This document shows positions 1-64,000 of a stretch of 64,000 bases of DNA, one piece after another (positions within the stretch are counted from its first letter, which is position 1; every line of letters starts with the position of its first letter). The stretch lies in assembly GCA_029570205.1 (NCBI GenBank), contig JAKQSI010000128.1:1-64000 (forward strand), written 5' to 3'. The notes beneath the pieces were generated by a model. The model was given only the letters and a program-made list of their open reading frames with translations. It did no database searches and was not told the origin of the DNA. The DNA comes from Candidatus Omnitrophota bacterium (GTDB taxonomy: Bacteria; Hinthialibacterota; Hinthialibacteria; Hinthialibacterales; JAKPRU01). The position numbers and the translations under genes are program-made.

Positions 1-85
<85 letters not shown>

Positions 86-254
86 AGTTACGCCGTTCCG
101 ACGGCGGTCTCGAAGAGGCGGATGAAAAAGTGGTTGAGGCATCGGCCCAGCCCGAAGCCGCCGATCGTGACCATACAAGCCGACGGAAACACGGCGCACT
201 CTCAGGTAGAACTCACCAGGCCGGACAGCTCGATTATCAAGGAACGAAAAAGAG

Positions 255-290
255 ACCCGTCGAAGAGAAATCTCGGCGGGTTTTTTGTTT
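255..290 (+). terminator. Rho-independent terminator after 16S rRNA
   Basis: ACCCGTCGA (255-263) pairs over 9 bp, with one G-U, with TCGGCGGGT (273-281). The loop is 9 nt and a T-rich tail runs 281-290. It lies about 175 bp beyond the 16S end and ends the transcript before any 23S gene. Confidence 0.85.
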
Positions 291-315
291 TGCTTGCGCG
301 GTGCATGGAAGAACT

Positions 316-681
316 CTACTCTTCGATTCTTACAACACCGCCCGCTATTGTGCTGAAGGATACGGACACGGGCCTTTTTGCTTCAATCTCTCGAATCCTC
401 TGCTCTTCAGAGATTTTTAGATTTCGAATTCTTCCTCTATGAAGGCGGACAATCGAATCATCCTCTCGCCTTACCTCCCTCAGCCTTTTTTCAATAATCT
501 CTTCCGCCTGACGGATTTTGATTGCGGTCGCCTGTTTGACGCTTTCAATCCGGTTATCTACAAGAGTGTTTTTACTCTCTCTAATGTCCGACCGTATGAA
601 TTCACTGTTGGAATGGGGGCATGGACGGCAACGGCTTTCAAACTCACTCTCGATGAAGACTGATCGGAGGATTCCGGACAC
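316..681 (-). CDS. Hypothetical protein, resembles the C-terminal tail of a SNF2-type helicase; possible remnant
   Basis: This 121-residue frame is convergent with the 16S gene. Residues about 48-105 form a highly charged, probably coiled helix rich in Arg, Glu and Lys, and the protein ends in a short beta-like segment (VSVSFSTIAGGVVRIEE). That layout, a long Arg/Glu helix followed by an 'xxGVVxVE' end, recalls the C-terminal tail of large SNF2/RapA-like helicases. No helicase motifs lie upstream: the next gene (pilin) begins after 127 noncoding bases. It may therefore be a gene fragment or an unrelated small protein. The N-terminal 40 residues look unstructured and the start is uncertain. 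Confidence 0.4.
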   Translation of the reverse strand: MSGILRSVFIESEFESRCRPCPHSNSEFIRSDIRESKNTLVDNRIESVKQATAIKIRQAEEIIEKRLREVRREDDSIVRLHRGRIRNLKISEEQRIREIEAKRPVSVSFSTIAGGVVRIEE

Positions 682-808
682 GGTTGACGTACTGCATTCT
701 TCTGAATCGGTGTTGTTTCTTTAACCGTTAGAAGAAAGAAAAACCGGTTGTGCCGAAAGATAGTCGGAAATTCATGTGCGCATTCGTTCGATTCAGGTCG
801 TAAGCGGC

Positions 809-1357
809 TCAGATATCGCCGTTTGAATTCAGGCCGTTTGTCGGCTGATAAGCAATTGATGGCCCGCCCGCATAGTTGACATCGAGTTCATCCCCATCCA
901 GGCCCGTAGCCATGAACGCCCACATTGATCCATTTTCTGTGTTTGGACAATCGCTCGTTCCGTAAGCGTAAAATAATCCATTCGCGAACGGGTCTATCGG
1001 GATTCCACTCAGGTAGCTGACCGGTGTCGTGAGCAATGCATACACTCTGCCGTCATGGTAAGGCTCGTAGCAGCCGGGGATCCGCGAATCGGCGCAGGTC
1101 TGGCCGAAATAGTTTCCCTGCAGACCGCAGAGTTCGATCGGGCCGACTCCGCTGTCATTCCCATCCTGCATCCACAGGTTGGTATCCATCTTCCGAGTGA
1201 TATTGAGCTCGTGCAGCATTCGCAAATCCGACATCGAACGGGAGGCCTGAGCGCGGATTCGGGCGTTCAGAAAATTGGGAATTGCAATAGCCGCCAGGAT
1301 TCCAATAATGGCCACGACAATCAAGAGTTCGATCAGCGTAAAACCTTTTCTGTTCAT
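809..1357 (-). CDS. Type IV pilin / type II secretion pseudopilin-like protein
   Basis: Residues 1-30 are a class III signal: MNRKG followed by FTLIELLIVVAIIGILAA. The prepilin peptidase site lies between G5 and F6, Glu10 is the conserved +5 residue, and a single hydrophobic helix follows. The globular part (about 40-182) has paired cysteines and a C-terminal 'YQPTNGLNSNGDI' tail of the kind seen in pseudopilin families of several uncultured phyla. It would be inserted in the inner membrane and assembled into a pilus or pseudopilus. No other pilus genes adjoin it; the only related gene here is the GspE-like ATPase at 8636-11173. Length (182 aa) is normal. Confidence 0.85.
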   Translation of the reverse strand: MNRKGFTLIELLIVVAIIGILAAIAIPNFLNARIRAQASRSMSDLRMLHELNITRKMDTNLWMQDGNDSGVGPIELCGLQGNYFGQTCADSRIPGCYEPYHDGRVYALLTTPVSYLSGIPIDPFANGLFYAYGTSDCPNTENGSMWAFMATGLDGDELDVNYAGGPSIAYQPTNGLNSNGDI

Positions 1358-1638
1358 GGTGTCAGCCTTTCGCGCACTTACATCGTGCCGGAGGGCGATT
1401 CTCTCCTGACCGGCTCCTGTGGACGCATCGACTTCCCATCGCGCGGCTTCTCAACCTGGGAGTATCCAATCCCCGCCATTCCAGGGCTGTCAAGTCCCTC
1501 GGAGCCGCTCTCAGCCGGTTCGAGTTCCCATCCCGACCCTTCGCCAAGCCTTCCAGGGTCTCGATTGACGCTATGGACAGGATCGGATACACTGGCGACC
1601 ATGCAATAAAAACACCTCTTAAGAAACGGTGGACGAGA

Positions 1639-2724
1639 ATGAAACAGAAGGTTCTGTTGCTCCTTGCGGTCTATTGTGGATTGACGTCCGGGATGATTCC
1701 CTGCTCGTCAGCGGCGGAAACATCCCAGGGTTTCGCGTTTACGGACAGAGTAGTCCTCGCTTATTACTATATATGGTTTGATGAGGCTGGTTTTCTGAAG
1801 GACTCAGAGGGTGAGATCAGCAAGAAAAGGCTTGAAGGCTTGCATCCGGTTGTGGGCGCTTACAATTCCTGGGACCCCGCCATTATTGAAAAGCACATGC
1901 AACAGATGAACCGTGCCCTGATTGATGCCCTGGCCGTGTCCTGGGAGAACGAGCCGGAGGAGCACGGACGAAACGGTACGCTGGACATCGTATTCAACAA
2001 AGCGATCGATCATAATCTGAAAATTACTGTCGATTACGAAAGAGGCCGATACCCCCTGGATATGGTGTATAACGACTTGTTGTATTTCTTGAACCGTTAC
2101 AAAGATCACCCGGCCATGCTGAAAGTAGAGGGCTGTCCCGTGGTGATGGTCTGGATGGCTTACGAACATACCCCGGCGGAATGGCAGGGAATATTCGACA
2201 AACTGGAGCAAGCGGGACTCAGCGCCTTTCCCATCATGTCCGGCAGCTACCAGTATGGTAAAGGAAAAGAGTATCTGGGAACGTTCCGCTCGCTGGAGGA
2301 ATACACCCTCGTGGATATCGAGGATTGCCAACTTGCGGACTTCATGAAAACCATGCGGGGCCATATTGACGACTACAACAAAACCGAGGGCTTCCGGAAC
2401 GGCAAGCCGGCGCAGCATCACGCCACGATTTCGCCGGGGTATGACGAAACAAGGAATGAAGGGCGCAAATCCTGCCACGGTGGTTTCAATGGAGCCGGGT
2501 GGAAAGACCGAACCAAGTTCGGCACAAATTATCCGGATGAGCCGGAGGGCGCCTATTACCGGGGAACATTTGAGGCGGCCATGGCCTCCAACCCGGACTG
2601 GCTTCATATTTCCACATTTAATGAATTAGCCGAATTCAGTCATATCGAAGCCACCTACGAGCACGGTTACAAGTACCTTGATCTGACCGCCGAATTCGTT
2701 CGAGAATTCAAAGCACGGAAGTAG
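1639..2724 (+). CDS. Secreted GH99/GH71-like glycoside hydrolase
   Basis: The start at 1639 follows a GGTGGA-like site and gives a clear signal peptide (MKQKVLLLLAVYCGLTSG, cleavage near SSAAE). An upstream in-frame ATG at 1573 would hide the signal. The mature part begins with VVLAYYYIWFDE, then 'GAYNSWDPAIIEKHM', and ends with 'ISTFNELAEFSHIEAT'. These resemble the N- and C-terminal landmarks of the GH99-type TIM barrel (endo-alpha-mannosidase and relatives, where the last motif reads SFNEWxExxxIEP). Total length is 361 aa. Substrate is unknown; a role in breaking down mannose-containing glycans outside the cytoplasm is inferred. It converges with the next gene. Confidence 0.7.
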   Translation: MKQKVLLLLAVYCGLTSGMIPCSSAAETSQGFAFTDRVVLAYYYIWFDEAGFLKDSEGEISKKRLEGLHPVVGAYNSWDPAIIEKHMQQMNRALIDALAVSWENEPEEHGRNGTLDIVFNKAIDHNLKITVDYERGRYPLDMVYNDLLYFLNRYKDHPAMLKVEGCPVVMVWMAYEHTPAEWQGIFDKLEQAGLSAFPIMSGSYQYGKGKEYLGTFRSLEEYTLVDIEDCQLADFMKTMRGHIDDYNKTEGFRNGKPAQHHATISPGYDETRNEGRKSCHGGFNGAGWKDRTKFGTNYPDEPEGAYYRGTFEAAMASNPDWLHISTFNELAEFSHIEATYEHGYKYLDLTAEFVREFKARK

Positions 2725-2781
2725 AACCGGGACCGGATTGAAGCCCGAGGACACATTCGTATCGATTCCGCAAGGGGCTGA

Positions 2782-3921
2782 CTAATCAGCGCTGCCCAGA
2801 ATCTCCGCAATTTGTTTCACCCGATGTACATAACGGTGTTGCCGGTCGATTACCTGTTGGACCTCGGTTATCCATTCTATTCGCTCACTCGGCGATTGTA
2901 AAAAATGTTGAGTTTGTTCGACTAATTCCATCGCATTTCGGAAAGTCGGACTCCGAATTCCTTCCCAGTACGGTACACACGCGGCAGCCGGTTCAATACC
3001 CAGGTTTGCGGAGAGCAGGAATCCGCCGGCGGCCGGGACATTGAAGTCGCGTTGAGTCGGCGCGGTAAATCCCTGAAGGCTTCGAAGGTTAACGGATACG
3101 GCAACGGATCGGTAAAAATCGGGGGTCTCGGTAATGGGGTCCAGGATGCCCCGGTAGCGATATCGCAGAACGGAATGCTCCACGAATGACAGCCAGTCGC
3201 TTCCGCCATACAGTTGAAGTCCGAAGGGAACCAATCTCTCCAGCTGCTCGATCCGAAAGCGATTGTTGGCCATGACATAAAGATAGTAGGCCAGCGGGCC
3301 GTCCATGGTCACACGCCGTTCCGGAGAAAGGGGACTCTCTTGAAATAGTCGGTCAAATGGGACGGACGGTCGGCGGACTTTTTCAACAATGATTCGGTCA
3401 AGGTAGTCTCGAAGGTCGGGAGGAACTTTTTTGCTCCAGTTCTCCATGTTCTTTACAGAGCCGACATACCCCACCGGCGCGGCGTATTTGTCCCGGATTG
3501 TGCCCTGCTGTTCAATATCGGAAGCGACAGGCAGGAAATGAACCTGAATGCCACCCCGTTGTCGTACGGCGGTTTCAAACGCAGGATCGGCGATCAAAAT
3601 GATATCGTCGCGATGAAACGGATCGTTACCCAGGATAAACGGATCATCCAGAATCCAGACCAGCCGTCGATAGGGCAGGTGTTCCCATTCATCGGGGCCC
3701 AATCCCATGCGGGCATAGTAAAGGTCGGGCGGTTGATTGACAAAAAAGACACAATCCGGGGAAAATGCCCGGAGGTCGGATTTCAGTCCAGGCATTCCGG
3801 CAGCGGGATCGAGACGCGGCGCGCGGGTCTGCCAGCCGTACTCCTCCATACCCCGCAAGGCCCCGCGGACAATGGTGCGGGCGCCAAACGACTGGGGATC
3901 ATCGAATGACCAGATTTTCAT
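2782..3921 (-). CDS. CgeB-like glycosyltransferase-family protein
   Basis: A 379-residue cytoplasmic protein with no signal or membrane segments. The C-terminal half has 'NLRSLQGFTAPTQRDFNVPAAGGFLLS', which matches the N...R.FE..A.GGF pattern of CgeB/YkvP-type proteins with a GT-B fold, followed by an acidic segment and a helical tail. The N-terminal half has alternating beta and helical segments. Probably transfers a sugar to a surface glycan; donor and acceptor are unknown. A larger relative lies at 39369-41279. Its start codon overlaps head-to-head with the divergent membrane protein gene. Confidence 0.65.
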   Translation of the reverse strand: MKIWSFDDPQSFGARTIVRGALRGMEEYGWQTRAPRLDPAAGMPGLKSDLRAFSPDCVFFVNQPPDLYYARMGLGPDEWEHLPYRRLVWILDDPFILGNDPFHRDDIILIADPAFETAVRQRGGIQVHFLPVASDIEQQGTIRDKYAAPVGYVGSVKNMENWSKKVPPDLRDYLDRIIVEKVRRPSVPFDRLFQESPLSPERRVTMDGPLAYYLYVMANNRFRIEQLERLVPFGLQLYGGSDWLSFVEHSVLRYRYRGILDPITETPDFYRSVAVSVNLRSLQGFTAPTQRDFNVPAAGGFLLSANLGIEPAAACVPYWEGIRSPTFRNAMELVEQTQHFLQSPSERIEWITEVQQVIDRQHRYVHRVKQIAEILGSAD

Positions 3922-5291
3922 GTTCCCGAAGCGACTCCCTCGCGCTGTTCGTGTTGATGGTGTCTCTCTACTCTCTCACCTTTTCAGGCCATTTGTATAC
4001 CGCAGACGGGGTGTTGGCGTATGAGACCGCGCGAAGTCTTGCGTGGAAAGCGTCGCTGGAGATGCCGCATTCGGGATTTCTGACAGCGATGAACACGGAA
4101 GGCAAGCCGGTTTCGCCTTATGCCTGGGGACAACCGATACTGCTGGTTCCGTTTCACTGGCTGGGTAAGGGGCTGGGCCTGTTGTTTGCCGACACTCCCG
4201 ATGGCGTGGAGAAATGGGCGCTGACAAGCGTGACATTCAGTAGTGTTCTGGTGGGAGCCTTTCTGGTTCTGGCGGTACAGAACCTTGCGTTGGCATTGGG
4301 AGCGAACCGAAAGGGAGCTTTGTTTGCCGCGATTGCCGCCGGTTGCGGGAGTTTTCTTTGGGTATACAGTCAGGACCTGTTTCGGAATCCCCTTGCGGCG
4401 CTTTTTTTGACACTCTCTGTGGCACAGGTGTTGCGGATTCACGAACAACCGCATTCGCTCCATCTGTCCGGCCTGTTTTTCCTGCTGTTATTGCAGGTAA
4501 GAATCGACGGGATTCTGGCGGCGCCGTTTATCCTCCTGTGGGTTGTCGGATCATCCATGGCGAATGGCGAATGGCGGATGGCCGATTATTTCAAATGGGC
4601 AAAGATGCGTCCGGTCATTGTATGGGCGGTATGGTGTTTTGCGGGATTGGGACTGTGGGGATTAAACAATTGGATTCGATTCGGGAATCCGTTTCAGCAC
4701 AAGATGCCGGGAGTCGCGTTCAGCGAAAGCCTTCTGGTTTCCATTCCGGGATTTCTGTGGTCGAGCAACAAATCCATGTTTCTGTATTCTCCGGTGCTTC
4801 TGTTGACCCTGGCCGCGTTTCCGTTTCTGTGGCGTAGACGAAGGACCGAGGCATTGCTGATTGCAGCGGTCAGCGTGGCTTACCTGATCTGGTACGGGAA
4901 ATTTCATCACTGGTTCGGAGGGATTTGCTGGGGGCCTCGTTACACAATCCTGTTCACGCCGTTACTTGTGTCCGTCATTGGTCCATGGCTGTCGGAGGAG
5001 ATCGAGCGTATTCGTTGGCGTTGGATTGTGTCATGGGCGGTTCTTGCGGCGGGAGTGTTTGTGCAGCTTCCTGCCCTGCTTGTGGAACAGAATGCGCACC
5101 CGGGGCTGCACCATCTTGGAGCAATCTGGGAAGATATCCTGCTCGGCAATCTCGACCCGTGGTGGGCGCGAACGTGGGAATGGAATCCGTGGTGGACAGC
5201 AGCTGGCGTTGTGTTGTTGATCACGACGGCGGGGATTGGGGCGAGGTGCTTGGTCCGAGAGGAAGAGGGGGGCAGGGAGGTTGAGGGGTAA
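3906..5291 (+). CDS. Polytopic membrane glycosyltransferase-like protein
   Basis: The frame is open from 3765, but that part is antisense to the divergent gene. The ATG at 3906 follows GGGGATC and gives a protein of 461 aa with about ten hydrophobic segments. The first luminal loop has 'TADGVLAYETARSLAW' and the second 'SPYAWGQPILLVPFHW', a pattern of GT-C (GT39/RgtA-type) transferases that use polyprenyl-phosphate sugars, with an acidic residue early in the first loop. A 14-residue insert repeats 'NGEWRM/NGEWRMAD' near 4560. The function as a lipid-linked sugar transferase is inferred. ATG 3957 is an alternative start that would avoid the 5' overlap. Confidence 0.6.
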   Translation: MTRFSCSRSDSLALFVLMVSLYSLTFSGHLYTADGVLAYETARSLAWKASLEMPHSGFLTAMNTEGKPVSPYAWGQPILLVPFHWLGKGLGLLFADTPDGVEKWALTSVTFSSVLVGAFLVLAVQNLALALGANRKGALFAAIAAGCGSFLWVYSQDLFRNPLAALFLTLSVAQVLRIHEQPHSLHLSGLFFLLLLQVRIDGILAAPFILLWVVGSSMANGEWRMADYFKWAKMRPVIVWAVWCFAGLGLWGLNNWIRFGNPFQHKMPGVAFSESLLVSIPGFLWSSNKSMFLYSPVLLLTLAAFPFLWRRRRTEALLIAAVSVAYLIWYGKFHHWFGGICWGPRYTILFTPLLVSVIGPWLSEEIERIRWRWIVSWAVLAAGVFVQLPALLVEQNAHPGLHHLGAIWEDILLGNLDPWWARTWEWNPWWTAAGVVLLITTAGIGARCLVREEEGGREVEG

Positions 5292-5360
5292 AAGCGGATA
5301 CGACAGACAGCACGGATAAGACAAATGGGAAGTCTCGGATGTAGAATCAATCCGGTGATT

Positions 5361-5400
5361 CCCTCGCCCCGATCCTCTCCCAAGGCGAAGGGAGAAGAGG
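5361..5400. repeat. Intergenic hairpin repeat, CTC-GCCC-CTCTCCC type
   Basis: CCCTCGCCCCGATCCTCTCCC followed by AAGGCGAA and GGGAGAAGAGG forms an imperfect hairpin. Related sequences occur at 7474-7521, 12385-12426, 20576-20618 and 42075-42142, each in a short intergenic gap. Confidence 0.7.
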
Positions 5401-5494
5401 CGATGTCGGTTACGGGACTCTAGGAATTCCGTTCGGAGACAATACAATCAGGGGCAAACGGATGGGAACAGGAAGCAATGAAGGAGAATGGACT

Positions 5495-6838
5495 ATGACG
5501 CAGTTGAATCGCAGGCGATTCTTGACCGGGTCCGCCGGCGCGGGGGCGGCGCTTTCCATTCTGGCTCCTGGCCTGAGAGCAGTCGGCGCCAACGAACGAA
5601 TCCGTGTCGGCGTGATGGGGGTCGGCGGGCGTGGTAGCTATTTGGCTCCCATGTTCGCCCGTTGCGAGAATGTCGAGATTGCCTGCCTGTGCGATGTCAA
5701 TCAAAAGGCGTTCGGTAATTGCATCGACAAGATCGAAGAAGTCCAAGGTAAACGTCCGCGCACAGAAACCGATTTCCGTCGCATGATGGAGGACCCGGAG
5801 ATTCACGCGATTCTGAACGCCACTCCGGACCACTGGCACGCTCTGGGAACAATTACCGCCTGCCGGGCCGGAAAGGATGTCTACGTAGAGAAACCGGCGT
5901 CGCACAATATCTGGGAAGGTCGGAAGATGGTGGAGGCGGCACGAAAATACGAGCGAATTGTCCAGGTGGGCACACAAACCCGCAGCGGGGAATATGCCCG
6001 CGAGGCCGTGGAACTTCTTCGCTCCGGCAAAATCGGCAAGATTCCCTTTGTGCGGGTCTCCAACATCCTCTGGAAAGGACCGTTGGAACCACATCCCGAT
6101 GAGCCGGTCCCGGAAGGATTGGATTACGATACCTGGCTGGGCGCGGCCCCGCTTCGACCTTACAACCGAAATCGCCACTATGGCGGATGCTGGAACTGGT
6201 TCTGGGATTATTCCGGAGGAGATATCATTAACGACGCGATTCACCAAATCGATCTCGCGCGCTGGGCCATCTGGAAAACATACCCCAAGTCGGTCTCGTC
6301 AACCGGCGGACTTTTCGTTTTGCAGGACGGACGTGATTGCCCGGACACCCAGGTCGCTACCTGTGATTTCGACGATATGACGCTCGTCTTCGAAATGACG
6401 ATGTGGACAAAGTACATCATCAAGACGCCGCAGGAGATCCGCGACAGCCACACGTTAATGCCCGAATGGTCGCACAACGCTACCAAGATCGAATTGTACG
6501 GCACGGATGGAATGATGACATTGGGCCGTCACGGCGGCGGATACGAGATTTACGGAATCGAGGGACAAGATACGATTTCCCGACCCGGTGACGAATCCAC
6601 CAAGGCCCATATCCGTAACTTTTTCGATTGTGTTCGAAGCCGCAAAAGGCCGAATGCGGATATCGAAGAGGGACATTTGTCTACTAACCTGAGCCACCTG
6701 GGAAATATCTCGTACCGCGTGGGCGGCAGGAAACTCGACTACGATGGAGAAGCGGAAAGGTTTATCGATGATCGTGAGGCGAATCGGTTAGTCAAGCGCA
6801 AGTACAGAAAGCCATGGGAAGTGCCGGAGAAGGTATGA
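5495..6838 (+). CDS. Tat-exported Gfo/Idh/MocA-family oxidoreductase
   Basis: The ATG at 5495 follows AAGGAG (5481-5486) at 8 bp spacing. It begins with a twin-arginine signal (LNRRRFLTGSAG at residues 4-15, then a hydrophobic stretch). The NAD(P)-binding Rossmann motif VGVMGVGGRGSYL lies near residues 38-50 and the EKP catalytic motif at about 131-133 (DVYVEKPASHN). The C-terminal half has the beta-sheet domain with 'GGDIINDAIHQIDLARW'. Length (447 aa) is typical for the exported branch of the family. It presumably oxidises or epimerises a sugar or cyclitol with a cofactor loaded before export. It heads a same-strand set with a sugar-phosphate isomerase and a sugar kinase. Confidence 0.88.
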   Translation: MTQLNRRRFLTGSAGAGAALSILAPGLRAVGANERIRVGVMGVGGRGSYLAPMFARCENVEIACLCDVNQKAFGNCIDKIEEVQGKRPRTETDFRRMMEDPEIHAILNATPDHWHALGTITACRAGKDVYVEKPASHNIWEGRKMVEAARKYERIVQVGTQTRSGEYAREAVELLRSGKIGKIPFVRVSNILWKGPLEPHPDEPVPEGLDYDTWLGAAPLRPYNRNRHYGGCWNWFWDYSGGDIINDAIHQIDLARWAIWKTYPKSVSSTGGLFVLQDGRDCPDTQVATCDFDDMTLVFEMTMWTKYIIKTPQEIRDSHTLMPEWSHNATKIELYGTDGMMTLGRHGGGYEIYGIEGQDTISRPGDESTKAHIRNFFDCVRSRKRPNADIEEGHLSTNLSHLGNISYRVGGRKLDYDGEAERFIDDREANRLVKRKYRKPWEVPEKV

Positions 6839-6906
6839 TACAGGATCGGCGATCGTGACAGGCTCAGAGACCTGTCCTGCCGACTTCATAAAAACTTGGA
6901 GGAATT

Positions 6907-7473
6907 ATGAGCGCCAAAAGCTATTTTGAGAGACTGAATCGAGAACTCGAAAAACTGGATTTACGCGAGATTGAGGATCTGGTAGACGCCATCCACAAAG
7001 CGTACCAGGATGGTCGATTTGTGTTCATTATCGGAAACGGCGGCAGCGGAGCAAATGCCTCCCATCTGTGCGAGGATCTCGGCAAAGGGACATTGACCGA
7101 TTTCGAGAAACAGAAACGCCTCAAGGTCATCAGTCTGACAGACAACAGCCCCTATATTCTCGCGTGGGGCAATGACGAGGGATACGACCGGATTTTTGTG
7201 GAGCAGCTCAAGAACCTGGCATCGCCGGGGGACTTGTTGATTGCAATCAGCGGTTCCGGCAACAGCCCCAATATCCTTCGGGCGGTTGAATGGGCCAACC
7301 GGAACGGGATGATTACATTCGGTGTGACAGGCTATGATGGCGGGCAGCTGAAAAAGATCGCAAAGAAGAACTGGCATGTGCCCTGTATGGATATGGGCAT
7401 GGCCGAGGCCGTTCACGGGGTGGTTTTTCATTACCTGGTGGAGGAGTTGCGGGAGCGGTTTAAAGCGGCGTGA
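6907..7473 (+). CDS. SIS-domain phosphosugar isomerase, GmhA-like
   Basis: 188 aa, the usual size for GmhA/DiaA-type single SIS-domain proteins. ATG 6907 follows TTGGAGGAATT. The phosphosugar-binding features are 'IIGNGGSGANASHLCEDL' from about residue 40 and 'AISGSGNSPNILRAVEWA' from about 115. A C-terminal 'AEAVHGVVFHYLVEEL' carries the His/Glu positions found in sedoheptulose-7-phosphate isomerases. Such proteins act as cytoplasmic tetramers. The preceding Gfo/Idh gene and the following ROK kinase suggest a sugar-phosphate interconversion step. I do not assign gmhA because no heptose pathway genes adjoin it. Confidence 0.85.
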   Translation: MSAKSYFERLNRELEKLDLREIEDLVDAIHKAYQDGRFVFIIGNGGSGANASHLCEDLGKGTLTDFEKQKRLKVISLTDNSPYILAWGNDEGYDRIFVEQLKNLASPGDLLIAISGSGNSPNILRAVEWANRNGMITFGVTGYDGGQLKKIAKKNWHVPCMDMGMAEAVHGVVFHYLVEELRERFKAA

Positions 7474-7521
7474 ACCTCACTCCCCGGCCCCTTTCCAAGT
7501 ATGGAAAGGAAGAGAAGAGGG
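7474..7521. repeat. Intergenic hairpin repeat, CTCACTCCCCGGCCC type
   Basis: CCTCACTCCCCGGCCC leads into CCTTTCC (7490-7496), AAGTAT and GGAAAGG, a 7-bp hairpin, then AGAGAAGAGG. It belongs to the same family as the elements near 5361 and 12385 and sits just upstream of the ROK kinase start. Confidence 0.65.
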
Positions 7522-7545
7522 CATCTTTGCGAAGGAGGAGCGTCC

Positions 7546-8493
7546 ATGACGAGATACGGGATTGGTGTTGAGATCGGCGGGACGAAGCTACAGGTGGGAA
7601 CCGGTCATGGCGGTTCGGAACTCACCCGCCGGTGTCGGAAAAAGGTCGATCCCTCCGGCGGCGCGCAACGCATTCTTCAGGACCTGACCGGCATGGTTCC
7701 CGAACTCCTTCAGGAAACAGGGATCTCCCGTTCGGATGTGGCGGGTGTCGGAATCGGATTCGGTGGTCCCGTTGACAGCAAACGCGGATATACCCTGGTT
7801 TCGCATCAGATTGATGGATGGGACTCGTTTCCTCTTCAACAGTGGGCGCAGGAACAGTGGGAATTTCCAACACGTATCCAGAATGATGCCAGTCTCGCCG
7901 GGTATGCAGAGGCCATTGCCGGAGCCGGTAAGGGATGCGAGCGAGTATTTTACATAACCATTGGAAGCGGCATCGGTGGAGGCTGGATTCACAAGGGAAT
8001 CATCGACGAGGGCCAGGGGCTTGGAGCGGCGGAGATCGGCCACAATTGGGTTCCCCATCCCGTGACCGGTAAACCCGAAAAACTGGAATGGATTTGCTCC
8101 GGCTGGTCCATTGCCAAACGCGCGGTCGAATACCTGGAAAGCGGCAAGCCCTCGGTAATCACGAACCTGGTGAATGGGAATCTGGAAGAGATTTCTGCAG
8201 AGATTGTTTACAAGGCGGCTGAGATGGACGACCCGCTTGCGCTCACCATCCTTGGCGAAACCTGTGAGACACTCGGCTTGGCCATCGCGAATGTTTTTGC
8301 CCTGCTCCACCCCGAAAAGGTGATTATCGGCGGCGGCGTCTCTCTCATGGGGGACCTGTTCTGGGACCGGTTGAAAGATGCGGTCGGGAGGCGGATATTC
8401 GGCCCGTTCCGGGATTCCTGGTGCATCGCAAGAGCGGCCTTGGGGGAGGATGTGGTCGTGGTGGGGGGAGTGTTGCTGGCGCTCTCAGGGTAA
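7546..8493 (+). CDS. ROK-family sugar kinase (glucokinase-like), zinc motif absent
   Basis: ATG 7546 follows GAAGGAGG (7531-7538). The upstream ATG at 7501 lies in the hairpin repeat and is rejected. 315 aa, with the N-terminal phosphate loop GVEIGGTKLQVG at residues 6-17, the 'IQNDASLAGYAEAIAG' substrate region, and the 'TIGSGIGGGWIHKG' and 'HPEKVIIGGGVS' ATPase-fold signatures. Most ROK kinases carry a zinc site made by a His and a CxCGxxGC motif after 'EIGH'. Here EIGHNW is followed by 'VPHPVTGKPEKLEWICSG' with no cysteine cluster. The fold call is firm; the substrate is unknown. Confidence 0.85.
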   Translation: MTRYGIGVEIGGTKLQVGTGHGGSELTRRCRKKVDPSGGAQRILQDLTGMVPELLQETGISRSDVAGVGIGFGGPVDSKRGYTLVSHQIDGWDSFPLQQWAQEQWEFPTRIQNDASLAGYAEAIAGAGKGCERVFYITIGSGIGGGWIHKGIIDEGQGLGAAEIGHNWVPHPVTGKPEKLEWICSGWSIAKRAVEYLESGKPSVITNLVNGNLEEISAEIVYKAAEMDDPLALTILGETCETLGLAIANVFALLHPEKVIIGGGVSLMGDLFWDRLKDAVGRRIFGPFRDSWCIARAALGEDVVVVGGVLLALSG

Positions 8494-8635
8494 GCACAGA
8501 CACACGGACTGAAGGAAGAATGTCTGGCGCAATCCCTTCGGTTTTCTGCATTGATAGAGGGGTGTTGTCATGATACATTCCAAGTAATGATTCAATCCGA
8601 TGAATTCGACTCCTTTCGTGAACGGAGCGCTTTTG

Positions 8636-11173
8636 ATGAGACGATGGGTTTGGGTTCTTGTGTCACTGATTTGTTGCAGTGGGGTTTTCGCGGGTGATTC
8701 GTATATCTTTCATTTAAAAAACGGTCAACGTCTTGTCGGCGAAATCGCGGCTGAAAATGATGCTTCCGTGACGATTGAAACACGGGATGGTCGTGTTACT
8801 GTCCGCAAGGAAGAAATTGAATCCCGCACTCCCCATTTGGTTGACCGGGAGAAAATCGGGCAGGCCGAGCAATTCGTGGTGGAAAAACGGCATTTGGAGG
8901 CGATCCTGCTGTTTCGGGATGCGTACAGCGCCGCCCAGGATCCCAAAATCAGAGAAGAGGGACAGCGGAGAATTGAGGAAGTGGCCGACCGGTGGGTCGA
9001 GCAGTCTTCCAGGCGTTCCGGGGCCGAATTGGACTGGTCGGATGCCGACAATCTGGTGAAGATTGAAGGATTGATCGAGTCTGCCGATGTGCTGGAACGG
9101 CTGAAAGCGGAGGCCCGGCGGATTCGTGAAGTGAGAGCCGTGTATCTCGATTCCGTCGCGGAGGGGTTTATGAAGGCGGGGAAATATGCGGAAGCGGCGG
9201 AGATATACAGGGATCTACAGAACCACGGATTTCCCCGCCCGTCCCAGCTGGCCAATGCCTATCTTCGGCAGGCAATTTCTTTAACCGGCCCAACCGACAG
9301 GGACCTTTCGAAAGCCTTGCGCCTGTTAGAGCAGGCGCAAGCGGCCGATCCGAATGTGGTCCTTGTCCATCTGTATCTGGCGCATGTTTATCTGGAATTG
9401 GGTGATCTCGATGCCGCGATGGGGCAATTCCGTCTGGCGGTTCCTCACTATGCCGAATTTGCCGGGGCGGATAAGAACCTCTTTGACCGAATTTCCGCTC
9501 GTCTGGCCCGCGTCTCTCGATTTCCTACGTTTGCCCCTATCCCCACGGTTTCTCCGGAGCGGATTGCCAATCCGCAGCGGACCACGAAGCAAAAGGTTCG
9601 ATTCTGGTTCTGGGATGCGAAACGGGCCTATTATTCCGGGTCCTGGAAGGATTTTTTCAAGAAACACTGGCTTTACATGGCGGCTGTGATCGGAGCGGTT
9701 CTTGTTCTCTGGTATCTGCCCTGGCGCTATGTCCGGCACGATTTTTCCCGACGCACGATGATGGGGCCAAACTGGAGCACAATAGCGTTCTTCACGGGCA
9801 TATTCGGTTTCCTGGCTTACCTGGTCATGCGGACATTCCAGGAGATTCGTGTGCCCCGCTGCAAGCGTTGCGGATACAACCTGGCCAGAGCGAGCGACTA
9901 TACGGATTACGATTACCATCATTGCCCCAGCTGCAAGGCTCCCATCCGGCCTGTGTTCACCCTCAGCCAGGAAATCGTCGGTCGCGCACGGATGCTGGCA
10001 GCGATGGGTTCCGCTTCGTCCCTGGAAACCGGGTCCGAGGAAGAACTGTTCCAGATTCTTTGTCTTCATGCGTTCCGGTCCCGTGCGCAAGAGGTGGTGA
10101 TGGAGCCGAACGGGAAGGACCTGACTGTTTTTTTTGAGGTGGATGGGATTCGATACCAGGTTTTCCAGATTCCCCAGTCAACCTTGAAGTTCCTTCTTCC
10201 TATTGCCCGTAAAAAAGCGAATATCGAAGCCTCCGCGCCGTTTCCCCAGAAAGGATATTTCATTTCCAGTCTCGGCGAGGCGGATGTGGAGATCCGCTTG
10301 AGTATTACGCCCGGCGATCTGGGAGAGACATTTCGAATGCGTCTGACAGACCGACGAGAGTCGTTGCCGAACCTGGCGCAAATCGGTTTGAATGATCGTC
10401 AGCAAACGATCATCAAGGAAGAATTGGCAAAGCCGTCAGGGATGATTGTCATTGCTGGGCCGCCAAAATCGGGCAAGACGACTCTGGCGTATGCCATGCT
10501 GGCCTATCTCAACGACGGGCGTCATTACATGGCCTCCATCGAAAAGAGCATTCAGGCGGAGGTTCCGGGGGTTACTCAGATTGAGGAAGGTCGGGGCGGG
10601 ATGTATGGCAGACAGATCATCGAAGCCGTTGTTCGCCAGAATGTGAATGTGCTGTTTGTCGATGAAATTCGGGATCGCGAGAGCGCAGAGTATTTGTTGG
10701 GGATTTCCTCCACGAATCGGCAAACGATTGTTTGCCTGGAGAGCGCCGATACGGTACATGCATTGGAGCGTTTTCTTAACAACGACCTTCCACCGGAAAT
10801 GCTCGCCAGTAGTCTCAATTTGATAGTCGCTGTCCGATTGGTTCGAAAATTGTGTCCGGCGTGTAAGACCGAGGGCAAGATAAGGGCGAAGGACCTGGAG
10901 CGGCTTGGTCTGTCTCCCGATGCTGTTGCCTCCGCGCGGGTGTATGTCCACACAGGTTGTGAGGAGTGTATGCGATCGGGGTACCGTGGCCGAACCGGTG
11001 TTTTCGAGGTCTTGTCCATTTCGGGCGATCTCAAACAGGCCATTGCCGCAAACAGACCCAAAGAAGAGATTCTTCGTATAGCGGCCTCGGCAAGGCCGGG
11101 TGTGTTGAAAAGGCATGTATTGGAGAAGGTTCTTGCGGGTGTGACGGATTTCGACGCCATAGCCGGTTTCTGA
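8636..11173 (+). CDS. Membrane-anchored TPR protein fused to a GspE/PilB-type secretion ATPase
   Basis: ATG 8636 follows GGAG. Residues 1-20 are a signal peptide or anchor. Residues 22-65 form a small beta domain ('FHLKNGQRLVGEI'). Residues 70-310 are TPR-like helical repeats (EGFMKAGKYAEAAEIYRDL; VLVHLYLAHVYLELGDLDAA). Two membrane helices lie near 345-365 and 380-399. A zinc ribbon of CxxC...CxxC type follows at 409-435. The C-terminal half is a type II secretion/type IV pilus ATPase: Walker A GPPKSGKTT at about 608, 'VLFVDEIRDRESAE' at about 671, and the CPAC...CEEC zinc site from about 740 followed by 'GYRGRTGVFEVL'. PilB and GspE normally lack membrane helices and an exported domain, so the architecture is unusual. 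It may power the pilin at 809-1357; that link is inferred. Confidence 0.85.
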   Translation: MRRWVWVLVSLICCSGVFAGDSYIFHLKNGQRLVGEIAAENDASVTIETRDGRVTVRKEEIESRTPHLVDREKIGQAEQFVVEKRHLEAILLFRDAYSAAQDPKIREEGQRRIEEVADRWVEQSSRRSGAELDWSDADNLVKIEGLIESADVLERLKAEARRIREVRAVYLDSVAEGFMKAGKYAEAAEIYRDLQNHGFPRPSQLANAYLRQAISLTGPTDRDLSKALRLLEQAQAADPNVVLVHLYLAHVYLELGDLDAAMGQFRLAVPHYAEFAGADKNLFDRISARLARVSRFPTFAPIPTVSPERIANPQRTTKQKVRFWFWDAKRAYYSGSWKDFFKKHWLYMAAVIGAVLVLWYLPWRYVRHDFSRRTMMGPNWSTIAFFTGIFGFLAYLVMRTFQEIRVPRCKRCGYNLARASDYTDYDYHHCPSCKAPIRPVFTLSQEIVGRARMLAAMGSASSLETGSEEELFQILCLHAFRSRAQEVVMEPNGKDLTVFFEVDGIRYQVFQIPQSTLKFLLPIARKKANIEASAPFPQKGYFISSLGEADVEIRLSITPGDLGETFRMRLTDRRESLPNLAQIGLNDRQQTIIKEELAKPSGMIVIAGPPKSGKTTLAYAMLAYLNDGRHYMASIEKSIQAEVPGVTQIEEGRGGMYGRQIIEAVVRQNVNVLFVDEIRDRESAEYLLGISSTNRQTIVCLESADTVHALERFLNNDLPPEMLASSLNLIVAVRLVRKLCPACKTEGKIRAKDLERLGLSPDAVASARVYVHTGCEECMRSGYRGRTGVFEVLSISGDLKQAIAANRPKEEILRIAASARPGVLKRHVLEKVLAGVTDFDAIAGF

Positions 11174-11270
11174 TCTCTTGACTGTACGGCAATCTTGACT
11201 CAGCGCGTTGCACATCGGTAGCCTTAAATCGGGCCTGGGAAGGCCCGATCTGATCCCTTCCAGGCGGATT

Positions 11271-12371
11271 ATGAGCATAATCTCCCCAGCAATTTCGTTT
11301 TCCCCCGGATTGTCGCCCAGCAGAAAAACTTCTGTCGGTCTGGCGCAGGTCTGGGAACCGATTGCGGAGGAGATGGTTGCGGCCCAGGACCTTTACCGCG
11401 AAATGATTTTGGCATCGTCGGAACGAAATTACTTTCACGAGATACTTACCGGCAGCGGGGCCTATATTCCGGAAGAGTATCGTCTGGGAATTGTCGAGCG
11501 AATCGGGCGTCATTTTCTGGGCACGGAGGGAAAGTGGATTCGGGCCGGTCTGGTGCTTCTTTCCGCCCATTCGTTTGGTGCGCACAGTCCCTCGGTTCGG
11601 AAGGTGGCCGTGGCCGTGGAACTTGTCCATCTTGCCACGCTGACTCACGATGATGTAATTGACGAAGCCGAAATGCGGCGGGGGCTTGTCTCGGTTTGTC
11701 ACGGATGGGGCAATTCCATCGCCGTGCTGATGGGCGATTTCCTTTTTTCAAAAGCGTTGAAATTGGTCTTGGAGAGCCGTTCGGTTGCCTCTCAAGAGGC
11801 TCTGGCGGTCGCGAGCGGTCAAATGTGTGTCGGGGAGATCAAACAACTGCGTCATGTCCATGGATTTCATACATCGGAGACGGAGTACCTGGAGACCATT
11901 GAGAACAAGACGGCTGCGTTAATGGCCGCCTGCACCCAGTCCGGGGCGGAACTGGCCGGGTGTCGCCCGGGCACGGTTAAGATGTTCTCCCGAATCGGAC
12001 TGGATATCGGGATGGCTTTTCAGATTGTCGATGACATCCTTGATTATACCTCCACGTTGCGCACGATGGGCAAAGAGCAGGGAGGCGATCTTCGAAACGG
12101 CAAATTGACACTGCCCCTCATCCACCTGCTTCAACGACGCCCCGATCTGTTGAAGACAATCCGCGAAGTGGATTATTCGGGCGGATTCGTAGAGAAATTG
12201 CGCAAGCAGATGCTGGAGGAGGGATCGCTGGAATACTCGTATGATCTTGCGCGGCGATATATCGGACGTGCCCGGGAGTCGTTGAACAATTTACGTGAAT
12301 CGAGTAAGAATCCCGATGGTATCGACAGCCTTCTGACCCTCTCGGAATTGATTCTTTCTCGCGATTCGTAG
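11271..12371 (+). CDS. Polyprenyl diphosphate synthase (trans-isoprenyl transferase)
   Basis: Contains both aspartate-rich motifs: DDVIDEAEMRRG from about residue 127 (FARM) and DDILDYT from about 254 (SARM), plus 'GEIKQLRHV', 'KTAALMAAC' and 'GKLTLPLIHLL', all standard for octaprenyl/heptaprenyl-type synthases. It condenses isopentenyl diphosphate onto an allylic primer to make quinone side chains or carrier lipids. The preferred start is ATG 11271 (366 aa) after AGGCGGA. An in-frame start at 11208 would add 21 residues with no homology signal. The downstream FemAB-like and glycosyltransferase genes fit an envelope role, but the chain length cannot be read. Confidence 0.9.
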   Translation: MSIISPAISFSPGLSPSRKTSVGLAQVWEPIAEEMVAAQDLYREMILASSERNYFHEILTGSGAYIPEEYRLGIVERIGRHFLGTEGKWIRAGLVLLSAHSFGAHSPSVRKVAVAVELVHLATLTHDDVIDEAEMRRGLVSVCHGWGNSIAVLMGDFLFSKALKLVLESRSVASQEALAVASGQMCVGEIKQLRHVHGFHTSETEYLETIENKTAALMAACTQSGAELAGCRPGTVKMFSRIGLDIGMAFQIVDDILDYTSTLRTMGKEQGGDLRNGKLTLPLIHLLQRRPDLLKTIREVDYSGGFVEKLRKQMLEEGSLEYSYDLARRYIGRARESLNNLRESSKNPDGIDSLLTLSELILSRDS

Positions 12372-12384
12372 CGGCCCGGAGAGT

Positions 12385-12426
12385 CCCTCACCCCGGCCCT
12401 CTCCCGGAGAGAGAGGGAAAAGAGGG
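12385..12426. repeat. Intergenic hairpin repeat, CTCACCCCGGCCCTCTCCC type
   Basis: CCCTCACCCCGGCCCTCTCCC is followed by GGAGAGAGAGGGAAAAGAGGG, an imperfect palindrome filling the gap between the prenyl synthase and the FemAB-like gene. This is the clearest copy of the family in the window. Confidence 0.75.
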
Positions 12427-12433
12427 AAGCCAA

Positions 12434-13417
12434 GTGGGTATTTGTGCCATGCCCTCTTTAGAATGTGAGGTGTTCCGCGGCGTATCGGAAGCCGAATGGC
12501 TGGCGCACTTGCGTGAAGTGGGAGTCTATTCCTTTTTTCAAACTCCCGCCTGGTGTAATGCCCTGTGTCGTTTCCATCCCGCCTTTCAGAATGAGACCGT
12601 AATTTTCCAATCCGGCGGCGCCCGATTTCTGCTTCCCCTGGTGTCTGTTCGAAAAGGGCCGGGGATTGTCTCGCTGGAATCTATGCCGTGGGGGACCTAT
12701 GGTGGATGGATTGCGAAACGGGTTCCAACCGAGGAGGAAGAACGCCGGTGGATTCAATCGCTTCTGAATATCACTCGACCTCAGGTTTCCATCATTTGTC
12801 GCCCCGGGGCTTCATACTCTGAAAAACCGGATCGGTTCCGCGAGATGGAAACGCATATATTGGACCTGTCTCAGGGGTTTGAGCATATCTGGGAGCATTG
12901 CTTTGCAGCGCGGAATCGCACAAAAATCCGCAAAGCCGCACGCCATGGGTTGGAGGTATTCATCGACAATAGCGCGCGTGGGATGGAGGCTTACAAAAGG
13001 CTTTATCGCCTGTCCATGGAACGCTGGGCGGGCGATCTGGCATTTGATCCCGACTTCCTGGATCAATGGATCGACGCACCGGCGGAGCAGGTTTCTTTGT
13101 GGTTGTGCAAGTTTCAAGGCGAGATTGTTGCAGGGACGCTGCTTTTTTATTCACCGACAGAAGCGCATTATTGGAGCGGCGCATCGAACCTGGAGTTCAG
13201 CCGAGTTCATGCAAACAACTTTCTGATCAGCCGTACGATTGAGGATGCGGTTCGGCGGGGATGTCGATCCTACAATTTCGGTTCCAGCGCGGGGCTGGAG
13301 GGGGTGATTCAGTTCAAGGAACAATTCGGGCCGGAACGGGTTCCGTACCGAAACTCGGTGTTCATGCATCCGGTTTGGCGCGGCCTTTGGAGTCTCAAAG
13401 CGTGGCTGAGAAAATGA
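12434..13417 (+). CDS. FemAB/GNAT-fold peptidyl or acyl transferase-like protein
   Basis: 327 aa. 'YSFFQTPAWCNAL' near residue 28 and the C-terminal 'AHYWSGASNLEFSRVHANNFLISRTIEDA' followed by 'CRSYNFGSSAGLEGVIQFKEQFG' are landmarks of the FemAB/BioF2-like GNAT proteins that add amino acids or acyl groups to peptidoglycan or exopolysaccharide. No signal peptide, so it acts at the cytoplasmic face. The GTG at 12434 has GAGGG 8 bp upstream. The ATG at 12449 is an alternative with a weaker site. Its stop codon overlaps the start of the next glycosyltransferase (ATGA), which implies coupled translation and a shared pathway. Confidence 0.8.
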   Translation: MGICAMPSLECEVFRGVSEAEWLAHLREVGVYSFFQTPAWCNALCRFHPAFQNETVIFQSGGARFLLPLVSVRKGPGIVSLESMPWGTYGGWIAKRVPTEEEERRWIQSLLNITRPQVSIICRPGASYSEKPDRFREMETHILDLSQGFEHIWEHCFAARNRTKIRKAARHGLEVFIDNSARGMEAYKRLYRLSMERWAGDLAFDPDFLDQWIDAPAEQVSLWLCKFQGEIVAGTLLFYSPTEAHYWSGASNLEFSRVHANNFLISRTIEDAVRRGCRSYNFGSSAGLEGVIQFKEQFGPERVPYRNSVFMHPVWRGLWSLKAWLRK

Positions 13418-14502
13418 ATCTGCGCTTATGTTATATCGCCGACGGTCTTTCGCGGCACAATCACTACATGCTTCCCTGGTTTGCCAAGAGGGGCTGTGAG
13501 GTACATCTTCTGACCGACCGACCGGCTGAGATGGAGGGTGTGTTTGTACATCGGATTGCGCCGGAAAGGGGTGGCGGACCGTTTCGGCATCTCCTCGCGG
13601 CGTATCACGTGCGAAAACGGATTGCCGAGATCTGTCCTGATTTAGTACATGGTCACAACCTTACCGGCTACGGGTATTGGGCAGCCATGTCGGGCTTCCA
13701 CCCGCTTGTCCAAACTGCGTGGGGGGCGGATGTTTTGGTTCAGCCGAATCAAAGCCGCCCGGTTCGCGCTCTGGTGCGATGGAGCCTGTCGAAAGCGGAC
13801 CTGATTACCACCGATGCCCGCGCGCTTTCCCAGGCGGTAACCGATCTGCTGGGGCGTCCGGCGAGAGTTGTGGAGATCCAGTGGGGACTGGAATTGGATC
13901 GATATCGAACGGAGCCGACGCCTGAAGTTTTAAAGCGTTTGAACCCGGAAGGTCACCTGCTGGTTCTTTCCATGCGACGGATGATCCCGTATTTCAACAT
14001 TGACCGAATCATCCGCGCGTTTGCGGTCGCCCGAAAATCCGTCCCGAACAGCCGCCTGGTCTGTTTTGCCGAGGGGCCTGAGTGGTTCCGTTGCCTGAAA
14101 TTGGCGGATGATCTGGGAATATCGGACGCGGTTTTTTTTCTGGACTGGGTAGGGGAAGATGAACTGATCGACTGGCTCTCGGTTTGCGATCTGTTTGTAT
14201 CGATCCCGGATGTGGACAGCACTCCGCATTCGCTTCTGATGGCGTTCGCGGCGGGATTACCTGTAATTGTCAGTGATCTGCCCGCCTATCGGGAATGGGT
14301 AAGTCCGCAGGAAAATGGAGTTTTGGTTCGACCCGATGATGAGCGATCCCTGGCGGACTCGATGATGGAGTTGCTGAGAAATGCGAGTATTCGCCGACAA
14401 TGGGGAATGCGAAATCGAAAGTTAGCCGAGCAGAAGGCAAACCGGGATCAGGAGATGACTCGCCTCGCGGCGTTCTATCGCGAGCTGACGGGGAAAGGCT
14501 GA
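13414..14502 (+). CDS. GT4-type (group 1) glycosyltransferase
   Basis: The true start is ATG 13414 (MNLRLCYIADGLSRHNHYMLP), overlapping the previous stop as ATGA; the in-frame extension to 13261 is antisense-like sequence inside the FemAB gene. 362 aa with a GT-B fold. The N-terminal domain has 'PDLVHGHNLTGYGYWAA' and 'QTAWGADVLVQP'. The C-terminal domain has 'FFLDWVGEDELIDWLSVCDLFVSIPD' followed by 'STPHSLLMAFAAGLPVIVSDLPA', the nucleotide-sugar site where many members have EGxxxxxxEA. It probably adds a sugar to a surface polymer together with the FemAB-like enzyme. Confidence 0.88.
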   Translation: MNLRLCYIADGLSRHNHYMLPWFAKRGCEVHLLTDRPAEMEGVFVHRIAPERGGGPFRHLLAAYHVRKRIAEICPDLVHGHNLTGYGYWAAMSGFHPLVQTAWGADVLVQPNQSRPVRALVRWSLSKADLITTDARALSQAVTDLLGRPARVVEIQWGLELDRYRTEPTPEVLKRLNPEGHLLVLSMRRMIPYFNIDRIIRAFAVARKSVPNSRLVCFAEGPEWFRCLKLADDLGISDAVFFLDWVGEDELIDWLSVCDLFVSIPDVDSTPHSLLMAFAAGLPVIVSDLPAYREWVSPQENGVLVRPDDERSLADSMMELLRNASIRRQWGMRNRKLAEQKANRDQEMTRLAAFYRELTGKG

Positions 14503-14615
14503 GTCGAAGAAATTGCCTGATTCGGCGTGACCCCTTGGTTTGGAGATTCGTCAGTAGTATCGGTCCGCTCGATTTGGGTGTAAAATGAGGCATTTGGACA
14601 GGAAGGGATCGAACA

Positions 14616-16067
14616 GTGAAAGGGATGGAAAACGTCATGAGAAGAGAGATATTCCGGTGTCCGTGGTGTTTGGTGATCCTTATCGGTGTCGGCGTGCTTC
14701 CTGTGGTGTTGTCAACCAGCTGCCGGACATCGGGGCGGGGCGGAATTGCGAGCGTACCGGCGGAGGCTCTTGAGAATTCGCCTGCTATGCAGGCGCAACT
14801 TACGCTGGAACGTGCTTTGGATGCGTTTGCGACGCTCCGTGTCCACGGCGGTTGGCCGATGGCCTATTCGGAGGATCTGACCAAACGGTGGGGCGAGTAT
14901 AAGGAGTGTGATGAATGGCAGATCACAGTCCAGCCGCCCGCGACTCCCTCCGTCGGCGAGGTCTATTTGCGGGCGCATCAGGCCACGGGCGAGCGGAGGT
15001 TCCTTCGTATTGCCAAAGAAGCCGCCGATATTCTGCGGGAAGGCCAGCTGGCGAACGGCGGGTGGTGGTATGAAATCCGGCTCGATGCCAAGGGACCCGC
15101 CGAATACTACTACCTGAAAGATCGGGGCAATCATGAAAAGGCCGACCTGTTCTGCACGGCCACGCTGGATGATCGCACAACGCAGGGCGCTATTGACTTC
15201 CTGATGACAATGGCCAGGGAGACCACGGAACGGGCGTATCACGAGTCCGCCCGGCAGGGGTTGGATTTCCTTCTGGCTGCCCAGTATCCTCAGGGTGGCT
15301 GGCCGCAGACTTATCCGGCGGAGAGTACCGGTTATCAACAGTATCTCACCCTGAACGATCGCGCCGGGACCGATGCCATGCGAACGCTCCTCCGGGGATA
15401 TCATCAATATGAAGACTCCCGCTACCTGACGGCTGTTCTGCGCGCCGCCAACTGGCTGATCAAGGCCCAACTGCCGGAACCTCATCCCGGATGGGCACAG
15501 CAATATACCCTGGAAGGGGAACCGGCCGCCGCGCGGTGGTTCGAACCGCCTGCCTGCTGCTCATCTGTCACAGCCGATGTCATTCAAATCTTGATCGATG
15601 TCTACCTGGAAACCGGCGATGACCGGTATCTGAAACCCATCCCGGCTGCGATTGCCTGGCTGGAGAAATCCCAGATCGAACCGGGCGTGTGGGCACGGTT
15701 CTACGAAATCGGCACAAATCGCCCCATCTATGTCAACAAAAATCGTGAGATTGTCTATGAGCAGGTTGATCTGCGTCCTAACTATGACTGGACGGTCAAT
15801 TATGGTGTCAGCGCCATAGAGAATTACCGAAAACTGACCGAACTGGGAAGGAACGCCTATCTTCGCCAACGGGATTCCATGACCCCCGATCAGGAGAAGG
15901 CGCGTTTTGAATCGCTTGAAAACCAGTTGGGGGGGGTGATTGCGAGTCTTCGGGCGGACGGTTTCTGGGTCCGTGACGGACAGATCTCATGCGGCGAGTT
16001 TGTCCACAATGCCAACCTTCTGTGCGAGTACATCGAACTGTGGGTGAAGATAAATCGGAAAGCATGA
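14616..16067 (+). CDS. PL10-like pectate lyase, exported or membrane-anchored
   Basis: 483 aa. The N-terminus has basic residues then VILIGVGVLPVVLS and a Cys (STSC), so it is secreted or possibly a lipoprotein, though the lipobox is imperfect. The body is helical-repeat sequence with GGWP motifs: 'LRVHGGWPMAYS', 'LANGGWWYEIRL', 'AAQYPQGGWPQTYPAE' and 'LNDRAGTDAMRTLLRGY'. These match the family 10 polysaccharide lyase (alpha/alpha toroid) pattern, which cleaves polygalacturonate by beta-elimination. The GTG 14616 has AGGAAGGG 8 bp upstream; ATG 14637 is a good alternative. It would supply plant or algal polysaccharide degradation. Confidence 0.75.
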   Translation: MKGMENVMRREIFRCPWCLVILIGVGVLPVVLSTSCRTSGRGGIASVPAEALENSPAMQAQLTLERALDAFATLRVHGGWPMAYSEDLTKRWGEYKECDEWQITVQPPATPSVGEVYLRAHQATGERRFLRIAKEAADILREGQLANGGWWYEIRLDAKGPAEYYYLKDRGNHEKADLFCTATLDDRTTQGAIDFLMTMARETTERAYHESARQGLDFLLAAQYPQGGWPQTYPAESTGYQQYLTLNDRAGTDAMRTLLRGYHQYEDSRYLTAVLRAANWLIKAQLPEPHPGWAQQYTLEGEPAAARWFEPPACCSSVTADVIQILIDVYLETGDDRYLKPIPAAIAWLEKSQIEPGVWARFYEIGTNRPIYVNKNREIVYEQVDLRPNYDWTVNYGVSAIENYRKLTELGRNAYLRQRDSMTPDQEKARFESLENQLGGVIASLRADGFWVRDGQISCGEFVHNANLLCEYIELWVKINRKA

Positions 16068-16125
16068 GGGAAGGCGGCGAGGGAAGTTTGGGTTGAGTTT
16101 GTCGGACTTGTCAGCTACTACCTGA

Positions 16126-16148
16126 CCTCCCCCGACCTTCGGGGGAGG
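16126..16148. repeat. Perfect 10-bp hairpin between genes
   Basis: CCTCCCCCGA (16126-16135), a CCT loop, then TCGGGGGAGG. There is no T-tract after it, so it is not a standard intrinsic terminator. It lies between the lyase and the TSUP permease genes. Confidence 0.7.
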
Positions 16149-16183
16149 CAAACATTCCGCTCTTCTGCAGACGATCAAAAAAC

Positions 16184-17089
16184 ATGCACTTTCCCGTATC
16201 CGGTGTAGATACTCCGATCTGGCTGCCGCCATTGGTCGCCATGGTTATTTCCTATTTCACCTCTATGGCGGGTGTTTCGGGTGCGTTCCTGATACTACCC
16301 TTTCAAATGAGTGTGTTGGGATTTATCAGTCCGGCGGTCAGCGGCACGAACCTCGTTTACAATGTGGTGGCTATTCCCAGTGGGATTTATCGTTATTTTC
16401 GCGAAGGGCGGCTCGTGTGGCCGTTGACCTGGATGGTGGTAGCCGGAACCGGGCCGGGCGTGATTGTGGGTGGCATTATCCGTCTTTCCTGTCTTCCGGA
16501 TCCGAAGCCGTTCAAGGTGTTTGTCGGTTGCGTGTTGCTGTACATAGCGGTGCGCCTGCTGCCGGACGTTCTCAAAGCGCGGGCTACGCAACAGGCCGAT
16601 GTTTCCAACAATCGGGCGAATTGGCGAGTCGAAATCAGGGATTTCACCTGGCGGCAGATCGCGTTTGAATTTCAGGATCACACGTACCGGTGCGGTTCGG
16701 CGGGGATCTTCATGTTGTCCTTGATTGTCGGTGTAATCGGCGGGATTTACGGGATCGGTGGCGGGGCGATTATTGCGCCGTTTTTTGTGGCCATTTACGG
16801 ATTACCGGTTCATGCGGTCGCCGGAGCGGCGCTCATGGGGACCTTTGTCACGTCGGTTTTGGGCGTCGTGTTTTACGAGGCAGCCGGGGTGTTTTATCAA
16901 TCGACCGGGATGGCGGTGACTCCGGACTGGTTGCTGGGAGGTCTGTTCGGCCTGGGCGGGGTAGTGGGGATGTATTTTGGAGCGAAGACCCAGCGATTTG
17001 TCCCGGCCCGGTGGTTGAAGGTTATGCTGACGGTGATCCTGTTTTATGTGGCAGTTCGGTATATTGGGGAGTACTTTGGAGTCTTCTGA
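16184..17089 (+). CDS. TSUP/TauE-SafE-family membrane permease
   Basis: 301 aa with about eight hydrophobic helices in two halves. The first half has 'SMAGVSGAFLILPFQM' and 'SGTNLVYNVVAIPSG'. The second has 'GVIGGIYGIGGGAIIAPFFVAIYGLP' split over one helix. The two inverted 'GxGGG/GVSG..P' elements mark the TSUP (sulfite exporter TauE/SafE) family, which moves sulfite, sulfoacetate or related organic anions. The soluble insert near 125-165 is longer than usual. No strong ribosome binding site is visible upstream of ATG 16184. The substrate cannot be assigned. Confidence 0.85.
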   Translation: MHFPVSGVDTPIWLPPLVAMVISYFTSMAGVSGAFLILPFQMSVLGFISPAVSGTNLVYNVVAIPSGIYRYFREGRLVWPLTWMVVAGTGPGVIVGGIIRLSCLPDPKPFKVFVGCVLLYIAVRLLPDVLKARATQQADVSNNRANWRVEIRDFTWRQIAFEFQDHTYRCGSAGIFMLSLIVGVIGGIYGIGGGAIIAPFFVAIYGLPVHAVAGAALMGTFVTSVLGVVFYEAAGVFYQSTGMAVTPDWLLGGLFGLGGVVGMYFGAKTQRFVPARWLKVMLTVILFYVAVRYIGEYFGVF

Positions 17090-17232
17090 CTTTGAAGCGG
17101 CGATAAGCCAGGGCGAAACGCAGGGCGGCGAGTCATTGATGATTGCGTGGAATCCGGGAATCAAACACCCGCCGGTTTCTTCTCGTTTTGCACAATGATC
17201 TTCGGGTCGAGATTTTTTGCCGGAGCGGCACT

Positions 17233-17406
17233 TTATGCCAACTCTTGGATGATGTGCTTTGCCGGGTTCTCGTCGATCTCATCATGCCGGGGAATCCGCT
17301 GCTTCTTGCCGGTTTTCGGATTCCTGTAAAGGTCGTGCCGGGAACCGTGCCGCACTGGGACACATCCTGCAGAGGTGATTCGCCTCAGAAGATCCCTTCT
17401 CTTCAT
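17233..17406 (-). CDS. hicA: HicA-family mRNA interferase toxin
   Basis: A 57-residue protein read on the minus strand: it begins MKRRDLLRRITSAGC and continues VPVRHGSRHDLYRN, PKTGKKQRIPRHDEIDE and NPAKHIIQELA. The catalytic His of HicA lies in 'RHGSRHDLY', and 'IPRHDEI' is the second family signature (dsRBD-like fold, cleaves mRNA). Its ATG (17404-17406) overlaps the hicB stop by 4 bp (ATGA), so translation is coupled. The module looks intact. It is too short for a 60-residue cutoff and is easily missed. Confidence 0.88.
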   Translation of the reverse strand: MKRRDLLRRITSAGCVPVRHGSRHDLYRNPKTGKKQRIPRHDEIDENPAKHIIQELA

Positions 17407-17600
17407 ACCTTCAAAGCCAGTTCTTTCACCCCGTGATTTTCAGGAACATCCTCCATGGTCATAAGGATATAGGCGTCCCTCATGTTCTCTTCCAGTTCCT
17501 CGAGCGTTTCTCCCTGCGTCATGATTTCGGGATGTTCCAGCAGTTTGCCCACCCAGAACTTCTCACTTTTCCAATAGACCATTTTCAATTTCGTTTCCAT
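17403..17600 (-). CDS. hicB: HicB-family antitoxin
   Basis: 65 aa. 'MVYWKSEKFWVGKLLEHPEI' and 'MTQGETLEELEENMRDAYIL' match the partial RNase H-fold N-terminal domain of short HicB antitoxins. It lacks a separate C-terminal DNA-binding domain, as is common in this small subclass. It precedes hicA and overlaps it by 4 bp, giving the order hicB-hicA. HicB would bind and block the HicA active site; autoregulation by this short form is uncertain. Confidence 0.88.
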   Translation of the reverse strand: METKLKMVYWKSEKFWVGKLLEHPEIMTQGETLEELEENMRDAYILMTMEDVPENHGVKELALKV

Positions 17601-17680
17601 CTTCTCATTTCCCAGAAAAACCGAAATTATTCAACACCTGATACCATGAAATTGCCGGACGCGAGACCTGATGCGCTATC

Positions 17681-17901
17681 CTACCCTGGATTATTCTGCC
17701 CAATGATTTTCGCGTCGGGATTGAGTGGAGGAAGCGGAAGCCCCTCTTGCCGGAGGATTCTATTATGTTCCTTCATGTTGCATACAGCCTCCAACAGACA
17801 ATCCTTCACCGAATGCCCGATCCCGATGAATTCCTCCGGATGGGGGGAATAGCCGGGTTCGTTGGTGGCTTCGATGATGAGGGAGTAGGGGAGTCAATCA
17901 T
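17681..17901 (-). pseudogene. Decayed HicB-type antitoxin gene, frameshifted
   Basis: From ATG 17899-17901 the frame starts MID and then runs out of register. One frame over it continues PYSLIIEATNEPGY, then SPHPEEFIGIGHSVKDCLLE, AVCNMKEHNRILRQEGLPLP and a stop at 17681-17683. The 'IIEAT...GxGHSVxDCL...MKEH...LRxxGLPxPPxNP' pattern is that of a HicB-family antitoxin. An in-frame TGA separates the start from the body, so one base has been gained or lost, and the region around 'YSPHPEEF' looks shortened. It lies just downstream of a hicA remnant. Confidence 0.6.
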
Positions 17902-17948
17902 CGTTGCTCTCTGCCGAAAATTCTTTCTCTCACCACTTTGAGGGTCTG

Positions 17949-17984
17949 CTACTTAAGCAGCCGGACCAGTTCGCTGGATTTCAT
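17949..17984 (-). pseudogene. Remnant of a hicA 5' end
   Basis: ATG 17982-17984 reads MKSSELVRLLK and then a stop. This is a typical HicA N-terminus, but the remaining ~50 codons, including the catalytic His, are missing. It is placed directly upstream of the decayed hicB, as in normal hicA-hicB operons, so most of the toxin has been deleted. Confidence 0.5.
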
Positions 17985-18084
17985 TTTGGGACTCCAATAC
18001 GGAGGCCAAAACTTACGACACTCCCACCTCTCTGAATGATTCCGATCTCCCAAAAATGGAGTCTCTAATCTGCGAGCATAATCA

Positions 18085-19881
18085 TCATAAAGTATCGAAC
18101 CAAGTCCTGATCTTCTCCGCCATGAGTTTGCGTCGCATTTCGAGAAAATCCTCGTAGGGAGGAATAACACCATCCAGGAGGGACTCGGGCAGGCAGTGAA
18201 TCCGTAAATTCGCGCGCATTTCGGCTTTGTCCGTGATTCCGCCATATTTCTTTTTCCCGCCGTTGCATTGTTCGGCTAGTTCGCTGAAATACTGATGCGG
18301 GGATTTGTCTCCGATGGCGATATTGATCTCGCTTTGAGCGAGCACGAAGTTCGCGATCTGATTGTAACTTCCACGAGAAATGCCCTGTGTTTTCAGGTAT
18401 TTCTTCGGGTATACATGGTGCACATCGCCGTGATTCATTAGTAAATCACACACGGTGATGTCCCGAGAGAGAAATCCCTTGTCGCCAAGCTTTACCTGCG
18501 CCGCTTGGTAAGATAAAAAATATGGACTCCTCGACGAAGACGTGTTCATTATCTGCGGCAGCATCCCAGTCCAGAAGCTCTCAGGCAGTTCATTCTCAAT
18601 CACCAACTCCGCGTAAGCTGCCAGACCGTGTGACTCAATTTGACGGATATCGAAGTCAAAGGCCGTCTCAGGACTCCCGATGTAGCGACCACGCAGGATG
18701 GACATGACATACCATCGGCGGACTAAACGCTCAATATCGGCCGGAGGGATTTTCTCAGCCTTCCCACGTAAATAAAGAATATAAGCGAAATTGACTGCAT
18801 TGCAACCGCCAATCAAATTGCTTGTCACGAAGCCCGCCGAGCGCAAGATCATCGTGATCCGCTCGAAATGTGTCTGGTTGATGAAGGCAAGAATGCCCCT
18901 CTTAAGGCGGTGGAAGGATTCCTCGATGATAGCCTCTTCGTATTGCTTCGTCTCAAAGTTTCGGCCTGAAAGAAGTGCAACCAAGTCTTGAAGCTTGCCG
19001 CGTCCAAATTCTGACGTGAACGCAACGCGCAGCATATCGGTATAAGTCGGGTCATATATATCGTCGTTTGTGTCTTTGAGCCAACGCATTGGCTGGAAGA
19101 ACTCCGAGTTTACAAAGGCTTTGTCATTTTTCTCAATGTTCGGCAGAAACTCGGGCGCAACGGCAAGATGACAGAAGTAATCGATGGCCTTGCGCAGCAT
19201 GTTCCCACTATAAGTTTCGTTCACCGCAATTTTCGACATGGCAAAGTCGGCCTGCGATAGTTCGGTTCCTGCCGAGTTCACACGGATAAATATCTCCGTA
19301 ACTGTCTCGATGTCCAGATCATTCGCGAGCTCGATTACTCCAACATGATTATTCGTAATTTTGTGGAGATTCTCGATCGTGTGAGATATGGCGTCTTCTG
19401 AGACGTCGGGATTCTTATGGCAGTAGTCTTTCACGAGTTGGAAGATACTGGACTCCGGCGCAAAGACCTCGGCGATATCGGGAATCCACGCTGTGTCCTT
19501 TCGGATGGCCGGATTGACGACTTCAAATCGGTTTTCCTGTGGGTGAAATGCAATTCGGATGCGGACCGTTTCGTAGTCCTTCGTCAAGACTTCACGGCCC
19601 ATCAACGCCGCCATAAGGGCTGTCACACGCTGCTGGCCGTCTATGAGAATGCGCTTGCCCGCAGCATGCGTGCCATCTTTCAGCCGCACCGTAGGATTGC
19701 GCCAAGCGATCAAATAGCCAATCGGGTATCCCTGATAGAGCGAATCGAGAAGGTTACGAACCTTGACAGCTTCCCAGACAAATGGGCGTTGGATCTCGGG
19801 AATAGCGATTTCGCCGGATTTGACCCAAGTCAGAATTGTCTCAATGGGGTGTGGAGTAACCGAATAACGCTGTGTTGTCAT
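18085..19881 (-). CDS. DUF262 (GmrS/ParB-like) protein, possible defence nuclease
   Basis: 598 aa. Residues 20-60 have '[23 protein letters not shown]' and residues about 78-89 have [12 protein letters not shown], the DGQQR nucleotide-binding signature of DUF262/GmrS. '[20 protein letters not shown]' near 225 is also diagnostic. The C-terminal part has '[13 protein letters not shown]', a His-His-Pro arrangement like the DUF1524/HNH half of GmrSD proteins, though shorter. GmrSD enzymes are type IV restriction nucleases against modified DNA. Many single-chain relatives are uncharacterised, and the nuclease site here is not complete enough to be sure. It lies between toxin-antitoxin modules, which supports a defence role. 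Confidence 0.8.
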
Positions 19882-19919
19882 AGCAAGTATCTCCCTCTCA
19901 GAGTCTGATTTGTCCTGCT

Positions 19920-20228
19920 CTATATATTTTTTAGGGACTGCGACAGGGAATTCTGCACACTCTCATCAAATGTCTGCTTTCCAAGTTTCCGGTGACGGCT
20001 TCGGCCTCTTCGATTGTGGCATTCCCCTACTTCCACCACCCCCACAATCTCCTTGTGCGACCGGATCAGCTCGTTCACCACAGTAGGCACATCCACATTT
20101 TTCCGCTGGGCGATTTTCTCTACAAAAGCGCGATTGGCCTCGTCCAGATATACCGGAACATGGAAAGTCGCATCTTCCTGGAAGAATCGTCCGCGCTCGC
20201 CTTCGGAGAAATCGTATTCCTTCCTCAT
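19920..20228 (-). CDS. Putative antitoxin next to a broken BrnT toxin
   Basis: The likely start is 20228 ([17 protein letters not shown]), five bases after the end of the brnT frame. The longer frame from 20339 is antisense to nothing useful and overlaps brnT. The '[15 protein letters not shown]' opening, then '[38 protein letters not shown]' resembles small CopG-type antitoxins found after BrnT-like toxins. 102 aa. The last 40 residues are basic and low in homology signals. With its toxin inactivated it would be an orphan antitoxin. Confidence 0.65.
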
Positions 20229-20232
20229 GAGA

Positions 20233-20518
20233 TCATTCCTTATAGGATTCTTGTTCGCGCTTGGTTGCTTTTCGGCTTGATATAATGCGAATGATTGCCC
20301 TGTTCCGGTCAAGCCGTTCAAAAGTATGGTGGACAACAAGCAAATCTCCGGTTGATGAAATGCCGAGGGTCAACTACCTGTCCTCCTTCTCGCTGTGCTC
20401 CGTGTCATAGATTGAGATTGCACCTGGATCGCGGAAGACGCTGACAGATTGTTCGAAAGCCACACCGTGCTTCCTGATCCCGAAACAATCGTCACCGTTC
20501 TATCTCATGGTTTTCCAT
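20233..20518 (-). pseudogene. brnT: BrnT-family toxin gene with an internal stop
   Basis: The minus strand reads RKHGVAFEQSVSVFRDPG, then AISIYDTEHSEKEDR, a TAG stop (20374-20376), then LTLGISSTGDLLVVHHTFE and IIRIISSRKATKREQESY to a TGA at 20233-20235. This is the whole BrnT pattern (RKHGVxFE, EHSExEDRxxTLG, RIISxRxATxRE). The TAG sits where homologues usually have Trp or Phe; a TGG to TAG change would explain it. Upstream of RKHG the frame is also broken; the nearest ATG (20516-20518) needs a one-base shift. The toxin is thus inactive unless the stop is suppressed. Confidence 0.75.
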
Positions 20519-20575
20519 CCACAACGAGATTACCACATCCGCCGATTGCGAGCAATGAATTTTCGCGGGGAAATC

Positions 20576-20693
20576 CCCCTTCACCGCAACCCTCTCCCGG
20601 TGGGATATGGGGAAAAGGCGGCAGATGCGCTGCCGCACTCCAAGGGTGCAGGGTTGTATTACAAAGGGCGCACAGCCGTGCGCCCCTATGGTT
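20576..20693. repeat. Intergenic region with CTCTCCC-type repeat and GGGCGCAC hairpin
   Basis: 20576-20618 is a member of the CTCACC..CCCTCTCCC family. 20666-20685 is an 8-bp perfect hairpin, GGGCGCAC-AGCC-GTGCGCCC, resembling the GGGGCGACG hairpin at 48140-48161. No gene is supported between 20519 and 20761. Confidence 0.65.
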
Positions 20694-20761
20694 CTTGAAT
20701 CCGCAATCCCTAACCTGCAATTGGCAGACTGGGGCGTGACAATTTTAAGAAGTAATTCAAA

Positions 20762-21202
20762 TCAGGAGGGCTGTTCGCCCTCTGCCGGGACGGCCATTTC
20801 CGCTTCCGACGGCTCTTTTTTCTTGTTGGATGCCGGGATGTGCAGATTGACAAGGTTGATATTGACCGACTTGGGACGTGCCCCGGTCATTTTCTCGACC
20901 TCCTCCATCACGCGCACTTGCAGATTGGACGCCAATTGACGGATGTCCCTGCCGTATTCCACGATGATCGAAACGTCGATCACCAGTTTCCCCTCCTCGT
21001 CGCGGGTCACGCGGACCCCTTTCGGGGTATCGCCCTTGCGGACCAACGAAGCGATATCATCCACGATCCCGCCCGTTGTTCCAACCACCCCATCGACTTC
21101 CATGGCCTCTTTGAACGCGATCAGGGCCACAACACTCTCTGCGACATCGATTTTTCCAATGGTTTCATCGGATTGAACAGTGACTTTTTTTTCAGCGCAC
21201 AT
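20762..21202 (-). CDS. Asp23/Gls24-family envelope stress protein
   Basis: ATG 21200-21202 follows AGGAG; the extension to 21361 lies in non-coding sequence. 146 aa. 'IGKIDVAESVVALIAFKEAMEVDGVVG', 'GVRVTRDEEGKLVIDVSIIVEYGRDI' and 'VRVMEEVEKMTGARPKSVNINLVNLHIP' are the standard Asp23/Gls24 (DUF322) blocks. Members associate with the membrane or envelope in Gram-positive bacteria and are widespread as short stress-linked proteins. The C-terminal 20 residues are acidic and disordered. The gene is divergent from folC. Confidence 0.88.
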   Translation of the reverse strand: MCAEKKVTVQSDETIGKIDVAESVVALIAFKEAMEVDGVVGTTGGIVDDIASLVRKGDTPKGVRVTRDEEGKLVIDVSIIVEYGRDIRQLASNLQVRVMEEVEKMTGARPKSVNINLVNLHIPASNKKKEPSEAEMAVPAEGEQPS

Positions 21203-21398
21203 GGCAGCTCTCCTGTATTCCGGCTTTCGTTCGGCTAGGATCCTAAGATCTTTCGCGCATTGTCTCGGTCGGCGAAGATGCCGCTTGGGAAGCGAATATA
21301 GCAGAACAAAGCGGCGACCAACACCGTGCGGCATCCTATCCCGAACCGGTTCGCGCGTCAATTCCTACCCACAGGTCGGACGGCAGGGTGATTTTTCG

Positions 21399-22760
21399 AT
21401 GAAATACGAGGATGCGCTGGCGTTTCTCCTCTCTTTTGTTTCGTATGAACAGACTTCCAGTTGGAAGTACACGGATACGACATTCGATATGACCGGTTAC
21501 CGTCGTCTGCTCGATTCGCTGGGAAATCCGCAATGGTCATACCGGACCGTCCATATTGCAGGCAGCGACGGCAAGGGGTCTGTAGCGGCCATGCTGGCGA
21601 GCGTTCTCCGACAGGCAGGGCTGCGTGTGGGCTTGTATACCTCGCCGCATCTCCATGATGTCCGGGAGCGGATCACCGTCAATCAAGTTCCGATTTCCAA
21701 ACGTTCCCTGGCATCCATTCTCACCTTAATGAAGAACCGCCTTGATGTGTACGGGGAGAGCCGGAGAGGGTTTGCGACTTTTTTCGACCTGCTGACGGCG
21801 GCCGCATTTGTTTATTTCCAGCGGGAGAAAGTGGATGTGGCGGTGATTGAAACCGGCCTTGGGGGCAGGCTGGATGCCACCAATGTTCTGCACCCGGAGG
21901 CGACCATCATCACTCATCTTTCCCTGGAACATACCGACAAGCTCGGAGATACCCTGGAGAAGATCGCTGCCGAGAAACTGGCGATTTCTCATCCGAGCGT
22001 GCCTTGCATTATCGCCCCGCAGGTTCCACAACTCCTGCCGTTCATACGAAAATGGCTGAGGGAAAGAGGTGTTCCGGCCCGGTTTGTCCAAAAGGAATAC
22101 GAGATCCATTCACAGCCACCGGTGAGATGGCGCCGTTCGATCGTCATCTCAGGAGGGGGAAGAAACCGGCAAATCCGATTGCGTTTGCTGGGGGCCTGCC
22201 AGCCGCAGAACGCCGCCGCTGTTTGCGCAATCATCGATGCACGTGGCGCGCAGTGGGGTCACCATGCTTCCGTCTCGGAACAGGCCTTGCGGACCGGGCT
22301 GGAGAACACCGTTTGGCCGGGCCGATTCGAGATCCTTCCGAGACGAGACACGGGCCGGCCGGTGGATATCGTACTCGATGTCGCGCACACCGAACGCGGC
22401 GCGGCCTCGCTGCGTCAAAGTTTGACCGAAGTGTTCGGTAACAAACCACGGATTATGTTGCTGGGCTTCCTTCGGGGGAAGAACATCCTGGGAATCGCCC
22501 GGCAGCTGGTCCGGCGGTCCGACACACTGATCTGCACAACCGCGCCTTCGCCGCGCGCTGTCCCGGTTGATGAATTGCGCCATGTTCTGCTATGTTCCCC
22601 ATTACGGGCGAAACGGACGTGTTGGATTGACGATCCCCTGGAAGCTCTGCAATCGGTTTGCAATGTTGTGGAAAAAGAATCGCTGTTGGTTGTGGCAGGG
22701 TCTCTGTATCTGGTCGGATTCTGCAGGGGAATCCTGATGAATAACATCCGGAGAGACTGA
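21399..22760 (+). CDS. folC: Folylpolyglutamate synthase / dihydrofolate synthase
   Basis: ATG 21399 (MKYEDALAFLLSF) gives 453 aa, the normal size. The ATP-binding loop is 'VHIAGSDGKGSVAAML' (usual form GTNGKGS). 'GLYTSPHLHDVRERITVN', 'VAVIETGLGGRLDATNVLHP' and 'THLSLEHTDKLGDTLEKIAAEKL' are the folate- and metal-binding blocks, and the C-terminal Mur-ligase domain has 'LDVAHTERGAASLRQSL'. It adds glutamate to dihydropteroate and to folates. GSD instead of GTN in the loop is seen in some members. Fifteen bases of spacing and an AGGAG lead into the next gene, suggesting co-transcription. Confidence 0.93.
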   Translation: MKYEDALAFLLSFVSYEQTSSWKYTDTTFDMTGYRRLLDSLGNPQWSYRTVHIAGSDGKGSVAAMLASVLRQAGLRVGLYTSPHLHDVRERITVNQVPISKRSLASILTLMKNRLDVYGESRRGFATFFDLLTAAAFVYFQREKVDVAVIETGLGGRLDATNVLHPEATIITHLSLEHTDKLGDTLEKIAAEKLAISHPSVPCIIAPQVPQLLPFIRKWLRERGVPARFVQKEYEIHSQPPVRWRRSIVISGGGRNRQIRLRLLGACQPQNAAAVCAIIDARGAQWGHHASVSEQALRTGLENTVWPGRFEILPRRDTGRPVDIVLDVAHTERGAASLRQSLTEVFGNKPRIMLLGFLRGKNILGIARQLVRRSDTLICTTAPSPRAVPVDELRHVLLCSPLRAKRTCWIDDPLEALQSVCNVVEKESLLVVAGSLYLVGFCRGILMNNIRRD

Positions 22761-22781
22761 AAGGCGCTTGAGGAGTTGAAG

Positions 22782-23894
22782 ATGAAGTCGATGACCTCAC
22801 GTGAACGACTGGTCGGCCTGTTGAATTGGGAGCCGATTGACCGAGTTCCGATTTCCTCTTACGAGATCAACCCGTGGGATCGGGAGAACTGGTATGCCCG
22901 GCAGCCGTCCTACGCAAGGCTGTGCGAATATATCCGCTCTCATGCCGATTGCCTCTGGATGGTCGGAGCGCCGGGGATCAACAAGGCGGAATGCCCGGAA
23001 ACCGTAACTGAGTGGCGGGACGGCAAGAGCGTGCATACCAAACGCATTGTCCATACCCCAAAGGGAGACCTTCAGACTGTTACGCGGGTAGATGACGACT
23101 TGCACACGACCTGGATAGTCGAGCATCCGTTCAAGAGCATCGGGGATGTAGATCGTTACCTTTCGATTCCCTGGGAATTCGGCGGATGTGACATGTCCGA
23201 GATCGAACGTGCCAAACGGGAGATCGGTGACAACGGCATTCTCTTGTGCGATATCTCCGATCCGATCTGTACACCGCCGGACCTGTTCGAATTCGGGAAT
23301 TTTCTCGTGGCGGTCTTTGAGCATCGCAACAAATTGCGGGAGTTGATGGATTTCCTTCAGGAGCGGATTCTGACGGAGTTGGAATATCAACTGCAGCACG
23401 GAGCGGGACCGTTTTGGCGAATGTGCGGCCCGGAATACGCCACACCACCCTATCTTCCACCGGAATTGTTCAAGGAATTGGTGGTAAACTATGATCGCCC
23501 GATCATTGATTTGATACACCGGTATGGGGGCAAAGTGCGTCTCCATTGTCATGGAAGGATTTCGGAGGTTCTGGACTGTTTTGTGGAGATGGGGGCCGAT
23601 GCCACCGATCCCATCGAACCGCCACCGCAAGGCGACATTGAACTGGCAGAGGTGAAACGACGGGTGGGCGACAAAATGATCCTGTTCGGCAATATGGAAC
23701 TATGTTGGCTGGAGTACTGCACACCTCAAGGAATCGATGAACATGTTCGTGTCATGATGGAGAGCGCCAAAGAGGGTGGGGGATATGCCATTCTGCCGAC
23801 TGCCGCACCGATCAACATCCCTCTGAAGAAGGAAACGGAACGCAATTATATCCAAATGATCGATTCGGCGCTGAAATACGGTCCGTATGAATAA
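22782..23894 (+). CDS. Uroporphyrinogen decarboxylase (URO-D)-family protein, probable methyltransferase
   Basis: ATG 22782 follows AGGAG at 6 bp. 370 aa. 'TSRERLVGLLNWEPIDRVPIS' is the typical opening of URO-D superfamily proteins, with 'HCHGRISEVLDCFVEMGADATDPIEPP' and 'ILFGNMELCWLEY' as barrel landmarks. The HCHG motif supplies a potential metal ligand pair like the HxC of corrinoid methyltransferases (MtaA/MtbA). The arginines that hold uroporphyrinogen in HemE are not evident, so a methyl-group transfer or another decarboxylation role is more likely than haem synthesis. A second paralogue is at 29297-30472. Confidence 0.82.
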   Translation: MKSMTSRERLVGLLNWEPIDRVPISSYEINPWDRENWYARQPSYARLCEYIRSHADCLWMVGAPGINKAECPETVTEWRDGKSVHTKRIVHTPKGDLQTVTRVDDDLHTTWIVEHPFKSIGDVDRYLSIPWEFGGCDMSEIERAKREIGDNGILLCDISDPICTPPDLFEFGNFLVAVFEHRNKLRELMDFLQERILTELEYQLQHGAGPFWRMCGPEYATPPYLPPELFKELVVNYDRPIIDLIHRYGGKVRLHCHGRISEVLDCFVEMGADATDPIEPPPQGDIELAEVKRRVGDKMILFGNMELCWLEYCTPQGIDEHVRVMMESAKEGGGYAILPTAAPINIPLKKETERNYIQMIDSALKYGPYE

Positions 23895-24328
23895 TCCAGT
23901 TTCCGAACCGGGAAATAACCATATTATTTGGAAATCGCTCAGATTGGGCGTATACTGAAATCCGGCGTGAGATAGGAAGTTCATAAACAATATAAAATCC
24001 GTCCTTCCCTGCGCCCGGTGAAACTCGGTCGGCCGCGAGGTTATCGGATTGCACCGAGCGTGACGTCGGCAGGGCCGGTAATTGGGTGAAGAAAGCGTGC
24101 TTTCGACCTTTCTTTGCCGGGCAGAAACCCTTGGCCCACCGGCGTAATAATCACGGTGGGACAGGCCTCCGTGCCTGTCGATGGCCGGAGAGGATGGGGA
24201 TGAGGGGCGTCGAACCGGCGAGAGTTGGATGGCCCGTAAAGAACAGGTGGATTTGACAGGATCTGCCTGTTTTGTTCTCAAATCCATCGTGCTCCGGGTT
24301 TCCCAGCCCATTGGAGCGGAGGCTGGCA
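23895..24328. other. Intergenic region of 434 bp, no gene seen, contains dispersed repeat
   Basis: No supported coding frame lies between the URO-D gene and the sensor kinase. 23900-24050 has low-complexity AT-richer DNA with no clear promoter. 24055-24185 is a copy of a dispersed repeat that recurs at 53785-53900. Confidence 0.6.
24055..24185. repeat. Dispersed repeat copy 1, ends in GACAGGC hairpin
   Basis: Shares the exact 15-mer TTGGGTGAAGAAAGC and its surroundings with 53785-53900, then the same order of a degenerate first hairpin (CCGGGC-AGAAAC-CCTTGG) and a perfect second hairpin GACAGGC-CTCCGT-GCCTGTC (24160-24179) and CGATGG. Copy 1 has about 20 extra bases between the two hairpins. 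Confidence 0.75.
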
Positions 24329-27082
24329 ATGGGCGGTTTTGACATGGCTGTCGTTGCGGATTACTTCTGGTTTGCACTGTTTTCCGCACTGATTGGAGTG
24401 GCGCTGTTCGCTCATCGACGGTCGGTTTTTCTGCACCCATGGCCTTTATTCCTTGGTCTTTCACTTCTATGGATTTACGGGTTGTCGAATGTGCTCAATA
24501 CGGTTCCTGCACTGCGGACTATTCCGATTTTGGGAACCGGAAACACTCATAACCTGCTGCATGATTTCGTTTTTCCCTTTTTCGGGAGCCTCGCATCGGT
24601 CTCAGCCCTGATCTGGGAAAGCGTGAGCCGATCGCATCATGTCAAAGATATCTCGACCCGCGTTCAGCAGCTCTTCAACAATATCCTCGCGAATTCACCG
24701 GAAGCCGTTGTGGTCTATGATCGCCGGAATCATGTGACTTTGTGGAATGACGAGGCGGAACGGCTTTTTGGTTATTCCCGCGAAGAGGTTCTCGGACGGG
24801 ATGTCTGGGGTGATCTGGTGGCGCCGGAATTCCGGAGGAGGCAGATAAATGTCTGGAACTATTTAAGGTCGAAAGGCCCGATTGTGGATTATCCGACGCC
24901 GATGGTGTCGCGGGATGAGAGATTGCTGGATTTGCGGGTTTCTGTATTTCCCGTTAAGGATGAGAAGGGAGAGATCATCGGACGTATCAGCATTTATCGC
25001 CGGGGTGATGAAGAGACGCAGTTAGTTTTCTGGGTCGGTTCTTTCCGGTCCAGTCTGGATGTCCGACGGGGTTTGCGGGAACTGTCCGGGCATTTTCGCA
25101 CAATGGTTCCTCACGATGAGATGATTCTTTTTGCACGGGACGAGATGGATGAGACTCTTCATCTCTATGTTTCCACGGAGACAATCGCTCATTTGGATCT
25201 GTTGCCCGTGTCTTCGTCACCGACCAGCTTTTTAACTCGGGCGTTGCACGGTGATATCAAGTGGGTCGCGGAAAGCTCGGAGTTGTTGGACCCGGCCGAG
25301 CGGATGGTGTTTGAGACGGCGCGGATTAATTCCTGCGTTGCTGTGCCCTTGCGGGACAATAAGAGGTTTGTGGGAGTCATGGCCTTGTTTGCCGGGAAGC
25401 CTCATGCATTTCAAAGTGACCATGAAAGGGTCCTGCTTCTGCTTGCGCAGCACTTGGGTCCGGCCCTTTCAAACATGCGTCTCTTCTCGATCTATTCCTC
25501 TCTGGAAGAATCGTCCGGCCGATCATGGGAGGAGGCAGAATATGCTGTGGCCCTCGTGTCGTTGGAAGACGGGAAAATGGTTTCCGGTAACCGAACCATC
25601 TGCCTTATGCTGGACATTGCATCGGAAGAAATCAGCCGTCACTGCCTGAAAGACCTGATTGCCCTTGAAAGTCGGAGCAAGTTCGACCATCTCCTCCGAA
25701 GAAGTCAGCAGGGAGAAACCGTTGTCGAAGAAATTCGGTTGATCTCGCTGACCGGACGTTCCGTGTGGGCGGAGATGCGTGGAAAGGTTCTAACTCACAA
25801 GGGGCATACGCATGTCTTGTTTATGCTTCGGGATTTGACGGAACGCAGGCAGTTGTTCAATGAGCTGGCCGAGCGGGAGCAGCGGTATCGGTTTTTGCTG
25901 GAGAGTGTCGGGGAGATCAACGATATTGTCTACATGGTGGATAGTCGGGGGGATTATCTGTACTGCAACAAGTCTTTCGAGGAAACACTGGGATACGGGA
26001 TTGAGGAATTTGCCGCGAACCGGCAGAAACATCTCACAGATAATCCGCTCAACAAGATCCTGACCGAAAAACAGGGAGAACCTTTCGAGTTGCGGGACGG
26101 CAAGCCGTACCTGCTGGAGATTTATGATTCTCAGCAACGGCGTGTTCTGTTTGAGGTTACCGAAAAACCTCTCCAGTTGCAGGATGGGTCCACGGGACTT
26201 CTTGGTGTCATGCGGAATATCACAGAGCGTCGTCTTCTGGAGGAACGAATCCTGCAGGATAACCAGGAATTGACTTTGTTAAACGAGCGTCTGGAGCGGC
26301 TGGCCAGGGTCAAGGATGAATTTCTGGCGAATACCTCGCATGAACTTCGAACCCCGCTTAATTCGATCCTCGGATTTACGACCCTGCTCCTGGAGGAACC
26401 TGTTTTGTCCCGGGAAGAGACCATGGAGTTCCTGGGAAGTATCCTCCGGAGTTCCCGTCACCTTCTGGGGCTGATCAACGACATACTGGACATCGCCAAG
26501 TTGGAGTCTTCGGAAGTGCCGGTGGATCTCCAACCGGTTTCGCTTGACGAAGTGTTTTCGGAGGTTCGGTCGATCAGTCATGTGCAGGCGCGGGAAAAAG
26601 GGCTGGTGTTGGAGTTCGAGAAAATCCCCCCGGATAGACCGCTCATACTTGGGGACCGGGAGAAACTGATTCGAGTCTTGCTTAACCTGGTATCCAATGC
26701 CGTTAAGTTTACGCCGGAAGGCCAAATCAGGGTCCGGGCGGTCTATGAACAGGAACCGGGTTACGTCCGGGTTGAAGTGAGAGACACCGGAATCGGAATT
26801 CCCAAAGAGATGCAGGAGCTGGTTTTTGAGGCATTTCGGCAAGTGGATGGATCCTCAACACGTTTACACGGGGGTACCGGATTGGGCTTGGCCATCTGTA
26901 AACAGCTGGTCAAATTGATGGGCGGGCGGATTTGGATTGAAAGCGAAGGGACCGGGCGGGGAACGACCGTTCAATTTACTCTTCCCCTTGTCTCCACGGA
27001 TACGGCTCACAATATGGATTCCCTTGCGCTCCTGGCTCCCGCAAAACCGGAAAAAATGGATTTGCACAACAGGGCTGATTAA
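24329..27082 (+). CDS. Membrane sensor histidine kinase with PAS and GAF domains
   Basis: ATG 24329 after CGGAGG gives 917 aa. Two or three membrane helices lie in residues 1-95. A PAS domain follows at about 115-220 ('IEANSPEAVVVYDRRNHVTLWNDEAERLFGYS' region), a GAF-like domain at about 240-390, and two further PAS domains to about 650. The kinase core is complete: phosphoacceptor His671 in 'ANTSHELRTPLNSILGF', N box 'LLNLVSNAVKFT', G1 'RDTGIGIP', F box 'FEAFRQVDG' and G2 'GGTGLGLAI'. No receiver domain or adjacent response regulator is present, so it is an orphan kinase. The signal is unknown. Confidence 0.92.
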   Translation: MGGFDMAVVADYFWFALFSALIGVALFAHRRSVFLHPWPLFLGLSLLWIYGLSNVLNTVPALRTIPILGTGNTHNLLHDFVFPFFGSLASVSALIWESVSRSHHVKDISTRVQQLFNNILANSPEAVVVYDRRNHVTLWNDEAERLFGYSREEVLGRDVWGDLVAPEFRRRQINVWNYLRSKGPIVDYPTPMVSRDERLLDLRVSVFPVKDEKGEIIGRISIYRRGDEETQLVFWVGSFRSSLDVRRGLRELSGHFRTMVPHDEMILFARDEMDETLHLYVSTETIAHLDLLPVSSSPTSFLTRALHGDIKWVAESSELLDPAERMVFETARINSCVAVPLRDNKRFVGVMALFAGKPHAFQSDHERVLLLLAQHLGPALSNMRLFSIYSSLEESSGRSWEEAEYAVALVSLEDGKMVSGNRTICLMLDIASEEISRHCLKDLIALESRSKFDHLLRRSQQGETVVEEIRLISLTGRSVWAEMRGKVLTHKGHTHVLFMLRDLTERRQLFNELAEREQRYRFLLESVGEINDIVYMVDSRGDYLYCNKSFEETLGYGIEEFAANRQKHLTDNPLNKILTEKQGEPFELRDGKPYLLEIYDSQQRRVLFEVTEKPLQLQDGSTGLLGVMRNITERRLLEERILQDNQELTLLNERLERLARVKDEFLANTSHELRTPLNSILGFTTLLLEEPVLSREETMEFLGSILRSSRHLLGLINDILDIAKLESSEVPVDLQPVSLDEVFSEVRSISHVQAREKGLVLEFEKIPPDRPLILGDREKLIRVLLNLVSNAVKFTPEGQIRVRAVYEQEPGYVRVEVRDTGIGIPKEMQELVFEAFRQVDGSSTRLHGGTGLGLAICKQLVKLMGGRIWIESEGTGRGTTVQFTLPLVSTDTAHNMDSLALLAPAKPEKMDLHNRAD

Positions 27083-27133
27083 GGGTATAATGCGATTTGA
27101 TGCAATTCTGAATGGAAAGAAGTTGGGTGAACA

Positions 27134-27331
27134 ATGTCTCTAAACGACCAGGAAATCCATACCCTGAAGACTCCTTTGACTGTGGTCATCGGATACGCGG
27201 AAGCCCTTCGGTCGGGAGATTACGGGGCGATTACCTCAGACCAGCGTGAAGCGATCGATGTAATTGTGAACCGATCCCGTGAAATGCTCAAGATGCTGAG
27301 CGATATCTACGAAGGAGCGGCAGTCAGATAA
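27134..27331 (+). CDS. Stand-alone HisKA/DHp-like mini-protein
   Basis: 65 aa. ATG 27134 lies 51 bp after the kinase. The whole protein matches a phosphoacceptor and dimerisation (DHp) helical hairpin: 'IHTLKTPLTVVIGYAEALRSG' begins at residue 8 with His9 in the H-box position (HxLxTPLT), and helix 2 is 'ITSDQREAIDVIVNRSREMLKMLSDI'. There is no ATPase domain. It could be phosphorylated by, or form mixed dimers with, the upstream kinase. A remnant of a longer kinase is the alternative, but the frame has its own start and stop. Confidence 0.7.
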   Translation: MSLNDQEIHTLKTPLTVVIGYAEALRSGDYGAITSDQREAIDVIVNRSREMLKMLSDIYEGAAVR

Positions 27332-27459
27332 GGCCGACGCAGTCAGACCGATCTTTCTGGGTCCATTTGTCCCCTCAAACCAACTGCGGAATGAGCGGTT
27401 TGAGATACCGGTATCCCACTGGAAATCTTTTATCAAACTCGGGGCCGAGATGCTGCTAT

Positions 27460-29296
<1,837 letters not shown>

Positions 29297-30472
29297 ATGA
29301 ATTCACGCGAACGAGTCCTGACTACGCTTCGTCACCGTGAACCGGACAAAGTCCCATTTGATATGGCCGGAACCAATGTGACCGGGATTCATGTTCAGGC
29401 GTACCGGAACCTTCGGGCCTGCCTGGGGCTGCCGGAAATGCCGCCGAAATTCTCGGACGTGGTGCAGCAGATCGTGATCCCCGATGAAGATATTTTCGAG
29501 CGGCTTGAAATCGACACGCGAGGGCTGTTTCCCCGAACCGGCAGTAATTGGAACATTACGAACGAAGATATGGGTGACCGCCTGCGCTATGTGGATGACT
29601 GGGGGCTTGTGCTGGAGTTTCCCAAAGATGGGGGCCACTGGTATTCCCTGGTGAAAAGCCCCATCGATGACCCCGAGACCACGGTGGAAGCGGTGGAAAA
29701 TCATACCTGGCCAAAATCGGATCAGCCGGAGCGACTCGAGGGGCTGCGGGATCAGGCCATTCAGTTTCGCAGCGAAGGGAAGGTTGTGATTCTGAAAGGA
29801 TTCTGCGCGGGCTTGGTGGAAATGGGAGAGCGTGTGCGGGGCATGGAGAACTTTCTGTGCGATATTCTTCTCGCTCCGAAAGTGGCTGTAGCGGTCATGG
29901 AGAAAGTCCTTGAATTGAAAATCCGGTTCTGGGAAATGGCGCTCGATGCCTTAGGGGATGTAATCGATATTGTCCATGAGGCCGATGATTTCGGAACCCA
30001 GGAATCCCAACTCATCTCTCCGGAGAAGTATCGGGAACTGGTCAAGCCGAGAGAGGTGGAATTGTTCGGGTTTTTGCGTCGGAAACTGGAGGAGACCAAA
30101 GCGCCGGGGGAGGACCGTTATATCTTCTTTCACTCCTGCGGCAACATCCGGCCGTTCCTGCCGGATTTTGACGAGTTGGGGATCGACATTCTGAATCCCG
30201 TGCATACCACGGTTCCTGAGATGGAGCCGAATGCGCTGAAACGGGATTTCGGGTCTCGATTCACGTTCTGGGGCGGGGGAGTGGATACCCAGGGGATTCT
30301 GCCATCCGGGTCGCCGGAGCAGGTTCGAGAGAATGTGAGACGGAATGTGGAGGCGCTTGCGCCCGGCGGCGGGTATGTGTTCAATACGATTCACAACATT
30401 CAGGGCGAAGTGCCGCCGGAGAATATCATGGCGATGTGGGATGCATTGCAGGAGTATGGAGTTTACTCCTGA
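29297..30472 (+). CDS. URO-D-family protein, second paralogue, probable methyltransferase-like
   Basis: 391 aa; ATG 29297 follows GAGGTGGAGG. 'NSRERVLTTLRHREPDKVPFDMAG' is the family opening. The barrel core has 'DIVHEADDFGTQESQLISPEKYRELVKP', 'YIFFHSCGNIRPFLPDFDELGIDILNPVH' and 'FTFWGGGVDTQGILPSG'. HSCG gives the His/Cys pair typical of corrinoid-linked members rather than HemE. It ends with 'GGGYVFNTIHNIQGEVPPENIMAMWDAL', again typical. The partner corrinoid protein is not in the window. Confidence 0.87.
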   Translation: MNSRERVLTTLRHREPDKVPFDMAGTNVTGIHVQAYRNLRACLGLPEMPPKFSDVVQQIVIPDEDIFERLEIDTRGLFPRTGSNWNITNEDMGDRLRYVDDWGLVLEFPKDGGHWYSLVKSPIDDPETTVEAVENHTWPKSDQPERLEGLRDQAIQFRSEGKVVILKGFCAGLVEMGERVRGMENFLCDILLAPKVAVAVMEKVLELKIRFWEMALDALGDVIDIVHEADDFGTQESQLISPEKYRELVKPREVELFGFLRRKLEETKAPGEDRYIFFHSCGNIRPFLPDFDELGIDILNPVHTTVPEMEPNALKRDFGSRFTFWGGGVDTQGILPSGSPEQVRENVRRNVEALAPGGGYVFNTIHNIQGEVPPENIMAMWDALQEYGVYS

Positions 30473-30493
30473 GTCGGCACAAAAGGATGAACG

Positions 30494-31264
30494 ATGCGAC
30501 TGGTTGAGGCGCGGATTTTTCAGGGAATCTCATGGATTCGGCATGGGGTGCTGGCTCCATCGTGGCGGGACGGAAAACCGGACCCGGCGGATAATCTCAG
30601 TTTCAAGTCCGGCGCGGAATCTCAGGTTCGCCAAGCCAGGGCGCTTGCGGGTGAATTGCTCGGAGTGAATCCCGCGCATTTTACATATATGTATCAGGTT
30701 CACAGCGCTATGGTCTTCCGAGTAACGAGAGCAGATCGGGGAAAGGGGGCATTTCCCAACATTCCTCAGGTTGGAAATGGCGACGCGATGGTGACGGATA
30801 CGACGAATGTTCCGATATCCATTCTTGTTGCGGATTGCATTCCGATTTTCTTGGTCGATCCACATAACCGGGCAATCGGACTGGCTCATGCCGGATGGCG
30901 GGGGACAGTGGAACGCATTGTTGCGGAGACGATTCGAAAAATGCACGAGTGTTTCAACACCGATCCGGGCGATATTCTGGTTTGGATCGGGCCGGGGATC
31001 GACCGTTGCTGTTTTGAGGTGGGGCCGGAAGTCATGGCGCAGTTTCAGGACTCGTTTCCCGGCTGGGAGCTTTACTGGCTCGACCGGTCCGGGAACATCA
31101 ACCTGAAAGAGATCAATCTACGAATCGCCCTGGCGGAGGGAGTCCGCCCGGAAAATATAGAGATTTCGGGGGATTGCACATTTTGCGGGGAAGGCTATTT
31201 CTCCTATCGGCGAGACGGGGCACGAACCGGGCACAACCTGTGCGCGTTGGCCATTGTGGAATGA
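30494..31264 (+). CDS. pgeF: YfiH/PgeF-family multicopper-like purine nucleoside phosphorylase
   Basis: 256 aa; ATG 30494 follows AAAGGATGAACG. The family blocks are all present: 'MYQVHSAMV', 'GNGDAMVTD', 'VADCIPIFLVDP', 'GLAHAGWRGTVERIV', 'WIGPGIDRCCFEVG' and 'YFSYRRDGARTGHNLC'. The His of HAGWRG, the Cys of ADC and the later Cys/His form the metal site. Proteins of this family were long called laccases; members act on adenosine and inosine and take part in peptidoglycan editing. Start is 21 bp after the URO-D stop, so it may be cotranscribed. Confidence 0.92.
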   Translation: MRLVEARIFQGISWIRHGVLAPSWRDGKPDPADNLSFKSGAESQVRQARALAGELLGVNPAHFTYMYQVHSAMVFRVTRADRGKGAFPNIPQVGNGDAMVTDTTNVPISILVADCIPIFLVDPHNRAIGLAHAGWRGTVERIVAETIRKMHECFNTDPGDILVWIGPGIDRCCFEVGPEVMAQFQDSFPGWELYWLDRSGNINLKEINLRIALAEGVRPENIEISGDCTFCGEGYFSYRRDGARTGHNLCALAIVE

Positions 31265-31265
31265 A

Positions 31266-31568
31266 TCACCCAAATCCGTGCTTGCGCAGCTTCTCCTCTA
31301 AAGTCAATTTCGCATCAATTTCCTCGCCGACCACCCAGGGGGTATAGTGTTTCGTTTCCGGACTGTTGGGGTCCTCGACAACGGACAAGCCGATCATCTC
31401 GCCGACATTGTACCGGCGGGTGATAGGACTGGCGTGTTCCAGGCCGCATAACACAGCGCCCTTTTCTGTCGCCTCCATCCTCACCGGGGTCACATGACGC
31501 CACATCCCCCGATATAGAAAACGCACCATCTGTTTTCGCATGACCGCCTGAAAAAGAACACCGACCAT
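31266..31568 (-). CDS. Small protein with WYL-like domain
   Basis: 100 aa, convergent with the YfiH gene and ending one base from it. 'MVRFLYRGMWRHVTPVRME' then 'GAVLCGLEHASPITRRYNVGEMIGLSVVE' is close to the WYL pattern (IxFxYxGxxRxVEPxxL...LxGYxxxxxxxRxFxLDRI), although the Trp-Tyr-Leu triad itself is not intact. WYL domains bind nucleotides or nucleic acids. No DNA-binding domain is attached, so the role is unknown. The length is about one domain. Confidence 0.6.
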   Translation of the reverse strand: MVGVLFQAVMRKQMVRFLYRGMWRHVTPVRMEATEKGAVLCGLEHASPITRRYNVGEMIGLSVVEDPNSPETKHYTPWVVGEEIDAKLTLEEKLRKHGFG

Positions 31569-31656
31569 ATCAAACTCTCCAAATTGAGATTTGAAGGTAG
31601 TATAGAGCGCCCGCCGGCAGGTACGGAGGTCTGTCCTGCCATTTTTCCCCCAGCAG

Positions 31657-31676
31657 GTCAGGCGTCCCTGCCTGAC
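31657..31676. repeat. GTCAGGC hairpin, member of the dispersed hairpin family
   Basis: GTCAGGC-GTCCCT-GCCTGAC, a 7-bp stem with 6-nt loop. It differs from GACAGGC/GCCTGTC by a paired A:T to T:A change in position 2. It lies in the gap upstream of the next small gene. Confidence 0.75.
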
Positions 31677-31729
31677 GGCATCCCCGCCTGACGGCAGACC
31701 GGTCTTTTGTTATCATAAGAACAGGGAAA

Positions 31730-32050
31730 ATGAAGCATATCGGATCCATGAAAATCGAGGAAATTCTTCTGAACGGGATTCTCGAAGACGAGACCGACCG
31801 GTACTACCATATCTGCTTTTTCGGGGCAAAGGGGCCGGATCGCGAGCAGTTGGAAAACTACGTGTTTGTTCCAAAGGTGGTCTGCCGGGTGTTGACCGGC
31901 CGGACGGTTGCAATTCAGGAATGGTATGCCCGGCAGCATAAACTAACGCGTTTTGCGCAGCCGTATCGGCGGGAGAACCTGGAGATCGATATCGACAAGA
32001 TTCGCCTTCGGCAGGCGCTCAAAAACATGCGGCGGCGGACAGAGGAATAA
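31730..32050 (+). CDS. Hypothetical protein
   Basis: 106 aa with no recognised domain. The N-terminus 'MKIEEILLNGILEDETDRYYHICFFGAKGPD' reads as a beta-rich start. The C-terminal third is basic and helical ('IDIDKIRLRQALKNMRRRTEE'). ATG 31730 or ATG 31748 could be the start; the second gives 100 aa. Codon use is like its neighbours. It lies between the WYL-like gene and a polytopic membrane protein. Confidence 0.5.
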   Translation: MKHIGSMKIEEILLNGILEDETDRYYHICFFGAKGPDREQLENYVFVPKVVCRVLTGRTVAIQEWYARQHKLTRFAQPYRRENLEIDIDKIRLRQALKNMRRRTEE

Positions 32051-32163
32051 CGGCCTTGGATCCCCTGGATTGACTTGCCTGCTGATAGGGACTAAAGTTT
32101 CGCCCGACAAATGCCGGACCTTCTTTGAAAAGAGAACTCCCATAATCCGACCAAGGCGGTGTG

Positions 32164-33603
32164 ATGATGCCCAACGAGACAAACAATCATTTGGAGAGAG
32201 ATGTCAGCTGGTGGCAGCCGGTTTTGTTTGCTGCCATGGCGGGCGGCATGGGATGGGGTATTCGCGGACAATACGGTCACGAGACTGGTGCGATGATCGC
32301 CGGGCTTCTCGTGAGTCTTGTGTTGACCCATTTGTTCTGCAAGAGTGCACCGGCGCTGTGGGTAGCGCGTGCGGCGGCTCTGGGCACGGCCGGGATTTGT
32401 TTCGGCGGCTCGATGACTTATGGGCAGACAGTCGGATTGACCCATGATCTCGGCCTGGTTGGCAACTGGGCGGCGTTGCGCTGGGGAATGCTGGGGCTGT
32501 CGATCAAGGGCGCAGTGTGGATCGGTTTCGCAGGAGTTTTTCTAGGCATGGGACTTGGCGGGATCCGGTATCGTTTCCGCGATATGCTGCTCCTGATGTT
32601 TGCCTTGCTTGGCGCCTGCTATATCGGCATCGAGATTTTTAACAATCCTTTTGATCCTGACCATAGAATCCTTCCCCGGATTTACTTCTCCGGCGACTGG
32701 TATTGGCAGCCGGATAAGGCCGACTTGCTGCCGCGTCGCGAGTGCTGGGGTGGACTATGGCTTGCGCTTCTGGCGGCGATTGCCTATGTCAGCTGGTTTC
32801 AAAAGGACCGCCTGGCACGGAATCTCGCTTTCTGGGGAATATTGGGCGGCGCCATCGGGTTTCCCCTCGGGCAATCTCTCCAGGCCTACCATGCCTGGAA
32901 CCTGGACCTGTTTAAAGAGGGATTCTGGGTAACGCTCGATCCTTGCATGAATTGGTGGAATTGGATGGAAACCACATTCGGCGCGACAATGGGCGCTTCA
33001 CTCGGACTTGGCCTCTGGCTCAATCGAAAACACATTCGGCCATATCCCGACGTGGAAAAGGACGTGATTCCATCCGGCATCGAGTGGACCCTGTTTGCTG
33101 TTCATGTAGCCTTCTTGGTCGGCGCGGAGTTCCTTGGACTTGGGGTACTGGAGCGGTTGTACGGATTCGGCCTCATTATGGGAATTATTCCAATGGCTGC
33201 AATCGTCGGTGGACGCTGGTGGCCGTATCTGTTGGTTCTGCCGGTGACGCTTGTACCCATTACAGGGAAGACTGTCAGGGAGCTTGTGTATAACAGACCG
33301 GTGGTTGACCCGATGTTGGGGTGGACTGTCTACTTAATTATTCCGTTACTCATTGCCCTGGCCGCGTCTGTCTGGTTTGCTCAAAAAGGGAAGGCGGGAC
33401 AGGTTGGATTCGGGTTCACACGCCCTGTGCTATTGCTGAATACCTGGTTGTATTTCTTTCTTAACTTTGCGTTTTTCCGTTATCCGTGGCCCTGGGCCGA
33501 GTGGACCGTCCGCACACCAAACGCGATCGTGTTTACGATCTGTGCCCTCGGTCTGACTGTAGCCGCCTTCATGGGACGGCCCAAGCGATCCGTAGTGCCA
33601 TAA
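32164..33603 (+). CDS. Polytopic membrane protein of unknown function
   Basis: 479 aa with about twelve hydrophobic segments. A glycine-rich opening 'AAMAGGMGWGIRGQYGHETGAMIAGLL' holds a conserved-looking G-R-G-Q-Y-G-H-E motif in the first helices. 'ALRWGMLGLSIKGAVWIG', 'FPLGQSLQAYHAWN' and 'WNWMETTFGATMGASLGLGLWL' follow. Such a pattern of small residues with buried charged residues suggests a transporter or membrane enzyme, but I do not recognise a named family. Three start codons are clustered (GTG 32161, ATG 32164, ATG 32167); AAGGCGG upstream suits either ATG. Confidence 0.7.
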   Translation: MMPNETNNHLERDVSWWQPVLFAAMAGGMGWGIRGQYGHETGAMIAGLLVSLVLTHLFCKSAPALWVARAAALGTAGICFGGSMTYGQTVGLTHDLGLVGNWAALRWGMLGLSIKGAVWIGFAGVFLGMGLGGIRYRFRDMLLLMFALLGACYIGIEIFNNPFDPDHRILPRIYFSGDWYWQPDKADLLPRRECWGGLWLALLAAIAYVSWFQKDRLARNLAFWGILGGAIGFPLGQSLQAYHAWNLDLFKEGFWVTLDPCMNWWNWMETTFGATMGASLGLGLWLNRKHIRPYPDVEKDVIPSGIEWTLFAVHVAFLVGAEFLGLGVLERLYGFGLIMGIIPMAAIVGGRWWPYLLVLPVTLVPITGKTVRELVYNRPVVDPMLGWTVYLIIPLLIALAASVWFAQKGKAGQVGFGFTRPVLLLNTWLYFFLNFAFFRYPWPWAEWTVRTPNAIVFTICALGLTVAAFMGRPKRSVVP

Positions 33604-33738
33604 CGCAGGATGGACCCGGGATTCCGGTTTTCCCCGCCCGGAATGACGATGAAGAATAACGTTTTGCGTCCCTCCGAGAGTGGGGCCGAGGGAGGGTTGT
33701 GGGATTGTCGCCTTTATATGGAACCGCTCACCTGGCGA

Positions 33739-36534
33739 TCATTCATCCGTAATCGTTACGGGATAGATCCTCATATCATCGAATGCCACAGAGACCGTGC
33801 CGGTTCCCGAGGAATTGGCAATCTGAAAAATCGGCAGCACACCGCCGGACCGGGGCCTAAAACAGGCGTGGATGGTTGACCAGGCGCCCTGATAGACTTC
33901 GCTGTCGATGTGTGACAGATAGCCGATGCTGCCGTCGAATGTCTGTTCAACTAACCCGGCAACCACGGTGGCTCCGGGACCGGAAGCGGTTACCCGGACG
34001 GAAAGAAAGACGTCTGTATCTGCCCGGACGGGCTTTGCCGAGTCCAGGACAACCGTAACGACTTCACCCGGATCGGCGCTCAGAACGAGGCTACTCCCCG
34101 TAACGCCGGAGGTATCTGCCCAACCGGGTGTGTTCAAGGCAACTGTCCCGCCGGGAGATGTCCTATCGAGGCCGCCCGGATGGGTAATGTACCCGATGTC
34201 TTCGAGCCGTGTACGCTCGAACTCCTCTCGATACAACACATTGTCGCTTCGGAATCGGATGGGATATGGCCACGGGTCTACGGAATCCGCTGTCACGATA
34301 CCCAGCGCCCAGCGTTTTAGACTTCCTGTATCCGCGGCAGATGTGTCGACGATTGTGAGTTTCCAGGTACCGTACGCTTCTTCGCCCAGAAACGAGCGGA
34401 TTTCCGTGGGGTCGGTGGTTGTCTTGTTTGCATAAAAGAGAACCTCCAAATCCCTGCCGGGTTTGGAGGATGCCGAGATCAGGGTGCATCGGGTTCCAAC
34501 AGGGGAGGTTAATTCGACTCGAAGATCACCCCGGTAAGTATGGTCGGCATCCACATACAACAGGATCTGGGTAACCGGCCCGGTTCCGGAGAAATAGACG
34601 GTTCGCGTGATCCCTTGCTCGTAATCGTCCGGAATCGAAACAGGACTGTCGGGAGCATCGAACAGCACGCCGTCTCCAAAGACGGTCACAGTAAGGTCGT
34701 TGTAGGATACAATATTTCCGTTCCGCTCCGCAAACAGGCGGAAGACCAAATCCGACATCAGAGCGCCGGCGGACGGTTCGGGAGCGATAAACGAAAGAGA
34801 GTCATTGGTTACCGAATAATTCAATGCGGACGGGCCGGAAATCTGTTCCCATCGAAATTGCGCCGGGCTTCCCAGAATAAATTTTTGATAAGGAATGACT
34901 ACCAATTCCCCCCCAAGAACGCTGAGATGCGTGGTGGACAGGGTCGATGCGGCCAGTCCGCGCTGATCGAAGATATTGAAAATCTCCTCCAGATGTGCGC
35001 CGCCATACAGAATCCGGTCGGCTTCATAGATAGCCTGCGCCGCGTCGAACATGGAGGCATCCGGCCCTAATATGAAATGGGACTCCAATACAAGCGTATC
35101 GGCTATGGTCTTGCCGAGGGAGTTCCAGAGTCCATAGAGCGATCGGGACCAGATCCGTCCGTCCTCGTGAAAGTCGTTGACCAGATCATCGGGATATCGC
35201 AAATCTTCATCGACACGGCGCAAATACGGCGGTTCAGTCTCCGCATAGGCCGTGGCATCCCATTCTCCGATCAGTTCGCGGTGGAATGTGCCGTCCTGGT
35301 CGTTTGTAAAGGCCCAGTAATCGGCAAAACCTTCACCAAGCGCAATGGATTCGTCACTTGAGCCAAATTCGGGGATCTGGTCGTGTTGAATGGCATGGGC
35401 GTATTCATGCAGGATGATATCCGCATCCTCGGCGTCATCCACTCCGCCGCTTCCAAACGTGATCCGGTTCAGATACTCGCTGTAATAGGACTGATCATCC
35501 GGATAATTGTTTGTGATCACCGTAATAGCAAAGTTGGCCACAGAATCGTAGCCGAGGCCGGTGAGGTATCGGTGGTTCCGGTCGATATGGTAATACGCCA
35601 TCACCTGCTCAAACCAGACGTCGCTTCGATTATACAGAAATTTCAATTCCGGCTCCCATGCACGATCGGTGACTCCGATCACATTGACATACGGTCCGTA
35701 AAGATACCCGGACGGATCGATGTCTTTCAGAGTCACTGTTTTGTACGCCTCCTGGGGAACGGCGTCCGGAGAATCTCCCAAATCGCGCAAAGTAAAATCG
35801 CGCATGGTTACAATCGGATTCGGATCGAAAACAAGTCCGACACCGTCCGCATGACAGAGGTAATCCCGCTTTCGAAGCAGGCGTCCTGTTTCAGCATCGA
35901 CCAGGACCTGGAAATCCCCCAGTGGCTCAGATGCAGGGATGCGGACTTCCCAGATTTCTTTTGGCGTACCATTTTCTGACCAGATTGCGCGTTCGGCGGA
36001 AGCCGCACCGCGCAATGACCGGATTCGGAGACCCTGCATAGCGGCCGAAATTGCATCTTGCGAAGCGATCATTGTGGTGGACCGCCGCGTGGTTGTGTCT
36101 GCCGGAGGTTGCAGGGAACTGAACAGGCTTCGTACGGAACCCCCGCGATCCACTGCCAGAACGAGACGGCCATCAACCACTCGAAGCCCCCGGCAGACCT
36201 GGTCGTAATCCAGCCGGATCAATAACTTCCCCTGTTTGACCGATCGCAGCCGTGTTTCGGCTGAGGGATCGGTTAGCCCGACCACTCCACCATAGGCTTC
36301 CAGGAATCGTCTGCCTGTATCGACGGCATCGGTTCCGTTCATGCGGATGGAACCGGCGATCAATTGTCGAACGCGATCTCCGGTCCAGACCACATTCCAC
36401 TTAGTTTGACTGTCAGACTGCAAGGCTGCCACGGATTGAGATACGGCCCCATTGGTCGGCTGTGCAGCTTGGCCGAGCGAAGGTATCATCAGCAGTGCAA
36501 GAGAGAAGAAAACTGCAAAATATACCCGATCCAT
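33739..36534 (-). CDS. Secreted M36/thermolysin-like metalloprotease with P domain
   Basis: 931 aa. Residues 1-23 are a signal peptide (VYFAVFFSLALLMIPSLGQAA). Residues about 50-230 look like an FTP/PepSY-type propeptide ('VDAETGRLLRKRDYL'). The zinc site is HEYAH at about residues 376-380 in 'ADIILHEYAHAIQHDQ', with the third ligand in 'LGEGFADYWAF' near 400, the M36/gluzincin arrangement. Residues about 620-740 form a proprotein convertase P domain ('GPVTQILLYVDADHTYRGDLRVEL' then 'GTWKLTIVDTSAADTGSLKRW'). A jelly-roll-like module ends the protein. It would be an extracellular protease that is processed after export. Confidence 0.85.
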   Translation of the reverse strand: MDRVYFAVFFSLALLMIPSLGQAAQPTNGAVSQSVAALQSDSQTKWNVVWTGDRVRQLIAGSIRMNGTDAVDTGRRFLEAYGGVVGLTDPSAETRLRSVKQGKLLIRLDYDQVCRGLRVVDGRLVLAVDRGGSVRSLFSSLQPPADTTTRRSTTMIASQDAISAAMQGLRIRSLRGAASAERAIWSENGTPKEIWEVRIPASEPLGDFQVLVDAETGRLLRKRDYLCHADGVGLVFDPNPIVTMRDFTLRDLGDSPDAVPQEAYKTVTLKDIDPSGYLYGPYVNVIGVTDRAWEPELKFLYNRSDVWFEQVMAYYHIDRNHRYLTGLGYDSVANFAITVITNNYPDDQSYYSEYLNRITFGSGGVDDAEDADIILHEYAHAIQHDQIPEFGSSDESIALGEGFADYWAFTNDQDGTFHRELIGEWDATAYAETEPPYLRRVDEDLRYPDDLVNDFHEDGRIWSRSLYGLWNSLGKTIADTLVLESHFILGPDASMFDAAQAIYEADRILYGGAHLEEIFNIFDQRGLAASTLSTTHLSVLGGELVVIPYQKFILGSPAQFRWEQISGPSALNYSVTNDSLSFIAPEPSAGALMSDLVFRLFAERNGNIVSYNDLTVTVFGDGVLFDAPDSPVSIPDDYEQGITRTVYFSGTGPVTQILLYVDADHTYRGDLRVELTSPVGTRCTLISASSKPGRDLEVLFYANKTTTDPTEIRSFLGEEAYGTWKLTIVDTSAADTGSLKRWALGIVTADSVDPWPYPIRFRSDNVLYREEFERTRLEDIGYITHPGGLDRTSPGGTVALNTPGWADTSGVTGSSLVLSADPGEVVTVVLDSAKPVRADTDVFLSVRVTASGPGATVVAGLVEQTFDGSIGYLSHIDSEVYQGAWSTIHACFRPRSGGVLPIFQIANSSGTGTVSVAFDDMRIYPVTITDE

Positions 36535-36568
36535 TTTTCCGGTAGAACCTTTCTATTGTCAAAGAATA

Positions 36569-36574
36569 TATAAT
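36569..36574 (+). promoter_or_regulatory. Possible -10 element for thiS
   Basis: TATAAT in a short AT-rich stretch between the divergent protease and thiS genes. There is no good TTGACA at 17 bp. I also looked for a TPP riboswitch before thiS and saw none. Confidence 0.3.
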
Positions 36575-36730
36575 AGCGGCTTTTTTTTGTCCAACCAATG
36601 GGTTGCCCTTCTTAAAAAATCCCGGAGATTCCGCAACATTCGTTCGGTATCGCCCACCACACAACGTTTGAACGGTTCCGTTGACCCGGGCGGGCCGCGA
36701 AAGGACAATGAAATTCAGGGAAACGAAATC

Positions 36731-36931
36731 ATGAGAGTAATACTGAACGGCAAAGAGCGGGACATACCGAACGGGTTGACGGTGGATGGCCTTTTGAATC
36801 ATCTGGATGTGCGTCCGCAACGGGTGGCGGTTGAAATTAACCGGGTGATTGTCAAAAGGGACCGATTTGCTGAGACTTATGTGCAGCCGGGCGACACGAT
36901 TGAGATCCTGCAATTTGTCGGCGGCGGTTGA
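36731..36931 (+). CDS. thiS: Thiamine biosynthesis sulfur carrier protein ThiS
   Basis: 66 aa, beta-grasp fold. '[25 protein letters not shown]' and the invariant C-terminal '[16 protein letters not shown]' with a terminal Gly-Gly for adenylation and thiocarboxylate formation. It gives the sulfur for the thiazole ring to ThiG. The start at ATG 36731 gives the normal length; a long upstream extension in the same frame is not credible. thiG follows after 23 bp. No thiF, thiH or thiO is in the window. Confidence 0.93.
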
Positions 36932-36954
36932 TAGAAAGGATTTGGATACCCATC

Positions 36955-37722
36955 ATGTCGAATAACGATGTTTTGAAAATTGGCGAGATTACGCTTCATT
37001 CCAAGCTGATTGTCGGAACGGGGAAATACGAAACCTTTGAGTTGATGGAACGCGCGTTGGCCGAATCCGGCACAGAGATGGTTACGGTGGCGCTGCGTCG
37101 GGTTGATTTCGATGCAAAAGATCACCTGATGAATCATATCGATCCGAAGAAATACATCATTTTGCCGAATACGGCGGGGTGCTATAACGCCGAAGAGGCT
37201 ATCCGTGTGGCTCGCTTGGGTCGGGAAATGGGTATTGGGGATTTGGTCAAGCTGGAGGTATTGGGTGATCCCGACACGCTTCTGCCGGATCCGGTCGGCA
37301 GTTTGCAGGCGACGCAAGTCCTCGTTAAAGAAGGATTTACGGTGATGGCATACACCAGCGATGATCCGGTAGTGGCAAAACGCCTGGCGCAAGAGGGAGC
37401 AACGGTGGTGATGCCGGCCGGTGCGCCGATCGGTTCAGGGCAGGGGATTCTTAATCCCAACAACATCCGGATCATCCTGGAGCAGGCCACAACGCCCATT
37501 ATTGTAGATGCGGGAGTTGGGACGGCTTCGGATGTTTCCCGCGCGTTGGAGTTGGGCGCCGACGCAGTTCTGCTGAACACAGGGATAGCCGGTGCGAAAG
37601 ACCCTGTGCGCATGGCTCGCGCCATGAAACATGCCGCAATTGCAGGCCGGGAAGCCTACCTTGCCGGACGGATTCCCCGCAAGCTGTATGCAACCGCCAG
37701 CAGCCCCCTGCTGGATTTTTAA
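36955..37722 (+). CDS. thiG: Thiazole synthase ThiG
   Basis: 255 aa from ATG 36955. Family blocks: '[19 protein letters not shown]', '[19 protein letters not shown]', '[26 protein letters not shown]', '[10 protein letters not shown]', '[20 protein letters not shown]' and '[35 protein letters not shown]'. The Lys of 'VKLEVLGD' forms the Schiff base with deoxyxylulose 5-phosphate. A TTG at 36928 overlapping the thiS stop would add nine residues and is less likely. A hairpin follows the stop. Confidence 0.95.
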
Positions 37723-37758
37723 ACAACGTGTCGGACCGATTCCATCGGAACACGTTGT
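37723..37758 (+). terminator. Hairpin after thiG, probable terminator
   Basis: ACAACGTGT (37723-37731) pairs with ACACGTTGT (37750-37758) over 9 bp, and an inner CCGAT/ATCGG adds 5 more. The tail CTTATATTCC is only weakly T-rich. Confidence 0.55.
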
Positions 37759-37792
37759 CTTATATTCCCAACCGAGGTGAACCTATTCATCA

Positions 37793-38854
37793 ATGCTCAA
37801 TTCAACAGAGCCTTCCCGTGCGGATTCCACGCTGATCTGCCATCTGATTGTCGCCCCGCAACAACAGTACCCTCTTCAGAAAAACCAGAGAGTTCATTTT
37901 GTCGATTCGTTGCATCCTCTTGCGATTGCGCCACTTCGCGCGTGGGATCGGATTCGTCGCGCGGAGGGGCGTCCGCCGACCCTTGAGGAGTTCCTGGAGG
38001 CATACTGGCTGGGATTCGGCTTCCTGCGGTGGCTTGCGGGGCTTGGGGAGTTCTTTAAATGTGGGAAATGCAATCAATGGATAGAGAAAAAAGATCTGGC
38101 GACCCACGCGGAGCGTTGTGCCCTGACTGTAACTCAGCGGGAGAATGTCATTCCCGACCCGCCGGAAGAGATTTACCTGTGCCCGGATGAGGAATGCGGA
38201 TACTGGGACACGGGATACACGAAAATCCGCGCTCCACACCGATCCAAGGCGCACGGCGGAACCCATATCAGCCAGTCTTTTATCCTGGAAAACGACCCGG
38301 ATGTTATCCTGGACCTCTGGATGCGACGGTATAACAGCGGAGTGCGCGACATTTTTCGCTGCGAGCTGTGCGACACCACGATCAGCGATTCTACCGCTGC
38401 CCTGAAGCATTTTTTGGAACATCATACAACAGCGCTTTCCCAGGACGATGTGTGGGGACAATTAATTGCTTCCAAGGAGCGCCAGGCCGAGCGGACCTTG
38501 GCGGATGCGCTTGCCGGGAGGATTCGGGAACAGGGAATTGAAGAACTGATTGTCGCATTCTCGCCCTCTTTCCAGCGGAACTACCGCGATGTTATTGCAC
38601 GCGGCAACCCTGCTGTGGCGAATGATGCGGATTTTTCCGGAAGTCTGAAGTGGGCCAAACCGGCGCAGTTGCTGATTGATTCATATCTGGCGATGAATCG
38701 CTCTTCCCAGTATGCCTCAGATGCCGGTTCCTCATTCAAATCCGCTCCGGCTGTCCCATTATCAGGGAAACGGTGTCCGATTCGTTCGCAAACGGGGCGT
38801 ACCTCCACAATGAAAATCCGTGTACGCGACCTGATTCATCAATTCTCAAGTTGA
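37793..38854 (+). CDS. Zinc-finger-rich protein of unknown function
   Basis: 353 aa. Three separate putative zinc motifs: CGKC at 90-93 with H and C near 105-109 ('WIEKKDLATHAERC'); CPDEEC from about 129 with two His about 20 residues later; and CELC at about 190 with 'AALKHFLEHH', a C2H2-like finger. Between and after them the protein is helical and charged, and the last 50 residues look disordered. GAGGTG lies 13 bp before ATG 37793. I do not recognise a family. A nucleic-acid-binding or phage/mobile-element role would be plausible but is not shown. Confidence 0.65.
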   Translation: MLNSTEPSRADSTLICHLIVAPQQQYPLQKNQRVHFVDSLHPLAIAPLRAWDRIRRAEGRPPTLEEFLEAYWLGFGFLRWLAGLGEFFKCGKCNQWIEKKDLATHAERCALTVTQRENVIPDPPEEIYLCPDEECGYWDTGYTKIRAPHRSKAHGGTHISQSFILENDPDVILDLWMRRYNSGVRDIFRCELCDTTISDSTAALKHFLEHHTTALSQDDVWGQLIASKERQAERTLADALAGRIREQGIEELIVAFSPSFQRNYRDVIARGNPAVANDADFSGSLKWAKPAQLLIDSYLAMNRSSQYASDAGSSFKSAPAVPLSGKRCPIRSQTGRTSTMKIRVRDLIHQFSS

Positions 38855-39021
38855 ATCCCGTGGGCTACAACCGATGTGCCCAGTGCAACCCCTTTCAACA
38901 AAGGTTTTCGGTCGGAAATGCCGATCTCTCGGCAATGGTGTGGGAGCAATTCAGCATGGGGAACAAGACAAGGGATATTTTTTGCACTGGGATTCTGCCT
39001 TTTCCAATGCGCAGGATGGTT

Positions 39022-39372
39022 TCACCCGTCCTGCCTGTCGGGGGGAGGCGATTGGACGGACCCTTTTTTCCGCGATTCCCACAGGATATCAATCACTCCC
39101 CACAAGTACGACGCGATGATTAGGAATAGAGGATCTTTCAAATCCCACAGACTGAAGGTCTGACGGATCTCCGTGGCGCGCTCGATCAGATCATCCGTGG
39201 GAAGCAGAGGCGTGTTCTGAATGCCGGCCATGACAAAGGAAAAAATATCCGCGAACAACCAGCCAAAACCGACCAGGCAGCAAGACAGAATGAGAATTCC
39301 TTTCAACAATTCGCGCCGGTAAATCTGTCCCAATCCCGGCGCGACCAGCGCGGAAAGAAGAAGCGGAGTCAT
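39022..39372 (-). CDS. Small membrane protein with TM2-like helices
   Basis: 116 aa with two hydrophobic hairpins. 'ALVAPGLGQIYRRELLKGILIL' is like the PGxGQxYxGxxxKG start of TM2/DUF5683-type small membrane proteins, and a second helix 'DLKDPLFLIIASYLWGVIDIL' follows a soluble loop. Its start overlaps the stop of the CgeB-like gene by 4 bp (ATGA), so the two are translationally coupled. Function is unknown. Confidence 0.65.
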   Translation of the reverse strand: MTPLLLSALVAPGLGQIYRRELLKGILILSCCLVGFGWLFADIFSFVMAGIQNTPLLPTDDLIERATEIRQTFSLWDLKDPLFLIIASYLWGVIDILWESRKKGSVQSPPPDRQDG

Positions 39373-41279
39373 TGTGTTCCATCCTCTGTAATATCAAACG
39401 GCAAATCCAGATTTCGGCTGGGGTCAAAGCGCTGACGGAGTCGGCGCTGAATGATTCGGAAAAGACCGCGTACCCAGTTTTCATAATGATAGTGTTTTTC
39501 CGTTCGGATGCAGCTCCGCCTCGCTGCTTCCTCGCGTTCAAGCGGGTGATTCAGGTAGTAATCGATCTTTTCTGCCAGATCTTCCTCGCTGCAGAAAGTT
39601 GGGACTTCATCCGGGACGGAATAAAAATCGCTGAGATTGAGCAACGGATCGCAGAGTTGAAATCCACCCGCCCGGGCGACATTGAACACGCGGTCGCTCG
39701 GAGTGTGAGTATTCCCCGGAGCGTGAAGATTTAGGTTGATCGCGCTGGAGGTATATAATTCGGGAAGAAGTTCCGGATTGATTCTCCCTTTTAAGTAAGG
39801 GTGCAAAGGAGACTCGGGACCGAGTGCTGGGGATTCTCCCGCGAAAATCCAGGGTTGAAATCGGACAACGGAGTTCAACAGACGTTGCCGATACTGAAGG
39901 GATGCAATTCGATTTGTCAGAAACAGCACAGCCCATTTCGCGTTCAGGGAAAGTGGCGGGTTGAAGTCCCTGAGTGCATTGTCCATCATCTCATACAGCG
40001 TTTCCTTTCGTTCGCAGCGGACCATGCCTTGAGTCAGTTCTTCAACAACCGCCCATAATCCCGGATAGGCTCCCTCCAATTGCGCGCGTCGCATTTCAAT
40101 ATCTCCCGGCCGGAACTCCGCGATGCCTCCGACGAAGGAAAGCGGAACCTCATACTCGGCCGTCTTTTTTCCGACCCGGCTCAAGTGGCTGACAACCGGC
40201 AAAAAATCCGTCTCCACACCGGCGTATCTCTCCAGAACGCCGCTCATTTCAGCCAGCATCAACACAACAATGTCGTAGTGACAAAACCGGGTCCAGATCG
40301 GAAGTTCATGGTCTACCATAATGGACACACGTGGAACCGGAAAGTCTTCAAAAACCTCCGGAGGGAGATATTCCGCCGACCCGAACATGACTGTCATTAT
40401 CAGATCCGGTTTTATGGCGCCGATTTGTTGGAATATATGATGTTTCAGTGAGGAAAGATCGGAATAATAAGCGGATTCCTCGCAGATTTCTGCCTCCAGA
40501 CCAATCTGCTGCATGGCATCGATGATGGACTTGAGGATCCATCCACCGGGTCGTCGGGGATAAAAGTTCAATCCCAGCACCTTACGGATCCGAAAAAGAT
40601 CATGGTCCTGATAGTACCGTCGGATTTCCGGCCCGCTGTTGACAGCCTGAGAGTGATGATACTTGTGGTGTGAGTTCCGTATGATGTCAATCACATCAGA
40701 TAAAGGTGGAAAACCGGCCTGGTTTGCCGACAGAGATCCTCCCATGACCAGGTAATACGTCTCACCGGCAAGATCATGCTCCAGAAGGACTGAGGGCAGT
40801 TGCTTGTGAATTTCAGGGCCGAGAAGCCATACGATCTGTTCCGATTCAAACAGGTTCCGAAAATCATACAAAGCCATGCCTGCGAACAGCGGGGTGAGCT
40901 CATTCTGAATAACAACTATCCGCCGTGAGGGGTCCTGATCCAGAAAATGCCGGTTGATCGCAACCGCAAGCCCCATCCCTGTTTGATACAGATAAAGAAT
41001 CCGTCCACCCCAGTCCCAAAATTGTGGAACGGAAGCCAGCAGCCGATCCAGTTCCTGGCGCACGGGCAATTTGTTGCCGTGCACTACAACCCACCCTTCC
41101 GGAGTCCGTATTCGGCAGGCCATCCAGGGAAATTCGTCTTGTCGAACCTCGACCGGTCTCGGCGGTTTACCGGCGAAGAGCGGAGCCAGTTCAGGATGCG
41201 TCTTCCGCAAGACGGCCAGGTTTTCCTGAAACCGCCCTTTCGGAAGACGTTCGAAGGGAATCCACGGCCTTCTGTTCAT
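39369..41279 (-). CDS. CgeB-like glycosyltransferase, large form
   Basis: 636 aa, cytoplasmic. The N-terminal 200 residues ('RYYLVMGGSLSANQ'-type region) have no clear assignment. The middle has a Rossmann-like segment ('PDLIMTVMFGSAEYLPPEVFEDFPVPRVSIMVDHELPIW'). The C-terminal part 'AINLNLHAPGNTHTPSDRVFNVARAGGFQLCDPL' and 'LAEKIDYYLNHPLEREEAARR' are the CgeB/GT-B C-terminal landmarks. It is a distant relative of the protein encoded at 2782-3921. Probable glycan modification role. It is divergent from the DUF2914-like gene. Confidence 0.68.
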   Translation of the reverse strand: MNRRPWIPFERLPKGRFQENLAVLRKTHPELAPLFAGKPPRPVEVRQDEFPWMACRIRTPEGWVVVHGNKLPVRQELDRLLASVPQFWDWGGRILYLYQTGMGLAVAINRHFLDQDPSRRIVVIQNELTPLFAGMALYDFRNLFESEQIVWLLGPEIHKQLPSVLLEHDLAGETYYLVMGGSLSANQAGFPPLSDVIDIIRNSHHKYHHSQAVNSGPEIRRYYQDHDLFRIRKVLGLNFYPRRPGGWILKSIIDAMQQIGLEAEICEESAYYSDLSSLKHHIFQQIGAIKPDLIMTVMFGSAEYLPPEVFEDFPVPRVSIMVDHELPIWTRFCHYDIVVLMLAEMSGVLERYAGVETDFLPVVSHLSRVGKKTAEYEVPLSFVGGIAEFRPGDIEMRRAQLEGAYPGLWAVVEELTQGMVRCERKETLYEMMDNALRDFNPPLSLNAKWAVLFLTNRIASLQYRQRLLNSVVRFQPWIFAGESPALGPESPLHPYLKGRINPELLPELYTSSAINLNLHAPGNTHTPSDRVFNVARAGGFQLCDPLLNLSDFYSVPDEVPTFCSEEDLAEKIDYYLNHPLEREEAARRSCIRTEKHYHYENWVRGLFRIIQRRLRQRFDPSRNLDLPFDITEDGTQ

Positions 41280-41402
41280 GTGGCTGTATCCGGCATTTCC
41301 ATCGGCCTGGCGTGCGATATCCGCATCGGTGACGAAGCACCCTCGAATATGCTATCCTTTCATTGTGGCTACAACCAAACTCACACACGGGAGGACAGAA
41401 CA

Positions 41403-41966
41403 ATGAATTGCGCTATCCGAATCCTTTTCTCAATCGTATCGATCTGCCTTCTGATTTTCACTGCAAATGATAGCCGGGCGCAAGGGGCGGAGCTGGTTTC
41501 ACTTGAATTGGGAACCGGCTATGACAAAGCAACCCGGGCCGTGGTGAACAAGTTGCCGGTCGAGCAGGCAACTGTGAAGCGTTCCGACACCGCTCAGATG
41601 GTCTGTGCAACCAGTCTCAAATGCGCGGCAAAAACTTACATTTATCATGTCTGGCTGTATCGGGGTGATGGGCAAGTTGGCTCGGCGACAGGGGAGGTTC
41701 AAGTTTCGATTTATGACAGCGAGACTCGCACGACCGAAAAATATCCGCTGGGCGAGCTTCTGAACCGGACGGAGGACCTTCGTGAGCTGAAAGATGTCCG
41801 CGCGGCCCTGGTGGTCAAACTGCCCGTAAGCCCCGCCCCTGCGTTCCGAACATACAGTGTAAAAAGGATCGACAGCGCCCCTTCGCTGGGCCAGTGGGAA
41901 TGCCGGGTGTATAGCGTGAAGGAGAATCTGCTGGGAAAGCAGGCGTTTACAGTTGTTGCGGAATGA
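41403..41966 (+). CDS. Secreted protein with DUF2914-like domain
   Basis: ATG 41403 follows GGGAGG and opens a signal peptide (IRILFSIVSICLLIFTAN, cleavage near SRAQG). The upstream frame to 40947 is antisense to the CgeB-like gene. 187 aa. 'VWLYRGDGQVGSATGEVQV' and the C-terminal 'FRTYSVKRIDSAPSLGQWECRVYSVKENLLGKQAFTV' match DUF2914, where the pattern is xWYR.g.....RtwSsk....GxWxVxVxdxxGxxLgxxxFxV. Probably periplasmic; function of the domain is unknown. Confidence 0.72.
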   Translation: MNCAIRILFSIVSICLLIFTANDSRAQGAELVSLELGTGYDKATRAVVNKLPVEQATVKRSDTAQMVCATSLKCAAKTYIYHVWLYRGDGQVGSATGEVQVSIYDSETRTTEKYPLGELLNRTEDLRELKDVRAALVVKLPVSPAPAFRTYSVKRIDSAPSLGQWECRVYSVKENLLGKQAFTVVAE

Positions 41967-42074
41967 AAAGTTGGCGTTCTTCGGGAATTGCGATATACTC
42001 TTTTTGTCCTGAATCTGGATTGGCTTGACATAGGGCCATGTCGAAAAGACCGCCGGCAGGGTGCCGGTGTACTC

Positions 42075-42142
42075 TTTCCTCCCTCTGATCCGGGAGAGGG
42101 TATCTTTTTCCCCTCTCCCTTTGGAAGAGGGTTGGAGTGAGG
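42075..42142. repeat. Intergenic hairpin repeat, CTCTCCC family, long copy
   Basis: TTCCTCCCTCTGATCCGGGAGAGGG is followed by TTTTTCCCCTCTCCCTTTGG and AAGAGGGTTGGAGTGAGG. Two nested inverted repeats (CCCTC/GAGGG and CTCTCCC/GGAAGAGGG) are visible. Confidence 0.65.
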
Positions 42143-42322
42143 ATCCGGTCGTTACAGCCTTTGGGTTTGTGGATAAAATGGACTGGAATCTCGGCAAAGA
42201 TGTCCAGTTTCGGGATGCCGACTCAGGAATCGGTTTCCGATGCCGATACCTGTAACGGATCAGGCGGTTTAGCCGCCGGTTCCGGATTTCTCTGATTTGT
42301 GTTGTTCACCGCACGTCATGCC

Positions 42323-42433
42323 GGTTCGCGGATAGCGAACCCTCCTTGAGGACTATTTGAGGACGGAGGGCCAACCGGGCGTTTTCTGCCGGGTTCGGCC
42401 CATTGTGCACGTTCGCAACTGGGTTGTTGCGAA
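42323..42433 (+). other. Cluster of four consecutive hairpins upstream of ftsK
   Basis: GGTTCGC-GGATA-GCGAACC (42323-42341); CCTCC (42341-42345) with GGAGG (42365-42369); GGGCC (42368-42372) with GGCCC (42397-42401), a longer bulged stem between; TTCGCAAC-TGGGTT-GTTGCGAA (42412-42433). No T-tract follows any of them. They end 32 bp before the ftsK ATG. Whether they are transcribed is not known. Confidence 0.6.
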
Positions 42434-42464
42434 TCACTGAAGACTTGTGCCCAGGAGTGGTGTC

Positions 42465-44831
42465 ATGCCGAGCATTCGCCCGCACGAGGTTCTGTCAGAA
42501 GCGTGGAATGAGATCGAGGAACCGCGTCGCAAGGAGATATCGTCTCTGGTTCTATTTGCCACGGCGATTATCTTAGCGCTTGCCCTGGTGACCTCTGATC
42601 CTGCCGATATTGCCGGCGCCGCCGGATCGCAAGACGGGGGTGCGGCGATACACAACTGGATCGGCAAACCGGGCGCTTATCTGGCCTATGCCTGTTTCGC
42701 GCTGTTCGGCTGGTGTGGAATGGCGCTTCCGATTGCCGTCGGGTATGTTGCGGTATGTCGGTTTCACGGTATCCGACGTCGGCAGATGGGGTGGGCGGAA
42801 TACGCGGGAATTGTGCTTCTGCTGGCCTCCAGTTGTTCCTTCCTGTCGGCCTTTCATCTCTTGAGCGATCGCGCCGATTCGGTGGAATCGGCCTGGCATA
42901 GCGGCGGGGCGCTCGGATTTTTCCTGGCTCACCGGGTCCTCACGCTTGGAAAAGTGGGAGGGATGATTATCAATGTAGCGGTCTGGGTGATCGGATTTCT
43001 TCTGGCTACACCGTTTCTCATTTCCGATCTGTTCCGTCGGTCGTATCGGACCGGTATGGATCTCTATGACCGATGGCGCCGGCCGGTGGATGAAGAGGAC
43101 ATGGAGCACGACCTGGAACCCCTGGAACCGTTCGACGCGGAACCCTCCATCCGTACAAAGGACTCTTTCGATTCCACCCTTCTCCCCCCCCTGAAAACCG
43201 TCGAGGAACTTGAAACGGAATCCGCTCTTCCGGAATTCGATGACGAGTCGTCTCCGACATACGGAAATGGAACACCCAAAAAGAAACGCAAGGATGTCGA
43301 AGAACTCGAACCGCTGATTGTGACTAATGACAATCGCCACGCCCCGGAACGTGACCGGAGTGTCAATTATGTCGAGACTCCCAATAATGACAACTATCAA
43401 CTTCCGCCTCTTGCATTGCTCAAGAAATCTACCGGCGGGCAACCGGATCTGGCACGGGATGAAATCCTTTACAATTCGCGGATCCTGGAAAGTACCCTGA
43501 GTGATTTCGGAATCTCTGCCCGCGTAGTGGAAGTGAACTACGGACCCACCATTACCTGCTATGAACTGGAACCCGCCCCCGGTATCAAGATCAGTCGGAT
43601 TGAAAACCTGGCGAACGACATTACCCGCGCTCTCAAAGCCTGCACGGTGCGTATTGTGGCGCCTATTCCGGGCAAGGGAACGGTCGGTGTAGAGGTTCCA
43701 AACAAGCACCGATCCGATGTATTTCTTCGGGATGTTTTGGGATCGGAGGTCTATCAGCGCCATCCGAGCAAACTCAAGATCGCGCTCGGAAAAACCATTA
43801 CCGGCGAGCCGTTCAGTTTCGATTTGCGTCAGGCTCCGCACCTGTTGATCGCCGGTGCGACCGGTTCCGGGAAATCGGTCTGCGTCAATTCCATTATCAG
43901 CTCGATTCTGTACAACGCGGCGCCCCATGAGGTGAAACTGCTGCTGATTGATCCCAAACAGGTCGAACTCGCGCTGTATCACGATATCCCGCACCTGCTG
44001 GCTCCTGTGGTAACCGATCCGAAACGGGCGGGCGCGGCGCTGCGCTGGGCGGTAGAGGAAATGGAAAACCGATACCGTTACCTGAAACATGCCGGTGTGC
44101 GCAATATCGGCGAATATAATGAAAAACGTAAACAGGACTATGCCGACGAGGAAATCGTTGTGCTGCCGTCGTTCCTGCCGTACATCGTCATTCTGATTGA
44201 TGAGTTAGCCGATTTGATGATGATCGCCCGCGCCGAAGTGGAATCCATGATCGCCCGACTGGCGGCCATGGCCCGAGCGGTGGGGATTCACCTGGTATTG
44301 GCCACACAGCGCCCGTCGGTTGATGTTCTAACCGGCGTCATCAAGAATAACTTCCCCGCGCGGATCGCATTCCAGGTTTCTTCCACAACGGATTCCCGAA
44401 CCATCCTGGATATGAAAGGCGCCGAATCGCTGATGGGACGCGGGGATATGTTGTTCACGCCCGGCGGCGCAGGCCGACCGGAACGCCTTCAGGGATGTTT
44501 TGTTTCCAGCGAAGAGGTTGCCCATCTCGTAGATTTTGTGAAAAATCAGCAAGAGGTACAGTACATCCAGGATGAATTTGTGCCCATGGACGAGGACAAA
44601 GAGAGCGAGTATGGGGAATTCTCCGATACTGACGATTATGACGAGCTGTTCGACGAGGCAGTGCGGATTGTTCTGGAAAATGACTCCGCCTCTACCTCTC
44701 TACTCCAACGTCGAATGAAAATCGGCTACGGCCGGGCCGCCCGCCTTCTGGACCTAATGGAGGACAAGCAGATTGTCGGCCCGCCGCGCGGCAGCAAACC
44801 CCGCGAAATTATCCTGCGCAAGACACCATAA
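42465..44831 (+). CDS. ftsK: DNA translocase FtsK/SpoIIIE
   Basis: ATG 42465 follows AGGAG at 7 bp; 788 aa. About four membrane helices lie in residues 25-190 and an acidic, low-complexity linker at 200-300. The motor has Walker A GATGSGKS at about 464-471 and Walker B VILIDELADLMM at about 574, preceded by 'FDLRQAPHLLIA'. The C-terminal gamma winged-helix domain ('YDELFDEAVRIVLEN' to 'GYGRAARLLDLMEDKQIVGPPRGS') reads the chromosome polarity sequences. It pumps DNA at the septum for chromosome dimer resolution. Domain set and length are canonical. Confidence 0.96.
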   Translation: MPSIRPHEVLSEAWNEIEEPRRKEISSLVLFATAIILALALVTSDPADIAGAAGSQDGGAAIHNWIGKPGAYLAYACFALFGWCGMALPIAVGYVAVCRFHGIRRRQMGWAEYAGIVLLLASSCSFLSAFHLLSDRADSVESAWHSGGALGFFLAHRVLTLGKVGGMIINVAVWVIGFLLATPFLISDLFRRSYRTGMDLYDRWRRPVDEEDMEHDLEPLEPFDAEPSIRTKDSFDSTLLPPLKTVEELETESALPEFDDESSPTYGNGTPKKKRKDVEELEPLIVTNDNRHAPERDRSVNYVETPNNDNYQLPPLALLKKSTGGQPDLARDEILYNSRILESTLSDFGISARVVEVNYGPTITCYELEPAPGIKISRIENLANDITRALKACTVRIVAPIPGKGTVGVEVPNKHRSDVFLRDVLGSEVYQRHPSKLKIALGKTITGEPFSFDLRQAPHLLIAGATGSGKSVCVNSIISSILYNAAPHEVKLLLIDPKQVELALYHDIPHLLAPVVTDPKRAGAALRWAVEEMENRYRYLKHAGVRNIGEYNEKRKQDYADEEIVVLPSFLPYIVILIDELADLMMIARAEVESMIARLAAMARAVGIHLVLATQRPSVDVLTGVIKNNFPARIAFQVSSTTDSRTILDMKGAESLMGRGDMLFTPGGAGRPERLQGCFVSSEEVAHLVDFVKNQQEVQYIQDEFVPMDEDKESEYGEFSDTDDYDELFDEAVRIVLENDSASTSLLQRRMKIGYGRAARLLDLMEDKQIVGPPRGSKPREIILRKTP

Positions 44832-44929
44832 TTGTACTCCCTTCACCGCCATAGACACGGGGTTCCATGGCCATGACCAGGGTGGGAGATTTTCCGGTCA
44901 ACCACGGATGGGCTGCGGCTTATGGTAGA

Positions 44930-44949
44930 GGCAGGCCTCCGTGCCTGCC
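44930..44949. repeat. GGCAGGC hairpin, member of the dispersed hairpin family
   Basis: GGCAGGC-CTCCGT-GCCTGCC between ftsK and the GT2 gene. Position 2 of the stem is G:C here against A:T at 24160 and T:A at 31657. Confidence 0.75.
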
Positions 44950-44957
44950 TGTCTCCT

Positions 44958-45920
44958 TCATGCAAAATGAATGGTTTCCCGAATCCGGTAAATCGGTTTC
45001 TGTTTTGATTCGTGGTAAATGCGGGTTAGTAATTCGGCTAACAATCCCAGCATAATCATTTGCGCGCCGAGCAGCGCCAGGAACACCGCCAGCAAAAGAA
45101 TCGGATTTCGGTGCGCTTTCTGACCGGTGAGGAACTTGTCTACTAATACCCACACCCCGCACAGGAATCCCGCGCCCATCAGTGTCCCGGCGATGGCTCC
45201 GAAGAAATGAATAGGGCGTGTAATATAACTCCCCAACAGCAGCAACACCAGCAAATCCAGCAGCACCTTCGGTGTCCGCTCTAACCCGTACTTTGCTTTC
45301 CCATACCGACGTGGATGATGGCGAACCGGTATCTCGCAAATCCGCGCTCCGAGTTGCGCCCCATATACCGGAAGGAATCGGTGCATCTCGCCGTATAGCG
45401 ATACTTCTTTAAGCATATCCGCTTTGGAGGCGCGCAACGTACAACCGATATCGTGCAATTGCAGGCCGGACACAGCGCGCACAAGTTGATTCGCGGTCCA
45501 GGAAGAAAGCCGCCGCAACAGAGAATCCCGGCGATCTTTCCGCCGACCGCAAACAATATCATATCCCTCGGACATCTTTTCGATCAGGATCGGGATGTCG
45601 GCCGGGTCGTTCTGCAAGTCAGCGTCCAGCGTGACAATAATTTCTCCTTCCGCACAGTCGATGCCCGCCGCCAGAGCCGCTGTCTGGCCGAAATTCTTCC
45701 GGAAAACCAGCACGCGAATCCGGGGGTCTCGCCGTGCCAGCTCGCGCAGGACATCCAGCGAACGGTCCGTGCTTCCGTCATCGATGTACAGCACTTCATA
45801 CGCTCTGCCGAGCGGCTCAAGCGCAGCCACCAGCGCGGCATGGAGCGGCGTTAAACTCTGTTCCTCGTTGAACACCGGAATGACGACGGAAATATCCACA
45901 CTACCGGACGACTCGGCCAT
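44958..45920 (-). CDS. Polyprenyl-phosphate GT2 glycosyltransferase with two C-terminal helices
   Basis: ATG 45920 follows GGGAGG; 320 aa. The GT2 core has 'VVIPVFNEEQSLTPL', 'EVLYIDDGSTDRSLDVL', 'LVFRKNFGQTAALAAGI' and DADLQNDP (DxD metal site). Two membrane helices lie at about 225-300 ('FFGAIAGTLMGAGFLCGVWVL' and 'ILLLAVFLALLGAQMIML'). This is the layout of dolichyl/undecaprenyl-phosphate mannose or glucose synthases (DPM1/GtrB/ArnC-like) and fits a carrier for the GT-C type protein seen at 3906-5291. Confidence 0.9.
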   Translation of the reverse strand: MAESSGSVDISVVIPVFNEEQSLTPLHAALVAALEPLGRAYEVLYIDDGSTDRSLDVLRELARRDPRIRVLVFRKNFGQTAALAAGIDCAEGEIIVTLDADLQNDPADIPILIEKMSEGYDIVCGRRKDRRDSLLRRLSSWTANQLVRAVSGLQLHDIGCTLRASKADMLKEVSLYGEMHRFLPVYGAQLGARICEIPVRHHPRRYGKAKYGLERTPKVLLDLLVLLLLGSYITRPIHFFGAIAGTLMGAGFLCGVWVLVDKFLTGQKAHRNPILLLAVFLALLGAQMIMLGLLAELLTRIYHESKQKPIYRIRETIHFA

Positions 45921-46088
45921 CGGAAATCCTCCCATTTCGTAGTCATTCGACTATAGCAAGTCTGCTCCCGAATGCCAATAACAGCCGATCTTTTTCAACA
46001 AGTTCCTTTGTGCATCTCCCCGGAAAATCCAAAAATGTGCGCCGTTTCACTAATCAATAGAAAGGCAATCGAAAAAAAAGGAAAGACG

Positions 46089-46613
46089 ATGGAACAGCCT
46101 GCCGCTAACCGAAATGACTCACTGCGAATGGGAATGCTGCAAGTCAGAAGTCTCGCGTATGCCTTCGCCGAACAGTCCGAGAATCTCCGAATGCTCCGGC
46201 AAGAATACGGCGAATTGGAAAAGAAACAGGATGCCCTCGAGGCCGGTCAGGAACGATGGCGGGATATCCTCGAATTGGGAAAGCAGTCTCTTCAGCGGAT
46301 CCGCAAGGAGACGGAGATACGAATGCGCACGATTGTCCTCACCACCGGCGAAGAGGAACGTCTTTCGGAACTGCAAAAACATCTCGCCAGGCCGGACCTG
46401 ACGGTTTCTGAATTGACAAATCTTCATGCGCGGATATCCGAGGAGTTTCGGCTTCTATTTCCCACACGTCCCCATTCGTTGACTACCGATCGACAGGCGG
46501 CAGTCGATGTGCCCGCCGATTTCCTGAACGAATATCGTTTTCGAGGCGAATCACCTCATTCATACATTCCATTAACAGACAAGGAGAACACACATGGCAC
46601 GGTCCGTAGATAA
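46089..46613 (+). CDS. Coiled-coil protein at the start of the virion-like cluster
   Basis: ATG 46089 follows AAAGGAAAG. 174 aa. Residues about 15-95 form a long predicted coiled coil ('FAEQSENLRMLRQEYGELEKKQDALEAGQ', 'LELGKQSLQRIRKETEIR'), followed by 'SELTNLHARISEEFRLLFP'. No domain is recognised. It overlaps the next gene's start by 20 bp. Position and coiled coil would suit a scaffold-like protein, but the family is unknown to me. Confidence 0.6.
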   Translation: MEQPAANRNDSLRMGMLQVRSLAYAFAEQSENLRMLRQEYGELEKKQDALEAGQERWRDILELGKQSLQRIRKETEIRMRTIVLTTGEEERLSELQKHLARPDLTVSELTNLHARISEEFRLLFPTRPHSLTTDRQAAVDVPADFLNEYRFRGESPHSYIPLTDKENTHGTVRR

Positions 46614-47007
46614 CAACGGGGTCGGGGCCTTATACGCCACGTTTCAGATCGACACGACCGCGGGGGTCTATGACCTCACAATAAACAACTTGGGCGATGC
46701 GGTATCGCTGTCCGCGAGTAATGAGGTCGACCACGGCTCGGACGGCGGAGTGCTGCTCGGCAGGCTGGAGCATGTCGGCGACGGTCTTGCGACGGTACAG
46801 ATTGCAGGTGTCGCCCGGTTTGCCCTGAATACCGACAAGACCGCACCTGTTGTCGGTAACGGTGTCGTTGTGGACGGCGCGGGAAAAGTCTACAAGGCTC
46901 CCGCTATAGCCGAGGGTTCCGATGTCCCCGCCGGGGGAAATCCGGCACGCGGTATGGTCATCGCCGTGGATTCCGTTAACCACACCTGCGATGTCCTTCT
47001 GGGTTGA
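46594..47007 (+). CDS. Phage capsid decoration-like protein (DUF2190-like)
   Basis: 137 aa; ATG 46594 follows AAGGAGA. 'LTINNLGDAVSLSASNEVDHGSDGGVLLGRLEHV' and 'LATVQIAGVARFALN' then 'VVGNGVVVDGAGKVYKAP' and C-terminal 'RGMVIAVDSVNHTCDVLLG' match the all-beta pattern of phage head-stabilising or cement proteins (DUF2190 type), in which G-D-A-V opens the sheet. Its place directly before a major capsid protein supports this. Confidence 0.72.
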   Translation: MARSVDNNGVGALYATFQIDTTAGVYDLTINNLGDAVSLSASNEVDHGSDGGVLLGRLEHVGDGLATVQIAGVARFALNTDKTAPVVGNGVVVDGAGKVYKAPAIAEGSDVPAGGNPARGMVIAVDSVNHTCDVLLG

Positions 47008-47050
47008 TCGCATTCCACTCTATTAGCCATTCAGTCAAGGAGAATTGATC

Positions 47051-48115
47051 ATGTTGATTCCTGAAGAACAACGAACGGGATTGCCCACGCAGTTGCAGCG
47101 CGCCGCCGGCATTCCACTGCATCCCGGATTGTATAGCGAAGCCCGGCAGCGAGGCGTTCACCTCTCCGGCTACCTGGAGGAACTCGATCCCTCCGGCGCG
47201 GAATCGGCCCTGGATGCGTTCGAGCGACAGCTGGCCCTGGCCGGTATCAAGGTCAGCGGCCCCGAATCCAGCATCATCGACCGATTTTTCGCTACGCAGG
47301 AAAGTGCGGTCCTGTTTCCTGAATTTGTCGCCCGCTCCGTGCGGATCGGCAAAGACGATTTCACCAAATTAGGCAAGATTGTTGCGAATCGCACACGGGT
47401 GGATGACAACACTTACAAGGCGATCTACATGGACGACTCGGTTCTTGCCGACAGCGACAAACGTCTTGCGACAGTAGCCGAAGGCGCGGCCCTTCCGAAA
47501 ATCGAGCTGGAAACAGCGGAACATTCCATCCAACTCTACAAGTACGGCCGTTACCTGGAGGCCACCTACGAGGCCATCCGCCGGAAGCGAGCCAATGTGA
47601 TTGCGTATTTCCTGCGCGCGGTCGGGGTACAGATTCAGCGTGACAAGTTCGCCGATGCCGTCGGAGTTCTCATTAACGGTGACGGGAACAACAACGCGGC
47701 TTCCGTTGTGGAAACAGCAACGAGCGGCACGGTCACATACACAGACTTGGTGAAGTTCAAACTGTCCCTCGACCCATACGAAATGAATGTCCTGGTAATC
47801 AGCCAGGAAACGGCAAAAACCATTTTGGGCCTGAATGAATTCAAAGAGCCTCTGGTTGCCGAGAAATTCCAGAAGTCCGGTGAAATGATCAGGTTATTCG
47901 GCGCCGAGATCCTGGTAGACAATTCAGTAACGGACGATTTGATCGTGGGGCTGGATCGTCGATTCGCGCTGGAAGAGGTGTACGAAACCGAGGTTATGAC
48001 CGAGAGCGAGCGGCTGATCCGTCAGCAGATCGAAGGGACGGCTATTTCGGAAGTCGCCGGTTTCGCGAAAGTGATCCGATCCGCCTGCAAAGTTCTCGAC
48101 ACGGTTCATGCATAA
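47051..48115 (+). CDS. HK97-fold major capsid protein
   Basis: ATG 47051 follows AAGGAGA; 354 aa. The N-terminal 70 residues include a helical arm. The body has 'RKRANVIAYFLRAVGVQIQRDKFADAVGVLINGDGNNNAASVV' and the C-terminal 'GEMIRLFGAEILVDNSVTDDLIVGLDRRFALEEVYETEV' then 'QIEGTAISEVAGFAKVIRSAC', typical of capsid P- and A-domains in large siphophage-like and GTA-like HK97 proteins. No terminase, portal or protease gene stands before it, which is abnormal for a complete phage. Confidence 0.82.
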   Translation: MLIPEEQRTGLPTQLQRAAGIPLHPGLYSEARQRGVHLSGYLEELDPSGAESALDAFERQLALAGIKVSGPESSIIDRFFATQESAVLFPEFVARSVRIGKDDFTKLGKIVANRTRVDDNTYKAIYMDDSVLADSDKRLATVAEGAALPKIELETAEHSIQLYKYGRYLEATYEAIRRKRANVIAYFLRAVGVQIQRDKFADAVGVLINGDGNNNAASVVETATSGTVTYTDLVKFKLSLDPYEMNVLVISQETAKTILGLNEFKEPLVAEKFQKSGEMIRLFGAEILVDNSVTDDLIVGLDRRFALEEVYETEVMTESERLIRQQIEGTAISEVAGFAKVIRSACKVLDTVHA

Positions 48116-48139
48116 TCTTTCTTTGTAGAGGCGGCGCAA

Positions 48140-48161
48140 GGGGCGACGCATCCGTCGCCCC
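48140..48161. repeat. GGGGCGACG hairpin
   Basis: GGGGCGACG-CATC-CGTCGCCCC, a 9-bp perfect hairpin in the gap after the capsid gene. A similar GGGCGCAC hairpin is at 20666-20685, so it is a host intergenic element inside the cluster. Confidence 0.75.
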
Positions 48162-48200
48162 TGCGATTGCCTGAGATACCTGGAAACAGAGGAACCTACC

Positions 48201-48590
48201 ATGGCGTTTACCAATGAATCCCTTGTCCGCCAACGGGGCCTGATGCGGCTGTTTGATGAGGTTCCATTCGATTTCGTTAGCCGATGTATCGACACGGCGC
48301 ATCTGCGAGTGACGGAGGCGATTGTCGAAATCTCCGAAAACGAACCGCCCTTGCCTGTCGTTGAAGCGGAAACGGATCTCGCCATGGCAGAGATCATCAG
48401 GCGGCTGGCGGTCTCCAGAGAGATCAATCAACAATCGTATAGAACCCCTGAAATCAGTTTGGAAAGTAGAGATCGGGCCGAGCGATATCTCGCCTTGGCC
48501 TCATTGGAAGAATTACAAGCCTGGAGCCGCCTGCAGCCTTACTTAAAACACCCCGGTCCCCTGCCCTGGGCGATGCAACGCCCGCGCTGA
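48201..48590 (+). CDS. Hypothetical protein, possible head-tail connector
   Basis: 129 aa, no recognised domain. It is mostly helical and acidic: 'RCIDTAHLRVTEAIVEISENEPPLPVVEAETDLAMAEIIRRL' and 'RDRAERYLALASLEELQAWSRLQPYL'. Phage connector and completion proteins (DUF1320-like) are similar in size and position after the capsid gene, but I see no firm motif. The gene is open with GAGGAACC upstream. Role rests on place only. Confidence 0.5.
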   Translation: MAFTNESLVRQRGLMRLFDEVPFDFVSRCIDTAHLRVTEAIVEISENEPPLPVVEAETDLAMAEIIRRLAVSREINQQSYRTPEISLESRDRAERYLALASLEELQAWSRLQPYLKHPGPLPWAMQRPR

Positions 48591-48628
48591 GTTAGACATT
48601 CCATTCAGCGCAATAAGAAAGTAGAAGA

Positions 48629-49309
48629 ATGATTCGGATTGGAACCTTTCTGTTTCCCGAAGAATCCTCCTGGTGGCGATCGACTACTCTGGAGGCGCTG
48701 TCGAAAGAGCGACGTGAAATCGTGATTCGGGCCGTCCTGTCCCATCCCGACGGTCCTCTCGCCTTGCGAAAGCAGCTGGAAACATTGGAGCAGGAAGTCG
48801 AGCGTCTGGATCGCGGAGAAGCGGCGCTGAGTCTTCACTCCGGGCGGTTCTTTGAGGGGCGGCGACGTGAGTTGTCCGTCGTACTGTCCCCACGGGAAGA
48901 TGCCGCTCGAATCTCCCTCAAGATGCTGACCCTTGACCGCTTTGAGCGCAGTGATGTGCTGCACCGCCTGAACGCAGACATATCTCCGCCGGGTAATTCC
49001 ATATACCTCCTGAATCGCGGCAACTTCCCGACACCGCCGGCGTTTCAAGTTCGGCCGGAGGAAGCGATGACGCGGTTCCGCATCGAGATCGGCACGGAAT
49101 CATTGAACTACAGCGGATCGTTGAACTCCGGAGACATACTGAACATTGACTGCGAACACGGGATCGCTCTGTTGAACAACGACGAGAATACCACAAATCT
49201 GGTAGATGAATTTCCCCGGCTTCCAAGCGGATGGAACACGGTTACTTTACGGAGTGAGACCGCTGCGGACGGTACATGGGAGATTCAATACCGCGATCTG
49301 TGGGTCTGA
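48629..49309 (+). CDS. Distal tail (Dit-like) protein
   Basis: 226 aa. The C-terminal half 'FRIEIGTESLNYSGSLNSGDILNIDCEHGIALLNNDENTTNLVDEFPRLPSGWNTV' and the final 'EIQYRDLW' match the galectin-like C-terminal part of phage distal tail proteins, where the pattern is I.G.L..GD.L.ID......N..N......FP.L..G.N...YR..W. The N-terminal half has a charged helix region. The start at 48629 follows AGAAG. It would form the tail tip hub. Confidence 0.7.
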   Translation: MIRIGTFLFPEESSWWRSTTLEALSKERREIVIRAVLSHPDGPLALRKQLETLEQEVERLDRGEAALSLHSGRFFEGRRRELSVVLSPREDAARISLKMLTLDRFERSDVLHRLNADISPPGNSIYLLNRGNFPTPPAFQVRPEEAMTRFRIEIGTESLNYSGSLNSGDILNIDCEHGIALLNNDENTTNLVDEFPRLPSGWNTVTLRSETAADGTWEIQYRDLWV

Positions 49310-49322
49310 ACGGAGGTCTGCA

Positions 49323-50264
49323 ATGTACCACTCTTATCGAGCCGCGGAAGTGACCGATAGCCATCTCAACGATACGCAGGCGGATCTCGCGGCGATCAAC
49401 GCGCTCGCGCAAATGCCTCTCGGGTTGGAGGACGTCTACATCCGCAGCATGTATCTCTGCTCGGATCAGCCGTGCGAGACCGATTGGTCACAATTTACGC
49501 CCAGGGCATTGGAGCAAATCCGCCGTCTGGTTGTCGGGCAATCGGTAATCGGCGGGCACGACCGGCGCACGCTTCCTCTGGCACGGTTCTTTAAGGCATC
49601 TGTTGTGGAAAGGTTCGGCCCGAGCGGAGAGCGAGCGTTATGGGTGCAAGCCTGGTTTTATTGGTTGCGGAAGACCAGCGGGGCAACCGATCTCCTACTG
49701 AACATCGACGGCGGGATATATCGGGAAGTTTCCGTTGCCTGGCGATACCGGCATTGGCGGTGTTCAATTTGTGGAAAAGAAGACGGTGTGTGCGGTCACC
49801 GTCCGGGTGACCAGGTAGAGAATGCCCGTTGTCTTCGTCTGATCGACAGCATTGTAGACGTTCTCGAAGGTTCATTTGTCTACAAGGGGGCGGATAAGGG
49901 CGCTGTTGTGGCCGGAGCGCGGAGCATTCCTGCCGACATGAATGAGGAGGCGGTTCTCTGTATTTGGGAACACGGCCATCCGCTCTTCGATCTCCTCTGT
50001 CGGGAGGGATTGCTCTCTGATGTGAGAGAGGCTTTCCCGGAGGAATTGCAAGCCCTCGAGGGGTCTGCAACTGACATGTGGGTAGACGATCTCGGACGGG
50101 CATTCTCCAGCGGCAGGGAACTACACCGCCTTCTCGCACCCGGTGGAGCCTTGGTTACCTGCCGGACAGATTCGATCACTTCTCGCATGACAGACCTGCC
50201 GAATTTCCTCGTAACTGAAGAGGAGGCGGAATCCCCGGCATTGATAGTCCGACGATTGGAGTAA
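49323..50264 (+). CDS. Prohead protease-like protein with C-terminal extension
   Basis: ATG 49323 follows GGAGG; 313 aa. The N-terminal half has 'LVVGQSVIGGHDRRTLPLARFFKASVVE', 'LNIDGGIYREVSVAWRY' and then CSIC...C.H..G at 141-160, as in phage prohead proteases and related maturation proteins that carry 'VSVxF...CSICG...CxHxPG'. The C-terminal half ('EEAVLCIWEHGHPLFDLLCREGLLSD' and 'ELHRLLAPGGALVTCRTDS') looks like the end of a methyltransferase-type Rossmann fold, an odd partner. The usual Ser/His catalytic pair cannot be confirmed by eye. Confidence 0.5.
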   Translation: MYHSYRAAEVTDSHLNDTQADLAAINALAQMPLGLEDVYIRSMYLCSDQPCETDWSQFTPRALEQIRRLVVGQSVIGGHDRRTLPLARFFKASVVERFGPSGERALWVQAWFYWLRKTSGATDLLLNIDGGIYREVSVAWRYRHWRCSICGKEDGVCGHRPGDQVENARCLRLIDSIVDVLEGSFVYKGADKGAVVAGARSIPADMNEEAVLCIWEHGHPLFDLLCREGLLSDVREAFPEELQALEGSATDMWVDDLGRAFSSGRELHRLLAPGGALVTCRTDSITSRMTDLPNFLVTEEEAESPALIVRRLE

Positions 50265-50272
50265 AGAATCCC

Positions 50273-51064
50273 ATGGCAAACCTGGGAAAATACGATCCGA
50301 CGCGAGAGTCGCACAGTTCATCTCTGTTCATTTACGGAGAGGTTCCGGTATCTTCGGCGAAACTGAACCGCTGGAACGCCAATATCGATGCCTCCCTGGA
50401 AGCCGTGAACCTAGCGGTCTCCCGTCTAGTGAACTCGGATCAGAACGCTGTGTTGGATACGGGCTGTGGAGGATCGCTACGGGTCGCCGCTCAACCGACT
50501 CCGAATATGACCGTGCGCATCCTGACCGGGGTGGGAATCATTCATCCTTATGTTGTTGCCAAAACCACCGTGGAGACTCTTCCCGGCGAGGGAATGATTG
50601 AGCCTCCGGTTTCGGCTTCCAGGATCGACGTTGTCTACGCTCGCCGGGATGGAGAATCGGGAATTGTAACCGGAGCGGAGGACAGTTCCCCGGTCGCGCC
50701 CGGTATTCCCACAGGCGCCATGGCCCTGGCAGAAATCTATCTTCGTCCTGGATGCACAGCAATTAAAGAATCGGATGACGGCCTGAACGGTTACCTTGTT
50801 GATCTTCGCAAACTCGTAACCGTCGGGCCGTCCCACCGTCATTCCGTGGATCAAACGCCGCCGGAGGTTCCTGACGGGGAGACGGTTCATTTCAGCACGG
50901 CCCTGCCATTCCGGTTGGGGACGCTGGAAGTGTTCCTGAATGGCGTGATGCAGGCAGCCGCGGTGGATTATACAGAAGAGGAGACCTGTCGGGGCTACAT
51001 CTTTCACAGTCCGCCGCCGGCAGTGTCGATCATTCAACACCGATATCTCATCAAACAGGAGTAA
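50273..51064 (+). CDS. Virion or baseplate-like protein of unknown function
   Basis: 263 aa from ATG 50273. 'YGEVPVSSAKLNRWNANIDASLEAVNLAV' is like the N-terminal 'xxxxSSxxLNxWNxxI' of some phage structural proteins attached to the tail tip. A beta-rich middle ('MTVRILTGVGIIHPYVVA', 'SRIDVVYARRDGESG') and 'FRLGTLEVFLNGVMQAA...YTEEE' follow; that last part is a repeat used in tail-fibre proteins to bind partners. It is collinear with the tail-spike gene. Confidence 0.55.
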   Translation: MANLGKYDPTRESHSSSLFIYGEVPVSSAKLNRWNANIDASLEAVNLAVSRLVNSDQNAVLDTGCGGSLRVAAQPTPNMTVRILTGVGIIHPYVVAKTTVETLPGEGMIEPPVSASRIDVVYARRDGESGIVTGAEDSSPVAPGIPTGAMALAEIYLRPGCTAIKESDDGLNGYLVDLRKLVTVGPSHRHSVDQTPPEVPDGETVHFSTALPFRLGTLEVFLNGVMQAAAVDYTEEETCRGYIFHSPPPAVSIIQHRYLIKQE

Positions 51065-51070
51065 AGAATT

Positions 51071-51205
51071 ATGAATCCGTTTCTACGTCGATTTCTCACG
51101 CTTCTCATCCCGCTCATTCTCGATTGTATCGAAGAAGCCCTGAACCAGAACGTCACTGAGGAAGGAAGACACGAGAGCAATGAACAATCTGAATCCGACA
51201 AGTAA
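51071..51205 (+). CDS. Small 44-residue hydrophobic protein in the virion-like cluster
   Basis: ATG 51071 lies seven bases after the previous stop and follows GGAGTAAAGAA. It reads MNPFLRRFLTLLIPLILDCI and then an acidic tail (EEALNQNVTEEGRHESNEQ and SESDK). One short hydrophobic helix is followed by a charged tail. It overlaps the tail-spike start by 26 bp in another frame. A holin-like or membrane-anchoring role is possible from shape only. Confidence 0.6.
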   Translation: MNPFLRRFLTLLIPLILDCIEEALNQNVTEEGRHESNEQSESDK

Positions 51206-53498
51206 TCCTTTCATGGGTAAAATGGGCTGGGGCCTGGCAATTCTATTGCCCCTTTGCGCTCTCTGTATGGCCAATCCGCAAACCCTGGCGCGGACACTTA
51301 TTCACCCCAGTCAGATTGAGGACGTTTATCTTCGAAATACGGGAGATGTTTCCACCGGCGACATTGTGGCGGCAACCTCCGAGGTAATGGCTGCGACATT
51401 TGTTGTGAATGGGAGTGACACGGCGGCCCGGATTTTTCTCGCCGATGAACTCCAGGAAAAACTGTGGATTACGACTAACGGTTATGATATCCGTATTGAT
51501 CCGAATGTAGGAGTGTCTCCCGAAGCGCCGGCCACGGCGTTCATTCAATTCGGAACGACGGTCCGCTTTGACGATACTGTAGGCGACAAAATCAGACTCT
51601 GGTCACATTCGTATAAAATCGGTGTGTCTCCGTTTGATTTGGACGTTACCTCGGATCGGAATATCAAATTTCACTCCGATACGGTAGAGGACCTGTTCCA
51701 AATCCTGGGCGATGAGGGCGATATTGTAGTAAAAAACAATGTGATCTCGGGGGCAGATGTATATGCGTCCACGGCCTTTCGATTTATCGAACAGCAGCCC
51801 GGCGACAAAATCTATCTGTACTATCCAAACTACAAATTCTCCATCTCACCGAACGATCTGGATGTGTTTTCGGATCGCTATATCAAATTCCATTCCGATA
51901 CGAACGAGGAGGCCATGGTGCTGGACGCCGACGTCGGCGACCTGGCCGTGGAAGGCCATATCAAAGCGCCGATCGCTGTGTTTGGAGCAACGGACGATCC
52001 CCCTGGGGGTTACTCGCTGGTGGCGGATAACGCCTGGATCGGTCATCTGAGCAGCCCCGGTATTTCAGATCGCGGATGGACCGTATCCGGGGACAATGTG
52101 TTTACAAGTGCCGGAGGAAATGTCGGAATCGCTACCTCCGAAACGAATGAGAAACTCACATTGAACGGGGCGCTGAGTGTGAGTAACCGGTCGGTCGATC
52201 CGGCTACAAGTTCTCATTATGGAAAAATCTATTCAGCGCCCAGGCGAGTGCGGCAAATTGCGCCCTATACCTCGCTGTTGCTGCACGCGGAGGGCACCGA
52301 CGGATCGTCTTCGTTTGCAGATAGTGCTGTCTCTGCCCATGTCATGACAGCATACAACGGCGCTCAGATCGATACGGAAGCATTCAGGTTCGGGACAAGC
52401 AGCGGGAAATTCGACGGTACGAACGACTATCTTGACACACCGGATCACGAGGACTGGAATGTGGGAAGCAACGACTTCACTGTCGATTTCTGGTTCAAGC
52501 GTGACGGCGGAGCCGGCGCGTATCGATACTTCTGCGGTCAATACATTGACACGCCTGCGAGTGGCGGTATTTACCTGTTGATGCGAAACACCAATCTGAT
52601 CGAGGGAGGGCTTTATTATGGAAGCTCTTATACCACCTTACAGCACACTTCGGCGATTACGGATGCAAATTGGCACCATGTCGCTTTCTCTCGAAGCGGG
52701 AATTATTTGCGTTTGTTTGTAGACGGTATCAATTCCGCTACTGCGACTGTTACGGGAGTGACGGTGAACAACTCTTCTTCCCGCTTCGCCGTGGCGCGGA
52801 TGGGCCAATACAACCAGGACTACTGGAAAGGCTGGATTGACGAATTCCGTTTCAGCAAGGGCATTGCGCGCTGGACGGAATCGTTCACGCCACCGACCGC
52901 TCCTTACCCGGACGGGTATTTCGATACGAACGCGCTTTATTTTCTCGATGAAAATGGTCGAAAGTATCTGCTGTCGGCGTGGGAAGAAAACGAATCGGGA
53001 ATGCACTACCAGGGAGGATATCTCGGCCTCGGTACGCAGGCTCCGCAACGTGTTCTGGAAATCGGGGCCGGGCAGGGCAACGCGCGTGCCGATGGCTGGG
53101 ATGTCTGGAGCGCGGCGAAATTCAAGAAAGATATTGAGCCTTTGACTCCGGAGGATCGCTCGTCAATGCTCGAAGAATTGCAGAACGCCCGTCTCTTCTA
53201 TTTCCGTTACAAGGGAGAGCCGGATACACATCGGAAACGGCTTGGCTTCCTGGTGGAGCAAGCCCCTCGATCCATCGTGTCGCCGGACGGTTTGTCCATC
53301 AGCCTGAGTGACGGCCTCGGCCTGGCTTTCGCGGCGCAGATGGCCATTCTGGATCGGATCGACGCGCTGGAACGGAGTCTTGTGAAAGCCGGGATTCCGC
53401 TTGCGACCCCTGTTGCCACACCCACTCCGGTATTCACACCGATGCCGACCGCGACGGCTGCTCCCCTGAGTGCGTCACAGGAATCGGAGGGGAATTGA
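51180..53498 (+). CDS. Tail spike-like protein with LamG and S74 chaperone domains
   Basis: 772 aa. An N-terminal hydrophobic stretch ('GWGLAILLPLCALCM') may be a signal or anchor. Residues about 45-350 are repetitive beta segments with 'DRNIKFHSDTVEDLF' and 'DRYIKFHSDTNEEAM' repeats, like a trimeric shaft. A LamG/concanavalin-like domain lies at about 365-580 ('FDGTNDYLDTPDHEDWNVGSNDFTVDFWFKRD', 'WHHVAFSRSGNYLRLFVDG'). The C-terminal 'FKKDIEPLTPEDRSSMLEELQNARLFYFRYKG' and 'RKRLGFLVEQAP' make a peptidase S74 intramolecular chaperone, which cuts itself off after folding. A low-complexity Pro/Thr tail ends it. Confidence 0.82.
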   Translation: MNNLNPTSNPFMGKMGWGLAILLPLCALCMANPQTLARTLIHPSQIEDVYLRNTGDVSTGDIVAATSEVMAATFVVNGSDTAARIFLADELQEKLWITTNGYDIRIDPNVGVSPEAPATAFIQFGTTVRFDDTVGDKIRLWSHSYKIGVSPFDLDVTSDRNIKFHSDTVEDLFQILGDEGDIVVKNNVISGADVYASTAFRFIEQQPGDKIYLYYPNYKFSISPNDLDVFSDRYIKFHSDTNEEAMVLDADVGDLAVEGHIKAPIAVFGATDDPPGGYSLVADNAWIGHLSSPGISDRGWTVSGDNVFTSAGGNVGIATSETNEKLTLNGALSVSNRSVDPATSSHYGKIYSAPRRVRQIAPYTSLLLHAEGTDGSSSFADSAVSAHVMTAYNGAQIDTEAFRFGTSSGKFDGTNDYLDTPDHEDWNVGSNDFTVDFWFKRDGGAGAYRYFCGQYIDTPASGGIYLLMRNTNLIEGGLYYGSSYTTLQHTSAITDANWHHVAFSRSGNYLRLFVDGINSATATVTGVTVNNSSSRFAVARMGQYNQDYWKGWIDEFRFSKGIARWTESFTPPTAPYPDGYFDTNALYFLDENGRKYLLSAWEENESGMHYQGGYLGLGTQAPQRVLEIGAGQGNARADGWDVWSAAKFKKDIEPLTPEDRSSMLEELQNARLFYFRYKGEPDTHRKRLGFLVEQAPRSIVSPDGLSISLSDGLGLAFAAQMAILDRIDALERSLVKAGIPLATPVATPTPVFTPMPTATAAPLSASQESEGN

Positions 53499-53744
53499 AT
53501 GAACCGAAGGCCGAGTTACAGCCCCGAATATGTGGAATTGCGCACGGCCATTGAGCATGTAACCGCGCGAGTGGAGGGCATCCAAATGCTCTTGCGGGAT
53601 ATCCAGCGTGACTTTGCGCGGACCGAGTCCATGGTGTTGAAAAACCGAAGCGATATTGCGGCGATCAAAATCACCGCCTCGCTTCTTGGAGCCGCTGCCG
53701 GGGCATTTATCGGCCTGTTCGGCAAATCCTGGTGGCCGTTCTGA
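53499..53744 (+). CDS. XhlA-like lysis or holin-accessory protein
   Basis: 81 aa. Residues 1-55 form an amphipathic coiled coil ('EYVELRTAIEHVTARVEGIQMLLRDIQRDFARTES') with 'KNRSDIAAIKITASLLGAAAGAFIGLFG' as a single membrane helix near the C-terminus. This is the XhlA-type arrangement seen beside phage holin and endolysin genes, where coiled coil precedes a helix. Starts immediately after the tail-spike stop. Confidence 0.7.
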   Translation: MNRRPSYSPEYVELRTAIEHVTARVEGIQMLLRDIQRDFARTESMVLKNRSDIAAIKITASLLGAAAGAFIGLFGKSWWPF

Positions 53745-53784
53745 CTGATGGACTCGTAGGAAAGATCTCGTGCGCCTGTCATTC

Positions 53785-53900
53785 CGAGTGCGACTCCGGC
53801 AGAGTCGGTGATTGGGTGAAGAAAGCCCCGCTTCCCACCCTTCTTAGCCAGGCAGAGACGCCTGGCCTACTGGTGGGGACAGGCGTCCCTGCCTGTCGAT
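53785..53900. repeat. Dispersed repeat copy 2 with two hairpins
   Basis: Same order as 24055-24185: GAGTGCGACTCCGGCAGAG region, TTGGGTGAAGAAAGC, then hairpin CCAGGC-AGAGAC-GCCTGG (53848-53865) and GACAGGC-GTCCCT-GCCTGTC (53878-53897). It also matches the unit of the tandem array at 29031-29280. Confidence 0.8.
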
Positions 53901-53928
53901 GGGCGAAGAATCTTAAGGAGACAAAATA

Positions 53929-54078
53929 ATGGCGGATTCTCAAGACAGTCCCACATCCCTTGCCGAAAACGAAGGAACCACCGGATTGGCGCCTGAATCC
54001 GATGCAGCGATACCCGCCATCGAGCTGACTGTCCGGTTTCCCGAGAACGGCGTTCATCCTGTTTATTTCCTTGCATGA
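53929..54078 (+). CDS. Small 49-residue protein of unknown function
   Basis: ATG 53929 has AAGGAG at 53915-53920 (8 bp spacing). The product starts MADSQDSPTSLAENEG and ends 'ELTVRFPENGVHPVYFLA'. The first half is acidic and polar, the second a short beta-like segment. The strong ribosome binding site and clean frame argue for translation. No family recognised. Confidence 0.55.
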   Translation: MADSQDSPTSLAENEGTTGLAPESDAAIPAIELTVRFPENGVHPVYFLA

Positions 54079-54094
54079 TTGGAGAGCATGAAAC

Positions 54095-54406
54095 ATGACC
54101 ACGACCATTTTGTTGACCCGAAACGATCATGGAATCCAGCTGCGATTCACCTGCCAGGACCGTGAAGGCAATCCGATCGATCTGACGGACCGCGAAGTCC
54201 ATTTCCTTCTGGAATCCGAAGGAGAGATTCTGAATACGGATCGGAGCCTCTGTGAGAATATCGATCTACCGGCGGGCAAAGCCGCTTACACGGTGGATGC
54301 GGCCGATACGGCTCAGACGGGAATCCTGAAAGGACGCCTGCGCTTGCAGAATGAAAGCTTTCAGGTGGAAAACCTTGAACCCATTGCCGTCCAGGTGAAA
54401 GAATGA
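54095..54406 (+). CDS. Baseplate upper protein (BppU/DUF2479)-like N-terminal domain protein
   Basis: 103 aa. 'GIQLRFTCQDREGNPIDLTDREVHFLLESEGE' and 'LPAGKAAYTVDAADTAQTGILKGRLRLQNESF' match the small Ig-like domain of phage BppU proteins (pattern xLxFxVxDxxGxPxDLTGxxVxFxL). Such proteins link receptor-binding domains to a baseplate. Only one domain is present. ATG 54095 follows GGAGAG. Its stop overlaps the next start (ATGA). Confidence 0.68.
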   Translation: MTTTILLTRNDHGIQLRFTCQDREGNPIDLTDREVHFLLESEGEILNTDRSLCENIDLPAGKAAYTVDAADTAQTGILKGRLRLQNESFQVENLEPIAVQVKE

Positions 54407-54882
54407 AGCGCAACGAGATCCGCCTGACAGATCATTTCTTCCTCTCCGAGTTTGAGGATAAGGCCACCGGATTGGTGTGTATTCATCCTCTGCTTCCATT
54501 GCGTTTGGAACAGATGCGCATCCGGCTGGGTGTTCCGTTGAGGATTACATCTTCCTGTCGAACTTGGCCGGAACATCGTCGGATTTACCGGCAGCAATAC
54601 GGAGAAAGGTGGGCGGAGGAGATCAGCCTTGGAAGCCGTCATCTCTTGTGCGGCCCGGATGAAGAGGATTTTCAGAAATATCCCGTGCTGATGGAACGAC
54701 TTGGAGAAATGACGTATCTGCCTGCAAAATCAAATCTTACCTGTTGTGCTGCTGACGTTCGCCGACCGGAGGAGGTGTCGTCAAGAACTTTTGAATTGGT
54801 TGCCCGTTCTCTCTTTGATTTTGTGAAGCCCTATCCATGGGGGCTTCATGTCGATCTGCGTCACACCTCCCTGGATAAGTAG
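54403..54882 (+). CDS. M15-like peptidase, probable phage endolysin
   Basis: 159 aa. 'LTDHFFLSEFEDKATG' is the N-terminal signature of M15A peptidases. 'RITSSCRTWPEHRRIYRQQYG' precedes the SxH element 'LGSRHLLCG', then after a 35-residue insert 'CCAADVRRPEE' gives the Asp ligand, and 'WGLHVDLRHT' gives the last His, so the His-Asp-His zinc triad is complete. M15 enzymes cut peptidoglycan cross-links. Overlaps the previous gene by 4 bp. Confidence 0.75.
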   Translation: MKRNEIRLTDHFFLSEFEDKATGLVCIHPLLPLRLEQMRIRLGVPLRITSSCRTWPEHRRIYRQQYGERWAEEISLGSRHLLCGPDEEDFQKYPVLMERLGEMTYLPAKSNLTCCAADVRRPEEVSSRTFELVARSLFDFVKPYPWGLHVDLRHTSLDK

Positions 54883-55047
54883 CCTGCAGAAAATCTCTTT
54901 CCCCCGCCCGGCCTGTTTCGATCCGATGGAAATATATTGCGATTCCATTGGAGATTTTCGGACCTAAATCAAGTAAGCCAAGGTGGTTAGTTACGATCCC
55001 GGCATGATGTTCATTTTACAACATATAGGTGATCGGGCATAAAAAAA

Positions 55048-55063
55048 ACACGATATGTGGTAA
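55048..55063 (+). promoter_or_regulatory. Possible NrdR-box-like site
   Basis: ACACGATATGTGGTAA matches the consensus ACACTATATATAGTGT at about 11 of 16 positions. It lies just before a TTGACA element upstream of the RNR gene. NrdR sites usually occur in pairs; a second site was not found. Confidence 0.25.
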
Positions 55064-55070
55064 AATGAGC

Positions 55071-55099
55071 TTGACAGGCGGTGCGAGAACTCGTATGGT
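55071..55099 (+). promoter_or_regulatory. Sigma70-like promoter upstream of RNR leader
   Basis: TTGACA (55071-55076), 17-bp spacer, TATGGT (55094-55099). The -35 is perfect, the -10 is weak. Transcription would start near 55106 and meet the terminator at 55136. Confidence 0.45.
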
Positions 55100-55135
55100 G
55101 AAGTCCACCTGAAAATGCACTGACGGAGATCCTTG

Positions 55136-55165
55136 AACACACTCGGTATGAGGGTGTGTTTTTTT
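55136..55165 (+). terminator. Intrinsic terminator between promoter and RNR gene
   Basis: AACACACTC (55136-55144) pairs with GGGTGTGTT (55152-55160), 9 bp with one G-U, loop of 7 nt, then TTTTT (55161-55165). It could end a short RNA of about 60 nt or act as an attenuator. Confidence 0.7.
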
Positions 55166-55237
55166 CACTTACTGCTTGTGGCGGCAGGCCCACATGGCGG
55201 GCCGACAAATACATGTTGAGGGATCGGAGAGAAAATC

Positions 55238-58027
55238 GTGGGTGAATTGGCAATTACCGATAACGGCGATCTGGTTCAGACCAACGAAAACGAAGTCACA
55301 TCCGCCTTGGGGATTGTCCCCGTCGAAGGCGGATTGAAGGTTCCGAGGCGGTGGACTTCGCCCGGACGGAATCCTTTCGATCAGGTCAAGTGGGAGACCC
55401 GCAAGGCCACCATCACCAATGAAAAAGGCGAGGCGGTATTCGAACAGGAGAATGTCGAAGTTCCCTCTTTCTGGTCACAGATGGCCACAAATGTGGTGGT
55501 CTCGAAGTATTTTCGCGGCAAGGTCGGCGCACCGGGCCGGGAAAGGAGCGTCCGGGAGCTGATCGGCCGAGTTGTGCGAACTCTGCACGAGTGGGGCACA
55601 AAACAGGGCTATTTTGCGACGGAAGAAGACGGACAAGCCTTCGAGGATGAATTGGCCGCCATCTTGCTCACACAGAAAGCCTCGTTCAACAGCCCGGTCT
55701 GGTTCAACCTGGGGGTGGAAGAACACCCGCAATGCTCCGCGTGTTTCATCAATTCTGTCCAGGATACCATGGAATCCATTCTGAACCTGGCGAAGATTGA
55801 AGGGATGCTGTTCAAATACGGTTCCGGGACAGGGACGAATTTTTCAACGTTGCGTTCCTCCAAAGAGCATGTCACCGGCGGCGGAACGGCCTCCGGTCCG
55901 GTCTCATTTATGAAGGGATATGATGCGTTCGCGGGAGTAATCAAGTCCGGCGGCAAGACCCGTCGCGCCGCCAAAATGGTCATTCTGAATATCGACCATC
56001 CGGATATAGTCGAGTTCATCAACTGCAAGGTCACCGAAGAGAAAAAGGCTTGGGCGCTGATTGAGCAGGGATACGACGGGTCTTTCAATGGGGAAGCCTA
56101 TTCCTCCGTATTTTTTCAGAACTCCAACAACAGTGTCCGTGTAACCGATGAGTTCATGGTCGCTGTCGAGAAAGACCTGCCGTGGAACACCCGCGCCGTG
56201 GTTACCGGCGAGATTATGGATACGTACCGCGCGCGGGACCTGATGCGCATGATCGCCGAGGGGACATATATTTGCGGCGACCCGGGGATGCAGTTTCATT
56301 CGACGGTCAACAAGTGGCATACCAGCCCGGCTACCGGCCCGATTAACGCCTCTAATCCCTGTTCGGAATTCATGTTCCTGGACAATTCCGCCTGTAACCT
56401 GGCCTCATTGAACCTGCTGGGATTTCAACGTTCAGATGGGCAATTCGATGTGGATGGGTTCCGTCATGCGGTGAATATTATTTTTCTGGCGCAGGAAATT
56501 ATCATAGATAACGGCAGCTACCCGACTAATCCCATTCAGGTACGCAGCCACGAGTTTCGCCCTCTAGGGCTGGGCTATGCCAACCTGGGGGCGTTGCTGA
56601 TGTCGGTCGGATTACCCTACGACAGCGATGCGGGGCGGGCGTATGCGGCAACGATTACGGCTCTGATGACCGGTGAGGCTTATGCCACCAGCGCAAAAAT
56701 AGCCCGCCGGATGGGAACATTTAAACATTACGAAGTCAATAAGGAGCCGATGCTGAATGTCATCGGAATGCACAGGGACACATTGAAGAATGTATCAAAA
56801 GACCTGGTGCCCGATTCCCTCTACAAGGCTGCCGAAGCGGCGTGGGAACGCGCACAAACTCTGGGTCGGGAATACGGATTTCGGAATGCGCAGGCGACGC
56901 TTCTGGCTCCCACCGGAACCATTGCTTTTATGATGGATTGCGATACGACCGGCATTGAACCGGATATTGCCCTTGTCAAATACAAGAAACTTGTGGGGGG
57001 CGGCCTTCTGAAAATCGTTAATCAAACCGTACCGAGAGCGCTCAAGCGACTCGGCTACTCATCTGAGCAGATCAAGGAAATCATCGCGTATATTGATGCG
57101 AAGGATACCATTGAAGGGGCTCCTCACCTGAAAGAGGAACATCTGCCGGTATTCGATTGCGCGTTCAGACCGGCAAACGGGAATCGGTCCATTGATTACA
57201 TGGGACATCTCCGCATGATGAGCGCGGTGCAACCGTTCCTGTCCGGGGCAATTTCCAAGACGGTGAACATGCCGAATGAGGCCACCGTTGAGGACATTAT
57301 GAAAACCTACATCGAGGGCTGGAAACTCGGACTGAAAGCCGTGGCCATTTACCGGGACGGCTGCAAACGCACCCAGCCACTCAACACCAGCCTGGCGGAC
57401 AGAAAAGACAGGTCGGGTTTCCCCCCGGCCCAACCATACCGGAGACGGCTACCCGATACACGTAAAGCCATTACCCACAAGTTCAGTGTCGGCGGGCATG
57501 AGGGCTATCTCACGGTCGGCATGTATGAGGACGGGAAACCCGGCGAGATTTTCCTGACCATGTCAAAAGAGGGAAGTGTCGTTTCCGGGCTGGTAGACTG
57601 CTTTGCAACAGCCATTTCCATGACCCTGCAATACGGCGTTCCGCTTCCGGTGCTGGTACAAAAATTCAGTCACATGCGTTTTGAACCGTCCGGGTGGACC
57701 AGCAATCCGAGGATTCGGGTAGCCAAATCCATTATCGACTACATTTTCCGCTGGCTGGCCTCCGAATTTCTATCCCCGGAGGAATGCGAACGACTCGGAA
57801 TTCTAAGTGATAACAAGAACGGTTCCGGAAAGGTGGACGATGAAGAGAACGGTTTTGGTTCTTCTTCTCCCGGCGCGGCTGCATTGACCTCTACCATATC
57901 GTCGGAAAGTGTAACATTCCAGACGCAGGAGGATGCTCCGCCGTGCGCGGAGTGTGGCGCAATTATGGTGCGAAGCGGAACCTGCTACAAATGCCTGAAT
58001 TGCGGCGCAACCAGCGGCTGCTCGTGA
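55238..58027 (+). CDS. nrdJ: Adenosylcobalamin-dependent (class II) ribonucleotide reductase
   Basis: 929 aa from GTG 55238 (GGAGA upstream). Family blocks: 'QKASFNSPVWFNLGVEEHPQCSACFI', 'LFKYGSGTGTNFSTLRS', 'NPCSEFMFLDNSACNLASLNL' and 'LAPTGTIAFMMDCDTTGIEPDIALVKYKKL'. The active-site Cys/Glu/Cys set is in the NPCSEF-type segment and the C-terminal cysteine pair region. The C-terminus has a CAEC...CYKC..C Cys-rich zinc-like tail. It reduces ribonucleotides with B12, oxygen-independently, so the cell needs cobalamin. No other RNR class is in the window. Length is normal. Confidence 0.95.
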   Translation: MGELAITDNGDLVQTNENEVTSALGIVPVEGGLKVPRRWTSPGRNPFDQVKWETRKATITNEKGEAVFEQENVEVPSFWSQMATNVVVSKYFRGKVGAPGRERSVRELIGRVVRTLHEWGTKQGYFATEEDGQAFEDELAAILLTQKASFNSPVWFNLGVEEHPQCSACFINSVQDTMESILNLAKIEGMLFKYGSGTGTNFSTLRSSKEHVTGGGTASGPVSFMKGYDAFAGVIKSGGKTRRAAKMVILNIDHPDIVEFINCKVTEEKKAWALIEQGYDGSFNGEAYSSVFFQNSNNSVRVTDEFMVAVEKDLPWNTRAVVTGEIMDTYRARDLMRMIAEGTYICGDPGMQFHSTVNKWHTSPATGPINASNPCSEFMFLDNSACNLASLNLLGFQRSDGQFDVDGFRHAVNIIFLAQEIIIDNGSYPTNPIQVRSHEFRPLGLGYANLGALLMSVGLPYDSDAGRAYAATITALMTGEAYATSAKIARRMGTFKHYEVNKEPMLNVIGMHRDTLKNVSKDLVPDSLYKAAEAAWERAQTLGREYGFRNAQATLLAPTGTIAFMMDCDTTGIEPDIALVKYKKLVGGGLLKIVNQTVPRALKRLGYSSEQIKEIIAYIDAKDTIEGAPHLKEEHLPVFDCAFRPANGNRSIDYMGHLRMMSAVQPFLSGAISKTVNMPNEATVEDIMKTYIEGWKLGLKAVAIYRDGCKRTQPLNTSLADRKDRSGFPPAQPYRRRLPDTRKAITHKFSVGGHEGYLTVGMYEDGKPGEIFLTMSKEGSVVSGLVDCFATAISMTLQYGVPLPVLVQKFSHMRFEPSGWTSNPRIRVAKSIIDYIFRWLASEFLSPEECERLGILSDNKNGSGKVDDEENGFGSSSPGAAALTSTISSESVTFQTQEDAPPCAECGAIMVRSGTCYKCLNCGATSGCS

Positions 58028-58111
58028 GGATCGTACAGAGCAGGCACGGGGGCTTGCCCCATATCAGCGACATGACCCGTAGGGGTAACGTCCTGTAGTT
58101 GCCCTTTATGT

Positions 58112-58837
58112 CTATTTCCGCATCCCCTCTTGTTGCAGACGGCGGCAGAATTCAAGGAGCGCAAGGAAATAATTCCAGCTGTCGCGGAGAGGTTTCACTG
58201 TGGACTTACAGTCCCAGCGTCGGATAAATGTACAAGGGATCTCCTGAATGACAAGGCCGGAATGATAAGCGAGGGCCATGATCTCCGTATCCCAGAACCA
58301 CTGTTTATTCTTACACCGCTGCAGGATGGGAAGAATGGCCTCGCGGCGAAAGAACTTATAGCCCGCTTCGGTGTCTTTCAGCGGAAGGTGGAGAAGACGG
58401 CGAACCAGCCAACGATACCCGACGCTGAGAACATCCCGGAAAATATCGTCGAAACAGAGCTGCACCTTGTAGATACGGTAGGCGGAGGCGACATCCGCGC
58501 CGTCCTCCAGGGCGTTCAACATGCTGGGGATGTACCGGGCATGAACCTCCAGGTCGATATCCAGAAATCCGACATATTTCCCCGTGGCTGCGCGGAAGCC
58601 ATCCATGACTGTTCCGCCGCGACCGACATTGCTTTCGTGAAAAATTGAACGCCTTCGAGGATCGCTTTCGCACAGAGCGGCGATAATCTCCCGCGTTCGG
58701 TCCCGGCTGCAATCCTCGACGAAAATCATCTCGTAGTCGCAATGAATCTGCCGGAGAACACGGTCAATCTCGCCGACACTGGCCTCCAGAACCCGCTCCT
58801 CATTGTAGCAGGCGATGACCACCGAAAGATCCGGCAT
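58112..58837 (-). CDS. GT2 family glycosyltransferase
   Basis: 241 aa, no membrane helices. 'LSVVIACYNEERVLEASVGEI', 'MIFVEDCSRDRTREII', 'IFHESNVGRGGTVMDGF' and 'GFLDIDLEVHARYIPSML' (DIDLE as the DxD element) are GT2 dolichyl-phosphate-type features. 'LKDTEAGYKFFRREAILPILQ' and 'WFWDTEIMALAYHSGLVIQEIPCTFIRR' complete the domain. It resembles family members that elongate surface glycans. Acceptor is unknown. It lies between class II RNR and the GH2-like gene. Confidence 0.88.
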   Translation of the reverse strand: MPDLSVVIACYNEERVLEASVGEIDRVLRQIHCDYEMIFVEDCSRDRTREIIAALCESDPRRRSIFHESNVGRGGTVMDGFRAATGKYVGFLDIDLEVHARYIPSMLNALEDGADVASAYRIYKVQLCFDDIFRDVLSVGYRWLVRRLLHLPLKDTEAGYKFFRREAILPILQRCKNKQWFWDTEIMALAYHSGLVIQEIPCTFIRRWDCKSTVKPLRDSWNYFLALLEFCRRLQQEGMRK

Positions 58838-59001
58838 GGGAACTCGCGCTCCTATCCAAAGCAGATTTTCGAGAGTTTGACACAGGACATGGAAACAGGC
58901 CAGTGTCCAATGGACATCGGCGCAAAAACGTCCTACCCTCCTGACCTGCCCTCAGCGGGGCTGCTTCTCAGAAAAACTCGAAGCCAAGGGAGATCGAACC
59001 C

Positions 59002-61545
59002 ATGAACAGGATCTTTGCTTTTGTTGCAGTTGTGTTTCTTTTCTCATTCCAGGTCGGCGCACAGCCCACTCTGGATTTGAGCGGCGATTGGCGGTTCCAG
59101 CCGGACCCGGACAATGTCGGTGCCGACAAGGGATGGTTTGCCCCCGAGTTCAGCGACGAGCCGTGGAAGATCCTGCAGGGCGGAACGCGATGGGAGGAGC
59201 AGGGATTTCCCGAGCTGGACGGGTATGGCTGGTATCGGAAATGGATTTCAGTGCCCTCGGAGTGGACCGGCAAGCAAATCTGGCTGCTGCTGGCCGCGGT
59301 GAATGACAACTATGTTCTGTATTGTAACGGGCAGAAAGTAAATACATTTGGAGATGAGACCGACCGGAGTGTTGCCGAGATTGCAACCGCTGCCGATCTG
59401 ACGCGGTACCTGAAATGCGGCGAGCGGAACCTGATTGCGATCCGGGTATTCGATTGGGGCGGGAATGGCGGTTTATGGCGTAAACCGATGTTGTTGACGA
59501 CCAATCCGGCTGATCTTTCGGCGCTGAAATTGTGGAATTGTTTTGTGATCTACGACGAGCGGAAGATCGAAGTCGAAACCAGTCTTCATTACTTGGGAAA
59601 CGAGATGTCCGAAGGAATGATTCGCTTTGACCTGTTTCGGCAGGATATCTCCCAACCGGTTGCCGGTCAGGAAGTCCCGTTTCACGCGGGAGAGCAGTGC
59701 GAGACGGCGGTGTTCGACCTTGCCAAGGCGAAATCGGGCGAGCGATACCAATTGAAAGGAACCTTCCTTGACCGAGAGGGAACCACCTTGGTGACAACTA
59801 CCGTGGACGTGGAATGGCCCCAAGCGCCTTCCTGGCCGGACCGTTACGGCAAGTTAAAGATTCTGAATAATTTCGTCACGGAACTATCGAGCCGGTCGCT
59901 TCCCGATCAAGGCAATGTGGAATACTCATTTTCCAATCCGCGCGAAGGATGGGTGTTCTTTTCGATCATCTCCGGGCAAAACGAAAAGGAACCACCGATC
60001 CTCTACCTGGACGATTCCATCGAGCCGCTCGTGATGCGAAGTGAACCGGAGACCAACGCGCCGGAGGCCATGCAATTCCTATCGGAAGGCACGCATCGGC
60101 TACTTGTTAAGAATGCCGGGAAACAACGCCTTGTTATTCGCGCCGTGCCGGAGATGATATACGGCTATCATCCTTCCGGTCCGCATATTACTGCCTATGG
60201 CACGTATGACTGGTCCTACCTGGAGCGGTATGTCCTTTCGAATGCGAATACGATTGTCACCGGCGGCGTGTCGAATCAGGCGGAGTTCGATCAGTGGGTT
60301 CGGGAGGGACGGAAATGGTTGTGCAACAGCAGTCTGCCGGGTCTCGGTGCGCCGACCGCGCCGACCGCGGACGACGTGTACGCGATCTGGGCGCAAAATG
60401 CGGGTGTTACTCAACCTCATTTCGGCGGCATGATCGTCGATGAGTTTCTCAGCGCCGGTGAGAGTTATTACAGATCCTGGACGGAGGCGTTGCGACGTGT
60501 ACACGCGAACGAATCTTTTAAAGGAAAGAAGTTTTATGCCTATTGCGGAAATATCTTCCAGAATCCGGGAGATCCCTCGATTCCGTTCGGCCAGGCAATT
60601 CTGCAGTACGGCGATCGGTTTGCGTTGGAAGCGTACTTACAGGAACAGCCGACACAGGCCGCTGCGCGAAACTACCTACTGAAACAACTCCAGCAGGAAC
60701 ACAAGATTGCCTCAAAAGCGATCCCCGGCTGGGCCGAACATCTTGTGATGTGTCTTGGCTACTTGTCCGCACCGCCGGAATCATTGAATATCGACCCAGC
60801 AGTCGATTACAAAGTATTCATGGATATGCAGTTCTATCTTCTGGCTACCGATCCGACATTCTGGGGACTGTTCGGCATTTATGAATACATGGCCAGCTAT
60901 GCGGATGAGGAGGATATTCGCTGGGCGGCGCAACTATTCCGTCATTATTGTATTGAGGGGAAACGCACCCGGTATTCCAGCGATCCATACACGCTCTCAC
61001 ATATAGTCAATCCGGATTTTGAAGAGGGCATGGGTGGATGGACCGTCGAACCTGCGGAGGCCAACAGCATCGGCATCGAGTTCTTCCGCGAGTTCAGTTA
61101 CCTGGAAGGGCGCTATCCGAAGACACCGAAAGGCGACCGGCTATTACGGATGCGTCGGTCAGCCACACGACCGAATCGGATCAGCCAGGATGTGAAGAAT
61201 CTGGAGCCGGGACGGCTGTATTCTCTGAAGTTCTTTTCCGCCGATCTGAAGAATCTCCACCAGAAACAGGAAATGGCCGTTTCCGTGGACTTGGGGAATG
61301 TTGAACGGATCGATAAGTATTGCTTTCAACACGTATTCCCCAGCTGCTATTCGCACGAGGTGGGAGAGTACACAAAAGACAATCCGGCATACATCAATTT
61401 CCATCGAATCGTCTTTCGTCCGAAACAGGCAACGACGAGGTTGACGATTTCAGATTGGAAGTCCGGCGACAATCATGGCGGCAATGTGGGTCAGGAGACC
61501 TCCGTGAACTTCATTGAAATACAGCCGTTTCTGGAGCCGAGATAG
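59002..61545 (+). CDS. Secreted GH2-like sugar-binding multi-domain protein
   Basis: 847 aa. Signal peptide in residues 1-20 (IFAFVAVVFLFSFQVGA). Residues about 22-165 form a GH2 N-terminal jelly-roll ('LSGDWRFQPDPDNVGADKGWF', 'GYGWYRKWISVPSEW', 'NVLYCNGQKV'-type loops). The middle (about 385-620) resembles a TIM barrel ('GYHPSGPHITAYGTYDWSYLERYV', 'GGMIVDEFLSAGESYYRSW'), and a C-terminal carbohydrate-binding-like region ('VNPDFEEGMGGWTVEPAEANS') follows. I do not see the GH2 acid/base Glu pair clearly, so the enzyme class is open. Probably acts on polysaccharide in the periplasm or outside. Confidence 0.65.
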   Translation: MNRIFAFVAVVFLFSFQVGAQPTLDLSGDWRFQPDPDNVGADKGWFAPEFSDEPWKILQGGTRWEEQGFPELDGYGWYRKWISVPSEWTGKQIWLLLAAVNDNYVLYCNGQKVNTFGDETDRSVAEIATAADLTRYLKCGERNLIAIRVFDWGGNGGLWRKPMLLTTNPADLSALKLWNCFVIYDERKIEVETSLHYLGNEMSEGMIRFDLFRQDISQPVAGQEVPFHAGEQCETAVFDLAKAKSGERYQLKGTFLDREGTTLVTTTVDVEWPQAPSWPDRYGKLKILNNFVTELSSRSLPDQGNVEYSFSNPREGWVFFSIISGQNEKEPPILYLDDSIEPLVMRSEPETNAPEAMQFLSEGTHRLLVKNAGKQRLVIRAVPEMIYGYHPSGPHITAYGTYDWSYLERYVLSNANTIVTGGVSNQAEFDQWVREGRKWLCNSSLPGLGAPTAPTADDVYAIWAQNAGVTQPHFGGMIVDEFLSAGESYYRSWTEALRRVHANESFKGKKFYAYCGNIFQNPGDPSIPFGQAILQYGDRFALEAYLQEQPTQAAARNYLLKQLQQEHKIASKAIPGWAEHLVMCLGYLSAPPESLNIDPAVDYKVFMDMQFYLLATDPTFWGLFGIYEYMASYADEEDIRWAAQLFRHYCIEGKRTRYSSDPYTLSHIVNPDFEEGMGGWTVEPAEANSIGIEFFREFSYLEGRYPKTPKGDRLLRMRRSATRPNRISQDVKNLEPGRLYSLKFFSADLKNLHQKQEMAVSVDLGNVERIDKYCFQHVFPSCYSHEVGEYTKDNPAYINFHRIVFRPKQATTRLTISDWKSGDNHGGNVGQETSVNFIEIQPFLEPR

Positions 61546-61597
61546 CACGTACGAATCAGGATGAAACCATTTGAACTCTTCACAGGAGAAAGCGCCA

Positions 61598-61890
61598 ATG
61601 AGAACGACAGCGATGGTATCGGGAATGATTCTATTTGCGTTTATGGGTGTTGCGCCGCGACAGGGAACGATTGATGTAGCGCTACAATGGGCTTTTCCCC
61701 CGGATGAGAAGAATGTGGGTATCTCGGAGGGGTGGCAGGCCTCTACGTATGATGATTCCGCGTGGGCGAAAATTGCCGCCGGCAGGCAGTGGGAGACACT
61801 TTGCGGTTGGACCGTCACCGCTATCGCCATTCCCAGCGGTGTAGAAAAGCCGGCTTCTTGAGGTCCGTCAACTGGGCATCATCAACAAAA
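61598..61890 (+). pseudogene. Truncated, frameshifted copy of a GH2-like gene
   Basis: ATG 61598 begins a signal-like stretch and 'ALQWAFPPDEKNVGISEGWQAS' then 'DDSAWAKIAAGRQWE', which matches the start of the gene at 59002. After GRQWE the homologous sequence continues in changing frames: GW in one frame, RHRYR in a second, 'IPSGVEKPA' back in the first and FLR in a third. The copy then ends. At least three frameshifts are needed, so it is a decayed fragment. Confidence 0.65.
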
Positions 61891-61988
61891 AAATACACCC
61901 ACCCAGCCCGCAGGCACGCAGGAAATGCCGGATTGCGCGACCCAAATGCTGACCGTCGGGAAAAACCGGCGCGATCTTCGATGATGCC

Positions 61989-62396
61989 TCAGAACCGAAC
62001 GATGAGCGCCTTGATTTTCCCACGCTCGACCGTGACGGTTGCGTCCTTTGTCGCGTCCTTTTGGCTGACAGTCACCTTGTATTGACCGTTGGGAAGGTTA
62101 ACCAGCAGCCAAGGTCCGCAAACCTGAGTTTTAAGGACTTCTTTGCCCCCGGAATCCACTATCGACACCTGGCCCCTCGACAGGTATTCGCCTTTCTGGT
62201 TGGCCAATTCAAGACGGAGGGTGTATTCCGAAAACACCTTCTTGAGCTCGGCTCGCTCGTCTGAGCCGACTCCGCCTGTAATGAACGCGATCCCGTTCTG
62301 GGTTTGTTTAACCATAGGCTCCACATCTCCCCAGCACAGGGTGGCTGAGGCAAAGAAGATACCTGTGAGCAGAAAAGCAGACAATTTGTTGGCCAT
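61989..62396 (-). CDS. Small secreted protein, carboxypeptidase-regulatory-like
   Basis: ATG 62396 follows AGGAGG; 135 aa. Signal peptide MANKLSAFLLTGIFFASATL, cleavage near CWG. 'QTQNGIAFITGGVGSDERAEL' and then 'YTLRLELANQKGEYLSRGQVSIVDSGGKEVL' with 'GPWLLVNLPNGQYKVTVSQKDATKDATVTV' make a beta-sandwich like the carboxypeptidase regulatory fold. It is a conserved hypothetical type found in several phyla. Function is unknown. Confidence 0.7.
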   Translation of the reverse strand: MANKLSAFLLTGIFFASATLCWGDVEPMVKQTQNGIAFITGGVGSDERAELKKVFSEYTLRLELANQKGEYLSRGQVSIVDSGGKEVLKTQVCGPWLLVNLPNGQYKVTVSQKDATKDATVTVERGKIKALIVRF

Positions 62397-62605
62397 GATA
62401 ACGCCTCCTGTTACTTTGACTGGGATTGGATTTGGAATCACAATTTATTATACAGCCGGATTTCCGTATGGGGAGTCTTGGTGTTGTGTGCCGGGTCTTA
62501 TCCTGCCCGGGTCTTATCCTGCAACGCCCAGTGCGGGTACGAGACCCCGACTTTATCAAATGGTCCGCGAGGCTATAATGTCGGCATATCGGTCGCGAGG
62601 CCTAT

Positions 62606-62679
62606 GCGCCAGTAGCTCAGCCGGATAGAGCAGCTGACTTCTAATCAGCAGGCCGCAGGTTCAAGTCCTGCCTGGCGTG
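62606..62679 (+). tRNA. tRNA-Arg (anticodon TCT)
   Basis: 74 nt cloverleaf. Acceptor GCGCCAG/CTGGCGT (first pair G-U), D stem GCTC/GAGC, anticodon stem GCTGA/TCAGC with loop CTTCTAA (TCT at 34-36), T arm GCAGG-TTCAAGT-CCTGC, discriminator G. The CCA is not encoded. It reads AGA/AGG codons. Confidence 0.95.
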
Positions 62680-62942
62680 GGTTGATTTCATTAGACTTAC
62701 GAACATAACAGTTTGGCTCAAGAATCCCTGAAGTAACCAACAAATAACCAGGACAGAACGTATTCCATTCGATTGGGATCGTGATTCTTCGTCCCCAAAA
62801 AACCAGCCTTTCGGTCTTTTGAATCGGCCGGTCATTTTGATATACAGGGTCCATTTTCCGGTCTTGTAGAACTTCGAGACGACTTACTGCCCATTGGTGT
62901 GAGAATCCGGGTGGGACAATGAGCCGCTTGGGTGTAAGTCAG
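62680..62942. other. Region after tRNA-Arg, no gene seen
   Basis: No supported frame. A minus-strand frame across the tRNA reads DLNLRPA, which is a well-known artefact of translating tRNA arginine-type DNA. Confidence 0.6.
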
Positions 62943-63559
62943 AATGGTGGGCGTGATGGTGAATGAAACGGATGAGCGGTGATGATGTGCCCGGCGATCA
63001 TTCACCCGGCGATGGAAAAATGCCCGGCGAAAAATCGTCGGGCTATTATCGCCCCGTCCGAAGGACGGACGACAATAGACCACCGTTTCAACGGTGGGTC
63101 AAAATGGTGGGCGTGATGGTGAATGAAACGGATGAGCGGTGATGATGTGCCCGGCGATCATTCACCCGGCGATGGAAAAATGCCCGGCGAAAAATCGTCG
63201 GGCTATTATCGCCTCGTCCGAAGGACGGACGACAATAGACCACCGTTTCAACGGTGGGCATCATGGCGGGCACAACGGTGGGTATGCACCGGACGCGCAA
63301 CAAACGGATGGACGCACCCGGCATTATCATGCCCCGGCATTGAAATGCCGGGCTATTATCGCCTCGTCCGAAGGACGGACGACAATAGACCACCGTTTCA
63401 ACGGTGGGCATCATGGCGGGCACAACGGTGGGTATGCACCGGACGCGCAACAAACGGATGGACGCACCCGGCATCATCATGCCCCGGCATTGAAATGCCG
63501 GTTTATTATCGCCCCGTCCGAAGGACGGACGACAATAGACCACCGTTTCAACGGTGGGG
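62943..63559. repeat. Palindromic repeat array, four core units
   Basis: The core GGCTATTATCGCC..CGTCC-GAA-GGACG..GACGACAATAGACCACCGTTTCAACGGTGG starts at 63051, 63211, 63361 and 63511 (in steps of 160, 150 and 150 bp, counting the CGTCC segment). It contains CGTCC-GAA-GGACG and CCACCGTT-TC-AACGGTGG hairpins. Units 1-2 share a 160-bp flank (62961/63121); units 3-4 share a 150-bp flank with CCGGCATT-GAA-ATGCCGG. It stands just upstream of the transposase start. Confidence 0.9.
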
Positions 63560-63595
63560 AAAATGGCGGAGACAATACCATCGCGAGGGTTAAAA

Positions 63596-64000
63596 ATGTC
63601 CCACGTATACGTCAGCCAATTGATTCATTGCGTGTTTGCTACCAAGAACCGTGAACCGTTTATCACCCCAGGATTTCGAGAGCGTTTGCACGCATATATC
63701 GGCGGGATCGCGCAGAAACACAGATTTTGCGCCTTGGCTGTCGGGGGGATAGAAGATCACGTTCATGTCCTCCTGTCGCTTCCCTCCACCCTGTCTCTTT
63801 CCAAAGCCGTGCAACTGATCAAAGGCGGATCTTCCCATTGGGTGCATGAAACATTCCCGGAACGCACGTATTTCCAATGGCAAGAAGGGTACGGAGCGTT
63901 CAGCCTGGGAATCTCTCAGCTGCCAAACACAAGAGCGTATATTGATCGACAAATAGAGCGTCATCAGACCATGGATTACGAGGAAGAATTGCGAGAGATT
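63596..64000 (+). CDS. IS200/Y1 transposase, REP-associated (RAYT)-like, partial
   Basis: 135 codons before the window edge. ATG 63596 opens MSHVYVSQLIHCVFATKNRE, the classic start of Y1 transposases. The HUH motif is DHVHVLL with His55 and His57. Tyr115 in 'NTRAYIDRQIERHQ' is the likely catalytic tyrosine. 'PSTLSLSKAVQLIKGGSSHWVHE' is a family landmark. The palindrome array directly upstream is the usual setting of a RAYT, the single-domain enzymes linked with REP elements. The 3' end is outside the window. Confidence 0.9.
   Translation, partial: MSHVYVSQLIHCVFATKNREPFITPGFRERLHAYIGGIAQKHRFCALAVGGIEDHVHVLLSLPSTLSLSKAVQLIKGGSSHWVHETFPERTYFQWQEGYGAFSLGISQLPNTRAYIDRQIERHQTMDYEEELREI

Follow-up and report, generated by a model that had tools for sequence, protein, structure and literature searches.

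A probable gene transfer agent-like element with genes at several loci in a bacterium of the OLB16/Hinthialibacterota lineage

To our knowledge, few gene transfer agents (GTAs) have been described, and most of them are found in Alphaproteobacteria. The tail of the agent RcGTA is siphovirus-like and contains a tape measure protein. GTAs are characterized by six attributes: their proteins are related to those of tailed phages; their genes are endogenised, often at several loci; they are inherited vertically and co-diversify with the host; they package mostly random host DNA; their own genes do not all fit into the particle; and they deliver DNA to other cells (PMC9662315). Ruminococcaceae and Oscillospiraceae have also been reported to show GTA-like packaging, and Faecalibacterium encodes a short-tailed agent, FpGTA, in two operons (PMC12946183).

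The locus described here lies in a 64,000-nucleotide stretch of DNA, hereafter termed the window, from a bacterium probably of the OLB16 lineage, now Hinthialibacterota, as suggested by the large genomes and the small number of relatives (13, all of one class); OLB16 was earlier misclassified as Omnitrophica (PMC10066038). The source assembly is a 4.39 Mb metagenome bin of 131 contigs, in which searches were confined to named families; the phylum genomes used are all drafts, mostly metagenome assemblies. Judged from the genes alone, three of the six attributes are present: tailed-phage virion proteins (capsid, portal, large terminase subunit [TerL], Dit and decoration protein), endogenisation (three loci among host genes) and co-diversification with the host (the capsid and portal trees match that of FtsK on supported nodes, and the phylum's capsids form one clade). 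The element probably encodes a short-tailed, GTA-like particle that has been domesticated and is inherited vertically, its genes being distributed over at least three loci.

The virion gene cassette and the predicted functions of its genes

The cassette at positions 46089–54882 comprises 11 main genes, all on the + strand, in open reading frames and collinear, in agreement with the original prediction of an intact virion cassette with strong ribosome binding sites, although such sites were found for most of the genes and not for all. Its base composition is that of the surrounding chromosome, and it is flanked by host genes: ftsK and a GT2 glycosyltransferase gene on one side and nrdJ, encoding a B12-dependent ribonucleotide reductase, on the other. 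The features are as follows.

46089..46613, + strand: gene A, coiled-coil-like protein of 174 aa; no family match; f2 genomes have orthologues in the same position; dN/dS 0.28
46594..47007, + strand: gene B, capsid decoration protein; phrog_4588 (6e-6); 49–76% identity across the class outside the genus
47051..48115, + strand: gene C, HK97-type major capsid protein of 354 aa; phrog_3922 (1e-80), PF25209 (2e-11)
48140..48161, no strand: host-type palindromic repeat; 11 genome places, 0 in the control
48201..48590, + strand: gene D, helical protein of 129 aa, probable head-tail adaptor from position and profile only
48629..49309, + strand: gene E, Dit (distal tail protein); PF22768 (3e-12), phrog_33 (9e-14)
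49323..50264, + strand: gene F, prohead-protease-like protein with a zinc-finger-like insert; phrog_16951; motifs
50273..51064, + strand: gene G, conserved virion-type protein of 263 aa; weak DUF4815/phrog_358 match; 38–45% identity across the class, order kept
51180..53498, + strand: gene H, tail spike with an N-terminal export-like signal; LamG PF13385 (3e-19); S74 PF13884 (2.5e-4, slightly below the family cut-off)
53499..53744, + strand: gene I, XhlA-like protein of 81 aa with a C-terminal membrane segment; orthologues in the order; dN/dS 0.026
53849..53895, no strand: host-type repeat hairpin; arm in 8 copies in the window, 0.02 expected
54095..54406, + strand: gene J, BppU-like protein of 103 aa; 38–44% identity in f2 genomes
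54403..54882, + strand: gene K, M15-type endolysin; phrog_894 (6e-4); motif SRH...AADV...GLHVDLR

The predicted HK97-like capsid, decoration, Dit-like and LamG/S74 spike proteins were thus recovered as family matches. The capsid protein, which is 354 aa long in all 12 genomes compared, gave no relative among solved structures in sequence searches. Gene D aligns and shows a profile match with a longer Zixibacteria gene located downstream of the capsid gene, and its predicted fold (pLDDT 80) has no match in the PDB. The alignment of gene F contains an invariant His and Ser in an S78-type (HK97-type prohead protease-like) pattern, together with EGSLVYKGA-like and CxxC...CxH motifs and a zinc-finger-like insert; a homologue lies between the portal and capsid genes in Zixibacteria, Clostridia and Caulobacter phage Seuss. 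The motif and the position upstream of the capsid gene in other phyla suggest that gene F may encode a protease, as predicted, but it has no Pfam match, and its predicted fold (core pLDDT about 90) has no PDB match. The XhlA-like and BppU-like genes gave no library match above the cut-off in the family searches, and the M15 assignment of gene K rests on its motif, on phrog_894 and on its counterpart in the sister family f4, a clear PF08291 (M15_3) protein.

A hydrophobic, signal-peptide-like N-terminus, called by a simple hydrophobicity rule rather than by SignalP, is present on spike H in 10 of 10 orthologues (L117, L118 and L121–L126 among the loci), and fibre-like proteins at the spike position in Zixibacteria (L031, L055; n = 4) have the same signal-like start; no such segment was found on the head and Dit proteins. 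Sec-type signal-like segments on spike or fibre proteins are unusual for virion proteins.

Family searches detected no terminase, portal or integrase gene in the cassette or the flanking genes scanned, as had been predicted, and no repressor or replication genes there; a separate TerS, a tail tube and a regulator were likewise not identified in this genome. An Rfam search of positions 44000–56500 yielded no match, and promoter and terminator scans gave no excess over shuffled sequence. Since the tape measure family PF10145 is absent from this genome and from 9 of 11 others tested, and no tape measure is seen in the contiguous cluster of family f4, the tail is likely to be short and a long tail is unlikely. 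Both hairpins within the cassette, predicted to be of host type, are dispersed host repeats: the palindrome at 48140 occurs at 11 places in the genome compared with 0 in a reversed control, and the 53785-type repeat CAGGCGTCCCTGCCTG, which forms an arm of the downstream hairpin, is present in eight copies with at most two mismatches at 24162–53895 of the window.

Portal and large terminase genes at separate loci

The suggestion that the absent virion genes lie elsewhere in the genome held for the portal and TerL, each of which was found as a single intact gene, but not for a PF10145 tape measure. A portal profile was built from sister genomes in which the portal gene is located directly upstream of the decoration and capsid genes, and a search with this profile identified one intact copy (G000:C86:3483-4745, E = 1.5e-153), which also matches PF06074 above the cut-off and phrog_3753 (9e-48). 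It stands alone among host genes, flanked by hppA and a glycosyltransferase gene, and its neighbours recur across genera: the same glycosyltransferase gene is found in G000, G001 and G005, and zinc-ribbon and RsfS-like genes are common to G003, G005 and G006. The profile search found the portal in 12 of 14 genomes, this one included, and in every genome of the order except the fragmented G002.

The orphan TerL gene, on contig C16, is intact (637 aa), is located among host genes and matches PF03237 (1e-11); its Walker A motif AGRGAGK and its nuclease-domain motifs are invariant. Within the genus it adjoins an FtsH-like gene, and orthologues are present in the order, that of G006 being interrupted by contig ends. 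TerL was not found in G004, though the cassette and portal are present there, and in G009 capsid, portal and TerL are all absent. The TerL types differ between families, that of f1 and f2 being of the phrog_2 type and that of f4 of the phrog_38 type; a search of this genome for the f4-type TerL (A2) found none. We infer that TerL belongs to the cassette system. Two further TerL matches were set aside: one on contig C74 (4.8 kb; L138), which shows about 90% protein identity to the C16 region with the same neighbours and probably represents a second strain in the bin, and a weak one on C54 that is cut by the contig end. The TerL of the genus (L131/L137, G000:C16) has a long extension at its N-terminus that includes a winged-helix-like stretch and may represent a fused DNA-recognition part; the N-terminus of the f2 orthologues is shorter and different.

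Inheritance, alternative explanations and proposed function

The original prediction would have been refuted by an absence from related genomes; instead, 12 of the 13 relatives within the class carry the capsid gene, in one copy each, and 11 of 13 carry the portal gene. Synteny in relatives, proposed as a check, was found: the cassette order is kept in six genera of family f2. In the sister family f4, a single cluster of about 12 kb contains the genes in the order portal, X, decoration, capsid, adaptor, Dit, F, G, spike, XhlA-like, M15 endolysin, small membrane protein, HTH-like protein and TerL. The f4 cluster of G012 also carries a small antitoxin-like and MazF-like gene pair directly before TerL (L117, 16921–17557). 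Capsid identity drops with kinship (94–97, 60–66 and 53–63%) much as FtsK identity does (92–97, 60–61 and 46–52%); the well supported nodes are congruent among the trees of FtsK, capsid and portal, and the capsids of the phylum form one clade with a support of 95. The proposed dN/dS comparison, made between this genome and L018, gave 0.053 for the capsid and 0.054 for the portal, close to the 0.063 of FtsK.

Decay of the cassette is excluded, because all of its genes are intact and free of stop codons, with dN/dS values of 0.03 to 0.28 in the same comparison. These values, a gene order shared by genera from four of the class's families and trees that follow the host leave scarcely any probability that some genes of an old, decaying prophage were left by chance, a view that would otherwise agree with the lack of integrase, repressor and replication genes in the cassette and flanks and with the two genes outside it. 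It is also very unlikely that an ordinary prophage or satellite lost its other genes in assembly: the metagenome assembly, in 131 contigs, would allow this, and phage Seuss combines the same TerL–portal–F–decoration–capsid order with a tape measure, but host genes flank the cassette on both sides in a single 64 kb stretch, as also in L018, PF10145 is absent in 10 of 12 genomes, and the portal and TerL genes are embedded among host genes in several independent assemblies, contrary to a normal prophage that a better assembly would join. A temperate prophage was rejected on the absence of integrase, repressor and replication genes among the cassette and scanned flanking genes, a cf-PICI satellite on the absence of an integrase there and the location of the packaging genes elsewhere, and an encapsulin nanocompartment on the Dit and spike genes in the cassette and the portal in the genome.

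A domesticated capsid or short-tail device that does not transfer DNA, such as a PBSX-like killer or a protein-carrying shell, would use the portal and TerL for assembly only, or TerL for something else. It would accord with the behaviour of PBSX, which packages host DNA without injecting it (PMC12946183), with the exported appearance of the spike proteins and with the indirect link between TerL and the cassette; however, selection on the portal is as strong as that on the capsid, the catalytic motifs of TerL are invariant and the f4 TerL is kept within the cluster region. The retention of portal and TerL makes a DNA-free capsid device less likely, and we consider this explanation rather improbable.

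Conserved synteny, purifying selection and the presence of portal and TerL in the genome support the predicted domesticated particle, for example a GTA. The GTA-like element most likely consists of genes for head, tail tip, maturation and lysis that derive from an ancestral tailed phage and were kept by the host lineage, and we infer that particles are made, and that they package random DNA and deliver it. In the proposed course of events, some cells would express the cassette together with the orphan portal (G000:C86) and, probably, with the orphan terminase (G000:C16); a small procapsid would be built from capsid, decoration protein and portal, and would be cleaved and matured by gene F; TerL would pump chromosomal DNA into the head until it is full; D, Dit and G would form a very short tail that closes the head; cell lysis would be the task of the XhlA-like and M15 proteins; and spike H would bind surface glycans of the recipient. 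Because the genes are on separate contigs, one packaged stretch could hardly hold all of them. A bolder and distinctly tentative extension is that OLB16/Hinthialibacterota possess an undescribed, phylum-wide class of short-tailed GTAs, in which portal and terminase are lone, housekeeping-like genes and the spike is Sec-exported and either meets DNA-filled heads outside the cytoplasm or marks recipient surfaces; sister systems in Zixibacteria and Ruminococcus might then explain the GTA-like packaging there.

Relatives and comparison with known systems

In Zixibacteria and Oscillospiraceae/Ruminococcus, homologous capsid, F, portal and TerL genes lie together in compact clusters. Each of the five genomes checked from these groups has a single capsid copy, and a related capsid gene occurs as a single copy in 112 of 200 genomes of the Ruminococcus sp. 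zg-924 family (two copies in 0 of the 112). IMG/VR lists related clusters as small viruses, and a scan of that database for the portal retrieved no relative. The GenBank entry MT835508.1 (L192), labelled "Bacteriophage sp.", is a piece of Clostridia-type chromosome with ribosomal protein operons and Rnf-like genes, and carries a compact TerS–TerL–portal–F–capsid cluster.

If the GTA-like interpretation is correct, it extends the candidates to a phylum in which no GTAs are known and adds a set of related capsid clusters from three phyla, each present once per genome wherever this was checked. It also points to genes that may underlie the reported GTA-like packaging of Ruminococcus and Oscillospiraceae. 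It would also mean that a portal and packaging motor can separate from the capsid operon yet be retained, and that surveys seeking one contiguous cluster would miss such elements.

The ancestor of the head module was probably a virus of the Caulobacter phage Seuss kind. Seuss has TerL, portal, F homologue, decoration and capsid genes in the order of the related Clostridia clusters, but it is an 85 kb virus with a long tail, a tape measure and a primase, and its capsid protein is only about 25% identical. The Zixibacteria and Oscillospiraceae/Ruminococcus clusters (L031, L055, L077) share homologous capsid, F and portal genes with the present element, and the decoration protein in Zixibacteria; in contrast, L031 and L077 have TerL, portal and capsid in one contiguous block, and the tail-tip genes differ from those of the present cassette, with hub and gpJ-like genes in the Clostridia clusters. 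RcGTA and RcGTA-like viriforms (Rhodogtaviriformidae) are likewise endogenised tailed-phage genes at several loci with vertical inheritance (PMC9662315), whereas the present element belongs to another phylum, showed no match to RcGTA families in our searches and has no tape measure that we found, unlike the RcGTA tail. FpGTA is similarly small, with TerL, portal and capsid, two separated operons, podovirus-like proteins, and baseplate/fibre and lysis genes, without replication genes (PMC12946183). Its particles and packaged DNA have been shown, whereas the present element is known from its genes, and its portal and TerL genes stand singly, apart from the main operon. The features new to the present element are its lineage, the isolated position of its portal and terminase genes, and the export-like signals of its spikes.
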